From a virus, in IMG/VR virus record IMGVR_UViG_3300034284_002638, positions 1-64,000 of that record: a stretch of 64,000 nt of DNA; one strand, given 5' to 3'. Under the pieces are notes generated by a model that made no database searches, was not told the DNA's origin, and saw only the letters and a list, made by a program, of their open reading frames with translations. Each line of letters begins with the position of its first letter. The stretch's first letter is position 1. Position numbers and translations under genes: made by a program. Shown here piece after piece: positions 1 through 64,000 of the stretch.

Positions 1-100
1 AACAGTAACCGACTCCAAGCGTGTAGCCTCCATCTAGACTAACCAACGAATCCCAGTCAGAAGAAGAAAGCCACTCTTGAGAAGGTTGCCTCTGCGTCAT
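1..100 (-). CDS. Partial CDS (5' end only), unknown
   Basis: Only the first 33 codons lie inside the window; the gene runs off the left edge. The visible N-terminus begins MTQRQPSQEWLSS and shows no recognisable domain. Its ATG overlaps the stop of the upstream glycosyltransferase-like gene as ATGA, which suggests translational coupling and membership of the same surface-glycan cluster. No function can be given. Confidence 0.6.
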   Translation of the reverse strand, partial: MTQRQPSQEWLSSSDWDSLVSLDGGYTLGVGYC

Positions 101-1293
101 TTTGATTCCTTGACTAGGGACATCTCCGTAATGCACAGTTCTTTTGTGGAATCACCTTGGTTGTGACAAACAATGTCTATTCTTTTTAAAACACAAGAAT
201 CAATGTCTTCTTTGAAAAAATCCTTAAGTCTAAAGCATAAATTTGAAACATAATTTCCCTTCAAATCAAACAAGACTCTTTTTGACTCTAGTGTGCGTCC
301 ATTTGTATCTATAATTAGTGAAAATTCCGTTGGTGTTGGGTCTCCTTTGTAAAAAGCTCCCAAATTAAATGAATCATCGGAGCCCATATTTATGTCGCAC
401 CTTATGGAAGAGATGGCATAAAAGCATTTTTCCAATATGCTCAAAGACAAATATTTGATCCCATTTGACTCCTTTGCGATTAACTTCTTGAATTTGGAAT
501 TTATACTGAACGAGTCGTTGTAATAGGCAAACGGATAGTTTCCCGCACCAAAGAAAACAAACTTGTCGCCAGAAGGGGCCGGATATTTCGGAAAAGGCAA
601 AATAATTTCGCACCTTTGAATAAGGTCATTTCTTCTTTCTATAAAATTCATCCTTGTGGAAATTTTCCCTTCCAAAGCGGCCGGAAGCTCTATATATCCG
701 TTCTTATCCGGGATCGGAAGAACAAGAGGCATTTTCCCCGACAGATGGGAAACTATGTAACTAAAGACTATGTCTTCCCCATTGAGGTTGGTATATACAT
801 CATAAAAAACAACATCGGAAAACTTGGCATACTCTGAGGCGTACAGCCTGTCGAAACAGGTGCTTCTGGTGAGCGCTATGGGAACTTCTGTGGGCTCGGA
901 AACATCCTCCACTCTTCCCGGGCCGGGCGCACGAGTATATCCACCTCCTTGTGGAATTCTGCCTTCGTATGTGTATATCCTTGTATGATCAATCTCAAAA
1001 TTTCTAATAAGATTTTGAATGTTGGGCTCCGACAGCAGAAGGTCGTCGTCGTGGACTATTACACACCTGTTCTTGGCGAGAATGGATCCTACAAATCTTG
1101 AATCAAGTCCGAAGTCCGCGTTGCAATTCAGAACCTTTACCTTGCTAAGCCCCAAGTCAGAAATAAAAAGATGCTTATTGTTGTTCCAAACTATTATCTC
1201 GCCAATCGAATTGTAGGTTTCGTACGATTCAATTATTTTGCTCACATTTTCTGGTCTGGTCCAAGACATCATCACAACAGAACATTTCGTCAT
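97..1293 (-). CDS. Glycosyltransferase-like protein (GT-A type)
   Basis: A 398-aa protein whose first ~100 residues look like a GT-A nucleotide-sugar transferase: an opening beta-strand running into WTRP (11-14), WNNN (36-39), and an acidic HDDD (81-84) where the metal-binding DxD is expected. This pattern resembles GT2 and exostosin-type GT64 domains. The C-terminal 200 residues are not recognised and may be an acceptor-binding or carbohydrate-related domain. The first ATG overlaps the upstream gene by 65 nt; Met8 or Met9 would reduce this. It sits in a run of glycosyltransferases, so a role in modifying host surface glycans, virion glycans or DNA is inferred, but the acceptor is unknown. 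Confidence 0.7.
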   Translation of the reverse strand: MTKCSVVMMSWTRPENVSKIIESYETYNSIGEIIVWNNNKHLFISDLGLSKVKVLNCNADFGLDSRFVGSILAKNRCVIVHDDDLLLSEPNIQNLIRNFEIDHTRIYTYEGRIPQGGGYTRAPGPGRVEDVSEPTEVPIALTRSTCFDRLYASEYAKFSDVVFYDVYTNLNGEDIVFSYIVSHLSGKMPLVLPIPDKNGYIELPAALEGKISTRMNFIERRNDLIQRCEIILPFPKYPAPSGDKFVFFGAGNYPFAYYNDSFSINSKFKKLIAKESNGIKYLSLSILEKCFYAISSIRCDINMGSDDSFNLGAFYKGDPTPTEFSLIIDTNGRTLESKRVLFDLKGNYVSNLCFRLKDFFKEDIDSCVLKRIDIVCHNQGDSTKELCITEMSLVKESK

Positions 1294-2065
1294 TGATCAA
1301 CTCCTTAAAAATGGGACAGTCCACGGCCCATGGCTTAAAAGGACCCCAGTAGTGAATTATCTTAACGGGATCTCCTTCGTGGTTAACCGCCCTCCAGCCC
1401 AAGGGCCCTTTAAATGCCCTAACGCGTTCCGCACAAGTATTGTAGTGGACGCCGAACTTTTCGTGCCTGTATTGGTACCCTATGCTGTCGAAATAGGACT
1501 TCAAAACCGACTGGTCAGTTCCGGGTATATAAGCCCCGTTTTCCTTGAATCGGCAATTAAATCCGCACTTGAACGCATGACCCAGCAGTTTGTCCCAGTT
1601 GATCAATAATTTTGATGGGTCGTTGACCATGAAGACCCCTGAGTTTATGAACGGGGGGAAGCCAACGGTATGGCCTTCTATATCGGGTTCGTGGTCTATG
1701 AATATCGCCGGCTTTTCATGAAAAAGGGGCTCAATTTCTTGTATGGAGTCTACCATAATCGCATCGGCATCCATAAAAATAAATGGAAAGTCCAAGTTGC
1801 ATATTACATAGAGCTTGTAGGTCAGATTGTAGCCTTCGCTGTGCGTGCCGCAAATGGGAAAGAAAATGCCCCTAGTGTCCTTGAGTCCGTCCCTAACGCA
1901 AAACCTAAATCTTGAATCTTCCCCCACGAATGATTCTAAGGCTTTACTCGGAGGCTTTTTTGAAAATATGAAGCACGAGTCTCTGCGTAAGAGGTGAGTC
2001 TTGGCTTGTTTGATCCAGTTGCAGCACATGGCCAAATATTTTTTGTCAGAAATATCGTAGTTCAT
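1229..2065 (-). CDS. GT8-like glycosyltransferase
   Basis: A 278-aa protein with hallmarks of family 8 glycosyltransferases: a DAD metal-binding motif (99-101) after a hydrophobic strand, NSGVFMVN (141-148), and HYWGPFKPW (238-246), which matches the GT8 H-x-G-x-x-K-P-W signature. These enzymes move a sugar from a UDP-sugar with retention. The ATG chosen gives MNYDIS at the N-terminus; an upstream in-frame extension would run into the preceding gene and looks non-coding. It lies between two other glycosyltransferase genes, so the three may act in sequence on one glycan. Confidence 0.8.
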   Translation of the reverse strand: MNYDISDKKYLAMCCNWIKQAKTHLLRRDSCFIFSKKPPSKALESFVGEDSRFRFCVRDGLKDTRGIFFPICGTHSEGYNLTYKLYVICNLDFPFIFMDADAIMVDSIQEIEPLFHEKPAIFIDHEPDIEGHTVGFPPFINSGVFMVNDPSKLLINWDKLLGHAFKCGFNCRFKENGAYIPGTDQSVLKSYFDSIGYQYRHEKFGVHYNTCAERVRAFKGPLGWRAVNHEGDPVKIIHYWGPFKPWAVDCPIFKELINDEMFCCDDVLDQTRKCEQNN

Positions 2066-2085
2066 CACGGTGACTAAATTCAAAA

Positions 2086-4950
2086 TCAACCTCCTTCCGA
2101 GGAAGTGAATCCCTTGTGGAAAAGAACGGATTCGGGATAGAGAGCAGAAAGGTCTTCGGGAGAAAGGCTCTTTAGTCTGATAAATTTTTCGGCGTCCGGG
2201 TTTTTGTCCGGGTTCACACACCACCAGACCGGGTAGAAGTACTTATGGCTTGCGGTCTCCGTGAGAGAAAGTTCGTCCAAAACGCCTTGTACGAAGTCGG
2301 GGCCAGTGGAGGCAACTACGCCATGCCTGCGGCGTTCTGCGTATGACTTTCTCAGTCTTCCAATTAGAAAAGCTACTATTGGATTGGCTATGGAGGCCCC
2401 AAAAACACCATTAGCGCAACGAGTCGTATCCTTGTCCAGATATCCCTTGCCTATGGTCAACCCCGCCTTTTCATAGGCTATCATTATTCCATTCTTGCTA
2501 GGTACCGAATTCAAAGGCTTGGTTCCCAACCAAACGCAGTCCGAGTCAACATAAAAACCTCCGAACCTGTTCAATATCTCAAGCCTGGCTATGTCGGACT
2601 TGCAGTCATACTCTTTCTCAGATTTGAAGATGTCATCGTTTATCATACCAAGAGACCTAAGTCTTTTTTCGTTCCATAGTATATACCTTGACCCAGGGTT
2701 CTTGCCTATATAGTCCTCCGAGAAGGTCGCCATCATTTCTTTTATCTTTTTAGGCACTTCTCCAAACCATATCTGGTGTATGATGGGAGGTATGGTCCAC
2801 CTAAAGTCCTTAAAATAACTCAATGAAAATGACATGAACTGCTGCAAGTCCATTGAAGAAATCTTGCGATCCATGCCCTCAAGAATGTAAACCTCCATGG
2901 CGCTGAGTGGATCATCAAATTTGGGATAAGGAGTCATCCAGCTTGGACTTTCGTGCTTGTTTCTTTCCGGAACAAAGAAAACTTCTGAAAAGTCACCGGT
3001 CGTTCCAGACTTAATGCCGGGAATATCAAACTGGACTCTCTTCCTGACTTTATAGAAGGCCTTGTCCCTGGCCCCGTAGACCAAACTCTTCAGATATGTG
3101 GCGTCATCGGACATCTTCAGGTGATCGGGTATGTTGTGGCATATAATTGCATGATCTATCCTCTTGATCTTTCCTAGCTTGAACGCAACTTGCGTGAACT
3201 CATCATCGCAGTAATATCCAATATAATCTTGATTATAAACATGTCCAAATCTTAGGTAGTAAGACTTGCCCATTACGGAAAGGGTGGCCGTTCGCTGGTT
3301 GCCGTCGCAAGTCTCAAACCAAAGTGCGCCATCCGTATCGGGGAAATAAAAACCCATGCAGTCCAATATAATCTGATCGTAGTCTTTTTCAACGGCGATC
3401 ATGTCGTCCGAAGCGGCCACCAAAACATCAAAATCAAAATTTTCAATATCGGCGTTATACGCCTCTATCTTGGACTTATGATCTCCAAAGAAAACCTTTA
3501 TGTTTTGATATTTGGATTTTAGCCCATTGACTACCTCTTCGGTCATGACATCGTCGTCTATGTTGCATGTTATGCAAAAAAACACGACATTGTTTCCGGA
3601 CATTTTTTCAACAAACGAATCCAAGCACTTGCACAACAACTCTGGGCGTCCTAGTGTTGATATCTTTATTAGGATCTGACACCTTGTCTTGAGGTTTTCC
3701 GAGGAGTTTTGAGGCCTTATGGATTCAAGTACGCTTGAAAATGATTCAAAATTAAGTTTGCCGGCCACATCCAAATTGCAGAGATCGTAGGTGGGTTCAT
3801 GCTCGGTATGGATGAGCTGGTTCATAATCCTGAGTTTCCTTTTGCACGAAGAGCCGTACAGAGCAGAAACCGCATCGTCCCAGTATGGAGCCCCAATAAG
3901 AAGATCGGGCATTCGGCACTTTTGCAGAAGGCTTTTTCTTATGGCTATGCCGTCTATTCCCTTTTCTACCGACCCCTTATATCTCCCGTGCGAATCAACC
4001 TCCTGCCTTTGGAATTCAATATAGTCTCCATCAAATTCTCTTATGTCATTGTAGACGGTGTCCGCTATCCTGCAGTCGGAATTGCAATAAAAAACCCAGC
4101 CGTCACCGTGCAAATACTGCGTTGATATGTTGAATATGTCGTTGAGAAAAGGAAAGTCCTTGGAGTGTCCGAGCGACTTCGCATCCCTTCCCAGTCGCTC
4201 AGAAAAAATACCCTCGCGAAGCAAACAGTCACCCGAGTGGAAGTTGACAAGAATAACGCCCTTTCCTTGAGCGGCGGAAACATACGAGTCAACGGATTCA
4301 AGCTGCTCGCGATACAAGCGACTATTCTCGTCCACGCAGGCATAATTGAATGCATGGACAATTCCGCTTTTGGCCCTATTTGCAAACAAACGGTCGCAGT
4401 ACAATTTCACTGCGACGAGATCCAGAGCCTTGCCTTCTGTTTTGAATCCAGCGGAATCAAAATCCAGCCACCAATCTTCAAAGTTCTCGCCGAAACGAAC
4501 TAATCCAAAAGGATTGCCGGGCGTCAAAAAATCGGAATTTACGATGACAGCCGAGCTGCCCGGGGAAACTTTCGTGGTCTTTGCGGAAGAATTGACCGTT
4601 ATATTTCTTTTTTCTATGAAACTCCTAGTCAAATGCTCGTCCAGATGGATGCGCTGCGAAAAAGGGATGATAACTTGATCCGAAAAAGAAACCAAATCGT
4701 TGATGAACTTGAAGTTGAAGAATGTGTCCGGATCAAGAAACATCACGAATTTACTGTCTATATTCAATTCGGAAATTCTAACAGCCTCAGCAAATTCGTT
4801 CGTGTACTGAACATCATTGAATGAGGCGATAAATGTTTTGTTTTGTTGCCCGAAAGCGTCATTAAGCCTTGCGCACAGGAAGTCCAGATTCCTCCTCCTC
4901 TTGTGCGAAGGAGAACCGGAGAGAGGAATTATGGTAGTCAAAAAATTCAT
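2086..4950 (-). CDS. Multidomain glycosyltransferase (3-4 GT modules)
   Basis: A 954-aa protein that appears to be several glycosyltransferase units in tandem. Residues 1-~200 form a GT-A-like unit with a DPDTFF acidic motif; the next ~200 contain a second acidic strand motif (CNSDCRI). From about residue 425 there is a GT2-like start (ILIKISTLGRPELL). From about residue 720 comes a GT32 'sugar-binding region containing DXD' domain: PPIIHQIWFG, CKSDIARLEIL, and GGFYVDSDC at ~800. Several catalytic units in one chain suggest stepwise synthesis of an oligosaccharide. The ATG overlaps the stop of the upstream secreted-protein gene by 4 nt. Donor and acceptor cannot be read from the sequence. Confidence 0.8.
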   Translation of the reverse strand: MNFLTTIIPLSGSPSHKRRRNLDFLCARLNDAFGQQNKTFIASFNDVQYTNEFAEAVRISELNIDSKFVMFLDPDTFFNFKFINDLVSFSDQVIIPFSQRIHLDEHLTRSFIEKRNITVNSSAKTTKVSPGSSAVIVNSDFLTPGNPFGLVRFGENFEDWWLDFDSAGFKTEGKALDLVAVKLYCDRLFANRAKSGIVHAFNYACVDENSRLYREQLESVDSYVSAAQGKGVILVNFHSGDCLLREGIFSERLGRDAKSLGHSKDFPFLNDIFNISTQYLHGDGWVFYCNSDCRIADTVYNDIREFDGDYIEFQRQEVDSHGRYKGSVEKGIDGIAIRKSLLQKCRMPDLLIGAPYWDDAVSALYGSSCKRKLRIMNQLIHTEHEPTYDLCNLDVAGKLNFESFSSVLESIRPQNSSENLKTRCQILIKISTLGRPELLCKCLDSFVEKMSGNNVVFFCITCNIDDDVMTEEVVNGLKSKYQNIKVFFGDHKSKIEAYNADIENFDFDVLVAASDDMIAVEKDYDQIILDCMGFYFPDTDGALWFETCDGNQRTATLSVMGKSYYLRFGHVYNQDYIGYYCDDEFTQVAFKLGKIKRIDHAIICHNIPDHLKMSDDATYLKSLVYGARDKAFYKVRKRVQFDIPGIKSGTTGDFSEVFFVPERNKHESPSWMTPYPKFDDPLSAMEVYILEGMDRKISSMDLQQFMSFSLSYFKDFRWTIPPIIHQIWFGEVPKKIKEMMATFSEDYIGKNPGSRYILWNEKRLRSLGMINDDIFKSEKEYDCKSDIARLEILNRFGGFYVDSDCVWLGTKPLNSVPSKNGIMIAYEKAGLTIGKGYLDKDTTRCANGVFGASIANPIVAFLIGRLRKSYAERRRHGVVASTGPDFVQGVLDELSLTETASHKYFYPVWWCVNPDKNPDAEKFIRLKSLSPEDLSALYPESVLFHKGFTSSEGG

Positions 4951-5519
4951 GGATTCACCGAAGGCGAATAAATTAAAACGGGTGGCGAAGTTTGAAGCCT
5001 CGCCTTTTGACGCACCAATTCCTTGAATCCCTCAAGCGTTATCCGAGGGCCGGCGAAAAACGAAACCTTCCTGGCGTCTTCGGGAACACCCATTAAAGAT
5101 CTATATTCGCTGCAATGGGAGTAGCATATGACCCCGTGGATCTCCTTGGGGCTTGAAACTAAAAACTCTTGAACCACATATCCGTCCTGGCGGTACTCCT
5201 GGTACGAGCCGTCAAGCACAATTGCAGACCCTTTTGCGATAACCCTCCTTTGAGGCGAACTTTCATTCATTTTCAAATAGCAAAGATCGGTACAATTTAG
5301 CCAAGAAGAAATATAAATCCCGTATCCGATATGACCCCTTGTCTCGGCGGAGGGTCGGGATGTCTTGCCTATTTCCGCATAAATCGTGTTGGCTCCCACC
5401 GTCAAATCGGAATTTAAAATGAGTTCAAAACTACCCATCTCCGAGATGTCTTCAGCAAACGATTGAAGGGAGGCCAAAAGCAAGGGAGCCAAAAGAAAGC
5501 AAGTAGATAGACGAGTCAA
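4947..5519 (-). CDS. Secreted protein with signal peptide, unknown
   Basis: A 190-aa protein. A TTG start is preferred because a strong GGAGG lies five bases upstream and overlaps the stop of the preceding gene. It yields an N-terminus MTRLSTCFLLAPLLLASLQS followed by FAED, a clear Sec signal peptide with an A-x-A-like cleavage region. The mature part has four paired cysteines (two CxxxC groups), suggesting disulphides in the periplasm or outside the cell. A longer form from an ATG upstream is possible but would bury the signal. No family is recognised. Confidence 0.65.
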   Translation of the reverse strand: MTRLSTCFLLAPLLLASLQSFAEDISEMGSFELILNSDLTVGANTIYAEIGKTSRPSAETRGHIGYGIYISSWLNCTDLCYLKMNESSPQRRVIAKGSAIVLDGSYQEYRQDGYVVQEFLVSSPKEIHGVICYSHCSEYRSLMGVPEDARKVSFFAGPRITLEGFKELVRQKARLQTSPPVLIYSPSVNP

Positions 5520-5521
5520 TT

Positions 5522-5728
5522 TCACCTCCCCTTCTGAGAAGATTTCCATTCCTCCCACTTTGAATTGGCCGCGGCGACCCTGGATTCCAATTCCTTTTTC
5601 TTGGCCTTGTATTCATCGAATTTGGCCTTGAAATCTTCCTCCAAAACCTTCTTCTCCTCGTGAACGGCCGCGATCACCTTGGAAAAAGATACAAACTCAT
5701 CAGAAAGCAAAAGATCAGCATCTGTCAT
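5522..5728 (-). CDS. Small coiled-coil protein
   Basis: A 68-aa protein. The internal ATG giving MTDADLLLSDEF is chosen because GGAGGTTAATAAA precedes it; the ATG 15 bases upstream lacks such a site. Residues 25-60 are almost wholly Lys, Glu and Ala in heptad-like order (EEDFKAKFDEYKAKKKELE), so a long helix or coiled coil is expected. It ends with its stop inside the ribosome binding site of the secreted-protein gene. Function unknown; small phage chaperone-like or structural helpers often look like this. Confidence 0.7.
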   Translation of the reverse strand: MTDADLLLSDEFVSFSKVIAAVHEEKKVLEEDFKAKFDEYKAKKKELESRVAAANSKWEEWKSSQKGR

Positions 5729-5749
5729 TTTATTAACCTCCAATATAAA

Positions 5750-6442
5750 TTAGTTCTTTTTCTTCTTCTTTCCTGATCGTATTTTTGCATAGTTTTCAAA
5801 TCCCTTTTCGCCAAATATCCCGTCGGCAAACCCGTAATAAACAGCCTCTTCTGGCATCAAGTACCAGTCGCCATTCTGGCGTATCTTCTGGTCTATGAAG
5901 GTCATGGCTCTTTTGATGCTGTACTTCCTTTCCTTGAAATAAGTGCCCATAACAGCACGCTCCGCAAAAATCTGGAGCATTCTCTTGCAATACTTCTCAT
6001 TCTGGTCTACGGCGCTCTTTACGGCCATGGTCGTGTCCTCAATGGTTAACGAACCATGGTGTATCATTATCTCGCAGTCAGGCATGAGAACCCGCTTGTC
6101 TGCTGCCTGAAAGACAACGCCACTCATGCTGCTCGCTTGGGCATAGCCAAGTATCGTCACAGACGCCTTGGACATCTGGATAGCGTTGAACATAGCCATT
6201 CCGTCGCTCCAGTTTCCACCTATGGTGTGCATGTGGACAAGAATGTTGGCCGAACCATGCATCTCCAGTATGTGCATGTTTTTCACGAACGAGGTGGCCA
6301 TCCTGTAGTCAACCCCGGGCTCCTCATCAGCATCCGCATATCCGTGCAAGTAAATCTCCCTGCTCAGGTGATTTATGTGATGCTCGTGAATCTCGCTTAT
6401 CAGCTGCTCGGCCGATATGTTTCGTTTGGCGATGGAATTCAT
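5750..6442 (-). CDS. clpP: ClpP-like serine protease
   Basis: A 230-aa protein of the ClpP/crotonase fold. It shows HTIGGNWSDGMAMFNAI (oxyanion region), a catalytic serine in QASSMSG (Ser105) and a catalytic histidine in MIHHGS (His128), then the C-terminal GFADGIFG typical of ClpP. ClpP forms a double heptameric chamber that degrades substrates fed by an AAA+ unfoldase. In phages, ClpP-like proteins often act as prohead or scaffold proteases or serve with host unfoldases; which applies here is not visible. It has a private upstream region after the SpoVR-operon terminator, and ends in a Lys-rich tail. Confidence 0.88.
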   Translation of the reverse strand: MNSIAKRNISAEQLISEIHEHHINHLSREIYLHGYADADEEPGVDYRMATSFVKNMHILEMHGSANILVHMHTIGGNWSDGMAMFNAIQMSKASVTILGYAQASSMSGVVFQAADKRVLMPDCEIMIHHGSLTIEDTTMAVKSAVDQNEKYCKRMLQIFAERAVMGTYFKERKYSIKRAMTFIDQKIRQNGDWYLMPEEAVYYGFADGIFGEKGFENYAKIRSGKKKKKN

Positions 6443-6508
6443 GATCTCCCGTGTTTAATCTAGTCAAAAACCACACGGGTATTTAGGCATTTGGAAAAAC
6501 AAAAAGGA

Positions 6509-6534
6509 AGGCCTTTTTCAATCAAAAAAGGCCT
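6509..6534 (-). terminator. Terminator hairpin downstream of spoVR operon
   Basis: A perfect 10-bp inverted repeat (AGGCCTTTTT and AAAAAGGCCT, 6-nt loop) lies between the spoVR stop and the clpP start, followed on the minus strand by T-rich sequence. A second short copy (AGGCC-AAAAA-AGGCCT) is closer to the spoVR stop. Together they look like a factor-independent terminator that insulates clpP from the PrkA-DUF444-SpoVR operon. Confidence 0.7.
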
Positions 6535-6554
6535 AAAAATAGGCCAAAAAAGGC

Positions 6555-9389
6555 CTAAAAAAAGCCGTCCTCGTAATCTTCCCGGGGAATCATATCCACC
6601 TTGCAGTCGTCGGATCGGCACCTGTAAATAAATTCATTGCCCTCCTTGTCTCTAGTGGCCAGATAGACATCGTTCTTCCAAAGTCGCCTCAAGGACTCCA
6701 GAACGGGACCCACATAAGAGTCGTGCAGGCCACGGCCGTGCCAATTGTGCTGGAGAAACATGATGCCCTTGTTTCTGTGGTTGGGATCCATGAGCCTGAT
6801 TTCGGGCAATCCGCCATTCATGTATCTGGCCACCAGTTTGGCCTTGATCTTGGTGGGATCCTTGCTCTCAATCTTATATTCCCCGTTCGGATACTTCTTC
6901 CACTCAAAAAATTCATACTTTTCGCAAAACTCGGGCGTGAAGAATTCCATGATGAGGGTTAAATCGTTGTATAGTTTCCTAACCTCAAAGACCTTGTCGT
7001 GACCCAGTCCGAGTTTTAGATCCCAATCTTGTTTCTTTTTTATATCGGGGCACTCTTCCCACTCGGTACCGAACTTGCCCTTGTCCCATCGCTCCTCTAT
7101 GTCGCACAGAAGATTAAATCCAAGCTTATAGGGGTTCATTGAATATTTGCCTCCAAGCACCCCCATCTTGTGCTTTGCGTACTCTATGATGCCCGAACTT
7201 TCGTGCTCTTGGCCGAGTCCGGCAAGTCCTTGTTTTGAAATAATATGATAGTCAACCCAGCTGTTGTGATTTATAAATCCATGGGCCGCATAGCGATGGG
7301 TGTCGTCAACAGTCATGTCATAGACTGTTCCTTGGCCGAATTTTATGGAAACAATTTCATCAGACCAATTTTCCCTCGTGAACCACAACCTGTCGTTGAT
7401 GTATTTGCCAAGGGAATCTTGCTTTCTTTTTAGGCCGAAACTTATCTGCTCCATGAATTTCTTGGCTTGAACGCCGCAAATACGAATTTGCCAAATGTGT
7501 GTTTTCTTTTCATCAGAGGCCTTGGCTTTCTTTCTTGAGGAAATTATCCCATAGTTGAGGAGAATGGTCTGGATCTGTTCTCCCATCTTTTCGCTGGAGG
7601 TGGACAAAATCACTCCGGCCTTGCCAGCATAGCCGTCACAATCAAAATAGGATCTAAGAAAGGCAGACACTACATTCTTGGGAGACCTCAATATACAATT
7701 GGGGACTGTCTTTTCTCTGGCGCAGACGCCCGTCTTTAATCCTATACTCTTCAAAAATTCTTGTAAGCTCTTGGAAGAACAAGAGACTCTCCACCTGCCA
7801 TTCTTTGAGCTCCCGTCCCACTTCCTCTTGCCAACCAGACCAAAAAGAGATCCCAAAAGATTTTCATACTCTTCAATCTGCTCTAGATCACCTGAAGTCA
7901 AACCAAAAGATCTACCGGATTCAGAAATATGACCATCGCCTATCATATAGCCCAGAAAACTAGCCAAACCTTCAGTGACCTCGGTCGGAATTGAGATTTT
8001 TTTGCGTCTTATGGTTTGAGTTTCTCCCAACCTTGAAACTTGCTCGTCAAAAATCTTACTCAACTCCACGACTTTAAGCCCGGCTTGTGCGTCAGTCTGC
8101 ATTCCCATTCGGTAATAGTTGCATTTCCAGTACTTGGAGCCAAGAATTTCTCGTATCTTTCTTGTGTCCAGCCTCTCTTCTTCCTTGTAATCCAGACCGA
8201 CCGGATCTTTAGGCCATACATTGGAACCACTTATCCTTACCTTGTCACCCTCATTTAGGTCTCTCATATGGATCCATTGACCCTCAGATTCCATAATTCT
8301 GTGGTTATCCGATCCTGTGATCTTATATCCCCTCCTTGTCTCTATCGTTACAGTTTTTCTTTCATTAAAAATGAACCAGTTGCTGACCTTTTTGTTGGAG
8401 TCGCCGTCCGAAACCAAGCATGAGATCTTCCCTTCAACAAGCTCTTTCGCTGTTATGATTCCATTGTCAGTACAAATCAAAGTATCGGGCCCGACACAAG
8501 CGTGTCCCTCATTTATAGTCTTTGTCATTCTCTGTGGGGCAAAGTACATGCTTTCCTCGTAGAGCATAGACACGATGTCGCTCTCCCAAGGCTTGAGAGG
8601 GGCGTTGTCCCTAATGAAGCCCATTATGTCCTTGGTGGAACCCACGAAGAGATCCAGATATTCGGCAGCTTCAATTTTTTCTATCTCCAACTGCTGTTTC
8701 TTGATCCACTCCTCCGTGTTCACATACTCGTCCATGTAGTCGTGGCCGTCCTCGACCTTGAGTCGCTTAGGATGGCGGTACTTTCGCTTGTCCCTCGGAA
8801 TGTTGTCCTTGTATTTCTTGGGCTGCCAAGCCTTGGAAGGATCTATCAAAGTCTCTATCCTGAGCACATGGTCTATAAACTCGGTGACCCTTTCCTTTCC
8901 CCAACGGCTCATGTACTTTTTGATCCTGGTGCCGTGGTTGGCCAACTCGTTCATCATGTTCTGGCTGGTCTGCGAGAAGTAGATGTTGTTTTTGAAAAAA
9001 TCAGCGTGGCCGAGTGCATGAGCGACTACAGTCACATTGTCAAGAAGGCTGTTCGAGTCTAGGCAATAAAGGTATACGGGGGTGCAATTCGTGACCATTT
9101 CGTATATCCTGTGCATGCCATGAAGATATCCGCGCTGGAGCTCCTCATACTCCATGCCCCATTTCCAATGAGGATACCTCACGGGAAAGCCGCCATAGGC
9201 TGCTATTTCGCTTATCTCGTCGTAGGTGAGCATTTCAACAACGGTCGGAGGGAAGTCACAGCCGAACTCGCTCACCTTTCTGAATATCTCGGGAAGGAGT
9301 CTCTTAAGTTCCTCGGGCATCGGCACGCCTGGAATCTTACTATTCCCCATCAATACTGGGGATCCCATCATGAATTTTCTGTTGTTCAT
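6555..9389 (-). CDS. spoVR: SpoVR family protein, intein-containing precursor
   Basis: A 944-aa precursor. Removing residues 298-709 (intein, listed separately) leaves a 532-aa SpoVR protein, close to the ~510 aa of E. coli YcgB. SpoVR features include PVRYPHWKWGMEY, the 'NCTPVYLYCL' strand, HALGHADFFKNN and MTKTINEGHA-SWVDYHI, where the intein sits in the most conserved active-site-like segment. SpoVR proteins work with PrkA kinase and a DUF444 protein; the three genes are adjacent here in that order of transcription (prkA first). The biochemical activity of SpoVR is unsettled; in enterobacteria the module is linked to stress and starvation responses. Its presence in a phage suggests manipulation of starved hosts. 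Confidence 0.92.
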   Translation of the reverse strand: MNNRKFMMGSPVLMGNSKIPGVPMPEELKRLLPEIFRKVSEFGCDFPPTVVEMLTYDEISEIAAYGGFPVRYPHWKWGMEYEELQRGYLHGMHRIYEMVTNCTPVYLYCLDSNSLLDNVTVVAHALGHADFFKNNIYFSQTSQNMMNELANHGTRIKKYMSRWGKERVTEFIDHVLRIETLIDPSKAWQPKKYKDNIPRDKRKYRHPKRLKVEDGHDYMDEYVNTEEWIKKQQLEIEKIEAAEYLDLFVGSTKDIMGFIRDNAPLKPWESDIVSMLYEESMYFAPQRMTKTINEGHACVGPDTLICTDNGIITAKELVEGKISCLVSDGDSNKKVSNWFIFNERKTVTIETRRGYKITGSDNHRIMESEGQWIHMRDLNEGDKVRISGSNVWPKDPVGLDYKEEERLDTRKIREILGSKYWKCNYYRMGMQTDAQAGLKVVELSKIFDEQVSRLGETQTIRRKKISIPTEVTEGLASFLGYMIGDGHISESGRSFGLTSGDLEQIEEYENLLGSLFGLVGKRKWDGSSKNGRWRVSCSSKSLQEFLKSIGLKTGVCAREKTVPNCILRSPKNVVSAFLRSYFDCDGYAGKAGVILSTSSEKMGEQIQTILLNYGIISSRKKAKASDEKKTHIWQIRICGVQAKKFMEQISFGLKRKQDSLGKYINDRLWFTRENWSDEIVSIKFGQGTVYDMTVDDTHRYAAHGFINHNSWVDYHIISKQGLAGLGQEHESSGIIEYAKHKMGVLGGKYSMNPYKLGFNLLCDIEERWDKGKFGTEWEECPDIKKKQDWDLKLGLGHDKVFEVRKLYNDLTLIMEFFTPEFCEKYEFFEWKKYPNGEYKIESKDPTKIKAKLVARYMNGGLPEIRLMDPNHRNKGIMFLQHNWHGRGLHDSYVGPVLESLRRLWKNDVYLATRDKEGNEFIYRCRSDDCKVDMIPREDYEDGFF
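7263..8498 (-). other. Intein with LAGLIDADG homing endonuclease (in SpoVR)
   Basis: A 412-residue in-frame insertion. Its first residue is Cys298 in GHA/CVGPDTLICTDNG (splicing block A), block B contains GSDNHRI near residue 360, and it ends with HGFINHN before Ser710, matching block G (HN followed by Ser at +1). Two LAGLIDADG-type helices are visible: FLGYMIGDGHI (~478) and FLRSYFDCDGYA (~577). So both self-splicing and homing endonuclease parts look intact. The nearby VYDMTVDDTHRY is the usual block F. Splicing would restore NEGHA-SWVDYH in SpoVR. Confidence 0.93.
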
Positions 9390-9393
9390 TATG

Positions 9394-10596
9394 TCATCCC
9401 AGGTTGTTGGCCCAGTAGTTCTCCGTTCTTCCTCTTCTTCTTCCCTTTCCGAGAAGGTCTATAATCGCGTCCTTAATGCCCCTGTCCCTTTCTTGGTCGG
9501 ACAAGTTGGAGTCCGTGCCCACCTGCGTTGTCTTAAGGTTCGTCGACTTGCATTTTTCATCTACCGCCTGCTTGAGGCTGTTCTCGTACCTCCATGGAAG
9601 TATCTGGGTGATGCCCACCATGTTTACGAACTTAGGACCGAATTCCTCCTCCAGCGTCTTTACAAACACATCGTTGTCATTGTCCCAATTCTCGCCGTCC
9701 GTGAAATAAAACAAATATATGTTCCACTTGATGGGATTGAACCTGTTCTCAAACATCTTGGATATGAGTTTCAATGCGGTGGAGCAGGTCGTGCCTCCGC
9801 CGTACCGGTACTTGTAGAACTTCTTCTCATCAACCTCTTTCGCGACCGTGTCGTGCCAAACATAGACACGCTCTACCTTGTCATAAAACTTACGAATCCA
9901 AGTGTCTATCCACCAACTCATGTCGCTTACAATGTCGCACTTGTACTGATCCATGGACGCGGATCCGTCCCTGGCGAAGAATATTACGGCATTGCTAGAA
10001 GGCAATTTTATCTCATTAAACTGGCGGTATCGCTTGTCGCTGTTTATGGGGGTTATGAGCCTAATCGGGTTGGCAAAGCCCGGAATCTGGTAGAGTTTAT
10101 TTATGGATCCGTCGGCACACTGCCGCTTCAGAGCTTGCTTAAGGGTTCTGGCGTTGTGCCTGAGCGATTCGGGCCCCACGAGGGCTATGTTGTTATATTT
10201 CTTGATTATCTGCTCATAGGTGTCACTCGGCTTGGGTTTCATATCAGGAAGTTCAAGTTCATCCTGCATGAACTTTAGAACCTCGTCCATGTCCACGGCA
10301 ATATCCATGCCGTCGCCCGCGTCTTGTCCGGCCTTATTGCCCTTTCCGTCGCCCTTCTGATCGTCCTTGCCTATTACATCGCCCTTTTCGCCCTTTCCAC
10401 GGCCGATACCGCCGTCGCTATCGCCGTAGACGATGTGCGGTATGTCAATCTTTGGAATTGTAACGACTATCTTTCCATTCTTTCCTCTATTTCGAAAGAT
10501 GGATCCATTCTTGATGTACTTTTTAAGTTCTTTCCTTCTTATGCCTCCGTAGACATCTTGGAAGTCCTTATGATCGGAATCTATGCGGCGTGGAAT
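9394..10596 (-). CDS. DUF444 (YeaH-like) protein, likely ATT start
   Basis: A 400-aa protein with a von Willebrand A-like core (FFARDGSASMDQY, then FYFTDGENWDND). The first in-frame ATG gives only 304 aa and begins inside the conserved region: upstream of it, the same frame encodes typical YeaH N-terminal sequence (RRIDSDHKDFQDVYGG, then IPKIDIPHIVYG and a Gly-rich GRGKGEKGD segment). The only plausible start before the in-frame stop is ATT at the listed end, three bases after AGAGGTGA, just behind the prkA stop. DUF444 proteins partner with PrkA and SpoVR. The weak start may keep its dose below PrkA. Confidence 0.85.
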   Translation of the reverse strand: MPRRIDSDHKDFQDVYGGIRRKELKKYIKNGSIFRNRGKNGKIVVTIPKIDIPHIVYGDSDGGIGRGKGEKGDVIGKDDQKGDGKGNKAGQDAGDGMDIAVDMDEVLKFMQDELELPDMKPKPSDTYEQIIKKYNNIALVGPESLRHNARTLKQALKRQCADGSINKLYQIPGFANPIRLITPINSDKRYRQFNEIKLPSSNAVIFFARDGSASMDQYKCDIVSDMSWWIDTWIRKFYDKVERVYVWHDTVAKEVDEKKFYKYRYGGGTTCSTALKLISKMFENRFNPIKWNIYLFYFTDGENWDNDNDVFVKTLEEEFGPKFVNMVGITQILPWRYENSLKQAVDEKCKSTNLKTTQVGTDSNLSDQERDRGIKDAIIDLLGKGRRRGRTENYWANNLG

Positions 10597-10610
10597 AACT
10601 CACCTCTTTT

Positions 10611-12689
10611 TCAGTCGTCTTCCGAAACGTCTCCGCGAGCGAATATGGAACTTATGTATTCCAAGACATCGGTCGCGCTCTGCTCGTTGTAGCCGTACTG
10701 GTCTATGAGCCTCTTCTTTACGGCGTCTATCTTCTCTTGGATATCCTTGTCCACGACGGTGGCTCCCTTGATATTTAGAGCCGACAACTTTATGTGATCC
10801 TTAGTGTCCTCAAAAAGCTTGGCCTCCAAGGCTTTCTTAAGCTGGGGGTTTGAGTCCCATTTGAACTTCTTGCCGCCATGGGCTAGGTGGCCAATAAAGC
10901 CAGCCAGCATCCTTCTGAAATCGTCGGCACCAACTTCAGGTATATCTATCTTCTCTTCTATGGATCGCATCAATCTTTCGTCCGGCTCCTGATCTTGCTC
11001 CGTGAAGGGATTTTTTATCTTCGTGCCGTTGATGTAGGCCATGACATTGTCTATGTAGTTTCCGCAAAGCCTTTCTATGGCATGCTCGTCGCCAACAAGG
11101 GCCTTCTGGACTTCGGCCTTAAGTATCTCGTCCAGTTCCTTCCTGGCTAGGTCTATGCAAGCCACGAATTTGGACTTGTCCTCCTCGTTGTCAAAAAGGG
11201 ACTGATGGTCTACCCCGGCCTTAAGTTCATTGAGAACCATAAAAAAGTTTATATAATCGTAGTGCGAACTCAAGCAGTTGCTAATCTTGTCCTGGGTGTA
11301 ACGACAACTTATTCCCGTCATGCCCTCGTCAGGATATTTGTCCCGCAACTCCTTCACGCTATCCTCCGTCCAGCCGGGAAGGGATCTGCCGTCGTACAAC
11401 TTGGCCTTTTCCACGAGGCTTATCTTCCCGTCCTTGTCTTCTTGAAGTCTAGTAAGAACGGACCACAGAGCGGCTATCTCTAAGGTGTGGGGCGCTATGT
11501 GCTGCTTGATCTTATCCTTGTTGTACTGGTGTTCCAGAATCTTGAGCTCCTCGCTCCACCTGAGCAAATAGGGAACATCTATCTTCACAGTCCTATCCCT
11601 TAAAGCCTCCATGGTCTGGTCGCTCTTTAGCCTCAAGAACTCAGGAGAGTTTGTATGGCCTATGAGAACTGTGTCGACAGCCACTTGCGGGAACTTCTTT
11701 GGCTTGATCTGCTTTTCCTGAGAAGCCCCGAGGAGGTCGTAGAGGAACTCCTTGGCAAGCTTTAAAACCTCTATGAATTCGACAATTCCCCTGCTGCCAA
11801 CACAGAATTCTCCGTCAAAATTGAACGCCCTAGGATCCGAATCTGTGCCAAAGTGCGGCAACTTGCCCCAGTTTATATCACCAGTAAGTTCGGTGCTATC
11901 TTGGTTCTTCTCATCCTTGGGTTGGAAGGTGGCTATGCCACAGCGGTCGGCCTCACTGTGAGTCTTGCGCACGACCCGGATGTGATTTTCCACGACCTTG
12001 CCCCAATCCCCATCATTCCTAAGAAGCAGTTCTTGCATGAACTTCTTAGACCTTGGATCCAACTCCCCGTCAACATTTAACCTGTATAGTGTCTTGCGAT
12101 CCTTCTCAGGGGTGTTTTCTACAAGTATCCTGTTGAGATCAGCAACGACATCCTTTCTCATGTCTGGAGGGAGAAGTTTGAGGGGATCTTCGTGCATGGG
12201 CGACTCGTCCTCGGACTGCGTGTATATGCCGTTTTCCTTATCGGTTGGCAGGTTGACCCACTTGAATGTGTACCACGAGCCCTCGTCGGTGAGCGAGTAC
12301 TTTTCCAAACCCTTTTTTATGCAACGAAGGATTGTGGACTTGGAACTGCCTACGGGGCCGTGCAACAGCAAGACCCTTCGCTCCGGGCCGTAACCGCCGG
12401 CGGCTCCCTTGAAAAACTGAACGAGTTGGTGAAGCGTTTCCGAAAGTCCGAATATTGGCGAATCGGAACTGTCAAAAAAATTGTAGTGTATGTAGGTCTT
12501 CCTGTATCTCTCCACTTTTGAGGTGCCCTTGCTCATGATCATATCATAAAGATACTGATATGCTGTCCTGGCAAGCTTTGGATTAGAATATACCAGATCA
12601 AGATATTCGGAGAACGACATCTCCTCGTTAAGTTTCTTGAACTTTTCTTTATCAAACTTTGAAGAAAGCTTCTTGAGAATTTCGCTCAT
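10611..12689 (-). CDS. prkA: PrkA family serine protein kinase / AAA+ protein
   Basis: A 692-aa protein, close to the ~640 aa of E. coli YeaG. Residues 70-400 form the PrkA AAA domain with Walker A GPVGSSKST (111-119); the C-terminal half is the PrkA kinase-like region (YDGRSLPGWTEDSVKELR; AFIGHLAHGGKKFKWDSNP-like helices near the end). The start MSEILKK is chosen over an upstream ATG that would add 25 unrelated residues running through the terminator of the next gene. PrkA phosphorylates or remodels target proteins during starvation or sporulation. It is the first gene of the PrkA-DUF444-SpoVR operon. Confidence 0.92.
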   Translation of the reverse strand: MSEILKKLSSKFDKEKFKKLNEEMSFSEYLDLVYSNPKLARTAYQYLYDMIMSKGTSKVERYRKTYIHYNFFDSSDSPIFGLSETLHQLVQFFKGAAGGYGPERRVLLLHGPVGSSKSTILRCIKKGLEKYSLTDEGSWYTFKWVNLPTDKENGIYTQSEDESPMHEDPLKLLPPDMRKDVVADLNRILVENTPEKDRKTLYRLNVDGELDPRSKKFMQELLLRNDGDWGKVVENHIRVVRKTHSEADRCGIATFQPKDEKNQDSTELTGDINWGKLPHFGTDSDPRAFNFDGEFCVGSRGIVEFIEVLKLAKEFLYDLLGASQEKQIKPKKFPQVAVDTVLIGHTNSPEFLRLKSDQTMEALRDRTVKIDVPYLLRWSEELKILEHQYNKDKIKQHIAPHTLEIAALWSVLTRLQEDKDGKISLVEKAKLYDGRSLPGWTEDSVKELRDKYPDEGMTGISCRYTQDKISNCLSSHYDYINFFMVLNELKAGVDHQSLFDNEEDKSKFVACIDLARKELDEILKAEVQKALVGDEHAIERLCGNYIDNVMAYINGTKIKNPFTEQDQEPDERLMRSIEEKIDIPEVGADDFRRMLAGFIGHLAHGGKKFKWDSNPQLKKALEAKLFEDTKDHIKLSALNIKGATVVDKDIQEKIDAVKKRLIDQYGYNEQSATDVLEYISSIFARGDVSEDD

Positions 12690-12733
12690 CGTAATGCCTT
12701 TCGTGTTTAAATATTCTAGTGTAATCAAACTAA

Positions 12734-12761
12734 AAAAGCACGGCACAAAGGCCGTGCTTTT
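12734..12761 (-). terminator. Rho-independent terminator
   Basis: AAAAGCACGGC and GCCGTGCTTTT form an 11-bp stem with a 6-nt loop, flanked by A and T tracts so that it can work in both directions. It follows the stop of the zinc-ribbon gene (minus strand) and precedes prkA, separating the two transcription units. Confidence 0.85.
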
Positions 12762-12793
12762 CATTTGAACCTAAAATGGTTAGCACAAACAAC

Positions 12794-13144
12794 TTACTTA
12801 ACTTCTCCGAAATGATTTCCGCTGGATATGTCGTCTATCTTTCGATACGGCTCGGGGCCAACCCTGGATGCCCTTTCGGCGGCCTTCCTCTGGTCGCGCA
12901 CGCCGCCGGGCTTGTCCATGTTATGCTTGAACCTATAATCGTGACCCTTAGACTCGCTGTTCCACCTGTCAGTTCCGACCGGATTGGCAAAACTAACCGA
13001 GGGGCACCCAAATATTTCAAACTTCTTAGAAGAATTGCACTTGGGGCACTTCGCAGATTTGACCGAATCTTCCTTTTCCGCTATCTTTGACCAAACATCA
13101 TAGACTTCATTGCATTTTCCGCACTGCATCTCATATCTCGGCAT
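12794..13144 (-). CDS. FmdB-type zinc-ribbon protein
   Basis: A 116-aa protein beginning MPRYEMQCGKC, with CxxC pairs at residues 8/11 and 33/36, the pattern of the FmdB (CxxC_CxxC_SSSS) regulatory family. The rest is polar and basic (RWNSESKGHDYRF, RKAAERASR). FmdB-like proteins are common small accessory proteins in bacteria and T4-like phages, with a proposed but unproven regulatory or nucleic-acid-binding role. It overlaps the upstream gene by 14 nt and ends at a terminator, so it is last in its operon. Confidence 0.8.
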   Translation of the reverse strand: MPRYEMQCGKCNEVYDVWSKIAEKEDSVKSAKCPKCNSSKKFEIFGCPSVSFANPVGTDRWNSESKGHDYRFKHNMDKPGGVRDQRKAAERASRVGPEPYRKIDDISSGNHFGEVK

Positions 13145-13403
13145 CGTTCTGTCCTTCTGTTAGTTTTTTTATCGTCGTGAAAGCCGTTTCAAAAGCTTTT
13201 AACTTGTAAGAAAGGCTTCTCAATCTCCAAAAAAGAGATTTTTCGCATATTTTTATGGCGCAATTAAGGATGTGCTGATCCGGGTTGTCAAACTGGGTCA
13301 TGGATATCAACTCGGCGGCGTCGGGCATCAAGAACTTGGTCTCGTCAAATTCCTCGTCCTCTCCGCTATCCTCATCATCTTCACCGAAATAAAATCTCTT
13401 CAT
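13131..13403 (-). CDS. Conserved phage protein, acidic N-terminus
   Basis: A 90-aa protein. The start MKRFYFGEDDEDSGEDEEFDE is chosen because the preceding ATG lies deep in the upstream gene. The N-terminal 25 residues are strongly acidic; a conserved-looking helical section follows (DNPDQHILNCAIKICEKS, then WRLRSLSYKLKAF). It resembles a small protein that recurs next to zinc-ribbon genes in T4-like phages, but I know no function. Overlaps neighbours on both sides. Confidence 0.7.
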   Translation of the reverse strand: MKRFYFGEDDEDSGEDEEFDETKFLMPDAAELISMTQFDNPDQHILNCAIKICEKSLFWRLRSLSYKLKAFETAFTTIKKLTEGQNDAEI

Positions 13404-13867
13404 GAGCCTCCAGCGTGTAAATATACATTGTTGCACTGCTCCCACAAATTTAAAACCGCCATCTCGTTGACGGTCAATCTACTTGTGCCGAATCTTTTGA
13501 GAGCCCTATAAAAAGGAATGTCCGATCTATCTATCCATTCTTTTAAAACAAAATTGCCACAACCCTCACTATAGTCAACTAACATGCTTTGGATGCTAGA
13601 TTTAGAAGAGGCAATGTCAAAGTTTCCTTCAAAGTCTCTCACGGCAACCACCGTCGGCCCTATCTTTATCTCGGAGCCCGCTTGCTTGGAGATCTTGACT
13701 CCAAGCCTAGAAGCCCACTGAAAAAGGGGCTTGTCTAGGTTTAATTCTAGAACAACCTCCCAATCCGGCAGTCGCTTTCTGAGGGAGTACCAAGATGCAA
13801 ACGCCATCCACTCTTGGTGCGGAGAGCAATCGCATGATATAGCTATCTTTAAACTTTGATCGGGCAT
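13400..13867 (-). CDS. Unknown protein, possible glycosyltransferase-like N-terminus
   Basis: A 155-aa protein. It opens with a Rossmann-like strand and turn (LKIAISCDCSPHQEWMA) followed by a helix of the sort seen at the start of glycosyltransferase or sugar-nucleotide domains (WYSLRKRLPDWEVVLE), but it lacks a DxD and is short. The C-terminal part has CGNFVLKEWIDRSDIPFY. The start ATG is preferred to a TTG one codon upstream. Overlaps the downstream gene by 4 nt. No firm family. Confidence 0.6.
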   Translation of the reverse strand: MPDQSLKIAISCDCSPHQEWMAFASWYSLRKRLPDWEVVLELNLDKPLFQWASRLGVKISKQAGSEIKIGPTVVAVRDFEGNFDIASSKSSIQSMLVDYSEGCGNFVLKEWIDRSDIPFYRALKRFGTSRLTVNEMAVLNLWEQCNNVYLHAGGS

Positions 13868-13871
13868 CAAC

Positions 13872-14048
13872 TTAAGAATAGTTTGAAAAGCGCCGAATTT
13901 TAGTCTTGATCTTGAAAGAATGCGGGCTCGTCATCCGGAAGACCCTCCCGTGCTGGGCCATTCCGCCGGTGCCGAGAGCTCCGGTTGCTGTTAACTTTGG
14001 GCCCGAACCTTTGCCACCCTCTGAGACCAGCCATTCCTTGAAGCTCAT
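13872..14048 (-). CDS. Small basic phage protein
   Basis: A 58-aa protein beginning MSFKEWLVSEGGKGSGPK and ending in a Lys/Arg-rich segment (SFKIKTKIRRFSNYS). Its ATG overlaps the stop region of the upstream gene, so it is coupled to it. The Gly-rich middle (GTGGMAQHGRVFRM) suggests a flexible chain. Start MSFKEW parallels MKFSEW of its upstream neighbour, which may reflect a short shared leader. Function unknown. Confidence 0.55.
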   Translation of the reverse strand: MSFKEWLVSEGGKGSGPKLTATGALGTGGMAQHGRVFRMTSPHSFKIKTKIRRFSNYS

Positions 14049-14317
14049 CTTTTGTTCAGAGCGGTCAGTATGTCGCTTTTTGAGCGCGAAGCGTCCGCAA
14101 TCTCCGTGGGATCCGTGCTGCTCTTCATTTTATTGTCATAAATTTGAGCAACTTGCTTGCTCGCCATCTTTGGGTTCTTTGACTTCATCAAAACAGATCT
14201 GATGTTGTCTACGGTAGTATCTTTCTTTTTTACGGAGGTCTTAATCCCCCCTCCAATCAAGGACTGGATGGGGTTGATCTGATTTTCTCTGATTACGATC
14301 CATTCGCTGAATTTCAT
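14045..14317 (-). CDS. Small phage protein, unknown
   Basis: A 90-aa basic protein beginning MKFSEWIVIRENQINPIQ. It is rich in Lys, Ser and Asn with predicted helices (DNIRSVLMKSKNPKMASKQ; SKSDILTALNKR). It ends overlapping the next gene. Proteins starting MK/NFSEW are frequent in T4-like phages near structural or tail-associated genes, but this one cannot be assigned. Confidence 0.6.
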   Translation of the reverse strand: MKFSEWIVIRENQINPIQSLIGGGIKTSVKKKDTTVDNIRSVLMKSKNPKMASKQVAQIYDNKMKSSTDPTEIADASRSKSDILTALNKR

Positions 14318-14329
14318 GAAATTATGTAT

Positions 14330-15679
14330 TCACATGGATCTTATTTTGTCCATCATCAAGGTTGTGGAATGACCCGAAACCATTGGAAAAAAGCAGACCT
14401 CGCGTGCAAATTCAGATCCGACGGGATCCGAGTATTCCGAGCCCTTGACGAGGACTTCCGGACATACAAGTTTGACCAGATTATGCGGGGTGTCCTCATC
14501 AAATGAAACGACAAAATCCACGCATTCCAACGATGAAATCATCGCTTTTCTATGCTCCAGACTGTTGACCAAACCGTGAGCCTTTTTCTGCCTCTTGACG
14601 CTATCGTCCGAATTGAGAGCGACCACAAGCTTGTCCGCACGAGATTTGGCAAACTTCAAAAGTTCCATGTGGCCCGGATGAAGAATGTCAAAGCAGCCAT
14701 TAGCAAAAGATAATGAAAAGTCTCTTTTGGAAAAAATTCTGGGGTCTACAAACTTAGAAGAACATATCTGATACGGGTGCAATGGGCTATTGTGATCCCG
14801 TTCAATATACCTAGAACATGCATCAAACGATATTTCTACGGCCTTTCTTATGTCTATAGAATGAGCCATACACATTGAAAGAAACGCTATAAACGCATCG
14901 CCGGCTCCAATAACAGACCTGGGCGTCTTCTTTACAATGGGCCTATATTCAAACCATGAGCCCTGGACATTTCCCACCACCCCATCGCCGGCTTGAGTTA
15001 TGACAACGGCTTGGCAATCCGTCTCTCTCATAAAATATTCACACTGAAGCCTCCAGTCAAAATGGCCGCTCATCTCGGCAGCCTCCTTGGAATTGGGTTT
15101 TATTATGGTACAACCCTTCCACCTATCAATGGGGTGCTTTTTTGGATCAACTATTGTAATGGATCCCTCTCCAATGCTCCTTATAAAATCACTTCTTCCC
15201 TTCAGCAAGCCCTTGTCGTAATCGGAGAAAATCACGACATCAAACGGCTGGGATTCCGACAAATTTTGAAGCAACTTGTCTTGAAAAGATTTCATCAAGT
15301 CCGGCGAGAGATTATAGTTCTCGCCTTCTATGTCCAACCGACACAACGGAAAACCGCCACTGTAGAATCTCTTCTTCGTCGGGATGCCCTTAGAAAATAT
15401 GCAGCCATCCATGTTTATGTCGCCAGCAAAAACCTTCATTGCCTCATTCGTCAAGGCAAAAAGACTCACATCAAAATTAAAATTTGAAAATTGCCTGCAG
15501 ACATTAGCAGCTCCTCCAAGAACAATTTTTGGTATTTCATTTGGAGCCTTCATAACCGGTATGGGGAACTCCGGACTGACCCTGTCCGCAGAGACATCAT
15601 AGTATTCGTCCAGAATGGCGTCGCCGAAAACGGCAACTTTTGGCCTATAATCGTAAAGCCTATCAATCAAAATACTCAA
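14330..15679 (-). CDS. hldE: Bifunctional heptose-7-phosphate kinase / ADP-heptose synthase (HldE)
   Basis: A 449-aa protein with both HldE domains in the usual order. The N-terminal PfkB/ribokinase domain shows VFGDAILDEYY, GGAANVCRQ and the catalytic VIGAGDAFIAF; the C-terminal nucleotidyltransferase shows FANGCFDILHPGH, the cytidylyltransferase HxGH signature, and later VKGSEY. HldE phosphorylates D-glycero-beta-D-manno-heptose 7-phosphate at C1 and then adenylylates it to make the ADP-heptose precursor of the LPS inner core. E. coli HldE is ~477 aa. Phage-encoded, with glycosyltransferases on both sides, it probably supplies ADP-heptose for surface remodelling. ADP-heptose is also an innate-immune ligand. 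Confidence 0.92.
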   Translation of the reverse strand: MSILIDRLYDYRPKVAVFGDAILDEYYDVSADRVSPEFPIPVMKAPNEIPKIVLGGAANVCRQFSNFNFDVSLFALTNEAMKVFAGDINMDGCIFSKGIPTKKRFYSGGFPLCRLDIEGENYNLSPDLMKSFQDKLLQNLSESQPFDVVIFSDYDKGLLKGRSDFIRSIGEGSITIVDPKKHPIDRWKGCTIIKPNSKEAAEMSGHFDWRLQCEYFMRETDCQAVVITQAGDGVVGNVQGSWFEYRPIVKKTPRSVIGAGDAFIAFLSMCMAHSIDIRKAVEISFDACSRYIERDHNSPLHPYQICSSKFVDPRIFSKRDFSLSFANGCFDILHPGHMELLKFAKSRADKLVVALNSDDSVKRQKKAHGLVNSLEHRKAMISSLECVDFVVSFDEDTPHNLVKLVCPEVLVKGSEYSDPVGSEFAREVCFFPMVSGHSTTLMMDKIRSM

Positions 15680-16326
15680 AGGCCAAACGCCTCCAGCGTG
15701 AATTTAAAAGGATCCCCAGGAATTTTCTTAACTAGATCGAGCATCATTGATGCTACATCCCTAGTCTCCTTCTGGGCGTCGGGCTTGAGCCTGAGTCTCC
15801 ACAGGTGCATAAAAGCCGCCAGAGATCCCGTCCAAATAAACTGCGTCTCTAAACAGAGGGGCAGTATTACCCTGCATTGCTCCTTCGCCACTCCGGAGGA
15901 CTCCATCTCCTCATAAATATCCTTGCAGACGCCAATTGCTTCCTTGATTTTATTGATAAGATACGAATTCCTTTCGGGATCTATGTCGCCAGAACTTCCT
16001 TGCTTGCTATCCTTGGACTGAAGCCTCAATTGGTCAGGGATCCAGTACTCGTCTGAAAAATCAACATATCTCCCGCTTATGCTGTTCGCCGTGAGTCCCA
16101 CCTGATGCTTAAACAACTGCCTCTCCACAAAGACGGGGCATTGTATCCTAAATTGAAGCTGAGGGTGCCTGAAAGGCGAAGTATGGCCATGCTCCACAAG
16201 AAACTTTATGAGCCTAGAGTCCTTTTCATCCAAGGAGGCTTTGGCCTTTCCATAACTCACCCTGGCCGCATTAACGACCATAAGGTCGTCGCCGAAATGA
16301 CTGAGAAGTTCTGCTTTAATTTTCAT
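15676..16326 (-). CDS. thyX: Flavin-dependent thymidylate synthase ThyX
   Basis: A 216-aa protein, typical ThyX length. Key parts are HTSPFRHPQLQF, ERQLFKHQ in the position of the ThyX RHRxxS motif, NSISGRYVDF, and the C-terminal helix FIWTGSLAAFMHLWRLR. ThyX makes dTMP from dUMP with FAD and methylenetetrahydrofolate, so it feeds phage DNA synthesis. The signature is diverged (KHQ replaces RHR). An ATG giving MKIKAELL is chosen, though its Shine-Dalgarno AAGGAG is only one or two bases away; an upstream ATG would add ten residues. The stop overlaps hldE. Confidence 0.9.
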   Translation of the reverse strand: MKIKAELLSHFGDDLMVVNAARVSYGKAKASLDEKDSRLIKFLVEHGHTSPFRHPQLQFRIQCPVFVERQLFKHQVGLTANSISGRYVDFSDEYWIPDQLRLQSKDSKQGSSGDIDPERNSYLINKIKEAIGVCKDIYEEMESSGVAKEQCRVILPLCLETQFIWTGSLAAFMHLWRLRLKPDAQKETRDVASMMLDLVKKIPGDPFKFTLEAFGL

Positions 16327-17158
16327 TCTCCTTTGAAACTTCAGCCCAAGAAACAAAACTTGGACGGCTTGATTCTAATATCCGCTTGCCTCTTGAGGCG
16401 AGAGCACTTTTGCTTCTCATGGCATGGACTATGGCGGGATCAACGACTCTCCTCGTTCCCGTCATGTACTCTTGAAATTCCCAAGGCGAGCCGTCCGGGA
16501 GCCTGTCGCTCAAAACTCCGGTCCACTCGCTGGCCCATATGTCCTCGTGTCTGGCGTGGAATCTGTCCTCGTAGTTCTTGCTGAACATGTGGGACAGAAC
16601 GGCGACAAAGACTTCCTCCGGAAGGTCGAGACCCCTGTTCTTCTGAAATATCCTGAACCTCTCCGAGGTTTCCATGGCCATGCGAGCAAACGGCTTTTTG
16701 CACATCCAGAAGCCGCCATTCGTACTGTACTTTGTCCTTTGAACGACTCCGAAGTCGCGATACAAGTCCGCCATTAGGGCGTTGGGGAGTCCCCACCAAT
16801 CGGGACGACGGGTTTGGGGCGAGTTCAAAGGAGACTCCAAAAAAGAGTGCCAAGGATCAAGCCCGATTATGTCGCAAAAGTCCTTGGGAGGCTTACGGAC
16901 AAAGTAGTGATCGCTGTCTATGAAAACAAACAAGTCATAGTCAAGCTCACAGACTTTCAAAAGATATTTGAACTTCCAGTACTGCTTAAAGTCCAGGTCT
17001 ATTCCCTTGTCTAGTTCGCACGAAGCTGTACCAAAGATAGGTTCGTCCGAAAAGGTCAGAATATCGTGTTCCAAGCCCGATTCACGAATGGAACTCACAA
17101 GGCTCTGCAACATGAACCTGTATTCGCCCCACGCAACCGACCAAATTAAAGTCTTCAT
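16316..17158 (-). CDS. GT-A family glycosyltransferase
   Basis: A 280-aa protein starting MKTLIWSVAWGEY, with a hydrophobic strand leading into the metal-binding DSD (81-83) in DLFVFIDSDHYF, then TNGGFWMCKKPF, a segment typical of GT8/DUF-type GT-A enzymes that line the sugar site. A HARHEDIWASEWT segment follows. It probably transfers a hexose from a nucleotide sugar. It is paired with the GT-B enzyme just upstream (6-bp gap) and precedes thyX and hldE, so it belongs to the LPS-remodelling cassette. Confidence 0.75.
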   Translation of the reverse strand: MKTLIWSVAWGEYRFMLQSLVSSIRESGLEHDILTFSDEPIFGTASCELDKGIDLDFKQYWKFKYLLKVCELDYDLFVFIDSDHYFVRKPPKDFCDIIGLDPWHSFLESPLNSPQTRRPDWWGLPNALMADLYRDFGVVQRTKYSTNGGFWMCKKPFARMAMETSERFRIFQKNRGLDLPEEVFVAVLSHMFSKNYEDRFHARHEDIWASEWTGVLSDRLPDGSPWEFQEYMTGTRRVVDPAIVHAMRSKSALASRGKRILESSRPSFVSWAEVSKENEN

Positions 17159-17164
17159 AATTTT

Positions 17165-18202
17165 TCAACTCTGTGCGTAATTTAATACAGCGTTCCACTT
17201 CCTTTTTGCAGAGGCGGAATCGCACCATATTTCACGGGAACAAGCACTAGCCAGTCGGCTCATTTTTCGTCTGAATTCATAGTTGGAAAGATCAATCATT
17301 GCCTCCCTAAGTTCATCAAGGTCGTTCCACAAGTATCCCGTTCGCTGATCCCACACCATATTGGGAAAGTTCCACTTGTTGGGCGCAACCACAGGACAGC
17401 CCGTCAGCTGCGCCTCCACAACAGCACGGCTTTGGTTTTCTATAAACTCGCGATTGCAATTATAAAGAAAAACATCAATAGACTTGAGAAAATCAACAGT
17501 TCCAACTTGGTTGGCTCCCAAAAGGCTCCACTTGTCGGAAAAGTCAAACCAATCGTACCTCTTGGCCAGAGGAGAACTCCACCCCATAACCTTGTAAGAA
17601 GCGGGAATTGAAATGGTGGCCGATTCATAAAAGACGGGAAAGTCCTCAGAAAACTTGAGGAAGTCATCGCGGCTTACCTTGCCACAGACAACCGTGGGGC
17701 GACGGGGTCTGTCAAAATAAGGCCAAGTGGAACTGTCAAAGTAGTTGTCCAGGATCGCAACCTTCTGGTCGGGCTTTACAGAAAGTATTGTGGGCGACAC
17801 ATGGTTGAAGTGAAAGGGCGATGTGAACAGGCAGCAGTCAACCTTGCCCTTGACTATGCCGTCCAGCTCTTCGCTGGTCGTCCACATCATGTCGTTTGAC
17901 CAAAGAAATTTAAGATCCAAAGATCTTATGAAATCCAGCCGCTCAGCCTCCTTAAAAAGCCTGAAGTTGCAATTGGCATATGCGAACCCCTTGGGATTTT
18001 TAGGAAGACCTGGGGGCATGCAGTACTTGATGCCCAAAGCGTCCAAGAAATCAGTGTTGTGCTTCTCGTTGAGCCTTCCAGCGTCGTTTGGTATGCAAGT
18101 AATATTGAAATCGTCCTTCAGCAAGACCAACAAGTCTTTCAGTCGCGTATCCGCACCACCTAGATCCGATATCCACTGAAAAACATAAAGATCGGTCTTC
18201 AT
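17165..18202 (-). CDS. GT-B family glycosyltransferase (GT4-like)
   Basis: A 345-aa protein with the two-Rossmann layout of GT-B enzymes: an N-terminal WISDLGGADTRLKDLL loop, and a C-terminal GT4-like half with VDVFLYNCNREFIENQSRA, VVEAQLTGCPVVAPN (the E-x7-E-like donor-binding region) and helical end. Donor and acceptor are unknown. A single-base spacing separates it from the cupin gene upstream, indicating one operon. Confidence 0.8.
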   Translation of the reverse strand: MKTDLYVFQWISDLGGADTRLKDLLVLLKDDFNITCIPNDAGRLNEKHNTDFLDALGIKYCMPPGLPKNPKGFAYANCNFRLFKEAERLDFIRSLDLKFLWSNDMMWTTSEELDGIVKGKVDCCLFTSPFHFNHVSPTILSVKPDQKVAILDNYFDSSTWPYFDRPRRPTVVCGKVSRDDFLKFSEDFPVFYESATISIPASYKVMGWSSPLAKRYDWFDFSDKWSLLGANQVGTVDFLKSIDVFLYNCNREFIENQSRAVVEAQLTGCPVVAPNKWNFPNMVWDQRTGYLWNDLDELREAMIDLSNYEFRRKMSRLASACSREIWCDSASAKRKWNAVLNYAQS

Positions 18203-18541
18203 TCAGTCCCCCTTGACAATTCTTATGGAGTCCTCGGGCGTGTCGGGGGTAGAGAATTCAAACAATTGCGAATCTTCAAGGGCTTCCATCTGGTGGCGTA
18301 GACCGAGAGGCACATGAAATATGTCTCCCGTATTCAGAACGGTTTCAGAAGCGGATTCCAAGTCGTCACAATACCCGTGCCGGACAATGACCTTGCCTAC
18401 GCAATAAAAAGTTTCCACCTTAATTTTGTGATAATGAAAAGAGCACTTTTTCCCCTTATTAAAACACAATATCTTGCCGCAGTACCCATCCGCGTTGTGT
18501 ATGATCTTCTCGTGACCCCAGCCCTTCTCTATCATTTGCAT
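18203..18541 (-). CDS. Cupin domain protein (sugar-isomerase-like)
   Basis: A 112-aa single-domain cupin. Motif 1 residues HYHKIKVETFY and the second motif (GDIFHVPLGLRHQME) form a double-stranded beta-helix metal site like type II mannose-6-phosphate isomerases and sugar-nucleotide epimerases. MQMIEKGWGHEKII at the N-terminus matches the 'W-G-x-E-x-I' start of that family. It may isomerise or simply bind a sugar phosphate for the adjacent glycosyltransferases. An upstream TTG/ATG extension lacks a ribosome site. Confidence 0.8.
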   Translation of the reverse strand: MQMIEKGWGHEKIIHNADGYCGKILCFNKGKKCSFHYHKIKVETFYCVGKVIVRHGYCDDLESASETVLNTGDIFHVPLGLRHQMEALEDSQLFEFSTPDTPEDSIRIVKGD

Positions 18542-18602
18542 ATCAATATTCCAAAAGATTTCAACATCATATAAGAAAGTTAATTTCAAGTCAACATTAT
18601 AC

Positions 18603-19331
18603 TTGACCGACGATCCGAAACAAAATACAATAGGCCAAGGTGCAAACTTGAAGGATCTTTTCTACAAGCCCGTCAAGATACAGGACAAGGAAGACAATAT
18701 CTTCTTTTGGTCTGATATGCACCTAGGACAAGAGTGCAGAAGTTGGGACGAACCCTTGTACGCCAAAAGAGGATTCTCATCCTTAGAGGAGCACGATTCA
18801 TCTTTGGTCAAGAGATGGAACGAAAAGATTTCTCAAAAAAGCACAATTTTCAACTTGGGGGATATGCTGTTTGGGCACGACGGCGAACGAAGGCTCCTCA
18901 ACTACTTCCAAATTCTAAATTTCAAGACCATGTACCTGCTTTTCGGAAACCACAATGCCGGCATTAAGCAGGTGTTTGATAGATTGGAAGAAAATGAACT
19001 CCAAATAAACTCCGAGAAGAAAGTGGTTTTCTGCCCCAGTTATCTAGAGGCCGTCGTGAATGGAACAATGTGTGTTCTGAGCCACTACGCAATAGCGTCG
19101 TTCAACAAGCAAGGAAAGGGCGCCTTCATGATACACGGGCACTCTCACGGCAACCTGTACGGCTCCGAAATGGGAAAAGTCTTATACAAGGCCAGAGTGG
19201 TTGATGTGGGGGTGGAAAGATACCCGAGCCCGCCTTCGTTCAAGGAAATTAAGGAAAAATTTAAAAACGACCCGGTTAGTTTTGACCACCATGGCTTCAG
19301 CGAGCATTCATGCGAGCGTAGCCGTGGGTAG
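18603..19331 (+). CDS. Calcineurin-like metallophosphoesterase (3' end altered by IS remnant)
   Basis: A 242-aa phosphoesterase with the full set of metal motifs: SDMHLG, LGDMLFG, GNH, VLSHYA and MIHGHSHGNL, then VVDVGVER. Such phage enzymes hydrolyse phosphodi- or monoesters. The last ~12 residues (after SFDHHG) are encoded by a decayed IS605-type right end, so the natural C-terminus was probably replaced. The start is uncertain: no ATG fits, and the TTG chosen has no clear ribosome site. It is the first plus-strand gene after the minus-strand surface cassette and heads the long island operon. Confidence 0.8.
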   Translation: MTDDPKQNTIGQGANLKDLFYKPVKIQDKEDNIFFWSDMHLGQECRSWDEPLYAKRGFSSLEEHDSSLVKRWNEKISQKSTIFNLGDMLFGHDGERRLLNYFQILNFKTMYLLFGNHNAGIKQVFDRLEENELQINSEKKVVFCPSYLEAVVNGTMCVLSHYAIASFNKQGKGAFMIHGHSHGNLYGSEMGKVLYKARVVDVGVERYPSPPSFKEIKEKFKNDPVSFDHHGFSEHSCERSRG

Positions 19332-19336
19332 TTCAC
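19289..19336 (+). mobile_element. Solo decayed IS605-type right end
   Basis: GGCTTCAGCGAGC (13 nt) and GCCGTGGGTAGTTCACAA (18 nt) here are identical to the two arms of the right end of the TnpB element 7.3 kb downstream, but the loop region differs. CCATGGCT and AGCCGTGG still pair over 8 bp (one G-U). No tnpA or tnpB lies next to it. It is most simply a remnant of an earlier insertion whose body was lost. It sits inside the 3' end of the phosphoesterase gene, exactly at the island border. Confidence 0.75.
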
Positions 19337-19399
19337 AACATTTTCGGCAACCACTGGGAGTTTAGTTCTAAAAACAAACCAATTAACGAGGACGACCTT

Positions 19400-19732
19400 A
19401 TGGAAGTGGCAGACACGCTGAAGGCGTTGAAAATGGATCCGGTGGAGAAAAAGCTGCGTGGCATTATTATAGACCACATGTACACGTGCATTGAAGAGGG
19501 GATCGGACTCAAACACTGGATGGATCATCTTGCAAGTATGGACATCTGCGTGCACACCACCCTCCCAGATCTGATAAGATCTTCGATAGGAATGGGCAAA
19601 CAGAAGACATGTCCGTCAGATCCCGACAAAATCACGGTGGAGACAAATTTCGGACAAGTATACATGTCGCATGAGACGGCAGAAAAAATCATGACTCTAG
19701 GCTACATCCCCCTTCCGGAGAAAACAAAATGA
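19400..19732 (+). CDS. KALVLG-family protein (member 1)
   Basis: 110 aa, the leftmost member of the large paralogous family of this island (working name from its C-terminal signature). It shows the mid-protein element as HWMDHLASMDI and the C-terminal signature as MSHETAEKIMTLGYIP with a short tail. The frame stays open upstream of the ATG (reading HNIFGNHWEFSSKNKPINED) up to the IS remnant, so the gene may originally have been longer and been cut by that insertion. It overlaps the next gene by 4 nt (ATGA). Function unknown. Confidence 0.7.
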   Translation: MEVADTLKALKMDPVEKKLRGIIIDHMYTCIEEGIGLKHWMDHLASMDICVHTTLPDLIRSSIGMGKQKTCPSDPDKITVETNFGQVYMSHETAEKIMTLGYIPLPEKTK

Positions 19733-19947
19733 CAAAAATTGAACTGCTTGAGTACCTCACAAGAATGGCCAAGGAATACAGATCCGGATGCGCAGCCTCC
19801 GTGATCAGGAACAGACACATGAACGAGACCAACGGCGAGTGCAACGCCGACCAGAACACAATAGACGCCATCTTGGTAGATTTTATAAACCGCATCGGCG
19901 TGGACCAACATGTGGACTACGGCTTGTACACGAGGGATTTAAATTGA
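19729..19947 (+). CDS. Small protein, unknown
   Basis: 72 aa, acidic, starting MTKIELLEYLTRMAKEYRSG and ending in DYGLYTRDLN. It has no KALVLG signature. Its start overlaps the previous stop (ATGA) and its stop overlaps the next TTG start (TTGA), so it is embedded in the coupled operon. No family recognised. Confidence 0.6.
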   Translation: MTKIELLEYLTRMAKEYRSGCAASVIRNRHMNETNGECNADQNTIDAILVDFINRIGVDQHVDYGLYTRDLN

Positions 19948-20510
19948 AAATATACATTGGACCATATTTAAAATGGTGGGGTCCGTATCAGATTGCCGAT
20001 TTGCTCAAGTTTGTCGGCGTTCCAAAAGAACTCCGGGAAAAGATAGGCAAGCGTCTTGCCGATACTCCTCTCCTAGGAATATGCGAGTGGATTCACGCTC
20101 GCCGCAAGCGCACGGTCAAAATTCGCATAGACAACTACGATGTGTGGGGGATGGACAGCACCATCGCCTTGATAGCCTTGCCGTTGCTCAAGAAACTTAA
20201 GGAAAAGAAACAAGGATCTCCCCACGTAGACGACGAAGATGTTCCAGAGCATCTTCGTGTCGCCGCCGCAACGCCCTTGACAGAAGAGGAACAACACTGC
20301 GGATATCCCGACAATAATTTTCACCTCCGATGGGAGTGGGTGGTCGACGAAATAATCTGGGGGTTTGAGAACATGATCGCGGATGACGAAGGAAAGACCG
20401 AATTCTACAAAGAAGGCAGGCTGGATCTTGAAGCCCATAAGAAGTTCCACGACAGAATCCAGAACGCTATGTGTTTGTTCGGGAAGTACCTTCAAGGAAT
20501 GTGGGACTAA
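19944..20510 (+). CDS. Conserved T4-like phage protein ('KIYIGPY...FGKYLQGMWD')
   Basis: 188 aa. The N-terminus KIYIGPYLKWWGPYQIA, the middle IRIDNYDVWGMDSTIALI and VDDEDVPEHL, and the end FGKYLQGMWD match a hypothetical protein present in very many T4-like phages; its role is not known to me. A TTG start that overlaps the previous stop is used; an ATG far upstream is in this frame but the extra sequence is non-coding in character. It shows that ordinary phage core genes are interspersed in the island. Confidence 0.85.
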   Translation: MKIYIGPYLKWWGPYQIADLLKFVGVPKELREKIGKRLADTPLLGICEWIHARRKRTVKIRIDNYDVWGMDSTIALIALPLLKKLKEKKQGSPHVDDEDVPEHLRVAAATPLTEEEQHCGYPDNNFHLRWEWVVDEIIWGFENMIADDEGKTEFYKEGRLDLEAHKKFHDRIQNAMCLFGKYLQGMWD

Positions 20511-20541
20511 GTTCCTTTGCATCGCTAAAAAAGAGACTATA

Positions 20542-20850
20542 ATGGGCGTAGAAAAACTAAGAACACTGCTGCGTCGCAAACTTGGGTGCATAAGAAAGGA
20601 TCTCTGGCTCGGGGGGGCTCACGGCGCAGATTGCGAATACCGCCACCAGATCGCCACGGAGAGGGCTTGGGCGGCTTACCTTGTCTCGATTGGATGTAAA
20701 CTTGTAGAGGAGCACGCGATCCGAAGAGACTTTGAGAGCGCGTTTAACGATGTCGCCCCGGGCACGATGTGCGTCAAGGTAGAAAGCGACTTCGTATTTA
20801 TCCCCGGAGAACTAGCCGCGAAGATTCTCGTATTGGGAGTTCTGCCGTGA
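20542..20850 (+). CDS. KALVLG-family protein (member 2)
   Basis: 102 aa with all three family elements: N-terminal helix VEKLRTLLRRKLGCI, central WAAYLVSIGC, and C-terminal FIPGELAAKILVLGVLP at the stop. A 31-nt gap precedes it with no strong ribosome site. Function unknown. Confidence 0.75.
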   Translation: MGVEKLRTLLRRKLGCIRKDLWLGGAHGADCEYRHQIATERAWAAYLVSIGCKLVEEHAIRRDFESAFNDVAPGTMCVKVESDFVFIPGELAAKILVLGVLP

Positions 20851-20892
20851 CAAAAAAAATGTCGCACATCAAAAACTACTGGGCGATCTGAA

Positions 20893-21111
20893 ATGAAACT
20901 CTTTGCTTGCTACGCGATCTTCGCCCTGTTTGTCTCTTCTTGCTTCATGTCTCACCGCCATGAAGACTTCAAGTACTTGTCACTTTTCTCGGCGGGCGTC
21001 CTGCTGGGTTTCTTGGGCAACGAAATGTTCTCGACGGATTCCATAAAGACGAGAAGGGAGATGCCCAAGGGACCTCCTCCAGCGTTGCGCCCCAAGAGGC
21101 AAATAACATGA
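20893..21111 (+). CDS. Small membrane protein
   Basis: 72 aa. MKLFACYAIFALFVSSCFMS forms a signal or first membrane helix (possible lipobox around SSC), and a second hydrophobic stretch (YLSLFSAGVLLGFLG) follows; the C-terminus is basic and Pro-rich. It overlaps the next ORF by ATGA. It may be an inner-membrane or lipoprotein accessory; no family is recognised. Confidence 0.6.
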   Translation: MKLFACYAIFALFVSSCFMSHRHEDFKYLSLFSAGVLLGFLGNEMFSTDSIKTRREMPKGPPPALRPKRQIT

Positions 21112-21242
21112 ACTTCAATGATTTCTGTATAGTGGTCATCGCATACCTCTATATTGACTCTTGGATGACGGCCTTTCGTTTGAGAGGCATGCAGAAGAAA
21201 ATCGAGGAACTCCAGAAGGCACTGGGGATTAACGATGAGTGA
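21108..21242 (+). CDS. Very small membrane-anchored protein
   Basis: 44 aa: MNFNDFCIVVIAYLYIDSWM is a single hydrophobic helix, followed by a short amphipathic helix rich in Lys and Glu. ATGA coupling upstream and an 8-nt overlap downstream fit the operon pattern. Unknown function. Confidence 0.5.
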   Translation: MNFNDFCIVVIAYLYIDSWMTAFRLRGMQKKIEELQKALGINDE

Positions 21243-21459
21243 CAAGAAAGATTGGAAACAGAAACAACTAGAAGCCATCCGATCCGGCTATACTCGCTCC
21301 AAAGAATTGGCAGAAGAAATATGGCTTGAGGGGAACCACGAGGGAACCCCCAATGATTTCTATTATTTCCAGTGTGGTTTTGTGGCCGGGTTGAATTATC
21401 AACGGCTGAAGGCTTTGGAAAAGCTGAGCGAACTTGATCAAGAATTGGGGTTTCAATAA
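21235..21459 (+). CDS. Small hypothetical protein
   Basis: 74 aa, highly charged and helical (KKDWKQKQLEAIRSGYTRSK; LKALEKLSELDQEL). The middle CGFVAGLNYQRLKAL resembles phage proteins of the 'xxFxAGxxxxR' kind often annotated as hypothetical. Overlaps its neighbours. Unknown function. Confidence 0.6.
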   Translation: MSDKKDWKQKQLEAIRSGYTRSKELAEEIWLEGNHEGTPNDFYYFQCGFVAGLNYQRLKALEKLSELDQELGFQ

Positions 21460-21971
21460 TGAATAAGATACTTTACTTCTTGAGTACCGGGGTAATAATG
21501 CTCTCTATCTTTGACAGTTTCAAGACGAAAAAGGCTCCGGAAGACATCGTCTACCATTCCCTATCCGCCGAGGGCACCGTGGAATCCATCCACATCGGGG
21601 GCCGCACCGAGGTGGCGAAGGTCGTCGGAGCCAAGCTGACAAGGCACGGCAGATACTCAAAGACCACTAGATGGGGAAGAAGGACAGACCTCTGGACACT
21701 GGATGCGGAAATAATCCAGCCCGAGGGCGAGAAGAACTACTTCGCCCCGCACCTTGACGGCATGGTGGATGTAAAACAGAAATCTGGGCAGTTGACAGAA
21801 CACGGAGAGCGCCCTTGGGATGCACTGACCAATATGTGCGTTGGTTGGGATCAGTTAAGATTCGCCAATATCGTATTCAAGGACGACAAACCCGTGAGCG
21901 TCTACTTCTCCCATTTGAAATTTTCTGAGGGTGAGTGGATAATGGTTGCCTCTTATGTGGCAAACTTTTGA
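21459..21971 (+). CDS. Membrane-anchored or secreted protein, unknown
   Basis: 170 aa with an N-terminal hydrophobic segment (ILYFLSTGVIMLSIF) that could be a signal anchor. The remainder is a beta-rich globular domain (EGTVESIHIGGRTEVAKVV; WGRRTDLWTLDAEI; VDVKQKSGQL). Start overlaps the previous stop by one base (AATGA). No family recognised. Confidence 0.6.
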   Translation: MNKILYFLSTGVIMLSIFDSFKTKKAPEDIVYHSLSAEGTVESIHIGGRTEVAKVVGAKLTRHGRYSKTTRWGRRTDLWTLDAEIIQPEGEKNYFAPHLDGMVDVKQKSGQLTEHGERPWDALTNMCVGWDQLRFANIVFKDDKPVSVYFSHLKFSEGEWIMVASYVANF

Positions 21972-21980
21972 AAGTACTAG

Positions 21981-22424
21981 ATGAGTTCTCACATCAAAAT
22001 CCAGAAACCCGACTCGTGGGCCAACAATCCCGTGCTTGTCGCCGGAGAGTTGGCGTTGGACACTAACGCGAACATGCTGAAGGTGGGCGACGGCGTGACG
22101 GCTTGGACCGAACTTCCCTATATTTCTTCAGACCGTTGGCGCTCGCCCGGAGCCGAGGAGGCAGACAGGCCGAGGGAAAAATTAAAAGACATGATCTTCT
22201 TGAAATATGTCAACATGCTGCGGGAAGAACTCGGCAGGATTGTGATGCCTTCGGATCTGACCGGTCCTGAGCCGAATGGTTGGCGAACTTGGATGGAGAG
22301 ACATGGCCTGAAATACTTGAAGCCGACGAAGGATCATGTGGATGTTCCCTTCATGGGGGGCGAGTCCATATACATGCCAAGAGACTTCGCGGACAAGGCT
22401 CTGGTGCTGGGGTTTCTGCCATGA
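21981..22424 (+). CDS. KALVLG-family protein fused to tail-fibre-type repeat (member 3)
   Basis: 147 aa made of two parts. Residues 1-50 contain NPVLVAGELALDTNANMLKV and GDGVTAWTELPY, the repeat that opens many phage tail-fibre and receptor-binding proteins. Residues 60-147 are a complete KALVLG domain: helix LKDMIFLKYVNMLREELG, central WRTWMERHGL, and C-terminal YMPRDFADKALVLGFLP. The fusion links the family to a virion-type module and suggests domain shuffling. Its terminal CCATGA provides the ATG of the next gene. Confidence 0.8.
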   Translation: MSSHIKIQKPDSWANNPVLVAGELALDTNANMLKVGDGVTAWTELPYISSDRWRSPGAEEADRPREKLKDMIFLKYVNMLREELGRIVMPSDLTGPEPNGWRTWMERHGLKYLKPTKDHVDVPFMGGESIYMPRDFADKALVLGFLP

Positions 22425-22564
22425 TCGCCGTTGAAATTTTCGTACTAGCCATCGCGATATCAATCGTCTTCTGGCTGTTCGCCATGCCGGTCATGATTCT
22501 TTGTTTATGGTTCATTCAGAGATTCTTTCCTTCCCCCGACACCACTGATCCGGGGCCGAAATGA
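22421..22564 (+). CDS. Single-helix membrane protein
   Basis: 47 aa, almost entirely one or two hydrophobic segments (IFVLAIAISIVFWLFAM; VMILCLWFIQRFF) with a Pro/Asp-rich tail. Its ATG overlaps the previous stop and its stop overlaps the next ATG. Small membrane proteins of this kind may be holin-like or superinfection factors, but nothing specific supports that. Confidence 0.55.
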   Translation: MIAVEIFVLAIAISIVFWLFAMPVMILCLWFIQRFFPSPDTTDPGPK

Positions 22565-22863
22565 CAAAGGTAGAAAAAGCAGACAGGCTCTACCAGATAT
22601 TCAAGCGTAGATTTGATGAGATCAAAGACGACATCGTTCGTGGCTCGGCGAAAAACCGAATCTTCTTGATCAACGAAAAGATAGAAGAATACATGGAAAA
22701 ACTGCATCCTCACGCAAGGATGATGCACCAAGAAACCCTTGTTTACTTGATCAACGAGCAAGTCGTGGACGCGATTGCCGTGATAAGCCCGGTCCACGAA
22801 AAAAAGGTCATCGTATTAGAAGTGGAATACGCAAATAAGATTTTGGTGTTGGGGCTGCCATGA
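22561..22863 (+). CDS. KALVLG-family protein (member 4)
   Basis: 100 aa. N-terminal MTKVEKADRLYQIFKRRFDE, central IEEYMEKLHP, C-terminal VEYANKILVLGLP. It is the closest sibling of the gene that follows (MTKREKADKLHLMFRNRFDE), so the two arose by a recent tandem duplication. ATGA overlap at both ends. Confidence 0.75.
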   Translation: MTKVEKADRLYQIFKRRFDEIKDDIVRGSAKNRIFLINEKIEEYMEKLHPHARMMHQETLVYLINEQVVDAIAVISPVHEKKVIVLEVEYANKILVLGLP

Positions 22864-23420
22864 CCAAAAGGGAAAAAGCAGACAAGTTGCATCTGATGTT
22901 CAGAAACAGATTCGACGAGATCAAGTGCTATGGGGGTTTCGGCTATTCGGCCGGCGTCAAAGGAATTGACGAGTATATGGAAAGATTGAAGCCTGATGTT
23001 ATAATGGTGCGTTGTGTCCATCTTGTATCCGTGATCAACAACGATTTCGTGGATTCAATCGCCGTGAGGAATCCTTATGACGGCGACAAGGCCATCGTTA
23101 TGGATGCGGGGTATGCCGACAAGATACTCGTGCTGGGACTACCACGAATAAAAAAAATAGAGTTGGGGCTGATCGGACTGGGTTTCGCCACCTTGCTTTT
23201 TCTGACGCCTTTTCTGAACGAAATCCACAAGAAAAATATTGAATCCCTCCGGGAACCGCCGGTCTTCAGAATCGAGGAACACCCGAGACTTCAGGCCCAC
23301 TGCAAGACATGCGAGCGTTGCAGGGAAATGGTATATAATCCCGAAAAGCCTACCCCGCCGATTTGCGACATCGGCATGGGCCTCATGGTAGAGGACGTCA
23401 AGGAAAGGTGGGGAAAATGA
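22860..23420 (+). CDS. KALVLG-family protein with membrane helix and Cys cluster (member 5)
   Basis: 186 aa. Residues 1-95 are a KALVLG domain (central IDEYMERLKP; signature AGYADKILVLGLP). The frame then continues into a membrane helix (LIGLGFATLLFLTPF, ~103-117) and a cysteine-rich tail (CKTCERCREM) resembling a metal site. So here the signature is internal rather than terminal. The extension may be a captured gene. Overlaps the next gene by ATGA. Confidence 0.72.
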   Translation: MTKREKADKLHLMFRNRFDEIKCYGGFGYSAGVKGIDEYMERLKPDVIMVRCVHLVSVINNDFVDSIAVRNPYDGDKAIVMDAGYADKILVLGLPRIKKIELGLIGLGFATLLFLTPFLNEIHKKNIESLREPPVFRIEEHPRLQAHCKTCERCREMVYNPEKPTPPICDIGMGLMVEDVKERWGK

Positions 23421-23833
23421 CCGAAGAATGCGCCGATCCCGAAGCCCCGAAAGAGAATTGCGTCTCCTGCGGGAAGATCGTCCACACGTGCGAGAGGAAG
23501 ACCCCCGTCAACGACAGTTATCTCTGCCCGGCACACGGAGAAGGATGGCAGTTGGACGATGGAGTCTGGGTCTGCGGCGCGGAATGCGAAGAAAAATACT
23601 TCAGGAGGGAGTCTTTCAAGCGGGACATCAAATTTTTCCATCCGTTCAACTTTCTGGTTTTCAGAAAGCCCAAGATGGACGACCCCGAATGGCACCCCAG
23701 CGATGATCTATGCCAGTACGGATTCAGTCTGGATTTGACCACCGAATTGTACTACTACACATACGATTGGGGTCGTGGCATCAATTTCAGAATTCTGGGC
23801 TTCGGATTTGAATGGACGAAGGTGAAAATGTGA
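23417..23833 (+). CDS. Cys-rich zinc-finger-like protein, paralogue A1
   Basis: 138 aa. The N-terminal half has Cys in CVSCGKIVHTC, LCPAHGEGW and CGAECEEKY, a likely treble-clef or double zinc site. The C-terminal half is FFHPFNFLVF, DDPEWHPSDDL and TYDWGRGINFRILGFGFE. A second copy, 16.9 kb downstream, shares most of both halves. Each copy is followed by a copy of the 84-aa B gene, which indicates block duplication. Function unknown. Confidence 0.7.
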   Translation: MTEECADPEAPKENCVSCGKIVHTCERKTPVNDSYLCPAHGEGWQLDDGVWVCGAECEEKYFRRESFKRDIKFFHPFNFLVFRKPKMDDPEWHPSDDLCQYGFSLDLTTELYYYTYDWGRGINFRILGFGFEWTKVKM

Positions 23834-24084
23834 AAAACTGGGAATTCACCCTAGAACTGACGGGCGCGGAAGACTTGACCACCGAACTGGCCGACGCTTT
23901 GTTCCTTGCGGGGTGCGCCGACGCAACCCTCAGCAAGTCCGGAGGCAAGTTGTGGCTGGACTTTGACAGGGACTCTGAATCCTTGGAAGAGGCCGTTCGG
24001 ACTGCCATTGATAATGTGCGCCGTGCCGGCGAGAGGCTGGGTTTTTCTTTGGACGCCAAGGAGGCGAGAGATGGAGATCGGTGA
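23830..24084 (+). CDS. Small paralogue B1
   Basis: 84 aa. A GTG start overlapping the previous stop (GTGA) is chosen because it gives the same length as its paralogue at 41.0 kb; an ATG six codons upstream is also possible. Shared pieces include FTLELTGAEDLTTELADAL, FLAGCADAT and a helical SLEEAVRTAIDNVRRAGERL. The ferredoxin-like strand-helix pattern suggests a small regulatory or binding domain. Function unknown. Confidence 0.65.
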   Translation: MKNWEFTLELTGAEDLTTELADALFLAGCADATLSKSGGKLWLDFDRDSESLEEAVRTAIDNVRRAGERLGFSLDAKEARDGDR

Positions 24085-24478
24085 TAAGATAGAGGGAGTT
24101 TCCGGCCGCTTCGGGGATTTCGTGGGCTCGTTCAACAAGAGCGACATGGAGCCCGACCCGAACTTGGAGTACATCTACGATCACGGCACTGTCTTCTGCG
24201 AGGAGGCTCCGTACAATCTTCCCACAGAATACGCTTGCCGTGGGCGCAAGATCGCAGTCAATGTCAGGAAGCAGAAAGGATATTCTTGTAAATACAGCTT
24301 CAACTTCATAGACGACGAGACCAAAAAGGAATACCATACCCACTACGGATGGAGCCTCATCCCCAACACCTCCGAGAACTTGCTGAGGCTTGAGGAGATC
24401 AGAGGGCTCAATGATCAGATTAATCAGCTCGGAATTCGCATAGGGGCGGTCAGGAAGGAAATGGGTCACCTGGGGTGA
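24071..24478 (+). CDS. Paralogue C1, unknown
   Basis: 135 aa, beginning MEIGDKIEGVSGRFGDFVGS and containing FCEEAPYNLPTEYACRGRKI and a C-terminal helix (LRLEEIRGLNDQINQLG). A close copy lies 8.5 kb downstream. The start overlaps the B1 gene by 14 nt. The beta-rich middle and conserved Cys/Trp suggest a globular domain. No function known. Confidence 0.65.
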   Translation: MEIGDKIEGVSGRFGDFVGSFNKSDMEPDPNLEYIYDHGTVFCEEAPYNLPTEYACRGRKIAVNVRKQKGYSCKYSFNFIDDETKKEYHTHYGWSLIPNTSENLLRLEEIRGLNDQINQLGIRIGAVRKEMGHLG

Positions 24479-24482
24479 GAAG

Positions 24483-24737
24483 ATGACACGCAGTTTGATA
24501 GCAATTTCAATACTTTTCCTCTCCGCTTGCGGAGTGAACCAAGAAAAAACTTATAGAGTCTACGATGTGACAGACGCTAGTGGCAAAACATATCGCAATC
24601 TAAATCATTCAGGCGGCGATGTTTTCATAGACTACGACGGAAATCAATACATTTTCAACGGAAACTACACGGTAATAACCAGAAAAGTTTCGGGCGAACA
24701 GTTTTTGAGGGAAGTTCAACACCGAGAAAAGCCTTGA
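24483..24737 (+). CDS. Small lipoprotein
   Basis: 84 aa with a clear type II signal: MTRSLIAISILFLSAC, lipobox LSAC, so the mature protein would be a lipid-anchored 70-residue beta-rich domain (YRVYDVTDASGKTYRN). Phage lipoproteins of this type often block superinfection, but that is only a possibility here. Confidence 0.65.
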   Translation: MTRSLIAISILFLSACGVNQEKTYRVYDVTDASGKTYRNLNHSGGDVFIDYDGNQYIFNGNYTVITRKVSGEQFLREVQHREKP

Positions 24738-25006
24738 GAGAAATTGAACAAAAACTCAATCAGATGATGATCAAACTTATGGCCTTTCTTTTTGAGAGCG
24801 CCCAGAACGGAAGTTTCGGCTGGGATGACTGGCTGGCGACGAACGGAATAACGACGACGCCCGAAAACAAGGACGAATATTGGGCGGTGACAATCAATAC
24901 TGCATTTTCTAACAAAGGAGAATGCTATGCGCGGCATGAGGCGACCACATTCCATGTCCCCAAGGAACTTGCCACGAAAGCCCTCGTGCTGGGGTTCTTG
25001 CCATGA
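24734..25006 (+). CDS. KALVLG-family protein (member 6)
   Basis: 90 aa with a TTG start overlapping the previous stop (TTGA). Elements: IEQKLNQMMIKLMAFLFESA, WDDWLATNGI and HVPKELATKALVLGFLP, the textbook form of the signature. The Trp doublet context (GWDDWLA) is typical. Its terminal CCATGA starts the next gene. Confidence 0.75.
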   Translation: MREIEQKLNQMMIKLMAFLFESAQNGSFGWDDWLATNGITTTPENKDEYWAVTINTAFSNKGECYARHEATTFHVPKELATKALVLGFLP

Positions 25007-25254
25007 ATCTTGATCGTCTTGAAGCCGCCGAGAAGATTGAGAGCCTCCTGGCCCTCAAATACGACCGTGACTTCTACATGACGGGGAAGTCATGGAGTGA
25101 CTACCTTGAGTCCATAGGGTGCTTCTCCGACCCCCATTATTCGTTCTTCAAGGTGGTAGATCCGGAGAGTTTCCACAAGCGCGGCGGCCTTACTTTCGTG
25201 AGAATACCCGAAGAATTCGCCTTCAAGGTCTTGGTGCTGGGCGAGTTTCCTTGA
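25003..25254 (+). CDS. KALVLG-family protein (member 7)
   Basis: 83 aa, a compact member: LEAAEKIESLLALKYD, WSDYLESIGC, and RIPEEFAFKVLVLGEFP. It is the last gene before the TnpB element, which begins only a few bases after its stop. Confidence 0.75.
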   Translation: MNLDRLEAAEKIESLLALKYDRDFYMTGKSWSDYLESIGCFSDPHYSFFKVVDPESFHKRGGLTFVRIPEEFAFKVLVLGEFP

Positions 25255-25296
25255 ACTTTACATCTATAAAAAAGGGACTACGAGAAAAGCACGCAT

Positions 25297-25320
25297 AGAC
25301 CCGTATGGATAAACGGGTCT
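25297..25320 (+). repeat. Left-end hairpin overlapping tnpB start
   Basis: AGACCCGT (25297-25304) pairs with ACGGGTCT (25313-25320). The 8-nt loop begins with the ATG of tnpB. It may be the LE recognition hairpin for a Y1 transposase, or an mRNA structure that hides the start codon and limits TnpB translation. Confidence 0.6.
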
Positions 25321-26585
25321 CCAAAAGAAAAGAAACGAAGAAGCGTCGGTCAAAAATGGACTGCCGAGTCTTCGAGTTGAAACTGGACCGCTCCAAGATG
25401 TCAAAGAAGACCCGTACGCACCTTTCGCAACTGTTCACGGAGGCGAAGTGGTTCTACAACTACTGCCTGTCCATGGATGACATCAACGAGTCCGACACCA
25501 CAGCCAAGACCGTCCCCGTCAAGGTAGAGGACAGGTACGAGGATCGGCCACTGATTGTTTTCGGCGGAGAGATGAAGCAGGCGATGAAGGCAAGAATATT
25601 CGGGTCTTTGTCCTCGCTCAAGGCCCTGAAGGAAAAGGGACACAAGGTCGGAAGACTAAAGTTCAAGAGCAGGATCAACTCCATACCTCTGAAACAGTAT
25701 GGTGCGACCCACCAGTTGGATAAGAAAAAGTCAATGGTCAAGATCAGGAGCGTGAGGAAGTGGCTCAAGGCATCCGGACTCAACCAAATTCCCGACGATG
25801 TTGAGATCGCCAACGCCAACCTCGTGCGGAAGGCCGACGACTTCTACCTCAAGGTCACCACCTTCGGCGAGAAGAAGGAGAGGGTCGTGCCGGAGGCGAG
25901 CATCGGCATAGACTTCGGGTGCGAGACCCAGTTGACGTTCAGCGACGGTACGAAGGTCGAGTTCCAGGTCCCCGTGAGCAAGCGGCTCCGCCGATTGGAC
26001 AGGAAGATCATGAGGGACAGACGTCCCGACTCCAAGAAGAAGAACCAAGACAGGATCAAGAGACAGCGGGAGTACGAACGTATTTCCAACAGGAAGAAGG
26101 ACATAAGGAACAAGATCGTTCATGCGATAACCAGCAGTTTCAGGTATGTGTGCTTTCAGGACGAGAGCGTCCACGCTTGGCAAGCAAGTGGTCACGGGAG
26201 GAAGATACAGAATTCTGGCATCGGCGGGATAATCTCCGACTTGAAGAACAAGTCGGTAACGCCGTGTGAGGTTCCCAAGTTCTTCCCCTCGACCAAGCTC
26301 TGTCCGAGTTGCGGCAGTTTGAATAGGCTTTCTTTGGGGGAAAGGACATACCGGTGCGGTTGTGGTTTTGAGCGTGACCGTGACTGGAAGTCGGCCTCTT
26401 GTATAGAGACCGAAGGTTTGATACAAAAAAGAGTACCTGTGGAACGCAGGGATTTTAAGGTGCAGGAGAGTTCCGCCTCTGCCTTCGTCGGGCTGTTGAG
26501 TAAGATCAACGGAATCCGCGTGAAGGCAAGCGGGTTCAATGAATGCAGGAAGCCCACGGCTTCAGCGAGCCTGAGGGCTCGCTGA
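25305..26585 (+). CDS. tnpB: TnpB RNA-guided nuclease
   Basis: 426 aa, usual TnpB length. The RuvC core is intact: Asp203 in SIGIDFGCET, Glu287 in CFQDESVH, and Asp358/360 in FERDRDWKSA. The zinc finger has Cys333, 336, 351 and 353 (KLCPSCGS, YRCGCG). The N-terminal 150 residues are the basic wedge/REC-like part. TnpB uses an RNA from the element's right end to cut DNA next to a short TAM and so promotes retention of the element. Met18 is an alternative start. With no broken residues, it should be active. Confidence 0.9.
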   Translation: MDKRVSKRKETKKRRSKMDCRVFELKLDRSKMSKKTRTHLSQLFTEAKWFYNYCLSMDDINESDTTAKTVPVKVEDRYEDRPLIVFGGEMKQAMKARIFGSLSSLKALKEKGHKVGRLKFKSRINSIPLKQYGATHQLDKKKSMVKIRSVRKWLKASGLNQIPDDVEIANANLVRKADDFYLKVTTFGEKKERVVPEASIGIDFGCETQLTFSDGTKVEFQVPVSKRLRRLDRKIMRDRRPDSKKKNQDRIKRQREYERISNRKKDIRNKIVHAITSSFRYVCFQDESVHAWQASGHGRKIQNSGIGGIISDLKNKSVTPCEVPKFFPSTKLCPSCGSLNRLSLGERTYRCGCGFERDRDWKSASCIETEGLIQKRVPVERRDFKVQESSASAFVGLLSKINGIRVKASGFNECRKPTASASLRAR

Positions 26586-26602
26586 AGCCGTGGGTAGTTC
26601 AC
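26553..26602 (+). ncRNA. Right-end hairpin / 3' part of presumed omega-RNA
   Basis: CCCACGGCTTCAGCGAGCC and its exact complement form a 19-bp hairpin with TGAG as the loop, partly inside the tnpB 3' end, followed by GTGGGTAGTTCAC at the element border. In TnpB systems the RNA overlapping the 3' end of tnpB and the right end serves as scaffold, and the guide lies immediately beyond the border. The guide would start at AATGAGCGCAGACAACTT, in the next gene. The RNA itself is inferred. Confidence 0.6.
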
Positions 26603-26603
26603 A

Positions 26604-26849
26604 ATGAGCGCAGACAACTTTGTCATCGTCCGCAAGTTTGAGGACGGGTGGCGTTGGGCCATGGGCTTCGCCACCCATTGTGTTGAAAACAACCTCTCTT
26701 TTGGAGAGGGGGTCAAGGACCGGAGTTTCGTCAACGGCCCATTCGGCACGATTGAAGATGCGTCAAGCCACGCCGAAAAAGAACTCGGAATCATCGAGTA
26801 CGGAATAATCGTGGACAACCATAAAGAGATCCATAATGACCACGCTTGA
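26604..26849 (+). CDS. Small paralogue D1
   Basis: 81 aa, starting MSADNFVIVRKFEDGWRWAM, followed by FATHCVENN, FVNGPFGTIEDA and LGIIEYGIIV. A copy lies 5.2 kb downstream and each is followed by an E paralogue. The look (short beta strands plus a helix) resembles small phage proteins annotated 'DUF' in many genomes. Its ATG abuts the TnpB element's right end. Confidence 0.7.
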   Translation: MSADNFVIVRKFEDGWRWAMGFATHCVENNLSFGEGVKDRSFVNGPFGTIEDASSHAEKELGIIEYGIIVDNHKEIHNDHA

Positions 26850-27105
26850 ATATTGGGTTGTTCGTGTGGCCTATTTGGTCGAGGGCGCCGCCGGAGTCGC
26901 CGGACTGGCCGCTATGGTGCTTGTTCCTTGGATTCTTCTGATCGGGTTTGTTTCGTGCTGGCTTTGGCGCCGATCAAAGTATTCAAAACTCCGTTCCGCC
27001 GTCAGGCGCCTCTTGGACGATGTCAACTCCCGCTACCCGGACAAGAACCCAAGGGAGTGGAGTTGTCCCTATATGCAGGCCTTGGACGACATGACCCATA
27101 CATGA
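26836..27105 (+). CDS. Membrane-anchored paralogue E1
   Basis: 89 aa: an N-terminal half with two hydrophobic segments (YWVVRVAYLVEGAAGVAGLA; VPWILLIGFVSCWLW) and a C-terminal ~45 residues (LRSAVRRLLDDVNSRYPDKN, then PREWSCPYMQALDDM) almost identical to the soluble E2 protein. The two E genes share only this 3' module, so an end exchange by recombination is likely. Confidence 0.65.
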   Translation: MTTLEYWVVRVAYLVEGAAGVAGLAAMVLVPWILLIGFVSCWLWRRSKYSKLRSAVRRLLDDVNSRYPDKNPREWSCPYMQALDDMTHT

Positions 27106-27479
27106 AAAACCAAGCCATCAAACTCTTGCTGTGCCGGATGCACGAACTTTCTTGTTGGTATCGGACCAACTTCAGGAACCATAGCCAATTAGACGGCTAC
27201 AGGTCCGAGTATGACTTGCACCAAGCCTACCTTGAGGAGATCGGATGCTCTTGCGTCCGTAGAGAGAAAATCATCGTCCGAGAGTTCTTGCAGAATCCCG
27301 ACAAACAAACCTTGGAATCCCTCGGGCTTCCGGAAGGACGATTCGTCGCTTTGGCCCACCCTTGGGAGGCGACTACGATCATACTTATACCCGAAGACCT
27401 CGCCATGAAGGCCGTCGTTCTCGGGGAGTTCCCGGCAATGGATGCGTTCGGGCAACCAAGGAGCCATCAACTTGCATGA
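27102..27479 (+). CDS. KALVLG-family protein (member 8)
   Basis: 125 aa: helix NQAIKLLLCRMHELSCWY, then HQAYLEEIGC, and LIPEDLAMKAVVLGEFP followed by a short tail (AMDAFGQPRSHQLA). ATGA start overlap. The signature ends 14 residues before the stop, so the short tail is a variation. Confidence 0.72.
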   Translation: MKNQAIKLLLCRMHELSCWYRTNFRNHSQLDGYRSEYDLHQAYLEEIGCSCVRREKIIVREFLQNPDKQTLESLGLPEGRFVALAHPWEATTIILIPEDLAMKAVVLGEFPAMDAFGQPRSHQLA

Positions 27480-27715
27480 GAGTCTATATCGTCATCGGAA
27501 CGACGGAAGGCGTCTACCAAGACGAAATCGGCGGGCCTTTTCTCCCTCATCCCGACAAGGAAATCGTTGAAGTATTCTCAAAGCAGGAGGATGCGGAGAA
27601 TTTCGTCAAGAACAGGAAGTTGAAGAAGCCGGAAAGAGGGAGTTACGGCGACACCTCCTTCTACAAGGGCGGATACTACGAACTTGAGGTAGAGGAACAT
27701 GAAGTCAGAGGATGA
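27476..27715 (+). CDS. Small hypothetical protein
   Basis: 79 aa: MRVYIVIGTTEGVYQDEIGG, then EIVEVFSKQEDAENFVKN and a tyrosine-rich end (KGGYYELEVEEHEV). The layout (strand, helix of the SKxEDAENF type, strand) is that of a small phage domain often called DUF. Coupled to both neighbours. Unknown function. Confidence 0.6.
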   Translation: MRVYIVIGTTEGVYQDEIGGPFLPHPDKEIVEVFSKQEDAENFVKNRKLKKPERGSYGDTSFYKGGYYELEVEEHEVRG

Positions 27716-28016
27716 CGACGGACGCTATTTGCTCTTGGGAGGAAGATCCTCGCCCGGCCCTCTGTCGGCTCAAGGCCCCATCTACGACAGGTTCCAGAAT
27801 TTTTTGTACGACATGGTGGCCCTCGGTACGCCGCAGCCGAAGGGGAGGGCGGATGCCTTGAAGACGAGACTAGAGGGTGTCGGGGTCAGATTTTCAAATA
27901 ACCCATGGCCTCCGACCCGAAAGCCAAACGAATGGGTGTTCGCATCGCCCTTCGGAGCGCACCTCGCAATTGACAAGGAAACCGCCGAGAAAATATTGGT
28001 GCTGGGACTGCCATGA
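27699..28016 (+). CDS. KALVLG-family protein (member 9)
   Basis: 105 aa: a disordered Gly/Ser start, helix IYDRFQNFLYDMVAL, LKTRLEGVGV (diverged central element), FASPFGAHLAI and the C-terminal DKETAEKILVLGLP. Overlaps the gene before by 17 nt. Confidence 0.72.
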   Translation: MKSEDDDGRYLLLGGRSSPGPLSAQGPIYDRFQNFLYDMVALGTPQPKGRADALKTRLEGVGVRFSNNPWPPTRKPNEWVFASPFGAHLAIDKETAEKILVLGLP

Positions 28017-28327
28017 GAGACCTTATTGACATCGTAAAGATCGCAAATCAGCATCCCCACCAAGGCTATCCGAGGAAAATGAAGGTCTATGACATTCTTC
28101 AAAGAAAGTATACCGAATCCTTTGAAAACAAAGAGATGGATGTGTTCAGCCATGTGGCCTACGCAATGGCAAAGACGAAGTGGCACGAATATCTCAAGTC
28201 GCTCGGCATGACTTTTGACATAGAGGAAGGCATACTTGATCCTTCCTGTCATCTGGAATGGCAGCAGAGATGGATCAAGATTTCCGAAGAAACGATGAAC
28301 AAGATATTGACATTGGGGTTGCCATGA
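28013..28327 (+). CDS. KALVLG-family protein (member 10)
   Basis: 104 aa: N-terminal KVYDILQRKYTESFENK, central WHEYLKSLGM, C-terminal ISEETMNKILTLGLP. The signature deviates (TMNK replaces ELAxK), but the LP stop codon still supplies the next ATG. Confidence 0.72.
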   Translation: MRDLIDIVKIANQHPHQGYPRKMKVYDILQRKYTESFENKEMDVFSHVAYAMAKTKWHEYLKSLGMTFDIEEGILDPSCHLEWQQRWIKISEETMNKILTLGLP

Positions 28328-28617
28328 GATGGGAAAGACGATCCATATCAAAACTTGAACTGATTCTTCGCGAGAGGTTTTCAAAACTGCACGCAGAACG
28401 CTTGCCCGTGACCGTCGGCCGGCACTTGAACATCGTCAAGGAGTGGACCAAGCTCCTTGAGGAATCGGGATGTCTTTTTTCTTCAAAGGGCTGTCTCGTG
28501 GAGCCCGTGAATCATCCGAAGGGATTCGTCGTCGTGTCCGACCCCATCAAGTGTAGGACGATTGCCGTTCCGGAAGAACTCGCCTTGAAGGCGATCGTTT
28601 TTGGGGAGATCCCGTGA
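28324..28617 (+). CDS. KALVLG-family protein (member 11), near-twin of member 25
   Basis: 97 aa: SISKLELILRERFSKLHAER, WTKLLEESGC, GCLVEPVNHPKGFVVVSDPI, and AVPEELALKAIVFGEIP. Another member 9.6 kb downstream shares most of its last 55 residues (VEPVNHPKGFV, VSDPI, CRTIA). This is the clearest recent duplication within the family. Confidence 0.75.
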   Translation: MRWERRSISKLELILRERFSKLHAERLPVTVGRHLNIVKEWTKLLEESGCLFSSKGCLVEPVNHPKGFVVVSDPIKCRTIAVPEELALKAIVFGEIP

Positions 28618-28979
28618 AAGAAAAACTCTACCAAATCCTCAACGACAAGTGGCTTGACATAGGTGTTCTCTGGCGAGCCACCTTCCGGCGTCAGATCGGC
28701 CTTGAAGGACTGCCCCGCAAAACAAACAGAGGACAATTTGATCAACATTTGTGGGACGAATACTTGCGGGAAATGAACATAACCCATCCGGCGGTAGAGG
28801 TTCATTTCCTCGGAAGAGAGACCGAACATTACTTCATCGAGAACCCGGCGGCGAAGGAGAAGTTGGTGGGAGTCCCCAAAGAACTCGCCATGAAGGCCTT
28901 GGTGCTGGGGCACTTCCCCGACAGCCCCTCGATTGAGAAAATGCGGGACTGTTTCCATGAACCATCAAAAGCTCCTTGA
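28614..28979 (+). CDS. KALVLG-family protein (member 12), DSPSIE-tail subgroup
   Basis: 121 aa with GTG start (GTGA coupling): KEKLYQILNDKWLDIGVLW, WDEYLREMNI, VPKELAMKALVLGHFP then the tail DSPSIEKMRD. Members 14 and 19 have the same KLYxILNxKxxDI start and DSPSIExMRE tail, forming a subgroup. Confidence 0.72.
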   Translation: MKEKLYQILNDKWLDIGVLWRATFRRQIGLEGLPRKTNRGQFDQHLWDEYLREMNITHPAVEVHFLGRETEHYFIENPAAKEKLVGVPKELAMKALVLGHFPDSPSIEKMRDCFHEPSKAP

Positions 28980-29271
28980 AATATTCATCGCCAAATTGGA
29001 CAAGGTCTGTCCGCCGAAGAGCGGACAGAATGTCCGCAATGACGCTTGGTGGTCAATCATAGAGAAGTATGGATGCAAGATGATACCATCTGGGCAAATA
29101 GCGGACCTGGTCAACAACGGACCGAACGACTATGTGTGCATGAAGTCTTTCAATGTATCGGTGGTGAATGCCCACTGGGTGCTTGTTCCCAAGGAACTTG
29201 CTTTGAAGGCCCTGACGCTCGAATACCTTCCCGACAGCCCCTCGGCAGAAAGACCTCGTGAATCCACATGA
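28957..29271 (+). CDS. KALVLG-family protein (member 13)
   Basis: 104 aa: helix MNHQKLLEIFIAKLDKV, WWSIIEKYGC, VPKELALKALTLEYLPDSPS. The Gly of the signature is replaced by Glu (LEYLP). Overlaps the preceding gene by 23 nt. Confidence 0.7.
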   Translation: MNHQKLLEIFIAKLDKVCPPKSGQNVRNDAWWSIIEKYGCKMIPSGQIADLVNNGPNDYVCMKSFNVSVVNAHWVLVPKELALKALTLEYLPDSPSAERPREST

Positions 29272-29732
29272 CAAAAGACAAACTCTACCACATCCTCAAC
29301 GAGAAGTTGTTTGACATCGCCGATCTGTACAAAGGTCACGAGTTGGAGCATTCCCGGCCTGGGCCGAAGCCGAACTGGATGCCCGTTATCTCAAGTGCGA
29401 TAAAAGGAATCTTCACAGAACAGTTTGATCTTGAAATCTGGAAATTGTATCTTGAGGAGATTGGAGTTATCAAATTTGTTCGCTCCGGATGGTTCAGGGA
29501 GAACGATATGGAGGACGAAATCGAGAACCTCTCCTTCGCGGACCTCCAGGGCCAGAAGGTTGATATTGAATGGATCAAAGAAAATCTTACGATAATTCCG
29601 GATCCGCTCGCACAGTTTCATAGGGTCGGAATCCCCAACGAACTCGCCACGAAGGCGTTGGCCCTCGGGTACTTCCCCGACAGCCCCTCAATTGAAAGAA
29701 TGCGGGAGGCCTCCCTTGGACACAGCGGATGA
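29268..29732 (+). CDS. KALVLG-family protein (member 14), DSPSIE-tail subgroup
   Basis: 154 aa, long variant: KDKLYHILNEKLFDIADLY, a Pro-rich insert, WKLYLEEIGV, a second insert (GQKVDIEWIKENLTIIPDPL), GIPNELATKALALGYFP and DSPSIERMRE tail. Close to member 19 in its start (KLFDIADL). Confidence 0.72.
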   Translation: MTKDKLYHILNEKLFDIADLYKGHELEHSRPGPKPNWMPVISSAIKGIFTEQFDLEIWKLYLEEIGVIKFVRSGWFRENDMEDEIENLSFADLQGQKVDIEWIKENLTIIPDPLAQFHRVGIPNELATKALALGYFPDSPSIERMREASLGHSG

Positions 29733-30009
29733 ACTGTACGAACTGTACAAAATGCTTGAGAGGAGACACCGCGACCTCATGGTCTTCTTCAGCAATATTT
29801 GTTGCGATCCGAACCGCTGGCCGATACATTTGAGGCCGATCTGGGACAAGTACTTGCTGAGTCTGGATTGCAAAAAAGGCCTCCAACCAGGCGACTTCCT
29901 GTACATCCCCAGTCCCTCGAACGAATGGAAGGAGACGGTAGCCTTCCCCAAGGATGTGGCGTTCAAAGCCTTGGTTCTCGGCGAACTGCCGGAAATGGAC
30001 CTGGAATGA
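29716..30009 (+). CDS. KALVLG-family protein (member 15)
   Basis: 97 aa from a TTG start (MDTADELYELYKMLERRHRD); an earlier TTG would add eight residues. Central WDKYLLSLDC; C-terminal FPKDVAFKALVLGELPEMDL. Overlaps the previous gene by 17 nt. Confidence 0.68.
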   Translation: MDTADELYELYKMLERRHRDLMVFFSNICCDPNRWPIHLRPIWDKYLLSLDCKKGLQPGDFLYIPSPSNEWKETVAFPKDVAFKALVLGELPEMDLE

Positions 30010-30317
30010 CAGACAAGATCAACGACGAGACATACAGGCTTCTCAAGAAGAGGTTTGACGAACTGGCGGGTGTCATGGGCTTAAAGGGTCGCCTTGGCGA
30101 TCTTTGGCTCAACTACCTTGAGGGCTTGGGATGCGCCGTAGTTGAAAACATTCGCCCAACCAACCCACCTTCGGAATCGGAGAACTTCGTGGTCTGTCGC
30201 AACCCATCAAGCCCCCCGTTCGGCAAAGGGTTTGTCGAGGAGGTGCGGATTCCCAAGGAGACCGCGCTCAAGGCTATTTTGATAAGCGATTTTCCACCCG
30301 GAACCCAGCAAAAATGA
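30006..30317 (+). CDS. KALVLG-family protein (member 16)
   Basis: 103 aa: MTDKINDETYRLLKKRFDEL, WLNYLEGLGC, NFVVCRNP, and RIPKETALKAILISDFP. The LVLG core is changed to ILIS. Twin of the following gene in its first 20 residues and in VVCxNP. Confidence 0.72.
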   Translation: MTDKINDETYRLLKKRFDELAGVMGLKGRLGDLWLNYLEGLGCAVVENIRPTNPPSESENFVVCRNPSSPPFGKGFVEEVRIPKETALKAILISDFPPGTQQK

Positions 30318-30643
30318 CAGACAAGATGAGCAAAAAGATATACGCGCTCTTGAAGAAGAGGTTTGACGACCTCATAGACTTGTACATAAAAAAGAGCGGC
30401 TCGCTCTCCATCTGGACTCCAAACATAGACCAGATGTGGCGGGACTATCTTGACGAGATCGGGTGTTTACGATACCACAGTTCAGATATTCTTGACCATG
30501 TCATTTCAAACATTGACGATTATGTGGTCTGTCTGAATCCCCAGAGTAGTTTCACGGGCTACATAGCGGTTCCCAAAGAGACCGCGTTCAAGGCCGTCGT
30601 CCTCGGCGAGTTTCCGGAGATTTCGTTTGAGGTTGCGAAATGA
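30314..30643 (+). CDS. KALVLG-family protein (member 17)
   Basis: 109 aa: MTDKMSKKIYALLKKRFDDL, WRDYLDEIGC, YVVCLNP, AVPKETAFKAVVLGEFP plus a seven-residue tail. Tandem duplicate of the previous gene. ATGA overlaps at both ends. Confidence 0.74.
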   Translation: MTDKMSKKIYALLKKRFDDLIDLYIKKSGSLSIWTPNIDQMWRDYLDEIGCLRYHSSDILDHVISNIDDYVVCLNPQSSFTGYIAVPKETAFKAVVLGEFPEISFEVAK

Positions 30644-30927
30644 ATTCTGAAATGGGCTCCACCAAGCTGCACCAACTTCTAGAGGAGAAGTGGGAAAAGG
30701 TGTTTGGACAGTACCGCTCCCTCCAAAAATGGGCGGAATATATCAACGAGATGGGCTTCAAGACAACAAGAATCGTATATGCTCCCGACGGACATGCCGC
30801 ATATGCGATGAAATTTCCCGACCACGAGGATGTCTTCTTCGTCCTTGATCCATTGAGCAAATTGCATCTCATTTCAATTCCCAAGGAAGTCGCCTTCAAG
30901 GTTCTGGCCTTGGGAGGGTTCCCGTGA
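30640..30927 (+). CDS. KALVLG-family protein (member 18)
   Basis: 95 aa: TKLHQLLEEKWEKVFGQY, WAEYINEMGF, FFVLDPLSKLHLI, SIPKEVAFKVLALGGFP at the stop; the terminal CCGTGA gives a GTG start to the next gene. Confidence 0.74.
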   Translation: MNSEMGSTKLHQLLEEKWEKVFGQYRSLQKWAEYINEMGFKTTRIVYAPDGHAAYAMKFPDHEDVFFVLDPLSKLHLISIPKEVAFKVLALGGFP

Positions 30928-31838
30928 ATGAAAAACTCTATGACATCCTGAACAAGAAACTTTTTGACATCGCGGACTTGCACTACGAAAAAGCCAATTC
31001 TCCGCACCGCCAAGAACCCCGCCACGAGCGCCTTGGCAAAAAGATTGTTTCTAGTTCCCCGGTTTCTACCTCGTTTGGCCCGAAGATCATGTTCCCCAAG
31101 CATGTTTGGCGCTCATATCTCGACGAGATGGGAATCGTCAAAGCCGAGGGGGTTGAACAGCGAGTCCTTCCTGTCGGAAAATTTTTGATCGTGGCGGATC
31201 CTCTTGTTGCATACGAAAAGTTGGGCGTCCCCGAAGAACTCGCCATGAAGGCCTTAGCCCTTGGATACTTCCCCGACAGCCCCTCAATCGAGAATATGCG
31301 GGAGACAGCCTTAGAAGAACCAGTTTACACGATCAAAAGTCGGGGCTATAATGCTCTAGGAAAAACTCAAATGATCTACCTCGTGCTTGCAGTCGCGCTA
31401 CTTCTCGCCATCCCGATAGGGCTGGAATGCTTGTTCGCCTATCTCATGGACGACGCCGAGAAAAACCGCCACCTTCGGGAAACAAGTGATAAAATCATGA
31501 AAGAAAATCGCCATGACGCTCTCCTTGAGGCCGCGACGCGACTTTATGAGTGCGATTTTTGGAAGCCAACTAGAATGTCGGAGGATGAGGCATCTAAGGC
31601 GTGGGAGGCGTTGCGTGACGCAATTGGGCTTTCGCCGGGAACAGCCACTCAGTGCGACGGGCGCATCGGCTCCTCGACTAATGGAGCCTCATCTCTCACC
31701 GACGCGGAGCGGGCTGCGATCCTTTTCTTCGTAGACAAGCATCGCAAAATCCAGAAGGATGGCGAAAATTACTGCTGTATTGAGGCGAGTCTGCACGCCG
31801 ATGCGCTTCAGGGCTTGCTTGAAAGGGAGTCCCGTTGA
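30924..31838 (+). CDS. KALVLG-family protein with membrane helix and captured C-terminal domain (member 19)
   Basis: 304 aa in three parts. Residues 1-130 are a KALVLG domain of the DSPSIE subgroup (NEKLYDILNKKLFDIADLHY; WRSYLDEMGI; VPEELAMKALALGYFP; DSPSIENMRE). Residues ~150-172 are a membrane helix (MIYLVLAVALLLAIPIGL). The last ~110 residues (ALLEAATRLYECDFWKPTRM, EASKAWEALRDAIGLSPG, VDKHRKIQKDGENY) look like enterobacterial phage sequence. A fusion of host-range-foreign DNA onto the family member is likely. Confidence 0.72.
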   Translation: MNEKLYDILNKKLFDIADLHYEKANSPHRQEPRHERLGKKIVSSSPVSTSFGPKIMFPKHVWRSYLDEMGIVKAEGVEQRVLPVGKFLIVADPLVAYEKLGVPEELAMKALALGYFPDSPSIENMRETALEEPVYTIKSRGYNALGKTQMIYLVLAVALLLAIPIGLECLFAYLMDDAEKNRHLRETSDKIMKENRHDALLEAATRLYECDFWKPTRMSEDEASKAWEALRDAIGLSPGTATQCDGRIGSSTNGASSLTDAERAAILFFVDKHRKIQKDGENYCCIEASLHADALQGLLERESR

Positions 31839-32053
31839 GCGCCGACAACTTCGTGGTCGTCCGCAAATTTGATGACGGGTGGTATTGGGCCATGGGATTC
31901 GCCACCAACTATGTGGAAAACGACAAGCCCTTTGAGGCAATTGAACCAGATCAGTTCGTAAATGGCCCGTTCGGCACGGCCGAAGAAGCCGAGGAACACG
32001 CCAGCAAGGATTTGGGAATCATAGAGTACGGAATAGTGGTGAGTCATGATTGA
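31835..32053 (+). CDS. Small paralogue D2
   Basis: 72 aa from a TTG start overlapping the previous stop (TTGA). Shares SADNFVVVRKFDDGWYWAMG, FATNYVEN, FVNGPFGTAEEA and LGIIEYGIVV with D1 at 26.6 kb. Followed by E2 in the same order as D1-E1. Confidence 0.7.
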   Translation: MSADNFVVVRKFDDGWYWAMGFATNYVENDKPFEAIEPDQFVNGPFGTAEEAEEHASKDLGIIEYGIVVSHD

Positions 32054-32330
32054 AAAACAAGTCCCCCTGCACGAGCTTCTGGCGTCCGTCCCGGAAGACC
32101 ACCGATTGGTCATCCACGGGGAGGGAAGATACCCGTCCAGCACCAGCATCCCTGTGGGAAGGCTGTGCCAAGAGGCATCCAAGGAGTTAGAGAAACAATT
32201 TGAACTCCGTTTCGCCGTCAAGAGACTCCTGGATGACGTCAACTCCCGCTACCCGGACAAGAACCCAAGGGAGTGGAGTTGCCCCTACATGCAGGCTTTG
32301 GACGACATGACACGCGAGAAAACGATATGA
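32046..32330 (+). CDS. Small paralogue E2 (soluble form)
   Basis: 94 aa. The N-terminal half is soluble (EKQVPLHELLASVPEDHRLV) and unrelated to E1, whereas residues ~48-90 (RFAVKRLLDDVNSRYPDKN, REWSCPYMQALDDMT) match E1 almost exactly. It reads as a shared C-terminal module on two different front ends. Confidence 0.65.
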   Translation: MIEKQVPLHELLASVPEDHRLVIHGEGRYPSSTSIPVGRLCQEASKELEKQFELRFAVKRLLDDVNSRYPDKNPREWSCPYMQALDDMTREKTI

Positions 32331-32346
32331 AAAGGACTTAAATTGT

Positions 32347-32559
32347 ATGGAATCAAAAATTGAAAAACTTGTGGATTACCTTCGGGCGGATGGGCATGAC
32401 GACGATGCGGAAGCCTTGATTGTCGTGGATCATCTTATGAGGGAATATGCCTTCTCACATGAGCCTATGGAAGAAAATGCAAAGATCTTTTCCCAACTAC
32501 TGCAAGATTTAGTAGCGGATTGGATGGGAGGTGAAAGATGCAGATCGGTGACAAGATAA
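32347..32559 (+). CDS. Small acidic helical protein
   Basis: 70 aa, start MESKIEKLVDYLRADGHDDD, all helix, with HLMREYAFSHEPMEEN and a short WMGGERCRSVTR end. Overlaps C2 by 22 nt. Small helical proteins like this may be DNA mimics, but the charge pattern is not extreme. Unknown function. Confidence 0.55.
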   Translation: MESKIEKLVDYLRADGHDDDAEALIVVDHLMREYAFSHEPMEENAKIFSQLLQDLVADWMGGERCRSVTR

Positions 32560-32945
32560 AGGGCGTTTCCAACCGATTCGAGGACTTCGTGGGATCGTTC
32601 AACAAGAGCGAAATGGAGCCCGACCCGAATTCGGAGTACATCTACGACCACCACATCGTCTTCTGCGAGGAGGCTCCGTACAATATTCCTACGGAATACG
32701 CTTGTGGTGGACGCAAGATCGCAGTCAATGTCAGGAAGCAAGATGAGCGATGGTCTTCCCGGTACACCTTCAATTTCATAGACGACGAGGCCAAGAGGGA
32801 GTATCACACCTACTACGGGTGGAGCCTCATCCCCCACACCTCCGAGAACCTGATGAGGCTTGAGGAGATCAAGTGGCTCAACGAGCAGATCAATCAGTTC
32901 GGAATTCGCATAGGGGCGGTCAGGAAAGAAATGGGGCATCTTTAA
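32538..32945 (+). CDS. Paralogue C2, unknown
   Basis: 135 aa, a close copy of C1: MQIGDKIKGVSNRFEDFVGS, FCEEAPYNIPTEYACGGRKI, TYYGWSLIPHTSENLMRL. Only a short acidic gene precedes it rather than B, so synteny with the first copy is broken here. Confidence 0.65.
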   Translation: MQIGDKIKGVSNRFEDFVGSFNKSEMEPDPNSEYIYDHHIVFCEEAPYNIPTEYACGGRKIAVNVRKQDERWSSRYTFNFIDDEAKREYHTYYGWSLIPHTSENLMRLEEIKWLNEQINQFGIRIGAVRKEMGHL

Positions 32946-33042
32946 TGACTTCCTCTTGTTGCCCGAGGAACTCGCCCTCAAGATGATGGTTTTGGAATGT
33001 CCGATTTTGGCCGACAGGATCACAAACGATGAAGTCAAGTAG
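32945..33042 (+). pseudogene. C-terminal remnant of a KALVLG-family gene
   Basis: Directly after C2, in a frame with no start codon, the sequence encodes FLLLPEELALKMMVLECP followed by an 11-codon tail before TAG. It is the family's C-terminal signature with the rest of the domain absent. It shows that members are lost by deletion and that the signature can survive as a fragment. It overlaps the start of the next gene. Confidence 0.65.
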
Positions 33043-33358
33043 AAAGATCACATTTCACGCCGAATGCGAAAACTGCGGCGGAACCGGACTATATCGGGGT
33101 TTCATGGAGGCCCCAGATAAAGCAGTGGTCTGCATAACTTGCAGAGGCACCGGGTGTAATGTCTTAAATCTCAAGCCCTTTGAGGGCAGAAAGAAAAAGA
33201 GGGGCGTCAAAAAGTTTAGGTTCGGTTCGGGAACAATTCTAAATTCGCCAAGCAGCCCTAGTGGCCGTGACTACGAGTGGTTCCCGTACAAGGAGTTTCT
33301 CAAAAAAGTGCCCGAAATGGCAATTAAGGCGGTCAAAAAGGTCGCCAAGAAAAAGTAG
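33029..33358 (+). CDS. DnaJ-type zinc-finger protein, basic
   Basis: 109 aa with two CxxCxGxG-like motifs: CENCGGTGLYRG (residues ~14-25) and CITCRGTGC (~37-45), the pattern of the DnaJ central zinc domain. The C-terminal half is Lys-rich (RKKKRGVKKF, AIKAVKKVAKKK), suggesting nucleic-acid binding. No J domain is present. Its role may be a stand-alone redox or nucleic-acid-binding protein. Confidence 0.65.
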   Translation: MKSSRKITFHAECENCGGTGLYRGFMEAPDKAVVCITCRGTGCNVLNLKPFEGRKKKRGVKKFRFGSGTILNSPSSPSGRDYEWFPYKEFLKKVPEMAIKAVKKVAKKK

Positions 33359-33365
33359 AACTCCC

Positions 33366-33674
33366 ATGACATACCAGCAAAAATGCGAGAAGTTCAGGAA
33401 GTTGATATACGAAGCCAACGGCCTCAAATTCCCGCCCACGCCCAGGTTGGCGCCCATATCCGAGCCGATACGGTGCCGATGGAAGAATCCAGAGGAACTT
33501 GCCGAGTACTTGGAATCATGGGGAGGCAGGTTGGTGCGAACTTGCAGAAGGAGAAGGGGCTATCTTGTAGTTAATCTTGAGGAGGGCATGGAGCCTGTCG
33601 GTCGCAGCCCGTCCATAGCGGAAGTGCCCATGGATTTCGCCACGAAAGTGCTCGTGATGGGAGGATTTCCTTGA
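33366..33674 (+). CDS. KALVLG-family protein (member 20)
   Basis: 102 aa: QQKCEKFRKLIYEANGLKF, LAEYLESWGG (Trp displaced), YLVVNLEEG, and EVPMDFATKVLVMGGFP at the stop. Its stop is followed immediately by an inverted-repeat element instead of another gene, an unusual break in this tightly packed operon. Confidence 0.72.
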   Translation: MTYQQKCEKFRKLIYEANGLKFPPTPRLAPISEPIRCRWKNPEELAEYLESWGGRLVRTCRRRRGYLVVNLEEGMEPVGRSPSIAEVPMDFATKVLVMGGFP

Positions 33675-33677
33675 AAT

Positions 33678-33817
33678 AACCACCGCCGTCAACTTGAGGA
33701 GTCGTCAACCTCGGGAGCCGGATGACTCACACCGGCTAGTCCGTCAAATGACCACCGAATTCCCGGGTTAGTGGTCAGCCAGGTAACTAGGTGCGGACAA
33801 CGGTGGCGGCGGTGGTT
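33678..33817. repeat. Inverted-repeat-bounded multi-stem element
   Basis: AACCACCGCCG at one end and CGGCGGTGGTT at the other pair perfectly (11 bp). Between them lie GAGG/CCTC, AGCCGG/CCGGCT (10-nt loop), and GTCCG/CGGAC enclosing TGACCAC/GTGGTCA. GAGTC and GACTC could also pair across two arms. This nested layout could be a structured non-coding RNA, or a small non-autonomous transposon (MITE-like). It has no ORF. It is followed by ~60 unremarkable bases to the next gene. Confidence 0.6.
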
Positions 33818-33876
33818 TTGAAACGATTGCATCAATTTGACAGATGGCATAAGAAACTGACCAAGGAATGCTGTAA

Positions 33877-34161
33877 ATGAGCCTGGCAAAAAAAGTTTGG
33901 CACCTTTTGCTTCGCAAGGGAATGGAGTTGAGGAGCAATCCCAACTTCTCCGAGGTTGAATGGGACGATTATGTTCTTTCAATCGGTTGCGAGACGGCGC
34001 AATGTGAAGCAAGTAATTTCGGCGGCTACGAAGAAGAAAAGAGCGTCGTTGTAAGGGACGAAAACCACACAGCGTTCGGCAACAAAAGAGGCCAAATCCC
34101 GAGGTGCTTGAGGATAGACAAGGAGACTGCCATGAAGATTGCGATTCTGGGGTTGCCATGA
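33877..34161 (+). CDS. KALVLG-family protein (member 21)
   Basis: 94 aa: AKKVWHLLLRKGMELRSN, WDDYVLSIGC, SVVVRDEN, and RIDKETAMKIAILGLP with the CCATGA junction to the next gene. Confidence 0.74.
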   Translation: MSLAKKVWHLLLRKGMELRSNPNFSEVEWDDYVLSIGCETAQCEASNFGGYEEEKSVVVRDENHTAFGNKRGQIPRCLRIDKETAMKIAILGLP

Positions 34162-34418
34162 AACTTGAAAGCCAGATAGTCGCGATGCTTTGGCACAAGA
34201 GCCATGAGATAATCATGATCAAGAAGCCTCCTAGGCCCCAAATGGATTGGTACGAGAAAAACTGGCTTTCGTATTTGATGGACATAGGCATCTTTCCATA
34301 TGATGAGCACTCTCCTAACCTCGACGATCTCGTGATCGTCAATGATCCATGCGGCACTGGTCGTTTGGCGCTGTCAAAGGAAACGGCCATGAAGATCATG
34401 GTTTTGGGGCTGCCATGA
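34158..34418 (+). CDS. KALVLG-family protein (member 22)
   Basis: 86 aa: LESQIVAMLWHKSHEIIMIK, WLSYLMDIGI, LVIVNDP, and ALSKETAMKIMVLGLP. Tandem partner of the previous gene (both end ETAMKI-x-LGLP). Confidence 0.74.
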   Translation: MKLESQIVAMLWHKSHEIIMIKKPPRPQMDWYEKNWLSYLMDIGIFPYDEHSPNLDDLVIVNDPCGTGRLALSKETAMKIMVLGLP

Positions 34419-34603
34419 ACAAGGAAGAAATGATACAATCTGTTACGCTGAAGCTCAGCGACGGCACCGTGGGAACCTTCGTGGGTCCCGCCTTGGTGTT
34501 TGAAGAGTCCGCAAGGATAGTGGATGTGACATTCGGGCCGCCCAGGCCCATGCCGACCGGTTGCGAGTGGGGAAAAATAGACACGGAGGAGCACGATGAG
34601 TAA
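34415..34603 (+). CDS. Small hypothetical protein
   Basis: 62 aa: MNKEEMIQSVTLKLSDGTVG, FVGPALVFEESARIVDVTFG, PPRPMPTGCEW. The SVTLKLSDGTxxxFxGPAL layout suggests a small beta barrel, similar in look to short phage proteins in enteric phages. Overlaps both neighbours. Unknown function. Confidence 0.55.
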   Translation: MNKEEMIQSVTLKLSDGTVGTFVGPALVFEESARIVDVTFGPPRPMPTGCEWGKIDTEEHDE

Positions 34604-35423
34604 ACAAGAACAACAAGAGCGTTTCAATGCCGCCGTAATGAACTGGATCGCCGAGGCAACAAGCATGTACTCCGGCGCCTGCGGCGACGGAGGCAGACGC
34701 ATTGTGGCCGACGCTTGCGGGCAGTGCTGGACTGCATTTGAAGCAATGAAGAATCCAGAGCCCGAATCCCCAGTTCCACTGAAGAGCGGTGCGGCACCGG
34801 CAGATACACAGGAACCGGTGGCGTGGTACGGTTACGCCGTACGAGCAGACGGCGGGTTTTGCAAGAGCCTTGACTTTAGCCAGAAGGACGTGGAACGCGA
34901 GCTTGCCCAAAACGCCCGCACCGTAATTGAAATCGTTCCGCTCTACCGCCAGCCGCAGCCTACGCTCACCGACGAGCGTGCTGTGGCAAAAACAGAAGGC
35001 AATGTTTGGCTGCACGCATCAAACAAAGAGTTGAGCGACGAAGTTGACAGGCTCACCGCCGAGGTTAACCGTCTGGAGGCATGGCGCGACACGGCGATGA
35101 AGTTCGGCGAGAGCATCGTCACTACCGGCCCTACGGGATACTACGATTTCACTCCGGCGGAGTGGATGGATTGGGCGACTCAACATATCCATCCCCGTAG
35201 CCCTTCGCCTGCGACTCTTACCGACCACGAGTTCAAGATGATTGACAATCTTGCGTTTCTTCTTGAACAGTATGGATGGAAGAGCTATGCCGTCGTGCTC
35301 AAATCGCTGCTCGTAAAACTTGGAGGCCGCGTTGAAAAAGAAGAAGAGACAAGGGTTAGGGTTGAAGATTGTTTTCCCAAAGTTCCCAATCAGCCCGGAT
35401 TCATGAGGTGGTTCAAAAAATGA
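34596..35423 (+). CDS. Enterobacterial-phage-like protein ('EPVAWYGYAV...VPLYRQP')
   Basis: 275 aa in modules: a helical start (QEQQERFNAAVMNWIAEAT), EPVAWYGYAVRADGG, IVPLYRQPQPTLTDER (a phrase common in accessory proteins of enterobacterial phages), a coiled coil (NKELSDEVDRLTAEVNRLEA), and a C-terminal helical domain (HEFKMIDNLAFLLEQYGWKS). It begins a block (to ~36.6 kb) whose wording differs from the rest of the island, suggesting recent acquisition. Function unknown. Confidence 0.65.
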   Translation: MSKQEQQERFNAAVMNWIAEATSMYSGACGDGGRRIVADACGQCWTAFEAMKNPEPESPVPLKSGAAPADTQEPVAWYGYAVRADGGFCKSLDFSQKDVERELAQNARTVIEIVPLYRQPQPTLTDERAVAKTEGNVWLHASNKELSDEVDRLTAEVNRLEAWRDTAMKFGESIVTTGPTGYYDFTPAEWMDWATQHIHPRSPSPATLTDHEFKMIDNLAFLLEQYGWKSYAVVLKSLLVKLGGRVEKEEETRVRVEDCFPKVPNQPGFMRWFKK

Positions 35424-35462
35424 AGTATATCGGGACAGAAATCGGGACATTGTGTCCCGATC

Positions 35463-35636
35463 TTGCAACTATTGGCGACTCGTGAAAAACCTAGATGGAA
35501 AAAAATATCTCAAGAATCGTTGGCACACGCAGTTATTCGTAATCTACTTGAACGCCTCGGTGTAGCCGGCGACGAGTTTCTGTCCATCGACGATGAAATC
35601 CTGCGAAATATGATTGATCAAGGAGAAAAGAAATGA
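35463..35636 (+). CDS. Short protein, enteric-phage-like
   Basis: 57 aa in the same frame as the preceding gene just past its stop; no ATG is present, so a TTG start is proposed. The reading WKKISQESLAHAVIRNLLER and SIDDEILRNMIDQGEKK looks like a real helical protein. It ends in ATGA overlap with the next gene, which supports translation. It could also be the tail of a once-longer gene. Confidence 0.45.
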   Translation: MQLLATREKPRWKKISQESLAHAVIRNLLERLGVAGDEFLSIDDEILRNMIDQGEKK

Positions 35637-35797
35637 CAAAATACAATAGTGTTCAAGAAATGCTGGACGATGCTGGAGAGCCAGATTTTGCCGAAGATTT
35701 TCGTAAACATATGGCAAAACCATTTGTAAGACTCAAGAAATTTTTTTCAATTAATTGGGCTGTATTGGTTGCATTTATTTGTAGAAAGAAAAAATGA
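35633..35797 (+). CDS. Short membrane-associated protein
   Basis: 54 aa: MTKYNSVQEMLDDAGEPDFA, EDFRKHMAKPFVRLKKFF, then a weak hydrophobic helix (NWAVLVAFIC). The start resembles short proteins of enteric phages and plasmids. ATGA overlaps at both ends. Confidence 0.5.
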   Translation: MTKYNSVQEMLDDAGEPDFAEDFRKHMAKPFVRLKKFFSINWAVLVAFICRKKK

Positions 35798-36078
35798 ACG
35801 ACAACAATGAAGTAGTCACTGTAACACTATCCCTTACCAAACATCAGTGGAAAGACATCATCCAGCATATTATGAATGATGCTAGTATGTTGGAAATGGG
35901 ATTATGCGCCCAAGCTGATCGTGATGCAGACCTAGTGGAAGAAAACCAAAGATTGAAAAATCAAGCGGAGCGACATATGGAAATTATGACGCTCAAATCA
36001 ATGAAACTGGCACAGGGTGGCTACCAACCCGTAGTGAGTCAAACCGAAGTGCCGAAGGCTCCGCCTAAGAAGCGGTGA
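35794..36078 (+). CDS. Small helical protein, unknown
   Basis: 94 aa: VVTVTLSLTKHQWKDIIQH, a coiled-coil-like middle (DADLVEENQRLKNQAERHM), and a Pro-rich basic end. Base composition is lower in GC than most of the island, as with its neighbours, and supports foreign origin. Confidence 0.55.
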   Translation: MNDNNEVVTVTLSLTKHQWKDIIQHIMNDASMLEMGLCAQADRDADLVEENQRLKNQAERHMEIMTLKSMKLAQGGYQPVVSQTEVPKAPPKKR

Positions 36079-36362
36079 AGCAACCCGGTACTTTTGTGTT
36101 TTTTGCGCCGGAAAATTTTAACCTTGACGCACTATTATCGCTAGGAGAAAAAATGATTAAAATGATTTACGCATCCGCCGTGGCTACTTTTTGTTCCATA
36201 CTGACATCTGCTTTGGTTTTGGGTTTTTTATATTGGATTGTGAATATATTCAAGCTGAATTACGGAAGAGACGCATATTGGGTTTTTAGTGTTGCATTCT
36301 TTGCGTTTCTGATAAGTTGGATAGTTGTATTTGGTCTTTTTGTCGGACAGAACAGTCGGTAG
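36075..36362 (+). CDS. Membrane protein with PGTFVFFAPENFN start
   Basis: 95 aa. The first ~15 residues (KQPGTFVFFAPENFNLD) match the start of the next gene (PGTVVVFAPENFNPE). Two membrane helices follow (SAVATFCSILTSALVLGFLY; VFSVAFFAFLISWIVVFGLF). The shared start on different bodies suggests recombination within the first codons. Function unknown. Confidence 0.55.
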   Translation: MKQPGTFVFFAPENFNLDALLSLGEKMIKMIYASAVATFCSILTSALVLGFLYWIVNIFKLNYGRDAYWVFSVAFFAFLISWIVVFGLFVGQNSR

Positions 36363-36388
36363 AATTACCGGTTTTGATTGGAAAAATC

Positions 36389-36652
36389 ATGAGCAAATTT
36401 GAACCCGGCACGGTTGTGGTTTTTGCTCCAGAAAATTTTAACCCCGAGTTTTGGAACAAGTTGCCAGAACAAGATAAAGTTAAGTATTATGGATCATTGG
36501 GATACGGATCAAAAAAACCAAAGTTCTTTGCATTCTTGACTGAAATTAAAAATGCTCCTGGTCATTGTGTTTTGGCTGATTTGGATGACGGAAGAATTGA
36601 AGTTATGAGACACATTAGTGATTTTAGAGAAGTTAACGAGGATGAATTCTAA
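36389..36652 (+). CDS. Small soluble protein with PGTVVVFAPENFN start
   Basis: 87 aa: shared N-terminus with the previous gene, then KYYGSLGYGSKKPKFFAFLT and GHCVLADLDDGRIEVMRH, a beta-rich SH3-like look (VVVF, CVLADL, IEVMRH). Start has GGAAAAATC upstream. Unknown function. Confidence 0.55.
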   Translation: MSKFEPGTVVVFAPENFNPEFWNKLPEQDKVKYYGSLGYGSKKPKFFAFLTEIKNAPGHCVLADLDDGRIEVMRHISDFREVNEDEF

Positions 36653-36687
36653 AAAGAGATAGAAAAAGTAAATTCCAAAATGGTTTC

Positions 36688-36716
36688 TTGACTGGTTTAT
36701 CCAAACCCTAAATATT
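36688..36716 (+). promoter_or_regulatory. Possible sigma70-type promoter
   Basis: TTGACT and AATATT are 17 bp apart in a 150-bp gap with no gene, upstream of the 54-aa gene at 36.8 kb. A small GGTTT/AAACC hairpin lies in the spacer. The -10 match is modest, so this is only a suggestion that the right part of the island has its own promoter. Confidence 0.35.
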
Positions 36717-36801
36717 GCCTGTTTTAAAATCCGTCGTCGTGACTTTACACCGACCTAAAACGAGACTAGAATGAGGAAGAAGATCGCAAAGGAGCGAGTC
36801 C

Positions 36802-36966
36802 ATGGAAAAATTCAACTGGTGCGCCTTCTGGAAGGGCTTTGACATCTTCGGCGCGATGTTCTCACCGCCGCCGGATCTGCCAAAAACAGACGAAGAGGCG
36901 TTCGCACGCGACATGCAGGCACTCGCAGACGATTTTGAGACCGTGATCAAGGATCAGAGGAGATGA
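36802..36966 (+). CDS. Small acidic protein
   Basis: 54 aa: MEKFNWCAFWKGFDIFGAMF, SPPPDLPKTDEEAFARDM, QALADDFETVIKDQRR. Preceded by AAAGGAGCGAGTCC, a good ribosome site. One base separates it from the following gene. Unknown function. Confidence 0.6.
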   Translation: MEKFNWCAFWKGFDIFGAMFSPPPDLPKTDEEAFARDMQALADDFETVIKDQRR

Positions 36967-36967
36967 A

Positions 36968-37351
36968 ATGAAGAAGAAGATCGCCGAGAAATGGGTCAAG
37001 GCCCTTCGTTCCGGAAAGTACAAGCAGGGCAGGCACGCCCTCAAGTACAAGACCAAGGCCGGAGTCACGAGGCACTGCTGCCTCGGGGTATTGTGCGAAC
37101 TCTACCAGAAGGAGCACAAGAGGAAGTTGAAGACCGAGGCAGAGAGAGGCACTGAAGAACTCAGGGACTGCAAGGTGATGAAATTCGGCGACTGCAACGG
37201 GACGTTGCCCGAAAAGGTGATGATTTGGAGTGGCATAGGAATCGACGATGGCGGACTGCCCGACGGACGCACCCTCGCCCAGATGAACGACCACGGCGAT
37301 GACTTCGAAGACATCGCGTATGTAATTGAGAGCGAGTACGATGGTCTATGA
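36968..37351 (+). CDS. Conserved phage protein (W-x-x-A-L-R-S-G-K-Y-x-Q-G family)
   Basis: 127 aa. WVKALRSGKYKQGRHALKY, CCLGVLCELYQKEH, LPEKVMIWSGIGIDDGG, LAQMNDHGDDFEDIAYVIE: a pattern seen in hypothetical proteins of many unrelated tailed phages. It has no known activity. The start is preceded by GGAGATGA. It resumes the dense part of the operon after a 150-bp gap. Confidence 0.78.
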   Translation: MKKKIAEKWVKALRSGKYKQGRHALKYKTKAGVTRHCCLGVLCELYQKEHKRKLKTEAERGTEELRDCKVMKFGDCNGTLPEKVMIWSGIGIDDGGLPDGRTLAQMNDHGDDFEDIAYVIESEYDGL

Positions 37352-37635
37352 CCCACCCCCTTGATGTCACCGAGGGATGGACGAAACTCTACGCCACCAT
37401 CCACTCCGAATTCGCGCTCGCCCAGATGAAAGGGAACTTGGTCTATCCCGGAGAGATGATAGACGAATGGAACGCCCGATTGGAGTCGCTCGGCATGATC
37501 CTCACAGATTATCAAACTTGGACGGGAATAAAAGGGTCAAACCCCAACGGCATCACCATGTCCAATCCCGCCGGGGGATGGATTCAAATTCCGTTGGATG
37601 TGGCGACGAAGGTACTGACGCTGGGGTTGCCGTGA
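37348..37635 (+). CDS. KALVLG-family protein (member 23)
   Basis: 95 aa: WTKLYATIHSEFALAQMK, WNARLESLGM, NPAGGWI, and QIPLDVATKVLTLGLP. ATGA overlap with the previous gene; the next ATG overlaps its final codon base. Confidence 0.74.
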   Translation: MTHPLDVTEGWTKLYATIHSEFALAQMKGNLVYPGEMIDEWNARLESLGMILTDYQTWTGIKGSNPNGITMSNPAGGWIQIPLDVATKVLTLGLP

Positions 37636-37916
37636 TGAGACCCGACAGGAAACTCGCGGAGACGATCCAGAAGGCGTATTACAATTCCGACCCTTGGCCT
37701 CCGAAGAGCGAGGACTGGCTGAGGCGCATACTCCGAACGGGAGCCTGGTTGGCAAGGGCGGATAACGCTGAAATTCAACTTGAGAAAGATCCCAACCTTT
37801 GTTCGTGTGCGGATCCCGGAGACTTCATGTGCCGGACATTCGGCGTCGTGGAGGCGACCATGATCCTCGTCCCGAAGGAAATCGCAATCAAAATCATGAC
37901 ATTGGGGCTGCCGTGA
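37635..37916 (+). CDS. KALVLG-family protein (member 24)
   Basis: 93 aa: RKLAETIQKAYYNSDPWPP, WLRRILRTGA, CSCADPGDFMC (Cys cluster), and LVPKEIAIKIMTLGLP. CCGTGA gives GTG to the next gene. Confidence 0.74.
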   Translation: MRPDRKLAETIQKAYYNSDPWPPKSEDWLRRILRTGAWLARADNAEIQLEKDPNLCSCADPGDFMCRTFGVVEATMILVPKEIAIKIMTLGLP

Positions 37917-38203
37917 ACAGAGAATCAATCTCCAAACTGGAGCACATGTTTCGTGATAGTTTCTTTAGGCTTTACGACATGTATTTCAGACATGAGCCCG
38001 TCATCAAACACGATTGTGTCATGCTGAAGTGGACCGAATTCTTGAAGGGTCATGGATGCTATTTTCTTTTAAAGGGCCGTCTTGTTGAGCCAGTGAATCA
38101 TCCGAAAGGCTTCGTGCTCGTGTCCGACCCCATCAGGTGCAGAACAATAGCGGCCCCGACAGAATTCGCCCTAAAGGCTCTGTATTTTGGCGAAATCCCA
38201 TGA
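37913..38203 (+). CDS. KALVLG-family protein (member 25), near-twin of member 11
   Basis: 96 aa with a GTG start: ESISKLEHMFRDSFFRLYDM, WTEFLKGHGC, GRLVEPVNHPKGFVLVSDPI, and AAPTEFALKALYFGEIP. Shares most of its length with member 11, so a copy was transferred across ~9.6 kb. Confidence 0.75.
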   Translation: MNRESISKLEHMFRDSFFRLYDMYFRHEPVIKHDCVMLKWTEFLKGHGCYFLLKGRLVEPVNHPKGFVLVSDPIRCRTIAAPTEFALKALYFGEIP

Positions 38204-38520
38204 GCATGGATACTTTTTTAGACCAACTCAACCTCAAGGTGTACCGGCTCTTCAGAGAGAAGGGCAAGGAACTGAAGGGTGCGGGCTTGTTCTCCGAAGA
38301 GGGTTGGCTGGAGTACATACATTCGCTGGGGTGCGAAACCTCCGACAAGCAATCCTGCACCCGGTGTGGCAAGACCAGCATCATCCCTTATGACTCAAAG
38401 ATGATTGTCTTCAGGGACGAACATTTTATTCGGGAAAAGGACGGATCAAAATACTACGACCGAATGATATTGGTAGACACAGAAACGGCATTCAAGATCG
38501 TCGCACTGGGACTGCCATGA
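38200..38520 (+). CDS. KALVLG-family protein (member 26) with CxxC insert
   Basis: 106 aa: LDQLNLKVYRLFREKGKELK, WLEYIHSLGC, an inserted CTRCGK plus upstream Cys, MIVFRDEH, and LVDTETAFKIVALGLP. The Cys pair may bind metal. Confidence 0.74.
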   Translation: MSMDTFLDQLNLKVYRLFREKGKELKGAGLFSEEGWLEYIHSLGCETSDKQSCTRCGKTSIIPYDSKMIVFRDEHFIREKDGSKYYDRMILVDTETAFKIVALGLP

Positions 38521-38813
38521 TAACCCGAGAAAACAAGGACAAGATCGCCCAACTCATTCAAGAGTCCACCTCGCATCCGAAATTGAAGTTCTCGGACACG
38601 CTCCCGAAGAAGTCCGGGATGAGCTTCTTCCAAGAGGAACTCCTCAAACTCGGGATAAAGGAAGTAGAGAAGGACAAGGGCAAATTCGACAGCAAGAAGC
38701 ACATAATCATTGATCTGGGGTGGCCCGTCAGAAGCGGCAAAGTGCTGAAAGTTCCAACCCCGTTGGCCATAAAGATTCTGGCGTTGGGCTTTTTTCCTTG
38801 GAAGATACAATAG
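38517..38813 (+). CDS. KALVLG-family protein (member 27)
   Basis: 98 aa: RENKDKIAQLIQESTSHP, FFQEELLKLGI, HIIIDLGW, KVPTPLAIKILALGFFP with a four-residue tail. The central Trp is replaced by Phe. Confidence 0.72.
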   Translation: MITRENKDKIAQLIQESTSHPKLKFSDTLPKKSGMSFFQEELLKLGIKEVEKDKGKFDSKKHIIIDLGWPVRSGKVLKVPTPLAIKILALGFFPWKIQ

Positions 38814-38827
38814 TTTTGGAGACACTC

Positions 38828-39070
38828 ATGGACGACGCCGAGAAACAAGATTTTGAACTCAATCCCGTCTCCCTCAAGACGGCCGGAACTATGAAGGTGC
38901 GCTATGTAAACGGGGACAAACTCAAGCCAGTGCAACTTGAAGATGGCGGACTAACATCCGGACAGCGGGATGCGATAAGAATCGCCTTGGTACATTTGAT
39001 CTTGGCCTCGGTGAAAGACCCCTCGCTAGAAAAACACATTGAAACACTCAGGGACATGATTGAAGCATGA
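38828..39070 (+). CDS. Small hypothetical protein
   Basis: 80 aa: DDAEKQDFELNPVSLKTAGT, YVNGDKLKPVQLEDGGLTSG, DAIRIALVHLILASVKD. A TTG four codons upstream is an alternative start. The helical C-terminus overlaps the next start (ATGA). Unknown function. Confidence 0.55.
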   Translation: MDDAEKQDFELNPVSLKTAGTMKVRYVNGDKLKPVQLEDGGLTSGQRDAIRIALVHLILASVKDPSLEKHIETLRDMIEA

Positions 39071-39285
39071 GCAAATTGGGAAGAACCGCGTGGTGCCTGC
39101 GTTCGCCGAAGGGGAGGCTTGTCATCAAGACGCTCCATTCAAGCCGATCCGCATGTCTGGAGTTGAGCATCCCGTGCTTCAGATTCAAGCATAACTGGCT
39201 CCAGCCTTTTAACAGGACATGGAAGGAAGCCAGAAGTCTCGGGTGGAGCGTTGTCCTTGTGGATATCAAGGAAAAATCAAAATGA
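39067..39285 (+). CDS. Small basic protein
   Basis: 72 aa, Trp- and Arg-rich: GRTAWCLRSPKGRLVIKTLH, CLELSIPCFRFKHNWLQP, ARSLGWSVVLVDIKEKSK. Likely a small beta domain. ATGA overlaps on both sides. Unknown function. Confidence 0.55.
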   Translation: MSKLGRTAWCLRSPKGRLVIKTLHSSRSACLELSIPCFRFKHNWLQPFNRTWKEARSLGWSVVLVDIKEKSK

Positions 39286-39392
39286 ACATTTTTCAAAAAC
39301 TCAATACTCCGATAACTGTTCCTAAATGGAAGTATGCTCTTTTGTGGCTTTTGGTGTTTATGACCGCCGTCACTCACATGTTTAAGAAGTGA
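39282..39392 (+). CDS. Single-helix membrane peptide
   Basis: 36 aa with one membrane helix (WKYALLWLLVFMTAVTHMF) and a KK end. ATGA overlap upstream. Could be a small membrane effector; no evidence for a specific role. Confidence 0.45.
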   Translation: MNIFQKLNTPITVPKWKYALLWLLVFMTAVTHMFKK

Positions 39393-39436
39393 CCGTCGGC
39401 CAAAGGAAAAACACATGACTGAGTCAAAGGTGAATA

Positions 39437-39799
39437 ATGAGTGAACAAGAACCTGTGGCGTGGGCTCTTTATCCGCCTCTTGATGAAACGCCAAAAAAGC
39501 CAGTGATGGTATTTCAATGCCTAAAAGATGCGAATGATGAAGCGATTGAGTCCGGGTGTGATATCGTCCCTCTGTACCGCCAATCGCGGTGGATTCCTAT
39601 AACGGAACAACTCCCCCCAGAGGGCGAGCGCGTTTTGTTTTACTTGGACGATCCGTTGACAGAGGTGAATCTTGGATGGTGGGAGGGCAAGCACACGCAC
39701 GGCAAAGCGATTGCCATGGAGTACGGAGATGCCGACGGCGATTGGCTCCCGTGTAGCCACTGGATGTCGCTTCCGACCACAACGAGTGAACAAAAATGA
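39437..39799 (+). CDS. DUF551-like phage protein
   Basis: 120 aa. EPVAWALYPPLDETPKKP, SGCDIVPLYRQSRWIPITE, LPPEGERVLFYLDDP, and DWLPCSHWMSLPTTT fit the DUF551 (W-I-x-[V/I]-x-x-x-L-P) proteins of enterobacterial phages. It shares EPVAW and IVPLYRQ with the 275-aa gene at 34.6 kb, so the two have a common source. Confidence 0.72.
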   Translation: MSEQEPVAWALYPPLDETPKKPVMVFQCLKDANDEAIESGCDIVPLYRQSRWIPITEQLPPEGERVLFYLDDPLTEVNLGWWEGKHTHGKAIAMEYGDADGDWLPCSHWMSLPTTTSEQK

Positions 39800-39873
39800 G
39801 AAGAACAAACCAGATAGTCGGCATGGTCAACTTCCCGGTGGACTCGGATCAGTACGAGAGCACCAAGGTATGA
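39796..39873 (+). CDS. Very short ORF
   Basis: 25 codons (MRRTNQIVGMVNFPVDSDQY and a five-residue end) beginning on the previous stop (ATGA). It may be translated by coupling, or be the truncated start of a former gene; the next 40 bases contain nothing recognisable. Confidence 0.35.
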   Translation: MRRTNQIVGMVNFPVDSDQYESTKV

Positions 39874-39913
39874 TTAGGTTGCATACGCTGCCAACCCCAG
39901 TGACGAGATGTAG

Positions 39914-40324
39914 ATGAAACCGAGAAAGCAAAAAAAAATGAACGACGAACAGAAAACTTGGTTGAAAGTTCTCCTTTATTTAGTTGCAATCATATCATTG
40001 GTTTCTTTCTTGTGTTATTTGGACAATGAGTGGAGAGAGAAGATGGGCTCCGCCATCTTTTGCCCCAAGGGCGTCAAGCCGAACAATGTGGTGGAACGCT
40101 TCCACGAACACCAAGAAGTCAAGGTCTTGGAAAAGGGTACCGACGAGGTCGTAAGGACCTACGGAAGGGTGCGGCTCACTTTCCTCTCCAAGGATTCGTT
40201 CATGATACAGGACGACAACACAGGGAACCCCATCCTGCTTCTCGTGCAACTCAAACCCAACGAATATGTCACGGCGTTCACGAAAACTGAAAATTTTGAA
40301 GCCAAGGCTTGGGGTTTAAAATGA
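39914..40324 (+). CDS. Membrane-anchored protein, unknown
   Basis: 136 aa: a basic N-terminus (KPRKQKK), one membrane helix (VLLYLVAIISLVSFLCYL), and an exposed beta-rich domain (VKVLEKGTDEVVRTYGRVRL; DSFMIQDDNTGNPILLL). An internal ATG 24 bases in would remove the basic start. Overlaps the next gene by ATGA. Confidence 0.6.
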   Translation: MKPRKQKKMNDEQKTWLKVLLYLVAIISLVSFLCYLDNEWREKMGSAIFCPKGVKPNNVVERFHEHQEVKVLEKGTDEVVRTYGRVRLTFLSKDSFMIQDDNTGNPILLLVQLKPNEYVTAFTKTENFEAKAWGLK

Positions 40325-40734
40325 ATGAGTCTTGTGCCGATCCCGACGCCCCGCTCGAGAGCTGCTTCGTGTGTGGAAAATCCATCCACACCTGCGAAAG
40401 GAAAGAGGCCGTAAACAACAGCTATCTCTGTCCCGTTCATGGCGACGGGTGGCAGAGGGGCGATGGGGCTTGGATCTGTAGCGAGGAGTGCGACCAGAAG
40501 TATGAAGCCGACAAGCCCCGCCACTCCAGCTTAAAGTTCTTCCACCCCTTCAACTTCGTCTTCGTCAAGAGGCCGAAGACGGACGATCCCAACTGGCACC
40601 CCAGTGACGACCTTCACCAATATGGATTCAGCCTTGACCTGACTACCGAACTTTATTTCTACACCTACGACTGGGGCCGGGGTTTTAACTTCAGGGTATT
40701 GGGATTCGGATTCGAGGTGTGCTTCAACCCATGA
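40321..40734 (+). CDS. Cys-rich zinc-finger-like protein, paralogue A2
   Basis: 137 aa, second copy of A1: CFVCGKSIHTC, YLCPVHGDGW, CSEECDQKY, FFHPFNFVFV, DDPNWHPSDDLHQYGFSLDL, TYDWGRGFNFRVLGFGFE. The gene B copy follows after two short genes. Cysteine positions are fully preserved, indicating selection for a metal site. Confidence 0.7.
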   Translation: MNESCADPDAPLESCFVCGKSIHTCERKEAVNNSYLCPVHGDGWQRGDGAWICSEECDQKYEADKPRHSSLKFFHPFNFVFVKRPKTDDPNWHPSDDLHQYGFSLDLTTELYFYTYDWGRGFNFRVLGFGFEVCFNP

Positions 40735-40940
40735 ATATCGAAAACGAGTTCCACACGGCGATCCTTCTGACGATCGACCTGCACCGCCTGGTCACCGCCG
40801 GGCAAGGCGAGTCGGAGGAAGCCGACATCGTCCGCGAAACGCTGGGCAGTCTGCTGCTGACATTAGAGAAGGACGACAGCGACCTTTGCGCTAAGGTATC
40901 GGCGAGGCTAGACTGGTACGAGAGATGGTATAGACAATGA
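40731..40940 (+). CDS. Small helical protein
   Basis: 69 aa: ENEFHTAILLTIDLHRLVTA, EEADIVRETLGSLLLTLEKD, and RLDWYERWYRQ. All helix. Coupled at both ends. It has no counterpart next to A1, so it was inserted or lost after the block duplication. Confidence 0.55.
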   Translation: MNIENEFHTAILLTIDLHRLVTAGQGESEEADIVRETLGSLLLTLEKDDSDLCAKVSARLDWYERWYRQ

Positions 40941-41020
40941 AAATAAAAAAGCTCACGGCGGACCTCAGCCGAAGTGCAACCCGTACACAGCATTCGATGA
41001 AAAGGTGGATGTATGACTAA
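40937..41020 (+). CDS. Very short basic ORF
   Basis: 27 codons (MKIKKLTADLSRSATRTQHS and a seven-residue end), with ATGA overlap from the previous gene and an 8-nt overlap with the next. It bridges a 72-bp gap, so translation through it would keep ribosomes coupled to paralogue B2. Confidence 0.4.
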   Translation: MKIKKLTADLSRSATRTQHSMKRWMYD

Positions 41021-41267
41021 AACTTGGGATTTCACCCTCGTGCTGAAGGGGGTGTCGGACTTGACCGACGATCTGGCCGACGCCCTTTTTGAGGCGGGAT
41101 GCGACGACGCGACCCATAGCATGGTGGGCGGCAAGCCTCTTCTTGATTTCTCCAGGGAGGCGGAATCGCTCGAGGAAGCCGTCTTGACCGCCTTGGAAGA
41201 CATCCGGCGGGCCGGCGAGATGCTGGGTGTCCCTTTGGATGTGGAACGCATTGGAGATGAACTGTGA
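41013..41267 (+). CDS. Small paralogue B2
   Basis: 84 aa, same length as B1: WDFTLVLKGVSDLTDDLADA, FEAGCDDAT, GGKPLLDFSREAESLEEAV, DIRRAGEMLGVPLDV. Conserved Cys in AGCxDAT. Unknown function. Confidence 0.66.
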   Translation: MTKTWDFTLVLKGVSDLTDDLADALFEAGCDDATHSMVGGKPLLDFSREAESLEEAVLTALEDIRRAGEMLGVPLDVERIGDEL

Positions 41268-41506
41268 AACTCTCCGACGACAACATCAAAAAGCTTGAAG
41301 TTCTTCTTCGCAACGCACTTGCGATTAGATCAATGGGTCCTGAGGCTCTGCCTGCGAGTAGCGGCATTTTTTTGGCAGACATGATGTACGATTTCAGCGA
41401 ATTCCCGAAGGGTTTCGTGCCGGTGAATCTCGGGATGGAGTATTACGCCTTGATTCCCAATGAACTAGCCATGAGGGCGTTGACCCTCGGCCACCTTGAA
41501 TTTTAA
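41264..41506 (+). CDS. KALVLG-family protein (member 28), short form
   Basis: 80 aa with a GTG start. N-terminal helix DNIKKLEVLLRNALAIRS; the central W-x-x-Y-L element is missing; FVPVNLGM and LIPNELAMRALTLGHLEF at the end, without the terminal Pro. It is the shortest clear member. Confidence 0.7.
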   Translation: MKLSDDNIKKLEVLLRNALAIRSMGPEALPASSGIFLADMMYDFSEFPKGFVPVNLGMEYYALIPNELAMRALTLGHLEF

Positions 41507-41509
41507 ACC

Positions 41510-41896
41510 ATGAATTCCGATAAATTCTGGGCACGGGAGGCCCTCAACAAACTCACCGAAGTCCTCACTGGAGCCATCGGCCCGCCCTTCCCGGTTCAAC
41601 AGAACCAGCCCTTGCCCCATCCTCCATTTTTGGAGAAGTGGAGGGAATTCTGTATAAAACACAAAATCAAGCCGGGAGCCCCCGACTTCTATGTCAAGGG
41701 CGCTCACTACACCGACAAGTCCGTTGCGGACTTCTATGATTTTGAAGAAGTGCCAATGTACTACGATCATAAAAACACGGTCGTTGTCCTCAACCCCTTC
41801 TTCGGCCAAAAGTCAGAGGAAGACTTTCTCAGATACAAATGGCTTGAAATAGACGCGGAACTGGCGGTGAGGTTCCTTGTGCTAGGTCTCCCATGA
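41510..41896 (+). CDS. KALVLG-family protein (member 29), divergent
   Basis: 128 aa: REALNKLTEVLTGAIGPPF, WREFCIKHKI, a Tyr/Asp-rich middle (YDFEEVPMYYDHKNTVVVL), and EIDAELAVRFLVLGLP. More diverged from the left half of the island than members 8-19. Confidence 0.72.
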   Translation: MNSDKFWAREALNKLTEVLTGAIGPPFPVQQNQPLPHPPFLEKWREFCIKHKIKPGAPDFYVKGAHYTDKSVADFYDFEEVPMYYDHKNTVVVLNPFFGQKSEEDFLRYKWLEIDAELAVRFLVLGLP

Positions 41897-42288
41897 GCGA
41901 AAATAAAAGCATATCCAAGAGGGCTTTTGAACTCTTGTACGACGAGTTCAGCAAGATCACTCACATGTCTCACTGGTCTTATGGCGATCATCGTCGCCCC
42001 ACGGGCACGAACCGAATGCTATACAGATGGGACAGATACCTCAAGAAACTCGGTGGGGTTCGAAGGGAGACGCTGAAGGATTTCCTGATCGACTTCAAGC
42101 CGAAACTGAGGGATGACCAGTTCGTAGCCGTAGATCCGGCCACGAAGTTCTACAACAGGGGCGGATCTGACGGCAGGGTCAGGATGCTCGTCATCGACAA
42201 GGACTTCGCGCTCAAGATGCTTACGATTGGCCCCCCAGACATCAGGGAAATGAAGTACAGGGTTCCACGGGACTGGGAGGCGGAATGA
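41893..42288 (+). CDS. KALVLG-family protein (member 30), divergent
   Basis: 131 aa: SISKRAFELLYDEFSKITHM, WDRYLKKLGG, FVAVDPATK, VIDKDFALKMLTIGPPD and a 16-residue basic tail. The signature Leu-Gly is Ile-Gly and the tail is longer than usual. Confidence 0.72.
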   Translation: MSENKSISKRAFELLYDEFSKITHMSHWSYGDHRRPTGTNRMLYRWDRYLKKLGGVRRETLKDFLIDFKPKLRDDQFVAVDPATKFYNRGGSDGRVRMLVIDKDFALKMLTIGPPDIREMKYRVPRDWEAE

Positions 42289-42680
42289 GTTCCACGAACT
42301 GGTCCAAGAAGAAATTAAAAAAGGCTCCCCTTCCTTGGATTCGTGCTCCATGGGAACTCAAAGATCCGACCCATCGGAAGATCATGCTCGTAATTAATCA
42401 ATCCTTTGAAAGAATGTTCGGTCACAAGTTCACGCTCAGTTGCTCCGAGAGGAGATTGTGGGGAGAGTTCTTGAACGAGAGAGCCATACATTGGAAGATA
42501 AAACTCCCCCGACAGCCCGCGGATTGCGACTCCTGGAATGGTTGGAATTTTGTGGTGTGCCCAAAGGACTCGGTTCTTTTGGCCCAACCAAAGAACCTAG
42601 AGGGCTATGTGGAGGTCGGCAAATTCTTTATTCCTGAGGATCTAGCCACAAGAATGCTGGTTCTGGGGGAGCTGCTATAA
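42285..42680 (+). CDS. KALVLG-family protein (member 31), divergent
   Basis: 131 aa: a basic start (STNWSKKKLKKAPLP), helix RKIMLVINQSFERMFGHK, WGEFLNERAI, WNFVVCPKDS, FFIPEDLATRMLVLGELL. The final Pro is Leu and it is followed by TAA, breaking the usual ATGA junction. Confidence 0.72.
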   Translation: MSSTNWSKKKLKKAPLPWIRAPWELKDPTHRKIMLVINQSFERMFGHKFTLSCSERRLWGEFLNERAIHWKIKLPRQPADCDSWNGWNFVVCPKDSVLLAQPKNLEGYVEVGKFFIPEDLATRMLVLGELL

Positions 42681-42681
42681 A

Positions 42682-42996
42682 ATGTATTCAAGCAACGGAA
42701 CAAGTCTCATCACCGAGATCGAGGCCAAACTAGGAGATCTGATGAGGGATGGTTTTCCCCACGACGGAACATATTCAGAATATCACAAGGCCAAAGATAA
42801 ATTTCTCGCATGTATAGAGGCCAACGGAATAAGGCTTATGTCCTTCTGGGATTATACGGAAACGAAGAAGAAAAAAACGACCGGGATCAACCTTGCCCCA
42901 AGCCCGTTCTCAACTCCAGGCAGGGAAGACCATTATGTCGTATTCGACGACGAACTAGCGACGAGGGTGTTGGCGTTGGGCTTTCTTCCTAGATAA
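42682..42996 (+). CDS. KALVLG-family protein (member 32), last in island
   Basis: 104 aa: LITEIEAKLGDLMRDGF, FLACIEANGI, HYVVFDDELATRVLALGFLP plus Arg. Its stop is directly adjacent to the stop of the minus-strand nuclease gene, marking the island's right border with no spare sequence. Confidence 0.74.
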   Translation: MYSSNGTSLITEIEAKLGDLMRDGFPHDGTYSEYHKAKDKFLACIEANGIRLMSFWDYTETKKKKTTGINLAPSPFSTPGREDHYVVFDDELATRVLALGFLPR

Positions 42997-43662
42997 TCAT
43001 TCGTCTATTGCTTGGCGTCTGACCTCTTGCCCCAACTTGTTGATCCTCTGCTCGGTGTATACCTCAAACTTCCAGCCCCGCACCTTGCACGCCTCCTCTG
43101 CCGCACGCCACTTGTTCTTGTTCATCTCAAGGTCGGTCTGGTTGGACGGCTTGATCTCCCAAAGCTGCTTGGTGCCGTCCATGAAGTTCACGATGAGGTC
43201 GGGCGTGTACCTGTGGGCCTGCCCTTGGTGTATGTAATCTATCTGGAACGGTTCGGAGTAGAACGACTCAACATCGTCATGCTGATCCAGTATCTTGTAG
43301 ACCTTCTCCTCCAGGCCGCTCCTGTAGCCCAAGACCCTCCCCGTCTTCGTAGATTCGTACTTGCCCTGCTTGAACTTGGGCTTCCTCGTCTTCTTTCCCT
43401 TCTGCGAGAAGTCGTGCCACAGTATGGCCCGGGCCTGCCCGGCATAGTTTCTGAAGTCAAAGTTGGGATGCTTGACCTTCATATGAAGTTTGACATCCCT
43501 AACAGGTGCCCCGCAGTGCTCCAGGGGGCATCTCACAAACTCCCTGCCCTCCTCGTGGCTTTCCAAGATGTGCGACTTGAACTCCGCATAATCCTCGAAC
43601 TGGACCCCGCAACAAAAGCACACGTATTTCTTGCCGGAACCGTCTGCGAAGGGGAGAGTCAT
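42997..43662 (-). CDS. TnsA-like endonuclease-fold protein with zinc finger
   Basis: 221 aa. Residues 12-65 carry CxxC and C-x-H-type zinc elements (CFCCGVQFEDYAEFKSHI; CPLEHCGAPV). From ~115 there is a restriction-endonuclease core: YRSGLEEKVYKILDQ, YTPDLIV (catalytic Asp) and LWEIKP (E-x-K), as in TnsA N-terminal domains and T4-like head-completion nucleases. It probably cuts DNA ends during packaging or recombination. The ATG overlaps the stop of the upstream small gene. Confidence 0.75.
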   Translation of the reverse strand: MTLPFADGSGKKYVCFCCGVQFEDYAEFKSHILESHEEGREFVRCPLEHCGAPVRDVKLHMKVKHPNFDFRNYAGQARAILWHDFSQKGKKTRKPKFKQGKYESTKTGRVLGYRSGLEEKVYKILDQHDDVESFYSEPFQIDYIHQGQAHRYTPDLIVNFMDGTKQLWEIKPSNQTDLEMNKNKWRAAEEACKVRGWKFEVYTEQRINKLGQEVRRQAIDE

Positions 43663-43838
43663 CTTTCTCCTTGGTAGTTCGACCTGATATCTTCAAGGAT
43701 TTGATCCATGACCTCATCGGCCGAACGGCACTTCTTTTGCGTCACGGATCCTTCCTTGTACCAGACATAGCCGTCAAAGTTGTCCTCCACGACATATCCT
43801 ATGCTGCTGGCCCAGCTCTCTATGTTTTTGTACGGCAA
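43659..43838 (-). CDS. Small conserved phage protein
   Basis: 59 aa from TTG, chosen for a strong GGAGGAG six bases upstream. It reads PYKNIESWASSIGYVVEDNF and DGYVWYKEGS, with DEVMDQILEDIRSNY at the end, similar to a small hypothetical protein found in T4-like phages. Coupled to the nuclease gene downstream. Confidence 0.65.
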   Translation of the reverse strand: MPYKNIESWASSIGYVVEDNFDGYVWYKEGSVTQKKCRSADEVMDQILEDIRSNYQGER

Positions 43839-43841
43839 TTT

Positions 43842-44234
43842 TCACTCCTCCCCATAAGTCTTGTCGCCATCCTCGTCATCGGACACGACAATCATTTTCT
43901 TGCCCTTCTTCTCTAAGTGCTTTTCTGCCTTTTCCTGGGTGACCACTTCTATTTCGTCAATGTCGCCGCTGTGGAATACGGACATGGACTTGTCTCCGTC
44001 TGTAGATTTTTCCAAGTCATAGGCGGAGAAGCTGGCCTCCTTTGCCCAATCCTCGTCCTCCTTGGACTCGGGACTTTTCATGCGGGCGAAGGTTATGCGT
44101 CCCGTCTCCGTAGCCCCGTACAAGACACCGTCCTTCTTGAAAAAAAGACAAAGGTCATTCTCTGTGAACAGTCTGGAGGCGGTGTCCCATTTATCCATCA
44201 GTTCTCGAAAATTAGAAAATGCCGGACTGTCCAT
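43842..44234 (-). CDS. Phage protein, unknown
   Basis: 130 aa, acidic: FRELMDKWDTASRLFTENDL, CLFFKKDGVLYGATETG, and a C-terminal Lys/Asp-rich region (EKHLEKKGKKMIVVSDDEDG). Likely a soluble protein of mixed alpha/beta fold. Divergent from the next plus-strand gene. Function unknown. Confidence 0.65.
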   Translation of the reverse strand: MDSPAFSNFRELMDKWDTASRLFTENDLCLFFKKDGVLYGATETGRITFARMKSPESKEDEDWAKEASFSAYDLEKSTDGDKSMSVFHSGDIDEIEVVTQEKAEKHLEKKGKKMIVVSDDEDGDKTYGEE

Positions 44235-44310
44235 AATTCTTCCTCAATTCAAGATGAACCAACATCACTCATAGAAGGTTCTTCACCGCCGAGGATATAT
44301 ACACCTAAAC

Positions 44311-44718
44311 ATGAGCAAAAAAACATTTAGATCGTTCCTGGAGGAGGATCAGTCCTACCTTTCCTCGCTTGAGGATACGCTCGGAATAGACCCGAGAGAC
44401 ATGGAAATAGAGCCCCAGATAGGCAAATTCTTCTCCTTCAGCCAAGAAGCCTCCAAAAGGCTTGGCCTAACCAGCAATGTTGGCCCCTACGAGATTAAAA
44501 AATTTAAAAGAAACAGCGAAGGAAAAATAACCCATGCGGTCGTAGTGAAAATAAACGACCCCTTCATTAAGAGTTCAGAGTACAAGGACGAAGACGGAAA
44601 TGTCGTCCGAGTGGACAAGGATAAAGAAAACCAGACTTTCCTCGTGGACATAAAGGATCTTGAGGGGTTGCTCAAGCAAGATCTGGAGCCCTCTCCGGGT
44701 CAAGGCGGAATAGCCTAA
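44311..44718 (+). CDS. Phage protein, unknown
   Basis: 135 aa: KTFRSFLEEDQSYLSSLED (helical start as in T4-like prohead or scaffold-associated proteins), YEIKKFKRNSEGKITHAVVV, FLVDIKDLEGLLKQDLEPSP. A TATATACA box precedes the ATG by ~15 bp, reminiscent of T4 late promoters. The start motif 'FxxFLEE' is common to head proteins that carry a prohead-cleaved leader, but no cleavage site is clear. Confidence 0.6.
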   Translation: MSKKTFRSFLEEDQSYLSSLEDTLGIDPRDMEIEPQIGKFFSFSQEASKRLGLTSNVGPYEIKKFKRNSEGKITHAVVVKINDPFIKSSEYKDEDGNVVRVDKDKENQTFLVDIKDLEGLLKQDLEPSPGQGGIA

Positions 44719-45302
44719 TTGGAGAATTCCAAGAAAGGCAAAATAAGATCGTCAATCTTGGAATAAAGTTGATCCAGGCTGCCGTCGTTCACCAGGAAAA
44801 AGTCCACCAGCCCGAAGTCCCCAGTTGAGCAATTGACCCGACCCTCAATGCCCTCCTTCAAGAAATATTCAACAAACTCTCTTATCTGAGATTCTGAATC
44901 GTTCGGGTCATTGTTGATAAAGCCGGGTCTATAAATAAGTATATTTTTCCCACCCCTCTCTCTTACCGCAAGAAGTTCGTTCTTGTATCTGACATCGCTT
45001 ATTATCAAAGATTTATGATCTATACGAAGAAGCATCTCGATCCATATTTCGTCTTTTATGCTCCTAAATCCGTCCCCTATAAACTGAAGGGCTTGTCGGA
45101 CAGGTATCTTAAATCCCGGAGGAGGTTCCGAGACGGTCTTCCACTTCTCTATAAAATCAAGATCTACGCCAAATGTCTCGCAAAAAATGCGTTTGACATT
45201 TGAGGCAAACGAGCCCCTACCCCAACCCAGCCTTTTGGCCAGATAGTCCGCCGTGACGTCCTTGCCCTGACGGAGCTGTCCCGCACAAGCCAACAATCTC
45301 AT
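44715..45302 (-). CDS. Deoxynucleoside monophosphate kinase-like protein
   Basis: 195 aa. The P-loop is at the very start (AGQLRQGKDVTADYLAKRLG), followed by a lid and base-binding region (QFIGDGFRSIKDEIWIEML) and SLIISDVRYKNEL, as in T4 gp1 and related dNMP kinases. It would phosphorylate dNMPs made by ThyX and host enzymes. Its end overlaps the convergent plus-strand gene by 4 nt. Confidence 0.75.
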   Translation of the reverse strand: MRLLACAGQLRQGKDVTADYLAKRLGWGRGSFASNVKRIFCETFGVDLDFIEKWKTVSEPPPGFKIPVRQALQFIGDGFRSIKDEIWIEMLLRIDHKSLIISDVRYKNELLAVRERGGKNILIYRPGFINNDPNDSESQIREFVEYFLKEGIEGRVNCSTGDFGLVDFFLVNDGSLDQLYSKIDDLILPFLEFSN

Positions 45303-45374
45303 TTTTAAACCTTTTCCTCACTGAGATTATACTCTTTTATTCAACAAGTTCAATACATACATTTGGAAAAAAAT

Positions 45375-45623
45375 ATGAAAGAGCCCAGATGCGGCAACTG
45401 TCTTCTTTTTGACAAAACAAAAGAAACCTGCGGGGTGGCAATCCTTATCGAGGGAAATAGATACCACATGCCAGTAGATCCCAAGGACAAGTGCCACATG
45501 GACGAATTGGGCATACCGGTCAACCAAGTAAGATGGTGGGTGGAGGATCCTAGCACTGGGGAAAAGACCGATAAAGATGGAGTTGTAAAAATTGAATATC
45601 CAGAAGACTTTTTTGGGAGCTAA
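45375..45623 (+). CDS. Conserved Cys-containing phage protein
   Basis: 82 aa beginning MKEPRCGNCLLFDKTKETCG, then YHMPVDPKDKCHMDELGI and VNQVRWWVEDPSTGEKTDKD. Four cysteines suggest metal binding. A similar small protein recurs in T4-like phages of aquatic bacteria. A TTG upstream would add four residues. It begins a three-gene plus-strand unit. Confidence 0.65.
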   Translation: MKEPRCGNCLLFDKTKETCGVAILIEGNRYHMPVDPKDKCHMDELGIPVNQVRWWVEDPSTGEKTDKDGVVKIEYPEDFFGS

Positions 45624-45902
45624 ATGGGAGACTGCTGCGGACAACAGTTCAAACGAGGCCGGCCTGGGTTGGCGGCCGATCCTAGTCAACAGTGCTTTGT
45701 GGACTGCTGCGACAAGTCTTGTCCGCCCGAAAACTGCTGCGATAGCATAACCATACACTTCGAGTGCGGACCCAAGGAGCCTCCAGAATGCACTTGCGAC
45801 TGCATTTTTAATGGATACAGCTTCGGCGGCGTGACATTCAAGAAACGAATGCTTCCCACACCAACCCCAATTACAACCCCTGGAGGGGGGTCGTCGCCAT
45901 GA
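45624..45902 (+). CDS. Cys-rich protein with Pro/Thr tail
   Basis: 92 aa with 14 cysteines, many in pairs ([30 protein letters not shown]) and a [15 protein letters not shown] tail resembling the linker of the next gene. It may be a small disulphide- or metal-stabilised structural protein, possibly virion-associated. ATGA overlap with the next gene. Confidence 0.6.
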
Positions 45903-47161
45903 TTGAAAATGAATGGCTAAAAAATAAAGCCGAATTCTCGGCCCTTAATTGCAACATGACCGTATCTGTCACAATCCCGGCTGGGTATGCGGCAGATGTT
46001 TCAATAGAAGACGACATCAGTCCAGAAATATATGTAAATGTATCTGGGGTGGTCGGAACAGCAAGTTATACAGTTTCTAATATTGACCCCGATGCACTTC
46101 AACTTTGGGTCAATATTAGAAACTTTAGGTGCCTAGGCGGATCTTCGTTTGGCCTATCTTATGACCAGAGATTTTACAGAGATGTAGATTGCGGTGGAAC
46201 AGTTTCTGTAACATATAACTCCGGTCCTGACATAGGCGGAGTACCAAGCATACCTTCTTGCTCAACGCCTACGCCTACACCTAGTAGAAGCCCTACACCT
46301 ACCGCTACAGTCCCGCCCCCTACCCCTAGCAGAAGCCCAACGCCAAGCGTCACGGCAACCAGAACACCCACGCCAACGCCGAGCCGAAGCCCAAGCCCAA
46401 CGCTCAGCGGCACAGTCACGCTCACGCCAACGCCGAGCCGAAGCCCAAGCCCAACGCTCAGCGGCACAGTCACGCTCACGCCAACGCCGAGCCGAAGCCC
46501 AAGCCCAACGCTCAGCGGCACAGTCACGCCCACGCCAACGCCGAGCCGAAGCCCAAGCCCAACGCTCAGCGGCACAGTCACGCTCACGCCAACGCCGAGC
46601 CGAAGCCCAAGCCCAACGCTCAGCGGCACAGTCACGCTCACGCCAACGCCGAGCCGAAGCCCAAGCCCAACGCTCAGCGGCACAGTTACCCCTTCACCCA
46701 CCCCTTCGCCGTCCCCGTCGCCGACCCCTTCACCCACCCCTTCGCCGTCCCCGTCGCCGTCCCCGTCGCCGTCCCCTTCACCGTCCCCGACATGCGCCCC
46801 ATGCGAATCGGTCCAAGTGACATTAACAACAAGCGGGTGTTGTCTTTACATGGCATCAAACACAATAGAAGCCGTGGGAAGCGGAGTTGTTTCAGCAACA
46901 ATAAACCAGCCAGAAAACTGTCAAGTAACTTTGGCTCTTAACGGAATTGAAACGGATTCAATCGCGGTAGAGGACGGAGATGAAATAACTGTGGAGATAC
47001 ACACAGAATCAAAATGCAAATGCTGCGAAACAAAAAGAGACTGCTCGCCCAATAGTTCGGGATTTATTGCCCAAGCAAGGAGCGGCAAAATATCCATAAA
47101 CAAAAATGAACTAGCCAGAAGAATAAGGTTTATAGCAGAAAGATCAATATCAAGAAATTGA
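45899..47161 (+). CDS. Large Pro/Ser/Thr-repeat protein
   Basis: 420 aa. Residues 1-120 form a beta-rich domain ([38 protein letters not shown]). Residues ~120-300 are a Pro/Ser/Thr linker built from six 18-residue repeats plus PSP runs, and the C-terminal 120 residues are Cys-containing ([30 protein letters not shown]). This is the architecture of a fibre, adhesin or decoration protein with a stiff stalk between two domains. It is plus-strand like its partner. Confidence 0.65.
46370..46693 (+). repeat. Six tandem 54-bp repeats
   Basis: Six nearly identical 54-bp units, each encoding [18 protein letters not shown] (position 18 is Leu, Leu, Pro, Leu, Leu, then a diverged end). Identity at synonymous sites shows recent amplification or gene conversion. 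They are followed by ~100 bp of CCGTCCCCGTCG-type hexamer runs encoding PSP. The copy number probably varies between relatives, tuning stalk length. Confidence 0.92.
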
Positions 47162-49171
47162 TTTAACGCTATTCAATATTTCATGAATCTTCTCGTCCTT
47201 CATGTTCAAAAGGCGCTTGACAAGATGAGGATTCTTCAAAAGGTCAATTGGGCGCCTGAATCCAGCGGAATACAACTTTTCTGCCCTTACCTTGCCAATG
47301 TTCGGAATCTTGCACAAGTCTATGAGTTCGGGGCGGACTCCGTAAACAACCCTTAAATACACGGAATTGAAAAAGTCCTTCCTGTTCCATTTTGCCGCCA
47401 TAGAATCCAACATATTCAAAACAGAAACAAGACGCTCAGCGTCCATTTGAAGACCACGGGCAAAAGCAGTAAAAGAGCCGAGCTGCATACCATTTAAAAG
47501 ACAATAATACGAATAGGCTCCCTTTATGGATGACTCAGGGTACTCTGATCCATGGGCGTCATAAACTTTAGAGGCAAAATCCTCCATCTCATCCTTCTCG
47601 GCTCTAGTGACAAATCCAGACCGTATTGAGTCTACATTGCCCAAAGCAAGAGACAAGGCAAAATCACTCTGATCCAGGCCTCTTGAAAATAAAATTCTGA
47701 AATTCCTTCTAAGGTCGGCGACATCAAAAGGACTGTAGTACATTATGCTCGAGACCTTGCCGACAGAGGTAGCCTCGTAGTTTCCATCCACTTCCTTGAT
47801 TGCGCCGACACGGGTCAAAAGATCTATTGTTTTGTCAACGATGGTGTCGTCTAGATCCTCATACTGGAAGTATGCCAAGGATCTACCGTACCAATCATGA
47901 ACATCGCTGATAGTTTTAATCTGTCCGTAATGAATCTCACTAACCAAGTGAAAGGCCAAAGTTTTATAGCGAGGATCATCCTCTTGGCCTACATAACTAA
48001 GAAGCTGAGACTCTATGTTCTTGGGCGAAGAAAGACGATCTATGTGATAATCTGATTCTCCGTAGGGAAGAAGTATGTGAACATCTCCCTTCGGATCATA
48101 ACCCGGCCTACCTGCACGACCAGCCATCTGGAATATGTCGTATGTTTCAACTTCTGTCCTTCCTCGATGAACACCAGCTATTATCACTCTGCGGGCGGGG
48201 AAATTACATCCCCATGCCAATGTGCTCGTGGCGACTATGACCCTCAAGTCACCAGATTTAAACTTCTGCTCTACCTTGTGGCGCTTATCTTTGTCAAGGT
48301 CTGCGTTGTGCAGTTCGCACACGACACCACGCTCTTCAAGGGCCGACCTAATCCTCTCTCCCGTGGCCTTGGAATGGACGAAGACTAGAAACTTATCCTC
48401 CTTGTGCTCCTTAATTAGATCTACGGCCGCACTGACCTTGTACTCCTCGGTGAGATCGTAGGTTTCGCCCGCGTCGTATTCCTCGTAGTGAATATCCAAA
48501 GGGCATGGCCTGTATTCCGAATGAACTAGATAGGTGTCTTTTTTAACAAGGCTGCACCCGACCCAATTTGCTATCTGATCCACATTTGGCATTGTAGCCG
48601 AGAGAAAAACTATTCTAGGATCTCGGGCTATTTGAGAAAATTTCATGAGCCCAACTTCCAAATGGTCGCCCCTGGAGGGAACCGTCAGAAGATGCGACTC
48701 GTCAACGACAAGAGTCCCGCAATCCCTAAGGAATTCATTTTTTTCGGATTGAAGGTTCCGACATCTGGAGTTGAGCATCTCCGAAGTCATCACGATTATG
48801 TCGGCCTCGTTCAATTCCTTCATGCGGGCTTCCGTGAGACGGTAGTCGCCCGTGCATATTGAAATTTTAAGATCAGAAAACAGCGACTTTTCCGAGAGCC
48901 AGTCATCTATTTTCTCCTTGGCCAAGGCTCGGAGAGGAGCGAGATATATTGCCTTCCCGCCGCGAGCCCTGACCTCATGGCTCATAAACATCTCGGCGCA
49001 AACCGTCTTCCCAACACTAGTTGGAGCGGCAATTACGCAGTTGCAGTTCTTGTCATATATTTCAAAAACTCTACTTTGAACTTGATTAAATGAATCAAAG
49101 GCGTACTTGCCGTAAGGAAACCTGGATGTTTCGACAAGACAAGTCTGATCAGACACTTTGATTAGAGACAT
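47150..49171 (-). CDS. Ski2-like (Hel308-type) SF2 helicase
   Basis: 673 aa. Helicase motifs in order: [15 protein letters not shown], Ia [20 protein letters not shown] (DESH), [61 protein letters not shown]. The winged-helix and ratchet regions and a C-terminal helix-hairpin-helix ([19 protein letters not shown]) follow. Hel308-like enzymes unwind lagging strands at stalled forks. Rare in phages compared with UvsW/Dda. Convergent with the repeat protein, overlapping 12 nt. Confidence 0.88.
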
Positions 49172-49216
49172 AAAACACCATTGAATTTGCCGAATACAAA
49201 ACCAGTCAAACTAAAA

Positions 49217-49254
49217 CGGGGAGGGGGGATAAGTCTATTCAGCCCCCCTCCCCG
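49217..49254 (-). terminator. Rho-independent terminator
   Basis: CGGGGAGGGGGG and CCCCCCTCCCCG form a perfect 12-bp stem with a 14-nt loop, followed on the minus strand by TTTTAG. It terminates the gene upstream and separates it from the helicase gene. Confidence 0.85.
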
Positions 49255-49279
49255 AACCCGCACCCCCACACCCAAACTT

Positions 49280-49564
49280 CTATCCCGCCTTAGTTTTCTT
49301 TGCCCTGGAGTCTGCCTCAATCAATGCGAATTCCCCGATGCTGTCAACTTTGTTAAACCAATCGTCAGGTCCACTGGCCAGGGAAAGCCATCGGTCAATT
49401 TCCTTATCTCTCTGGAGGATTGAGCAGGCAAAAGAACGATCCCCCGCGACCTTCTGCGGCAGGGATTGACTTATGTTTGCCAGATCATCGTCCGACATTC
49501 TAGAACAATATTCCTTAATCAATGTTATTTCCGATTTACCCAAGTTCTTTTTCACTTGAACCAT
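49280..49564 (-). CDS. Conserved phage protein, unknown
   Basis: 94 aa: EITLIKEYCSRMSDDDLANI, QSLPQKVAGDRSFACSILQR, DKEIDRWLSLASGPDDWFNK. Helical; similar in layout to hypothetical proteins of T4-like phages with 'YCxRMSDDDL'. Ends before a strong terminator. Function unknown. Confidence 0.65.
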   Translation of the reverse strand: MVQVKKNLGKSEITLIKEYCSRMSDDDLANISQSLPQKVAGDRSFACSILQRDKEIDRWLSLASGPDDWFNKVDSIGEFALIEADSRAKKTKAG

Positions 49565-49566
49565 AT

Positions 49567-49746
49567 ATGGAATCGCCCCATGCTAAAAGACTTAAAAAGT
49601 TAGGTTCTGAGTACACCCCAGAATATTACCATCACCGAGGCCTTAACTCCAACAAGAATTGTGCCCCAAGTTGGATTCACATCCTAATAGAAAAGAATAG
49701 AAAAGTCAACGCCAATTTCACACAACGTCAAAAACTTTCACATTAG
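49567..49746 (+). CDS. Possible small protein (divergent)
   Basis: 59 aa: ESPHAKRLKKLGSEYTPEYY, HHRGLNSNKNCAPSWIHIL, and a basic C-terminus. The residue composition looks protein-like, but there is no ribosome site, the ATG is only 3 bp from the divergent start, and its end overlaps the next minus-strand gene by 29 bp. Doubtful. Confidence 0.35.
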   Translation: MESPHAKRLKKLGSEYTPEYYHHRGLNSNKNCAPSWIHILIEKNRKVNANFTQRQKLSH

Positions 49747-50020
49747 TTCCGTCTTCGGACATGGCGGAATATTCGCAGACTATCTCTTTTTCTCCAGAAT
49801 ACCTCATGCCGAGATTGTATCTGTCTATAGATACGGAACGATTTTTTTGCGAGGCGACGACCCAACAATAGTCTTGAATTTTCTCTAGATCTCCATACCT
49901 GTTTTCTTGTGTAATTCCCACCTCCAAGACCATGCCGTTCGGAAGAGCCAATTCCACAGAGCCTTCCTTAAACAAATGCTCCATGAAAAGTTGCTGGAGC
50001 TTGTTTCTTGCAGTCTTCAT
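49718..50020 (-). CDS. Conserved phage protein, unknown
   Basis: 100 aa: RNKLQQLFMEHLFKEGSVEL, LPNGMVLEVGITQENRYGD, CWVVASQKNRSVSIDRYNLG. A small alpha/beta protein; GGGAGGTATCCC precedes the ATG. The pattern 'LPDGxxLEIGITQE' recurs in T4-like phages. Unknown function. Confidence 0.65.
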   Translation of the reverse strand: MKTARNKLQQLFMEHLFKEGSVELALPNGMVLEVGITQENRYGDLEKIQDYCWVVASQKNRSVSIDRYNLGMRYSGEKEIVCEYSAMSEDGTNVKVFDVV

Positions 50021-50066
50021 GGGATACCTCCCTATAATGAGACCAATCTAGATCAAATGTATGTAT

Positions 50067-50089
50067 CCACCCATTTTTGAAATGGGTGG
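50067..50089. repeat. Intergenic 10-bp hairpin
   Basis: CCACCCATTT and AAATGGGTGG enclose a 3-nt loop between two minus-strand genes. No T-run follows on either strand, so an mRNA-stabilising or processing role is as likely as termination. Confidence 0.6.
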
Positions 50090-50149
50090 GCTTTGGCATA
50101 ATTTTAAGTAAAAAATGACCTATGCATTTGACTTTTAGGATTTACAAAG

Positions 50150-50599
50150 TCAATAAAGATTCAGCTGCTCGGGGTTCATATACATGTATTCAAAACCTTC
50201 AAAAACCATAGGGGTAGTCTTTTCCTTTATAGGAGACAGTATCGGGCGGCCACGAGGATCCAAACAAACACTCCAGCAGTAAACCTTCCTGTCCTCTTGA
50301 TAAAATTCTATAAGAGAGAGAAAATGTCCGCCCAGAACCTTTTTGGCTAGTTTCGCAACAATATGGAACGGTAAAAAAGGAGCATATTTGTTGTATACCT
50401 GAAAAGTCTCCAGGTAATGATCATTATATAAAGCGCGATTAAAATGAAATACTATGGTGTATCCATCAACCTCCGCCTCGCACTTTTTGAGCGGAGCTAT
50501 ATGATACTCCATCTCAACAGGACCCATCGGAAAATTGTATGGAACTAAGTCCGAAGCAAGATTTTTCATAATCTCTATCTTTTCATCGAACTTGGCCAT
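50150..50599 (-). CDS. Conserved phage protein, unknown
   Basis: 149 aa: an N-terminal helix (KFDEKIEIMKNLASDLVPYN), IVFHFNRALYNDHYLETFQV, HFLSLIEFYQEDRKVYCWSV, DPRGRPILSPIKEKTTPMVF, FEYMYMNPEQLNLY. This pattern (disposable-looking beta strands ending in '(D)FY/NLY') matches a hypothetical protein widespread in T4-like phages of aquatic hosts. Function unknown. Confidence 0.7.
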   Translation of the reverse strand: MAKFDEKIEIMKNLASDLVPYNFPMGPVEMEYHIAPLKKCEAEVDGYTIVFHFNRALYNDHYLETFQVYNKYAPFLPFHIVAKLAKKVLGGHFLSLIEFYQEDRKVYCWSVCLDPRGRPILSPIKEKTTPMVFEGFEYMYMNPEQLNLY

Positions 50600-50666
50600 C
50601 TATTTTTCCTCAAAATTATTTATCCCTTTTAGGATTAGAAAAATCCAAAATGCATCAAAAAACGCA

Positions 50667-50695
50667 TTGACCAATTATACATTGGCTGCTATATT
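50667..50695 (+). promoter_or_regulatory. Sigma70-type promoter
   Basis: TTGACC and TATATT are separated by exactly 17 bp, ~21 bp upstream of an ATG with AGGAG. This is the best host-type promoter in the window and implies early transcription of the 77-aa gene. Confidence 0.75.
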
Positions 50696-50715
50696 AGATG
50701 CAATAGGAGAAAAAC

Positions 50716-50949
50716 ATGTCCACAAAATGCTTGCTTCTGGAGACCAAGGACAAAAAAAGAATTTTTACCTTGATAGGAAACAAAAAGCACCTCAAGGAAT
50801 ATTGCAAGGCCTTTGGAGCAAAAATGTTTGTAGTCAAGGCAGAAATAGAAAAATCAAAGATAATGGATCTTCAACAACTGGTTCCGGCCTTGTGCGACAA
50901 AAACTACAAAAGTTTCAAGGTGGAATTTGAGGTAGTTAAGTCCGAATAG
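50716..50949 (+). CDS. Small protein from an early-type promoter
   Basis: 77 aa: STKCLLLETKDKKRIFTLIG, NKKHLKEYCKAFGAKMFVVK, and a helix ending in FKVEFEVVKSE. The fold may be a small alpha/beta domain. It is one of few plus-strand genes in the replication region and has its own strong promoter, as early host-takeover genes do. It converges on recA. Function unknown. Confidence 0.65.
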   Translation: MSTKCLLLETKDKKRIFTLIGNKKHLKEYCKAFGAKMFVVKAEIEKSKIMDLQQLVPALCDKNYKSFKVEFEVVKSE

Positions 50950-50959
50950 TCTGGGTGCT

Positions 50960-52147
50960 TCAATCCGACTCGCCCAAAAGATTGCCAACATCCTGGTGCG
51001 TGTCGATCTGCTCTACGTCTTCACTGTTCGTAAGAGCGATAGCTTCCGACCACTCCTTCAAATATTCCTTGACCTCATCCGCATTCTCAGCATCTATGAG
51101 AGCCGGATACTTTATCAGAATCTCAGGGTCAAACGGGGCGGACTTGGCCTGCTGGAAGGTGGCCTCCTCGTCGCCGCCATTCCAAGGCGAAAGTATTCTG
51201 TATTTTCCAGCCCCCTTGCCGGGTTCAACCCTTTTGGACATCAAAATGGCATCCATGAGGCCGCCAAGAGGGTTGATTCCAGAGTCATAAAAAAGAGGCA
51301 CATTTTCAATCTTGATCCCGGGCGTGAAATGTCTGTTTTTCTTGTTCACTATGGTCATGTTGGTTCCAAGCGACAACTTCGTACTCTTGTCCTGGAAGGC
51401 TTTGGGAGATCCGGTGCGGAACCTCAGGGAGGCATAAAACTTGAGAGCCTCGCCGCCGCCAGAAGTGGTCTCATCATTTCCATAAATTACGCCAATCTTC
51501 TTGCGAACCTGGTTGATGACATAAAGGGTCGCATCCTTGTCGTTCAAGAACGGATTGAGACTCCTCAGAATCTTGTTGGCAAATTTCGCCCGCTCGCCGG
51601 GACGCTCATTGCCCACCGCGTCGCGCTCGGCCTTGGTAGCATTCTCGGGAAGGTCAACCTCGCTCCACTCCCTATCGGTGGGATTGACGCCTATGGAGTC
51701 CCAAACGATCCCGATTGGCTTCTTGGGAAACTTTGCCCGAATGGCATTCACCACTGTGATTATCTTCTTTTCAACCTGCTGGAGGGTTACGGGATCAAAG
51801 ACCAAAAGCTTATCAGGATCAACATGGCCACACCGCTCGGCAAAATCAGAGCCGCTCGAGCGTTCGCAGTCCAAAAGGACTGCAATTCCGCCCTGCTTCT
51901 GAATGGCTCCGAGAAAGCAGTAGCCCAAGAGGGACTTGCCAGATGCCTCAGGACCAAATGCCTCAATTATTCTTCCTCCGGGAAACCCTCCCTTAATGAA
52001 TTTGCCGCTGCAGGCGTAATTGATGGCCAAGTTGCCGGTGTTTACATAATAAGGCACCTGCCCCGCGTTACGCAGCAGTTCGCCACCGGTGGACTCCAGT
52101 ATTTCGTCCAAAACGGAATCATCGTTCTTTGTTTTTGACTTGGCCAT
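50960..52147 (-). CDS. recA: RecA/UvsX-like recombinase
   Basis: 395 aa. Walker A GPEASGKS (65-72), Walker B-like KPIGIVWDSIGVN, catalytic Glu/DNA loop L1 region, and the L2-like segment with ETTSGGGEALKFYASLRFR, the classic RecA 'GGxALKFYAS' motif. It forms filaments on ssDNA for strand exchange and recombination-dependent replication. The C-terminus is longer and acidic. It follows the gp32-like gene in one direction, separated by a hairpin. The island's many duplications could depend on such activity. Confidence 0.93.
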   Translation of the reverse strand: MAKSKTKNDDSVLDEILESTGGELLRNAGQVPYYVNTGNLAINYACSGKFIKGGFPGGRIIEAFGPEASGKSLLGYCFLGAIQKQGGIAVLLDCERSSGSDFAERCGHVDPDKLLVFDPVTLQQVEKKIITVVNAIRAKFPKKPIGIVWDSIGVNPTDREWSEVDLPENATKAERDAVGNERPGERAKFANKILRSLNPFLNDKDATLYVINQVRKKIGVIYGNDETTSGGGEALKFYASLRFRTGSPKAFQDKSTKLSLGTNMTIVNKKNRHFTPGIKIENVPLFYDSGINPLGGLMDAILMSKRVEPGKGAGKYRILSPWNGGDEEATFQQAKSAPFDPEILIKYPALIDAENADEVKEYLKEWSEAIALTNSEDVEQIDTHQDVGNLLGESD

Positions 52148-52193
52148 TTATTTTTCCTGTGTTTGTTAAATGTTGTGCGTTTTTGAATCATAT

Positions 52194-52229
52194 GCCTCTC
52201 CCCGGAGCCCGATTGCTCCGGGGAGAGGC
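52194..52229 (-). terminator. Strong intergenic hairpin downstream of gp32-like gene
   Basis: GCCTCTCCCCGGAGC and GCTCCGGGGAGAGGC pair perfectly over 15 bp with a 6-nt loop. No T-run follows on the minus strand, so it may act as an mRNA 3' stabiliser or attenuator that makes SSB transcripts more abundant than recA. Confidence 0.75.
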
Positions 52230-52247
52230 GATCTTATCGAATCCAGA

Positions 52248-53183
52248 CTAACCCAACCTTCTCAGTTCTTCAAGAAAATCCTTGTCCGCCATCTCCTCGT
52301 CTCCAGACTCTTCCGACTCAACCTCGACCTTCGCCTTGGCCTTGGGAACCTCGGCTACAGCGGTTGCCGGCTTTGCCGCAAACTCGGAAGGATCAAAACC
52401 GCTGGGGGATTCCTGCTTGAGGCCGAGGTGAACAGCAAGTTCGTGCTTGAGCTCATCGGCAGTCTTCAAAACCCTCAACGAATTGAGGTCGTGAAGATTT
52501 TCCATCCACCTCTTGCACTCATCAGGATCGCCGGCGGGGGACTGCTCGAGGAAATGACTGCCCTCGTAGTTCGGGTAACTATTGTCGCCCGACTTGCGGA
52601 TCGTCTTAATCAACTTGAAGTCGTAGCCGTTCTTGAAATCGGTCACATCTCCAAGCCTAGGCTGGTTCATCTCCGTGTCGCCCAAGATGCCCCTGAGAAT
52701 AATCTCATGGAGAGTCTTGCCGACAGAAAGAATCTTTGGCCCAACATTCTTCTTTACATTCCCGTTCTCATCCCTTTCCTCGCGAACAATGCAGTTGTAG
52801 TAATACCTCTCCACGGGCTTGAGCTGCCTGTAGAGACCTTGGAGACGGTCCCGCTCTGCGGGTGCGGCCTGCTCGGATTTCTTCCAGCAATCCTTGATAT
52901 AGTCAACGATGGGATTGTGGCCGACCCAGCGTCCTGTTTCACGGCTGTATTCGCGAATGTCGTGCAAACTCTTTCCGTTTACGCGATGAAGAGCCGTGAC
53001 GAGATAGAAAGGATTGCTTTCGCGGCCGAAAGTGCCTTTGGGAGCGGGAGGAAGAAGGCGCAGCACCACGCTGCCCTTGCCCTCGGGCATCCTCACAAAA
53101 TTTTCCAGAAACGAGCCAGAGGATGTTTCTGAAGTCTTCAAGCCCTTGTAATCGTTCTGAAGGGCACCTAGATCAAGTGACAT
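52248..53183 (-). CDS. gp32-like single-stranded DNA-binding protein
   Basis: 311 aa, close to T4 gp32 (301 aa). Basic/aromatic core: SVVLRLLPPAPKGTFGRESN, RVNGKSLHDIREYSRETGRW, VERYYYNCIVREERDENGNV, KILSVGKTLHEIILRGI; then an acidic C-terminal tail (SEESGDEEMADKDFLEEL) typical of SSBs for partner contacts. It coats ssDNA and works with RecA, helicase and polymerase. Zinc ligands of T4 gp32 are not evident. Confidence 0.85.
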   Translation of the reverse strand: MSLDLGALQNDYKGLKTSETSSGSFLENFVRMPEGKGSVVLRLLPPAPKGTFGRESNPFYLVTALHRVNGKSLHDIREYSRETGRWVGHNPIVDYIKDCWKKSEQAAPAERDRLQGLYRQLKPVERYYYNCIVREERDENGNVKKNVGPKILSVGKTLHEIILRGILGDTEMNQPRLGDVTDFKNGYDFKLIKTIRKSGDNSYPNYEGSHFLEQSPAGDPDECKRWMENLHDLNSLRVLKTADELKHELAVHLGLKQESPSGFDPSEFAAKPATAVAEVPKAKAKVEVESEESGDEEMADKDFLEELRRLG

Positions 53184-53254
53184 GTTGTTCTCCGTTGTAA
53201 AAGTTAAAGTTCACGAATCAAGTTCGCAAGTTATAAGTAATATCGGCGCATCTG

Positions 53255-53995
53255 TCAATAGACTTTAGCATATTTTCTTAGATACCAGTGCAGAGACGCA
53301 TAGTCACAGTCCAAATCGTTCAAAGAGGCTGCATTTTTCCACTCCAAGCGACGAAGTTCAACCAGATCCGGACGGTAGAGAAGCATGAAATTAAAATAAA
53401 TTTCATATTCGGACGCTCCTGAAAAACCAACCCCTCCAGGAGAAACATGCCTGAGAAAAGCCCTCCAGAACTCTTGGTCGTTGTAGGACTCCACCAGACC
53501 GAAAAGGCCGGAAAGGCATTCGAGATCGAATACCATGTGGTGGCATATTCCAGAAAGATCCGGATTCATCCTTTTAAGACTAGGATGTAGCCTGGCCATG
53601 TGCTCAAAGTATGGAAGATGATATTCGGATCCGAAATTAAAATAAATCTTGTCGGGGTCGGATCTAAAAAAACTTGTCGGACGAAGAAAAAAGGTGTCGG
53701 AATCCAAGACAAGATATCTTTTTGAAATTCCGGAAATAACGAACCCAGAGTAAAGCTTTAAAAGCTGCTGAAAGTACCAGCCGTTTCTGTCCCTTTTGCC
53801 GTGAATGCACTTGACATCTTCTATAGAAAAAGGAAATGAAGACTCATTAACATGCTTGCACCCACAAATAGAAAGCGGAAATCTTGAAACCAGATAAATG
53901 TCCCCGCAGTCACGAACATTAGACCTTGTGTAAGACACTTGGGAGTGAATGACATCAAGATCATTTGGCCCGACTGGGATGACAACATCAATCAT
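53255..53995 (-). CDS. Glycosyltransferase (DUF6492-like)
   Basis: 246 aa starting MIDVVIPVGPNDLDVIHSQV, with a hydrophobic strand into YLVLDSDTFFLRP (DxD) and KDRNGWYFQQLLKLY-like KRDRNGWYFQQLLKLYSGF before it, the signature of the DUF6492 glycosyltransferase-like family. It may add sugars to virion or host glycans. Located far from the left-arm glycan genes, it overlaps the next gene by 8 nt. Confidence 0.78.
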   Translation of the reverse strand: MIDVVIPVGPNDLDVIHSQVSYTRSNVRDCGDIYLVSRFPLSICGCKHVNESSFPFSIEDVKCIHGKRDRNGWYFQQLLKLYSGFVISGISKRYLVLDSDTFFLRPTSFFRSDPDKIYFNFGSEYHLPYFEHMARLHPSLKRMNPDLSGICHHMVFDLECLSGLFGLVESYNDQEFWRAFLRHVSPGGVGFSGASEYEIYFNFMLLYRPDLVELRRLEWKNAASLNDLDCDYASLHWYLRKYAKVY

Positions 53996-54416
53996 TCTTG
54001 GAAAGGTCTATCTGTCCGGACTGGGCTTCAGACTCCGTCATGGAGCATCTGGCCTTATCCTCCAAGGCGTTTATCTTGTCCTTGAGTGTGACATGGCCTT
54101 CCGCCTCCAAAGTTTCATTCAGAGTCTTTTTCATCTCCTTTTCCTTGAGGTACTCGTCCTCAAGAGCCTTGAGAATTTCAAGATTCTTTTCTATCTTTTG
54201 GCGAGACTTCTTGGCTTCAACTTCTTCCATGGCCTTTCTCTTTTCGGGATCCTTTATGAAAGGAACAATCTTCTCGCGAAACTTTTTATCAAGCATTGCT
54301 TGGCGACGCTCGCCCTTTTTTAGGATCTGCATCTTGTGCCTCTGGGCAGCAACCCTGGCTCGTCCCTTCTGCTCCCTAGCCTTTTTCTTCTTCTCTAATT
54401 GCTTTCTTGTGGCCAT
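53988..54416 (-). CDS. Highly charged helical protein
   Basis: 142 aa, nearly all Lys, Arg, Glu and Ala: TRKQLEKKKKAREQKGRARV, KKGERRQAMLDKKFREKIV, EVEAKKSRQKIEKNLEILKA. Predicted as one long coiled coil or helical bundle with net positive charge, suitable for binding nucleic acid or acting as scaffold. Unknown function. Confidence 0.65.
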   Translation of the reverse strand: MATRKQLEKKKKAREQKGRARVAAQRHKMQILKKGERRQAMLDKKFREKIVPFIKDPEKRKAMEEVEAKKSRQKIEKNLEILKALEDEYLKEKEMKKTLNETLEAEGHVTLKDKINALEDKARCSMTESEAQSGQIDLSKND

Positions 54417-54418
54417 GT

Positions 54419-55135
54419 TTATCTCCTCCTAATATCGGGCATGTCTACTTGTTCGTAATTTCCCCAAAGATTAATCTCTTCCTTCTGCGTCTCGGCCCCG
54501 ACATACTTTGGGCCCTCGTCGGCTTCAATCAGTCCAGACCCAACAGCAACAAAGTACTCGGCACTAACTTTAACATCCTTGCCCGAGTCGTCGGTAGTGT
54601 TGTAAACCAATGTGGATCCCAATGACTCCTCGGAATAAACAGGATATTTCTTGCCCAAAGTGAACTTCAAGCCCTTTTGCCTGACCTTTTGCTGCCCTAT
54701 GGGGTCAGGGTCGTACACTTCCTGTCGTATTGCTCTACGGGCAAGGTTCTGGGATTTCTGGTTCCTCACGACAGGGCATGACCTGTCGGCCAACTCCTTG
54801 GAGGGGGAAGGCACGGGCTTGAAATCATCTTCGGATTCAAACTCTTCAGTAACAATGACCCTGCCCGAATCAAAACTGAATTTCTTGTTTTTTATGACTA
54901 TGCCGTCGCTGGTTTCTCTGTAGCCAAGCTTCTTCTTGGCATACTCATAGATCTCCACATCAACTATAAGGATATTTCTTCTGGCGAGTTGCGACATTAT
55001 CTTTCCGGCAATAGCGTCCAGCTCTATTTCTTCCGTTATCTTTCCTACCTTGCAGTTTCTGGTCTTGATCTCGTCTTCATAAACGCCGGGCCGATCTGTC
55101 GCGTCTTTATAGTGAAATACAATTTCATATCCCAT
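54419..55135 (-). CDS. Conserved T4-like phage protein (MGYEIVFHY family)
   Basis: 238 aa. The start MGYEIVFHYKDATDRPGVYE is chosen; an upstream ATG adds 43 unlike residues. It contains LARRNILIVDVEIYEYAKKK and DGIVIKNKKFSF, then a basic region (NLARRAIRQEVYDPDPIGQ). The same pattern is present in T4-like phages of many hosts and lacks a known role. Located among replication genes. Confidence 0.75.
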   Translation of the reverse strand: MGYEIVFHYKDATDRPGVYEDEIKTRNCKVGKITEEIELDAIAGKIMSQLARRNILIVDVEIYEYAKKKLGYRETSDGIVIKNKKFSFDSGRVIVTEEFESEDDFKPVPSPSKELADRSCPVVRNQKSQNLARRAIRQEVYDPDPIGQQKVRQKGLKFTLGKKYPVYSEESLGSTLVYNTTDDSGKDVKVSAEYFVAVGSGLIEADEGPKYVGAETQKEEINLWGNYEQVDMPDIRRR

Positions 55136-55178
55136 CTGGGTCTTCCTTGTTTTGCAACCTATACTAGTAAGACTGGCG

Positions 55179-55793
55179 TCATTTCTGGGCGAGCCCTGTG
55201 CCGTATCTTGTATTAAAAATGACAAACGGCCTATTCTTCGCCTTGCAGAAGTCGGAAAAAACATCCTTGTTATCTGCTAAGTGATCGACGCAAATGAATC
55301 CATCCAAATTCAAATACTCCCAGCAAGCCTCCAAATCTTCCTTGATCTTATCGCCATTGACCTTCTCCGTGACCATGATCAAATCAAAACTAGAAGACAT
55401 TTTGCCGATGAACTCTGCATCCACCACGCTCCCGTAGTGGTAATCTACAAGAAAGTTCTTTCCCTTTATGTCCCTTATATTGGAAATAGCTATTCTAGGA
55501 GAGTAGAAATCCTTGCTTGACCTCTGAAAACAAAGCATCCGTTCCACTGAGGGGCAGCCTTGCAAAAAACAACAAGAAGGAAGACCCAAGTTGAATCCCA
55601 AGTGAAGAAGAGATTTAGTTTGGATCAGCTTGCCAAGATGATAATAAAAAGGCAGATAGTTTGGATCTTGATATTGGCTGCTTTTTCTGGAGGATTCGTC
55701 TATGAGACGCAACTTGTCAAGGAGAACGCGGGGGCCAACCGCCTGGCCCTTGAGCTTGGCCGACAAGACCGGATGAATCTGTTCTATGGTCAT
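55179..55793 (-). CDS. SAM-dependent methyltransferase-like protein
   Basis: 204 aa. SLLHLGFNLGLPSCCFLQGC occupies the SAM-binding motif I position; SSFDLIMVTEKVNGDKIKE and LNLDGFICVDHLADN match motifs IV-VI of Methyltransf_24-type class I enzymes. The glycine loop is degenerate, so the activity is not assured. It overlaps the glycosylase gene by 4 nt. It could modify sugars or nucleotides. Confidence 0.55.
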   Translation of the reverse strand: MTIEQIHPVLSAKLKGQAVGPRVLLDKLRLIDESSRKSSQYQDPNYLPFYYHLGKLIQTKSLLHLGFNLGLPSCCFLQGCPSVERMLCFQRSSKDFYSPRIAISNIRDIKGKNFLVDYHYGSVVDAEFIGKMSSSFDLIMVTEKVNGDKIKEDLEACWEYLNLDGFICVDHLADNKDVFSDFCKAKNRPFVIFNTRYGTGLAQK

Positions 55794-56440
55794 GCAGCAC
55801 CACTCAAAAGGCAGTGCTCCAACCCAATCAACTGCAAAAACACTCTCATGTCCTTCTCCGAAGACTCATCTCTAGATGAGTAATAATTCCATATCAAAAG
55901 ATCAACCTTCGCTACAGACATTCCGGATCTGTCTACAAGACCCAAAAATTCGCCTTCAAGAAACAAATAGGATTTTTTTCCAGGCGTGGTCTTAGGAGCA
56001 TCGTAGCCGATCATCCTCATGAATTTTAAAAGATGCACATCAAGCCCAGCAAACCTCGCTCCTCTCCTGCTGTGGAGCAGAAAACACCTTGCCGTTTTGG
56101 GGCCAATGCCTCTCACGGACTCAAGATCATAAACGGAACAAGTTTTAAGGTCTAATCCCTTTTGGGCAAGATCCATCATGGATTTGCCTTTGTTGTTGTA
56201 GCATCCGATACCATGAACCCTAAGTTCTTCTGAAAGATCAGCCCCAAACATCCGTATAATTTCAAAAGGCTCGTCCGCTACAAACTTGCCCTTGCCGCGC
56301 AACATAAGACGGTTCAAATTGGCTGCTGCGGTGGAGGCCTTCTTCCCGGCGGCACATATCCAAAACAACAACATAAGTTGCAACTCGTAATCGTTGCAGT
56401 CAAATTTAGTTATATTGCTCGGGTCTATGAGGTAGTTCAT
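55790..56440 (-). CDS. HhH-GPD superfamily DNA glycosylase-like protein
   Basis: 216 aa. The helix-hairpin-helix LESVRGIGPKTARCFLLHS is followed by RRGARFAGLDVHLLKFMRMI, the G/PD loop with an Asp in the catalytic position, as in EndoIII/MutY/AlkA enzymes. No Cys4 iron-sulphur cluster is seen. It excises damaged or modified bases. Start MNYLIDPSN is used because the upstream ATG lies inside the lipoprotein gene. Confidence 0.78.
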   Translation of the reverse strand: MNYLIDPSNITKFDCNDYELQLMLLFWICAAGKKASTAAANLNRLMLRGKGKFVADEPFEIIRMFGADLSEELRVHGIGCYNNKGKSMMDLAQKGLDLKTCSVYDLESVRGIGPKTARCFLLHSRRGARFAGLDVHLLKFMRMIGYDAPKTTPGKKSYLFLEGEFLGLVDRSGMSVAKVDLLIWNYYSSRDESSEKDMRVFLQLIGLEHCLLSGAA

Positions 56441-56442
56441 AG

Positions 56443-56658
56443 TTATTGAACATAAGGCGGAGAAGGAATAATCTCTCCCTTGGGAGAAACAATCGCCCAA
56501 ACAGGATGCTTTGAACTCCATCCGCCCCCCAGCACATAGATCTTGCATCCTTTCATCTCGGGAGGAAGTTCGTACTCTCCGGTAACTTCAAGGTAGGGGG
56601 CGGGATCATGTGACACGCAGCCAGAAACGAAAAAAGCCAATAATAGGACGAATTTCAC
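56443..56658 (-). CDS. Small lipoprotein
   Basis: 71 aa with signal MKFVLLLAFFVSGC (lipobox VSGC), then SHDPAPYLEVTGEYELPPEM and IYVLGGGWSSKHPVWAIVSP. Likely anchored to a membrane. It overlaps the gene upstream by ATGA. Possible superinfection-exclusion role, unproven. Confidence 0.65.
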   Translation of the reverse strand: MKFVLLLAFFVSGCVSHDPAPYLEVTGEYELPPEMKGCKIYVLGGGWSSKHPVWAIVSPKGEIIPSPPYVQ

Positions 56659-57155
56659 TCGGAACCTCCGCGAACTATGTCGTTAACTCGATCATCCTTG
56701 TTTTTGAAAACTATGTCCGTATGAAGTTTGTCCATCTCCTTTCGAACCATATGTCCTCTGCTCATGGCGTTCTCGTGCGCCTTGTCCCACGCCTTGAGAT
56801 GCTGCTTTAGAAGAGTGACCTTGTGCTTGGCGCCTATGATCTCCCTCTTGGCCTCACACACATTTGAATCCTTCTTGGCGTTCGCCTCCGCCAACTTATC
56901 GGTACATCCCTCCTCCTTGCTTTTCTCGTACGAGGCTGCAAAAAGCACATCGTGCTCGTACTCTTTAAAAGCCAATATGGCCTCCGCCTCGGCAAGCTTC
57001 TGGCTGAAGTAGTCATACCATAGAGCCAGATTCTCCATGAAGTTATTAAGACTAATCTCGTTAAAGGCAAGTCTGGAGTTGTCCAGCGTTATGTCTTGCC
57101 CTCCGACCTTTATAGATGTCTGAACTTGCGGGGGCGAATTATCAAAATTTGTCAT
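56655..57155 (-). CDS. Helical protein, possible UvsY-like mediator
   Basis: 166 aa: LNNFMENLALWYDYFSQKLA, EAEAILAFKEYEHDVLFAAS, KVTLLKQHLKAWDKAHENAM, SRGHMVRKEMDKLHTDIVF. All-helical with an end 'AxSRGxxxR' like T4 UvsY (ALDAIKSRGFAIK). UvsY helps UvsX load onto ssDNA bound by gp32, and both partners exist here. The match is by pattern only. It overlaps the helicase gene by ATGA. Confidence 0.5.
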   Translation of the reverse strand: MTNFDNSPPQVQTSIKVGGQDITLDNSRLAFNEISLNNFMENLALWYDYFSQKLAEAEAILAFKEYEHDVLFAASYEKSKEEGCTDKLAEANAKKDSNVCEAKREIIGAKHKVTLLKQHLKAWDKAHENAMSRGHMVRKEMDKLHTDIVFKNKDDRVNDIVRGGSE

Positions 57156-58759
57156 GCTTCCTCCAAACTTGGTTGTATATCAGGCGAGTCAGGATCGTCA
57201 TATCCGACATCATCCTTAAACTTGCCTACCTTTTTCTTGAGTGTATCAACTTGGGCGTCGACATCCGAAGCCTTGTTGGTCTTCTTGAAAGAGTATTCGC
57301 GCCATATTTTATTGTATTCTGCTTCGCTTATCTGGTTCATCTGCAGGGTGTTTTTTGTGCCCTTGCCGCTCTCAAATTTAACCCAGCATGTAAATCTACT
57401 TTTTCCGTGTCGATGCTTGATGACAAATATCCTGCCTATGCCTGCTTCCTTTTCTGCCTGCATTTGGTTGATAGACCAACAGCCGTCAAGGGGCCGAATC
57501 TGTCCGTAAGAGTCCGCAAGGTTCGTGTCGTCTATGACTCCGTCCCCACCATGAAGGCCACCGTCCTTCTTTTGTGCTTCTCTGGCGTCCTTGTTCGGCT
57601 GCATGGCGGTGAATATGCAGATGTTATCCTCGGTCGCCAGACCTCTCAGATCCCTAACTATTCTGTATCTGGATTCATATGTCGGTATTCCAGGATAATC
57701 CTTCATCTCGCCGATGTAGTCAATCACGAGAAGATCCGGCTTAAAACCAACCATCTGAAGCTGCTGCATGTAAGCCCTGAGCGTGGCCACGGTCATGCTT
57801 CCGGCTGGAAACTGCTTTATGACAAGAGTGCGTTTGTCTTCGTGATCCTTGATGTGCTCTTCAAAAGCAGCCTTGACCTTGGTCTTGAGTTCCTGAAGTT
57901 TGTTGATATCAACCTCGGCGAGCTGGGCATCAAACCTTTCGGCTATCGCATCCTCGCCCATCTCGAGCGATATATACAAAACCCTTTTGCCAAGTTGCTT
58001 TACATTTTTGAGAGCGGCACCGACCAACGCAAGACTCTTTCCGCTTCCACTGAGGCCTATCCAAGAGTATATCTCGCCCCTGTGAGGTCCGCCTCCAAGA
58101 AGCGCGTCGTCTATCGCCTCAAACCCGCTCGTGAACCTCTCGCGGGTCTCCTCTTCCTTCTCCATCCTCGCATACCTCTCCTCAAAGGTATCGAAGTAGA
58201 TCAAGCCCTCCTCAAAATTTCTGTCCACAAGAAGCGCGTTCTTAAGGAGATCTTGAATCTTAGCCCATGTCGTCTCGCTTTCTGGGTCGCGACGAATCAA
58301 TCCAAGAGACTGGTCGAAAGCAGACTTAAGTCCCATCAACTTGGCAAAGTTAACTATCTTGTCTAAGAGACATTCTCTGGTCTCGAGGCCGGGTACATAT
58401 TTTTTGTAAATAAGTTCAGCTTCGGCAGTATAGTGAAACTTCGTCTGATCGTCCCTATTTGCGATCTTGTCCTTGACCTCCTGCATAACGAGGGTCTTGA
58501 TTGGAATCAACTTATATTTGTCTATGTAGTCAAAAAGAATTCTACAGATAAGCTGGTGTCGCTCATCTATAAAATAGGACGGCTTGATAAGGTCGCGACA
58601 CTGGGTGCAGAACCACCTGTCGTTCAACAGAAGGCCAACTATCGTCCTCTGGAAGTCCTCGTCCCATTGATATTTTTCATTGGATTCTTGGGCGTCCGGA
58701 TCCGTCAGCGCCTCAATCTCCATCTGCTCCTCGGGGGACAAGTATTCGTTTTCTTCCAT
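57152..58759 (-). CDS. DnaB/gp41-like replicative helicase
   Basis: 535 aa, longer than T4 gp41 (475). N-terminal DnaB-like helical domain (YQWDEDFQRTIVGLLLNDRW) and RecA-like C-terminal domain with Walker A IGLSGSGKSLALVGAAL, H1a/H2 LLVIDYIGEMKDYPGI, and ESRYRIVRDLRGLATED plus FVIKHRHGKSRFTCWVKFE. It unwinds duplex DNA 5' to 3' as a hexamer at the fork. No primase domain is fused. Confidence 0.9.
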   Translation of the reverse strand: MEENEYLSPEEQMEIEALTDPDAQESNEKYQWDEDFQRTIVGLLLNDRWFCTQCRDLIKPSYFIDERHQLICRILFDYIDKYKLIPIKTLVMQEVKDKIANRDDQTKFHYTAEAELIYKKYVPGLETRECLLDKIVNFAKLMGLKSAFDQSLGLIRRDPESETTWAKIQDLLKNALLVDRNFEEGLIYFDTFEERYARMEKEEETRERFTSGFEAIDDALLGGGPHRGEIYSWIGLSGSGKSLALVGAALKNVKQLGKRVLYISLEMGEDAIAERFDAQLAEVDINKLQELKTKVKAAFEEHIKDHEDKRTLVIKQFPAGSMTVATLRAYMQQLQMVGFKPDLLVIDYIGEMKDYPGIPTYESRYRIVRDLRGLATEDNICIFTAMQPNKDAREAQKKDGGLHGGDGVIDDTNLADSYGQIRPLDGCWSINQMQAEKEAGIGRIFVIKHRHGKSRFTCWVKFESGKGTKNTLQMNQISEAEYNKIWREYSFKKTNKASDVDAQVDTLKKKVGKFKDDVGYDDPDSPDIQPSLEEA

Positions 58760-58787
58760 TGTTGGCCTAATAGAGCGAGCGAAGGGT

Positions 58788-59822
58788 TCAGTTTTCGAAA
58801 ATTCTGTTGTGCGTGTTGTTCACTCTAATGAATTTGCAGCATTTGCTCAAGTCCTTGAGGCTCTCGGTGCCAACATATGTGCAAGTGCTTCTTAATCCAC
58901 CGAGAATTTCCTGGATGGTATGTTCTACAGGCCCCTTGTACGGAACTTTTGCGGAACGACCCTCGGAGGCTCTATAGTTCGCAACTCCTCCGTTGAACTT
59001 CTCCATAGCCTCCTTGCTGCTCATTCCGTAAAAATTCATGAAGGACTTCTTGCCGGACTGATCGTACTCCCAGTCGGCCTCGCACTCGTCGTGGCCCGCG
59101 AGCATACCACCGAGCATCACAAAGTCGGCTCCGGCGCCGAAGGCCTTGGCTATATCGCCAGGGCATGTGCAGCCTCCGTCGGCGACGATGTGTCCACGCA
59201 ATCCATGAGCGGCGTCTGCGCATTCAAGGCACGCACTAAGTTGGGGAAACCCCACGCCAGTTACGATTCTCGTGGTACAAGCCGAGCCTGGGCCTATTCC
59301 TATCTTGACAATATCCACTCCTCCCGAAAGCAACAGTTCTTGAACCATCTCCGGAGTGCAGACATTGCCGGCCATCAGAACAGAATCTTTGAACTTGTCC
59401 CTCAACTGCTTGCATTTTTCCACGAAAAACTTCGTATAACCGTTCGCCACATCAAGACAGATGTGCATGGGCGCGGAGCCGAATGCCTTTTGAAAGGCGG
59501 ACAACTTTTCAAAATCCTCGTCCTTGATCCCTAGGGTGTAAAAAGCTTGATCTTTTCGGAAAAATTCAACAAGTTGCTGAATTGAGTAGTGCTTATGCAA
59601 ACAAGTGGCCAAGCCAAATTTAGAAAAGACCTCACTCATGGCAAAGGTGCCGACCGTGCTCATGTTGGCCGCCACTATAGGAACGCCTTCCCAGTGAGAG
59701 CCGGAATTCAAAAAAGTGAATTTTCGGGTCAGTTCAACATTTCGGCGGCTTGGAGATTCAGACCTCTTCGGACAGATGAGAACATCCGAATAGTCCAGCT
59801 TCACTTCGTTTTCAATCCTCAT
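58788..59822 (-). CDS. guaC: GMP reductase
   Basis: 344 aa, matching GuaC (~347 aa). IMPDH/GMPR barrel signatures: [15 protein letters not shown], the catalytic Cys loop [40 protein letters not shown], and [28 protein letters not shown] is the GMPR-type flap. No CBS domain is present. It reduces GMP to IMP with NADPH, recycling guanine nucleotides to adenine. Unusual in a phage. It has its own sigma70-type promoter. Confidence 0.92.
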
Positions 59823-59841
59823 GTCAACACCTCATTGCCCA

Positions 59842-59870
59842 AATTTAACACACATCATTTTTTTTGTCAA
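59842..59870 (-). promoter_or_regulatory. Sigma70-type promoter of guaC
   Basis: On the minus strand TTGACA and TAAATT are 17 bp apart, ending ~20 bp before the guaC start. A run of A in the spacer resembles an UP-like element. It implies early expression. Confidence 0.7.
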
Positions 59871-59888
59871 TTGAACTTGTTTAACAAT

Positions 59889-60167
59889 ATGGGAAGAAAA
59901 AAGAAAATTATAGACAAGGTCATAAAGAAAAAGGTAGACAAAAGATGCAAGTTCTGCGGAGAAGAGGAATACTGCTTGCTTGATGTTCACAGGATAGTGC
60001 CCGGGTCATCGGGCGGAAAATACACCGAGACAAATACAGTCACCTCATGCAGCAACTGTCATCGAAAAATACATGATGGAAAAATCAAAATTGACAGAAA
60101 GTACCCTTCAACAAAAGGATGGGTTCTGCATTATTTTGACGAAAAAGGAATAGAACACTGGGACTAG
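59889..60167 (+). CDS. HNH endonuclease
   Basis: 92 aa. Basic N-terminus (GRKKKIIDKVIKKKVDKR), then the HNH core: CKFCG, DVHRIVPGSSGG and CSNCHRKIHDGK with two CxxC pairs holding zinc. It probably nicks or cuts DNA; could be a free-standing homing enzyme or a packaging-associated nuclease. It is plus strand between two minus-strand genes, typical of a mobile insertion. Converges with 4-nt overlap. Confidence 0.8.
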   Translation: MGRKKKIIDKVIKKKVDKRCKFCGEEEYCLLDVHRIVPGSSGGKYTETNTVTSCSNCHRKIHDGKIKIDRKYPSTKGWVLHYFDEKGIEHWD

Positions 60168-60721
60168 TTCCCGCCAAGGTAATCAAATTCCGACAGAGAA
60201 ACCATGCCGGTTCTTATGCTCTTTTCTCTCGTGATTCTCTTTCCAAGAGATTTTTGGGCATTCCATGTGATTGCCTTGCAGTAAGTTGCAAACTTAGAGT
60301 CCATTTTCAAATGGGCTTTTTTGTTGGGCCTTTCCTTGGCCGGAACCAATACCTTAGAAAGTTTATCCAGCATCTTCTCTTGGTGCGGACCAAACTTCTG
60401 CTTGTTGGCGCCATGCCTTGTCTTGTTTTTCCATAAATTGGCAAGCCTTTTCAAAACTGACTTGATTACGGGATCCTTGGCGTACTTCTTGCAAGCCTCA
60501 AAGCAAGCCTCAATATAACACTGCCTTTTGTAATACGAGGCCGCTCGCAAAAGAGCCATTCGCATATCTTGCGCTATATCTTCCTGGCTGTCGGTGTGGT
60601 TGTTGCGAGTGTTTTTCTTTATCAACTGCCACGCTTGGTATTCACAAAGTTCTCCAAACTTGCTGTCTAAAAGCAAATATTCCTCTTCTGTAACCGGAAA
60701 AGAATCTTGAATTATCTTCAT
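60164..60721 (-). CDS. Possible phage sigma-like factor
   Basis: 185 aa: ELCEYQAWQLIKKNTRNNHT, SQEDIAQDMRMALLRAASYY (like sigma region 2.1-2.2 helices), KRQCYIEACFEACKKYAKDP, and a basic second half (LANLWKNKTRHGANKQKFGP). Late sigma factors of T4-like phages (gp55) have such region-2-only architecture. The promoter-reading region is not certain. Position next to the DNA polymerase with 4-nt overlap agrees with replication-coupled late transcription. Confidence 0.45.
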   Translation of the reverse strand: MKIIQDSFPVTEEEYLLLDSKFGELCEYQAWQLIKKNTRNNHTDSQEDIAQDMRMALLRAASYYKRQCYIEACFEACKKYAKDPVIKSVLKRLANLWKNKTRHGANKQKFGPHQEKMLDKLSKVLVPAKERPNKKAHLKMDSKFATYCKAITWNAQKSLGKRITREKSIRTGMVSLSEFDYLGGN

Positions 60722-62040
60722 GCTGGAACTCCTTCTTTTATATTTTGCATATCATTCAAGCTGTGTCCGAACTTACAAGTTGTTTTTAGTCTGAGTCCTG
60801 GGAACATAGGATCTTCCTCCTCCAAGGCGGCAGATCCTATCTCTTGGATAAATCCGACTTCGTTCTTGTTGCAAAGGACACAATAACCGTCATGTACATG
60901 AAAGCAGATGCCTGCCTTGCCCGAAAGGGCTTCGTGCAAACGCACCAGTTTTCTCAAACAAATCATGCTCGCTGGCGACTGGATACAAAAATTTTTAATC
61001 TTGTACAGTTCGTGGTCTTCAAATTTTCTTCTCCGACCAAAAACATCAGTCGCCGTGTTGTTGCCATCGGTGGTCTGGGAGTTAACCCAGTCAAAGGCAA
61101 CGGGAAAGGTACTATTTAGCTTATATATGAGTTTGGAAGCAATTTCTTCCTTTATGCCCAACTTCTTGGAGAGAGACCTAGCTCCTTGTCCGAAAACAAC
61201 GGGAAGAAATATATTCTTACACAATGTCCGGTGAGAATCGGTTGGATGATCTTGCTGCGTAATCCTACTCCATATCTCCCTATACAAGTCCTTGCCGGAG
61301 TCTAATATCCCTGCAAGGGCAGCATCTCTGCTGAGCCACTGGAGAACATTTACCTCCATGTTCTTATAGTCAAAGTATACGAAAACTTCATCATAGTCTT
61401 TTGGCCTCAGATTGGCTTTCTCATTGGCTCCTATCGAATGAGGGTTATAGGAGGAGAGGCCGTTTTTTACCGCCTTGAGACGCCCGTTTATCTGGCCTTC
61501 TATAACATATGTCGGATATACGCACCTTCTTTTCGCATTGTCTATTAAACAATGCGTTTCAATGTCAGGCATGACCTTGGAAAACAAGGGACGATAGACC
61601 GACCGATAAAAATCGCAAAATCGAGTCCAGCCAGATTCGTTCATGGCCGCACGAAGAATAGCGGCGGCGGAGTTAAATGTTTTAGGCTTGTCTAGCGGAA
61701 AACCGAAATAAGAACAAATGATTGATATGTCGTAGATTCGGCCGACCATCTCTAGGTCTATTTCCGTCTTTCCCTTGAGATAGGTGAACAAATCCTTGAT
61801 GCCCCAGCACATAACCACGCTATTCTCGTCAATAAAATGATAAAGAGAAGAGGCGAGGTAGGAAGAACTTTCAACATCGGCCAAAGAAAGGGACGCCTTC
61901 TTCCCGCCATAATGCAAAACAAGTTCGACACACTCCTCGGAACTCGTCCAGTCCGGACACTCCTTGGAAAGGTAAAGGTAGAGATCCTTCCCCTTCAGCT
62001 GCGGCAGAACTTCTGCGAATTCGGTCATGGTTAAAATCAT
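60718..62040 (-). CDS. Family-A DNA polymerase, altered motif C
   Basis: 440 aa, only the polymerase part plus ~110 N-terminal residues. Motif A is VYFDYKNMEVNVLQWLS (catalytic Asp, Glu kept), motif B TLCKNIFLPVVFGQGARSL (Lys kept; Phe for Tyr), motif C FHVHDGYCVL, where the usual HDE is HDG. No complete 3'-5' exonuclease motif is seen. It is the probable replicative polymerase given SSB and helicase nearby, though a repair role is possible. Met5 is an alternative start. Confidence 0.85.
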   Translation of the reverse strand: MILTMTEFAEVLPQLKGKDLYLYLSKECPDWTSSEECVELVLHYGGKKASLSLADVESSSYLASSLYHFIDENSVVMCWGIKDLFTYLKGKTEIDLEMVGRIYDISIICSYFGFPLDKPKTFNSAAAILRAAMNESGWTRFCDFYRSVYRPLFSKVMPDIETHCLIDNAKRRCVYPTYVIEGQINGRLKAVKNGLSSYNPHSIGANEKANLRPKDYDEVFVYFDYKNMEVNVLQWLSRDAALAGILDSGKDLYREIWSRITQQDHPTDSHRTLCKNIFLPVVFGQGARSLSKKLGIKEEIASKLIYKLNSTFPVAFDWVNSQTTDGNNTATDVFGRRRKFEDHELYKIKNFCIQSPASMICLRKLVRLHEALSGKAGICFHVHDGYCVLCNKNEVGFIQEIGSAALEEEDPMFPGLRLKTTCKFGHSLNDMQNIKEGVPA

Positions 62041-62072
62041 ACCCGAAAAGGTTTTTTAAATCCAGAGAGATC

Positions 62073-62282
62073 TCACCGCTTGTACAGAGAATACAAGAGA
62101 TTTTTATCTAAATCCTTCAAGGACTTGACTTGGTAGAAGCGAAGTATTGCCATTTCATAAGTGATTCCCTTCCTCTCGGCCAATCTTCTTATGTTCCTCC
62201 TCAATCCCTTGTTCGTCTTCTTACTCTTGCAGGAACTCTTCCAAACAATCTCGGGAACAAGTCTCTTAATATCTTCTTGCAT
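62073..62282 (-). CDS. Small basic protein
   Basis: 69 aa from MQEDIKRLVPEIVWKSSCKS, rich in Lys/Arg (KKTNKGLRRNIRRLAERKG) with helix ITYEMAILRFYQVKSLKDLD. AGAGGAACAAAGGA lies upstream of the ATG. The start at the internal Met is preferred: the upstream in-frame ATG falls inside the structured RNA. Helical and basic, possibly nucleic-acid binding. Confidence 0.65.
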   Translation of the reverse strand: MQEDIKRLVPEIVWKSSCKSKKTNKGLRRNIRRLAERKGITYEMAILRFYQVKSLKDLDKNLLYSLYKR

Positions 62283-62317
62283 CTTCAATCCTTTGTTCCT
62301 CTGAGAATTATGTTTGT

Positions 62318-62660
62318 GTAAACCGGGGGCCATCCCTTAGGGTACACCCTTAATAGAACCTATTCTTTATGATCGAATATGGTCTATTTCAGGATGTGCC
62401 CTAAAGTTCATTCTTCCTTTTGATCCTTTGCAAGTCCCCCGGCTTGAATTATACGACTTTTATTTTTGTACCCATTACGGACCGTGACCCAGGCCCCATG
62501 ACGCATCAAACTAGCGTCGGGTTACACGGGAAAACGCATAGATTTCTCTATGCCAAAAGTCTTTCATCAAGCGGTTCTGCCCCTTAGTTATTTCATACGC
62601 ATCTCAGCGTAAGGCGTAGGACTACAAGGTCGTATAGGACCTTGCGTTCGTGACCCAACA
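62318..62660 (-). ncRNA. Candidate large structured RNA
   Basis: In a 500-bp stretch with no gene, the minus-strand transcript can form: AAGGTC/GACCTT (62626-62643), TACGC/GCGTA (62596-62618), GCATAGA-GAAA-TCTATGC with a GNRA tetraloop (62536-62553), GTAACCC/GGGTAC closing two hairpins (GACGC/GCGTC and GGGCC/GGTCC), a 10-bp helix AAGCCGGGGG/CCCCCGGTTT (62445-62436 with 62329-62320), and inside it a ~70-nt arm of about 15 pairs plus further helices (62336-62409). G-U pairs occur only when the minus strand is read, which fixes orientation. It ends ~35 nt before the small basic gene, so could be a free RNA or its leader. No known class recognised. Confidence 0.7.
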
Positions 62661-62784
62661 CGATGATCAATCGGTTTTTTGAAGTTCAAGGTTGAAGTTT
62701 TCGGTTTCTTAGGTTATAGTAGTTCATGTTCAAGTTTTCGTTGCCGCGAATCATATCTAATTCCGTTCAAATTGCAAGGTCAAA

Positions 62785-63465
62785 ATGAGAGAGCTAGAGC
62801 CCATCCTCAAGTACAAGATGGACGAGGTCGAGTCCAAGGCCTACAAAATAGCGATAATGTGGCAAGAAGAATGCGAGAGAGAGCTGCCCAAAGAACAGAC
62901 CGTCAAGCTCAAGAAAAACTCAGACCCCAGAAAATCTACGCTTTTTAAATACTGCTACAAACTTGCCAAGGAAATGAAGGGGATATTGCCCGATAACGAT
63001 TTCAGGTTTTATATAAGGGCTCAAATACAGATCCTCAAAAGCATTAGAGAAGGCGAAATTCACGCATTGGTGGAGCCTCATTGTCTTGTAGGCGAAAAGG
63101 CATGGAAAAGATGGAAGGTTTGGAAAAGCAAGTACCAGAGAAAATTGAGAGAATCCTTGACCTCCGATGAAATGGAAATATCAGCAAAGGACTCAAAGGT
63201 CATCGGAGACCTGGAGAATTCATTCAATCTCCTTTCTAGAAGGGGATGTCTTGTTTTTGAAGAATTAGAAAAGAATCAAGAAAACATAGGCAGATGGGTC
63301 AGCAATGGAGAATTATCTTGCTATTACATGGTTATTTCTCCTTGGATGAGAAAAATATTTGGAGATTTAGATGAATTCAATTTTGACAAGACATACTACA
63401 GATCCGCAATAAATCCTCATATTGATCAATTTTTTAGGACCAAGTTCAGCCATGAGTATCTTTGA
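62785..63465 (+). CDS. Phage protein, unknown
   Basis: 226 aa, helical and charged: ELEPILKYKMDEVESKAYKI, PRKSTLFKYCYKLAKEMKGI, EKAWKRWKVWKSKYQRKLRE, then GRWVSNGELSCYYMVISPWM. The sequence resembles hypothetical proteins of T4-like phages of aquatic hosts. No motif tells its function. Starts after the structured-RNA region; overlaps the following gene by 14 nt. Confidence 0.65.
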   Translation: MRELEPILKYKMDEVESKAYKIAIMWQEECERELPKEQTVKLKKNSDPRKSTLFKYCYKLAKEMKGILPDNDFRFYIRAQIQILKSIREGEIHALVEPHCLVGEKAWKRWKVWKSKYQRKLRESLTSDEMEISAKDSKVIGDLENSFNLLSRRGCLVFEELEKNQENIGRWVSNGELSCYYMVISPWMRKIFGDLDEFNFDKTYYRSAINPHIDQFFRTKFSHEYL

Positions 63466-63862
63466 TAAAGATGATGAAAATAAAGATGATATAACTAGGT
63501 TTCAAATACTTAATAAGAGAGGCTCTTACTTTGTCATGTACAAAGGGTGGGCCTACAATCTCTCTCCCTCATCATATACTCAGATGAGTCTTTCCCCCGC
63601 GATCCTTGGTGTGGATTCTTTTTTGAAAGAAGGATCAAAAATAAAAGGAATTGACGGTAACTTAACGCTGGCGAGTTGCCCAGACTGGTTTTTGGGCTGT
63701 GATGTTAGGATAGAATTTCAAGAAAGGCTTCTTGACGGATGGGTTTATTCGCTCCATGCCGAGTCACTTAATGTAAAAAACTTTCACAGAGTTTGGATAT
63801 GTCCATACTTGAAGTTCTTTTTTGAAAATCCTCCACCTAAGCTTTTCCTATCCTTGGAATGA
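63452..63862 (+). CDS. Phage protein, unknown
   Basis: 136 aa from MSIFDKDDENKDDITRFQIL. An upstream in-frame ATG is less likely because it lies well inside the previous gene. Beta-rich with many aromatic residues (KRGSYFVMYKGWAYNLSPSS; CPDWFLGCDVRIEFQERLL; FHRVWICPYLKFFF). Converges with the partial minus-strand gene. Unknown function. Confidence 0.65.
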   Translation: MSIFDKDDENKDDITRFQILNKRGSYFVMYKGWAYNLSPSSYTQMSLSPAILGVDSFLKEGSKIKGIDGNLTLASCPDWFLGCDVRIEFQERLLDGWVYSLHAESLNVKNFHRVWICPYLKFFFENPPPKLFLSLE

Positions 63863-64000
63863 TTTGGGATGCACAAGATAAGCCTCGTCGGCCACGGTGA
63901 GATATATCGACTCCTCATCTATCTTCAAACATAGCGAAGAAAGGAATTCAACAAAGTGCTTGAATTTTTCATCGCCATGAAATGCAACTTCGTATCGCTC
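63848..64000 (-). CDS. Partial CDS (3' end only), unknown
   Basis: The last 50 codons of a minus-strand gene entering from the right edge: visible ERYEVAFHGDEKFKHFVEFL and DEESIYLTVADEAYLVHPKS. Overlaps the convergent gene's end by 15 bp. Too short to classify. Confidence 0.6.
   Translation of the reverse strand, partial: ERYEVAFHGDEKFKHFVEFLSSLCLKIDEESIYLTVADEAYLVHPKSFQG

Follow-up and report, generated by a model that had tools for sequence, protein, structure and literature searches.

An apparently lineage-specific gene joining a tail-fibre-type Mtd_N module to a KALVLG domain in a myovirus paralog array

The closest described relatives of the gene analysed here are phage receptor-binding proteins that begin with the Mtd_N module (Pfam PF18454), among them HylP-type hyaluronan lyases and Mtd of Bordetella phage. 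HylP and Mtd are both trimers. In tblastn searches, Mtd_N was found in hundreds of phage records, mainly of Synechococcus and other cyanophages and of Gordonia and Arthrobacter phages, and the genes among the matches listed are annotated as minor tail, fibre, hydrolase or hyaluronidase. Nothing directly relevant was found in the literature on Mtd_N and on phage paralog arrays. In this study, we analysed a short gene in which an Mtd_N module is followed by a domain of a different family, named KALVLG after its C-terminal motif.

The gene lies in a stretch of 64,000 nucleotides (hereafter the window; positions 1 to 64,000 of IMG/VR record IMGVR_UViG_3300034284_002638), which is part of a 101,673-base record of a myovirus. 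Genes for gp32, a RecA-type recombinase and a DnaB-type helicase are found in the window, and the sheath, tube and baseplate hub genes lie on the right, all on the minus strand. A near-identical record (G006) reaches further left, where a DNA polymerase is encoded and, about 43 kb upstream of the fusion gene, an intact Mtd_N protein of 216 aa. T4-type late promoters (NATAAATA) were considered as a test for early or late expression and set aside, as the sites were too few and showed no link to known structural genes. The minus strand also harbors a phage-borne trio of PrkA (AAA/kinase), DUF444 and SpoVR genes (6555-12764), and the SpoVR gene (944 aa) encodes an intein-splicing domain with LAGLIDADG motifs. 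Repetitive low-complexity ORFs, possibly a collagen-like fibre gene in other frames, are located at the right end of the record (L005:16205-17656, record bases 100205-101656). The features of the locus are as follows, all on the plus strand.

19400 to 42996, +, island with the KALVLG paralog array; 32 members by profile, many overlapping by ATGA
21459 to 21971, +, upstream 170-aa gene; 74% identical to its ortholog in the related phage record G003
21981 to 22130, +, Mtd_N (fibre N-terminal) module, residues 1-50; Pfam PF18454, PHROG tail families, Foldseek
22131 to 22166, +, linker, residues 51-62; GC-rich, low AF2 confidence
22167 to 22421, +, complete KALVLG domain, residues 63-147; profiles built without the fusion protein, AF2
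22191 to 22193, +, internal in-frame ATG (M71), a possible alternative start; distant GAGGG at 14 nt spacing
22421 to 22564, +, downstream 47-aa hydrophobic/membrane gene; ATGA overlap with the fusion gene, G003 ortholog 56%
22860 to 23420, +, second KALVLG fusion, KALVLG domain with a C-terminal predicted TM tail
30924 to 31838, +, third KALVLG fusion, KALVLG domain with a C-terminal predicted TM tail

On translation, the ORF 21981-22424 yields 147 aa. A preliminary description of the sequence had assigned residues 1-50 to a tail-fibre-type N-terminus, an assignment to be given up if this segment matched no fibre domain in profile searches. The two pattern sequences on which it rested, NPVLVAGELALDT and GDGVTAWTELPY, are found at residues 16-28 and 36-47. 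The segment does match: Pfam Mtd_N is hit at E 2.7e-7 with 30.8 bits, above the curated cut-off of 26.3, residues 13-40 falling on profile positions 11-37. In PHROGs, residues ~8-52 match 15 families at E <= 1, all but one of them (14/15) tail, structural or hyaluronidase families. Foldseek searches with the AF2 model matched the first ~50 residues to the N-terminal domain of the HylP-type hyaluronan lyase tail fibres (2yvv, 6x3m, 2dp5, 2c3f; prob 1.00, rmsd 2.3-2.8 A over 46-50 columns, E 0.002-0.016) and that of Mtd (1yu0-1yu4; prob 0.80-0.89, rmsd 1.9-2.0 A, 37 columns). In the alignment, M1 falls on the initiator methionine of several Mtd_N relatives, and the segment scores as coding, with island-like codon usage, in the fusion frame only. 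Compared with 68 Mtd_N relatives, the protein keeps 11/11 columns that are at least 90% conserved, but just 17/31 of those that are at least 70% conserved. The first strand and loop (consensus IQxRR-[G/D]TAAxW) are shortened and altered. This strand is common in relatives but not required by the Pfam cut-off; therefore its erosion, as judged from the alignment, weakens the membership in Mtd_N and does not cancel it.

The complete KALVLG domain that had been described behind this module is likewise borne out. A KALVLG profile built without the fusion protein (A2) matches it at E 3.6e-5, and an iterated profile made from 95 sequences of the window and of other phage records gave, in leave-one-out scoring, 33.7 bits, the match spanning positions 6-97 of the 100 in the model. 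In the AF2 model, pLDDT is 80-91 for residues ~11-50, 56 on average for residues 51-60 and 90-97 for residues 61-147. Helices are predicted in the KALVLG half at residues 63-84, 90-94, 101-107 and 134-143, and strands at 119-124 and 128-133. The monomer model of the whole protein has a mean pLDDT of 87.2 and a pTM of 0.61, so the placement of the two domains relative to each other is uncertain. Both domains were thus detected independently by sequence and by AF2, and Mtd_N additionally by fold (Foldseek). This confirms that the gene is a genuine fibre-type Mtd_N front end joined to a complete KALVLG domain.

KALVLG arrays are present in three phage records besides the window; the hits number 18 in G001, 8 in G002 and 24 in G003, with a single weak one in G004. 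G006 has a single further KALVLG gene outside the island, some 5 kb to the left of where the window begins (L052:11433-11735, minus strand). The family is without a match in Pfam or PHROGs and has no significant sequence relative in the PDB, where weak matches to HicB, SAMTOR and SemD (E 0.36-1.5) were dismissed as chance. Limited searches, namely one strict DNA pattern scan for the C-terminal motif in bacterial and archaeal genomes and a tblastn of 50,697 phage records with a single member as query, yielded no KALVLG sequence. Folding was done from alignment A4, since the mixed alignments A5 and A7 put KALVLG rows onto W42. The canonical domain was predicted with a pLDDT of 87.6, a pTM of 0.79 and the order a-a-b-a-b-b-a, and its model has no fold match at E <= 0.001 in the PDB or BFVD. 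KALVLG therefore appears to be an undescribed alpha/beta family, confidently predicted by AF2. Ortholog pairs between the window phage and G003 show dN/dS values of 0.12-0.31, which argues that the family is under purifying selection. For the fusion itself dN/dS is uninformative, the carrying records being 100% identical where compared.

Like many but not all members, the fusion gene ends in KALVLGxLP with an ATGA overlap to the next gene (22395-22424). In several KALVLG genes of the island the terminal L-G codons (e.g. CTGGGG) could serve as the Shine-Dalgarno sequence of the next, ATGA-overlapping start, and translation may account for some of the conservation of the motif. The island also contains a TnpB/Cas12f-like gene (25305-26585, plus strand; OrfB_IS605, Cas12f1-like TNB) and a 90-aa gene (23812-24084, plus strand) of PHROG 2620 (excisionase/transcriptional regulator, E 8.6e-13), to which a gene at 41013-41267 looks similar. 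Several small genes or segments are duplicated: 24071-24478 and 32538-32945 (86% nt identity), 26987-27095 and 32203-32311 (91% nt identity), and 23417-23833 and 40321-40734 (67% protein identity).

Where translation begins bears on whether the Mtd_N part is made at all. There is no Shine-Dalgarno sequence at ATG 21981 (-1.5 kcal/mol), and ATG 22191 has a better one (GAGGG), but it is badly spaced at 14 nt. Together with the eroded strand 1, this suits a reading in which Mtd_N is the leftover of an inserted fibre gene fragment and translation from ATG 22191 yields the functional KALVLG protein of 77 aa, or the gene is decaying. Several observations speak against such a relic. M71 lies within predicted helix 1 (residues 63-84), which a start there would cut, and residues 60-70 add ~3 bits to the leave-one-out profile score. 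The frame is open with the codon usage of the island, the core Mtd_N residues are intact, and without the Mtd_N segment a 219-nt gap would remain in a compact array. We consider a relic unlikely, and the start at ATG 21981 is favoured over that at 22191, although both may possibly be in use.

The distribution of the fusion is narrow. Two other IMG/VR records (G006 and G007) contain a 12.4-kb segment with the fusion at 100% identity, which argues against a one-off assembly error. These two records and the window record are the same phage population and provide no independent evolutionary evidence. The single population is what a chance resemblance or an assembly chimera has in its favour; such a reading is extremely improbable in view of the Pfam score above the curated cut-off, the independent fold match and the identity of three records. 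In the syntenic operon of G003, the gene between the orthologs of the 170-aa and 47-aa neighbours is not the fusion but a 42-aa TM gene, and neither KALVLG nor Mtd_N is found at that site. No ortholog of the KALVLG half was found in G001-G003 either. By this comparison of gene order and sequence, the fusion is lineage-specific and would have been gained in the window lineage or lost in G003; its absence there could be a loss. Among related Mtd_N loci, 0/80 contain a KALVLG domain, and the search for the same fusion in other phages that had been suggested earlier returned just the near-identical records. Neither a donor gene nor a junction was found for the Mtd_N part; the region of the 216-aa Mtd_N gene that the phage itself carries was tried as a donor and has no significant DNA match to it. 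Two large adjacent Mtd_N proteins are encoded in the KALVLG phage G003 (L055:4680-12053; one of 1688 aa that ends in a poly-proline tail and one of 766 aa).

The fusion had also been described as the sole pointer to where the family is located. This does not hold, as the members at 22860-23420 and 30924-31838 have predicted C-terminal TM segments. Relatives of the 22860 tail are separate genes of 104 aa in G001 and 123 aa in G003 (33-35% identity), and the TM part of the 30924 tail has its relative in a separate 72-aa G003 gene (L021:4254-4472) that starts exactly at the homologous methionine; in both cases the relatedness covers parts of the tails. As these TM tails have stand-alone relatives, fusion of KALVLG genes with small genes recurs, and the comparison shows at least three KALVLG genes of the island that appear to be fused with separate small genes. 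Apparent N-terminal extensions on other KALVLG ORFs (e.g. 20377, 37365, L021:44, L017:1) were rejected by eye as mostly frame-overlap reads of upstream genes, rich in R, H and P. Recurrent joining of small neighbouring genes would explain the Mtd_N-KALVLG chimera, with a more telling partner than in the TM cases.

Two inferences had been drawn in the preliminary description: that some family members are virion components, or that the island captures pieces of structural genes. Nearly all Mtd_N relatives are annotated as tail fibre, head fibre, hyaluronidase or structural proteins, and in nearly all of them the module is N-terminal, as it is here. It is therefore tempting to speculate that Mtd_N docks this KALVLG protein, and perhaps others, to the tail or baseplate, so that it travels with the particle, on its surface or inside, and could be delivered on infection. 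However, 31 of the 32 KALVLG members in the window are without any recognised virion domain, two have TM segments instead, the fusion gene lies in an island of small accessory genes and not with the tail genes, and KALVLG is absent from the Mtd_N loci compared above. Incorporation into the virion is thus quite unlikely. The bolder form of the idea, that KALVLG is a new effector family with a new fold of which one member is put on the virion via a captured fibre N-terminus, is very doubtful; if true, the captured N-terminus would be a natural 'fibre-tag' route for displaying a small accessory protein on the tail or delivering it together with the tail. Capture from structural genes fits best, ahead of virion components: one fibre-type module is indeed joined in frame, but the capture is limited to one KALVLG gene in one lineage.

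Overall, the best explanation, which we hold to be reasonably probable, is a lineage-specific, in-frame two-domain chimera in which Mtd_N provides a fibre-type handle and virion incorporation is not required. A fibre-type unit comprising the start codon and the whole ~50-residue domain would have been joined in frame to a KALVLG gene. Translation would most likely start at ATG 21981 and is probably coupled to the 170-aa gene, whose stop lies 9 nt before. If so translated, the Mtd_N part is, by analogy with HylP and Mtd, most likely an oligomerisation (probably trimer) or attachment handle. It would serve a KALVLG effector domain that without this handle would be soluble and intracellular. The array layout, the divergence and the purifying selection suggest that this domain is probably one of a set of host-interaction proteins, long maintained and diversified, whose targets during infection may be of host or phage origin. 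Counted against this chimera are the missing Shine-Dalgarno sequence at 21981, the eroded strand 1, the single carrying population, the uncertain domain placement in the monomer model, the lack of a donor and the possible loss in G003. The gene provides an example of a fibre docking or oligomerisation module attached to a phage accessory protein other than a fibre. KALVLG genes fuse repeatedly with separate small genes, here with one fibre-type N-terminus and two membrane tails. These fusions offer handles on where members of the undescribed family, with arrays of up to 32, act.

Compared with the described systems, the protein shares the N-terminal placement and the fold of its first module with Mtd_N PF18454, HylP and Bordetella phage Mtd, and the core W..NPxL..GE....(D)T...KxGDG.T.W..L.Y with Mtd_N receptor-binding proteins. 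Stand-alone short Mtd_N ORFs of phages (64-98 aa; e.g. G002 L053:10483-10779, 98 aa, in a KALVLG phage, and L077, 64 aa) have the same module and no fibre shaft, but also no joined KALVLG domain. With the KALVLG paralogs of the window, G001, G002, G003 and, weakly, G004, it has the complete domain in common, including W..YL..G and P.ELA.KALVLG.LP, and no other member found has a recognised N-terminal partner. Known Mtd_N members carry fibre, enzyme or lectin domains downstream, whereas here, in place of a shaft, an enzymatic or a receptor-binding domain, the 85-residue KALVLG domain follows directly after the N-terminal module.
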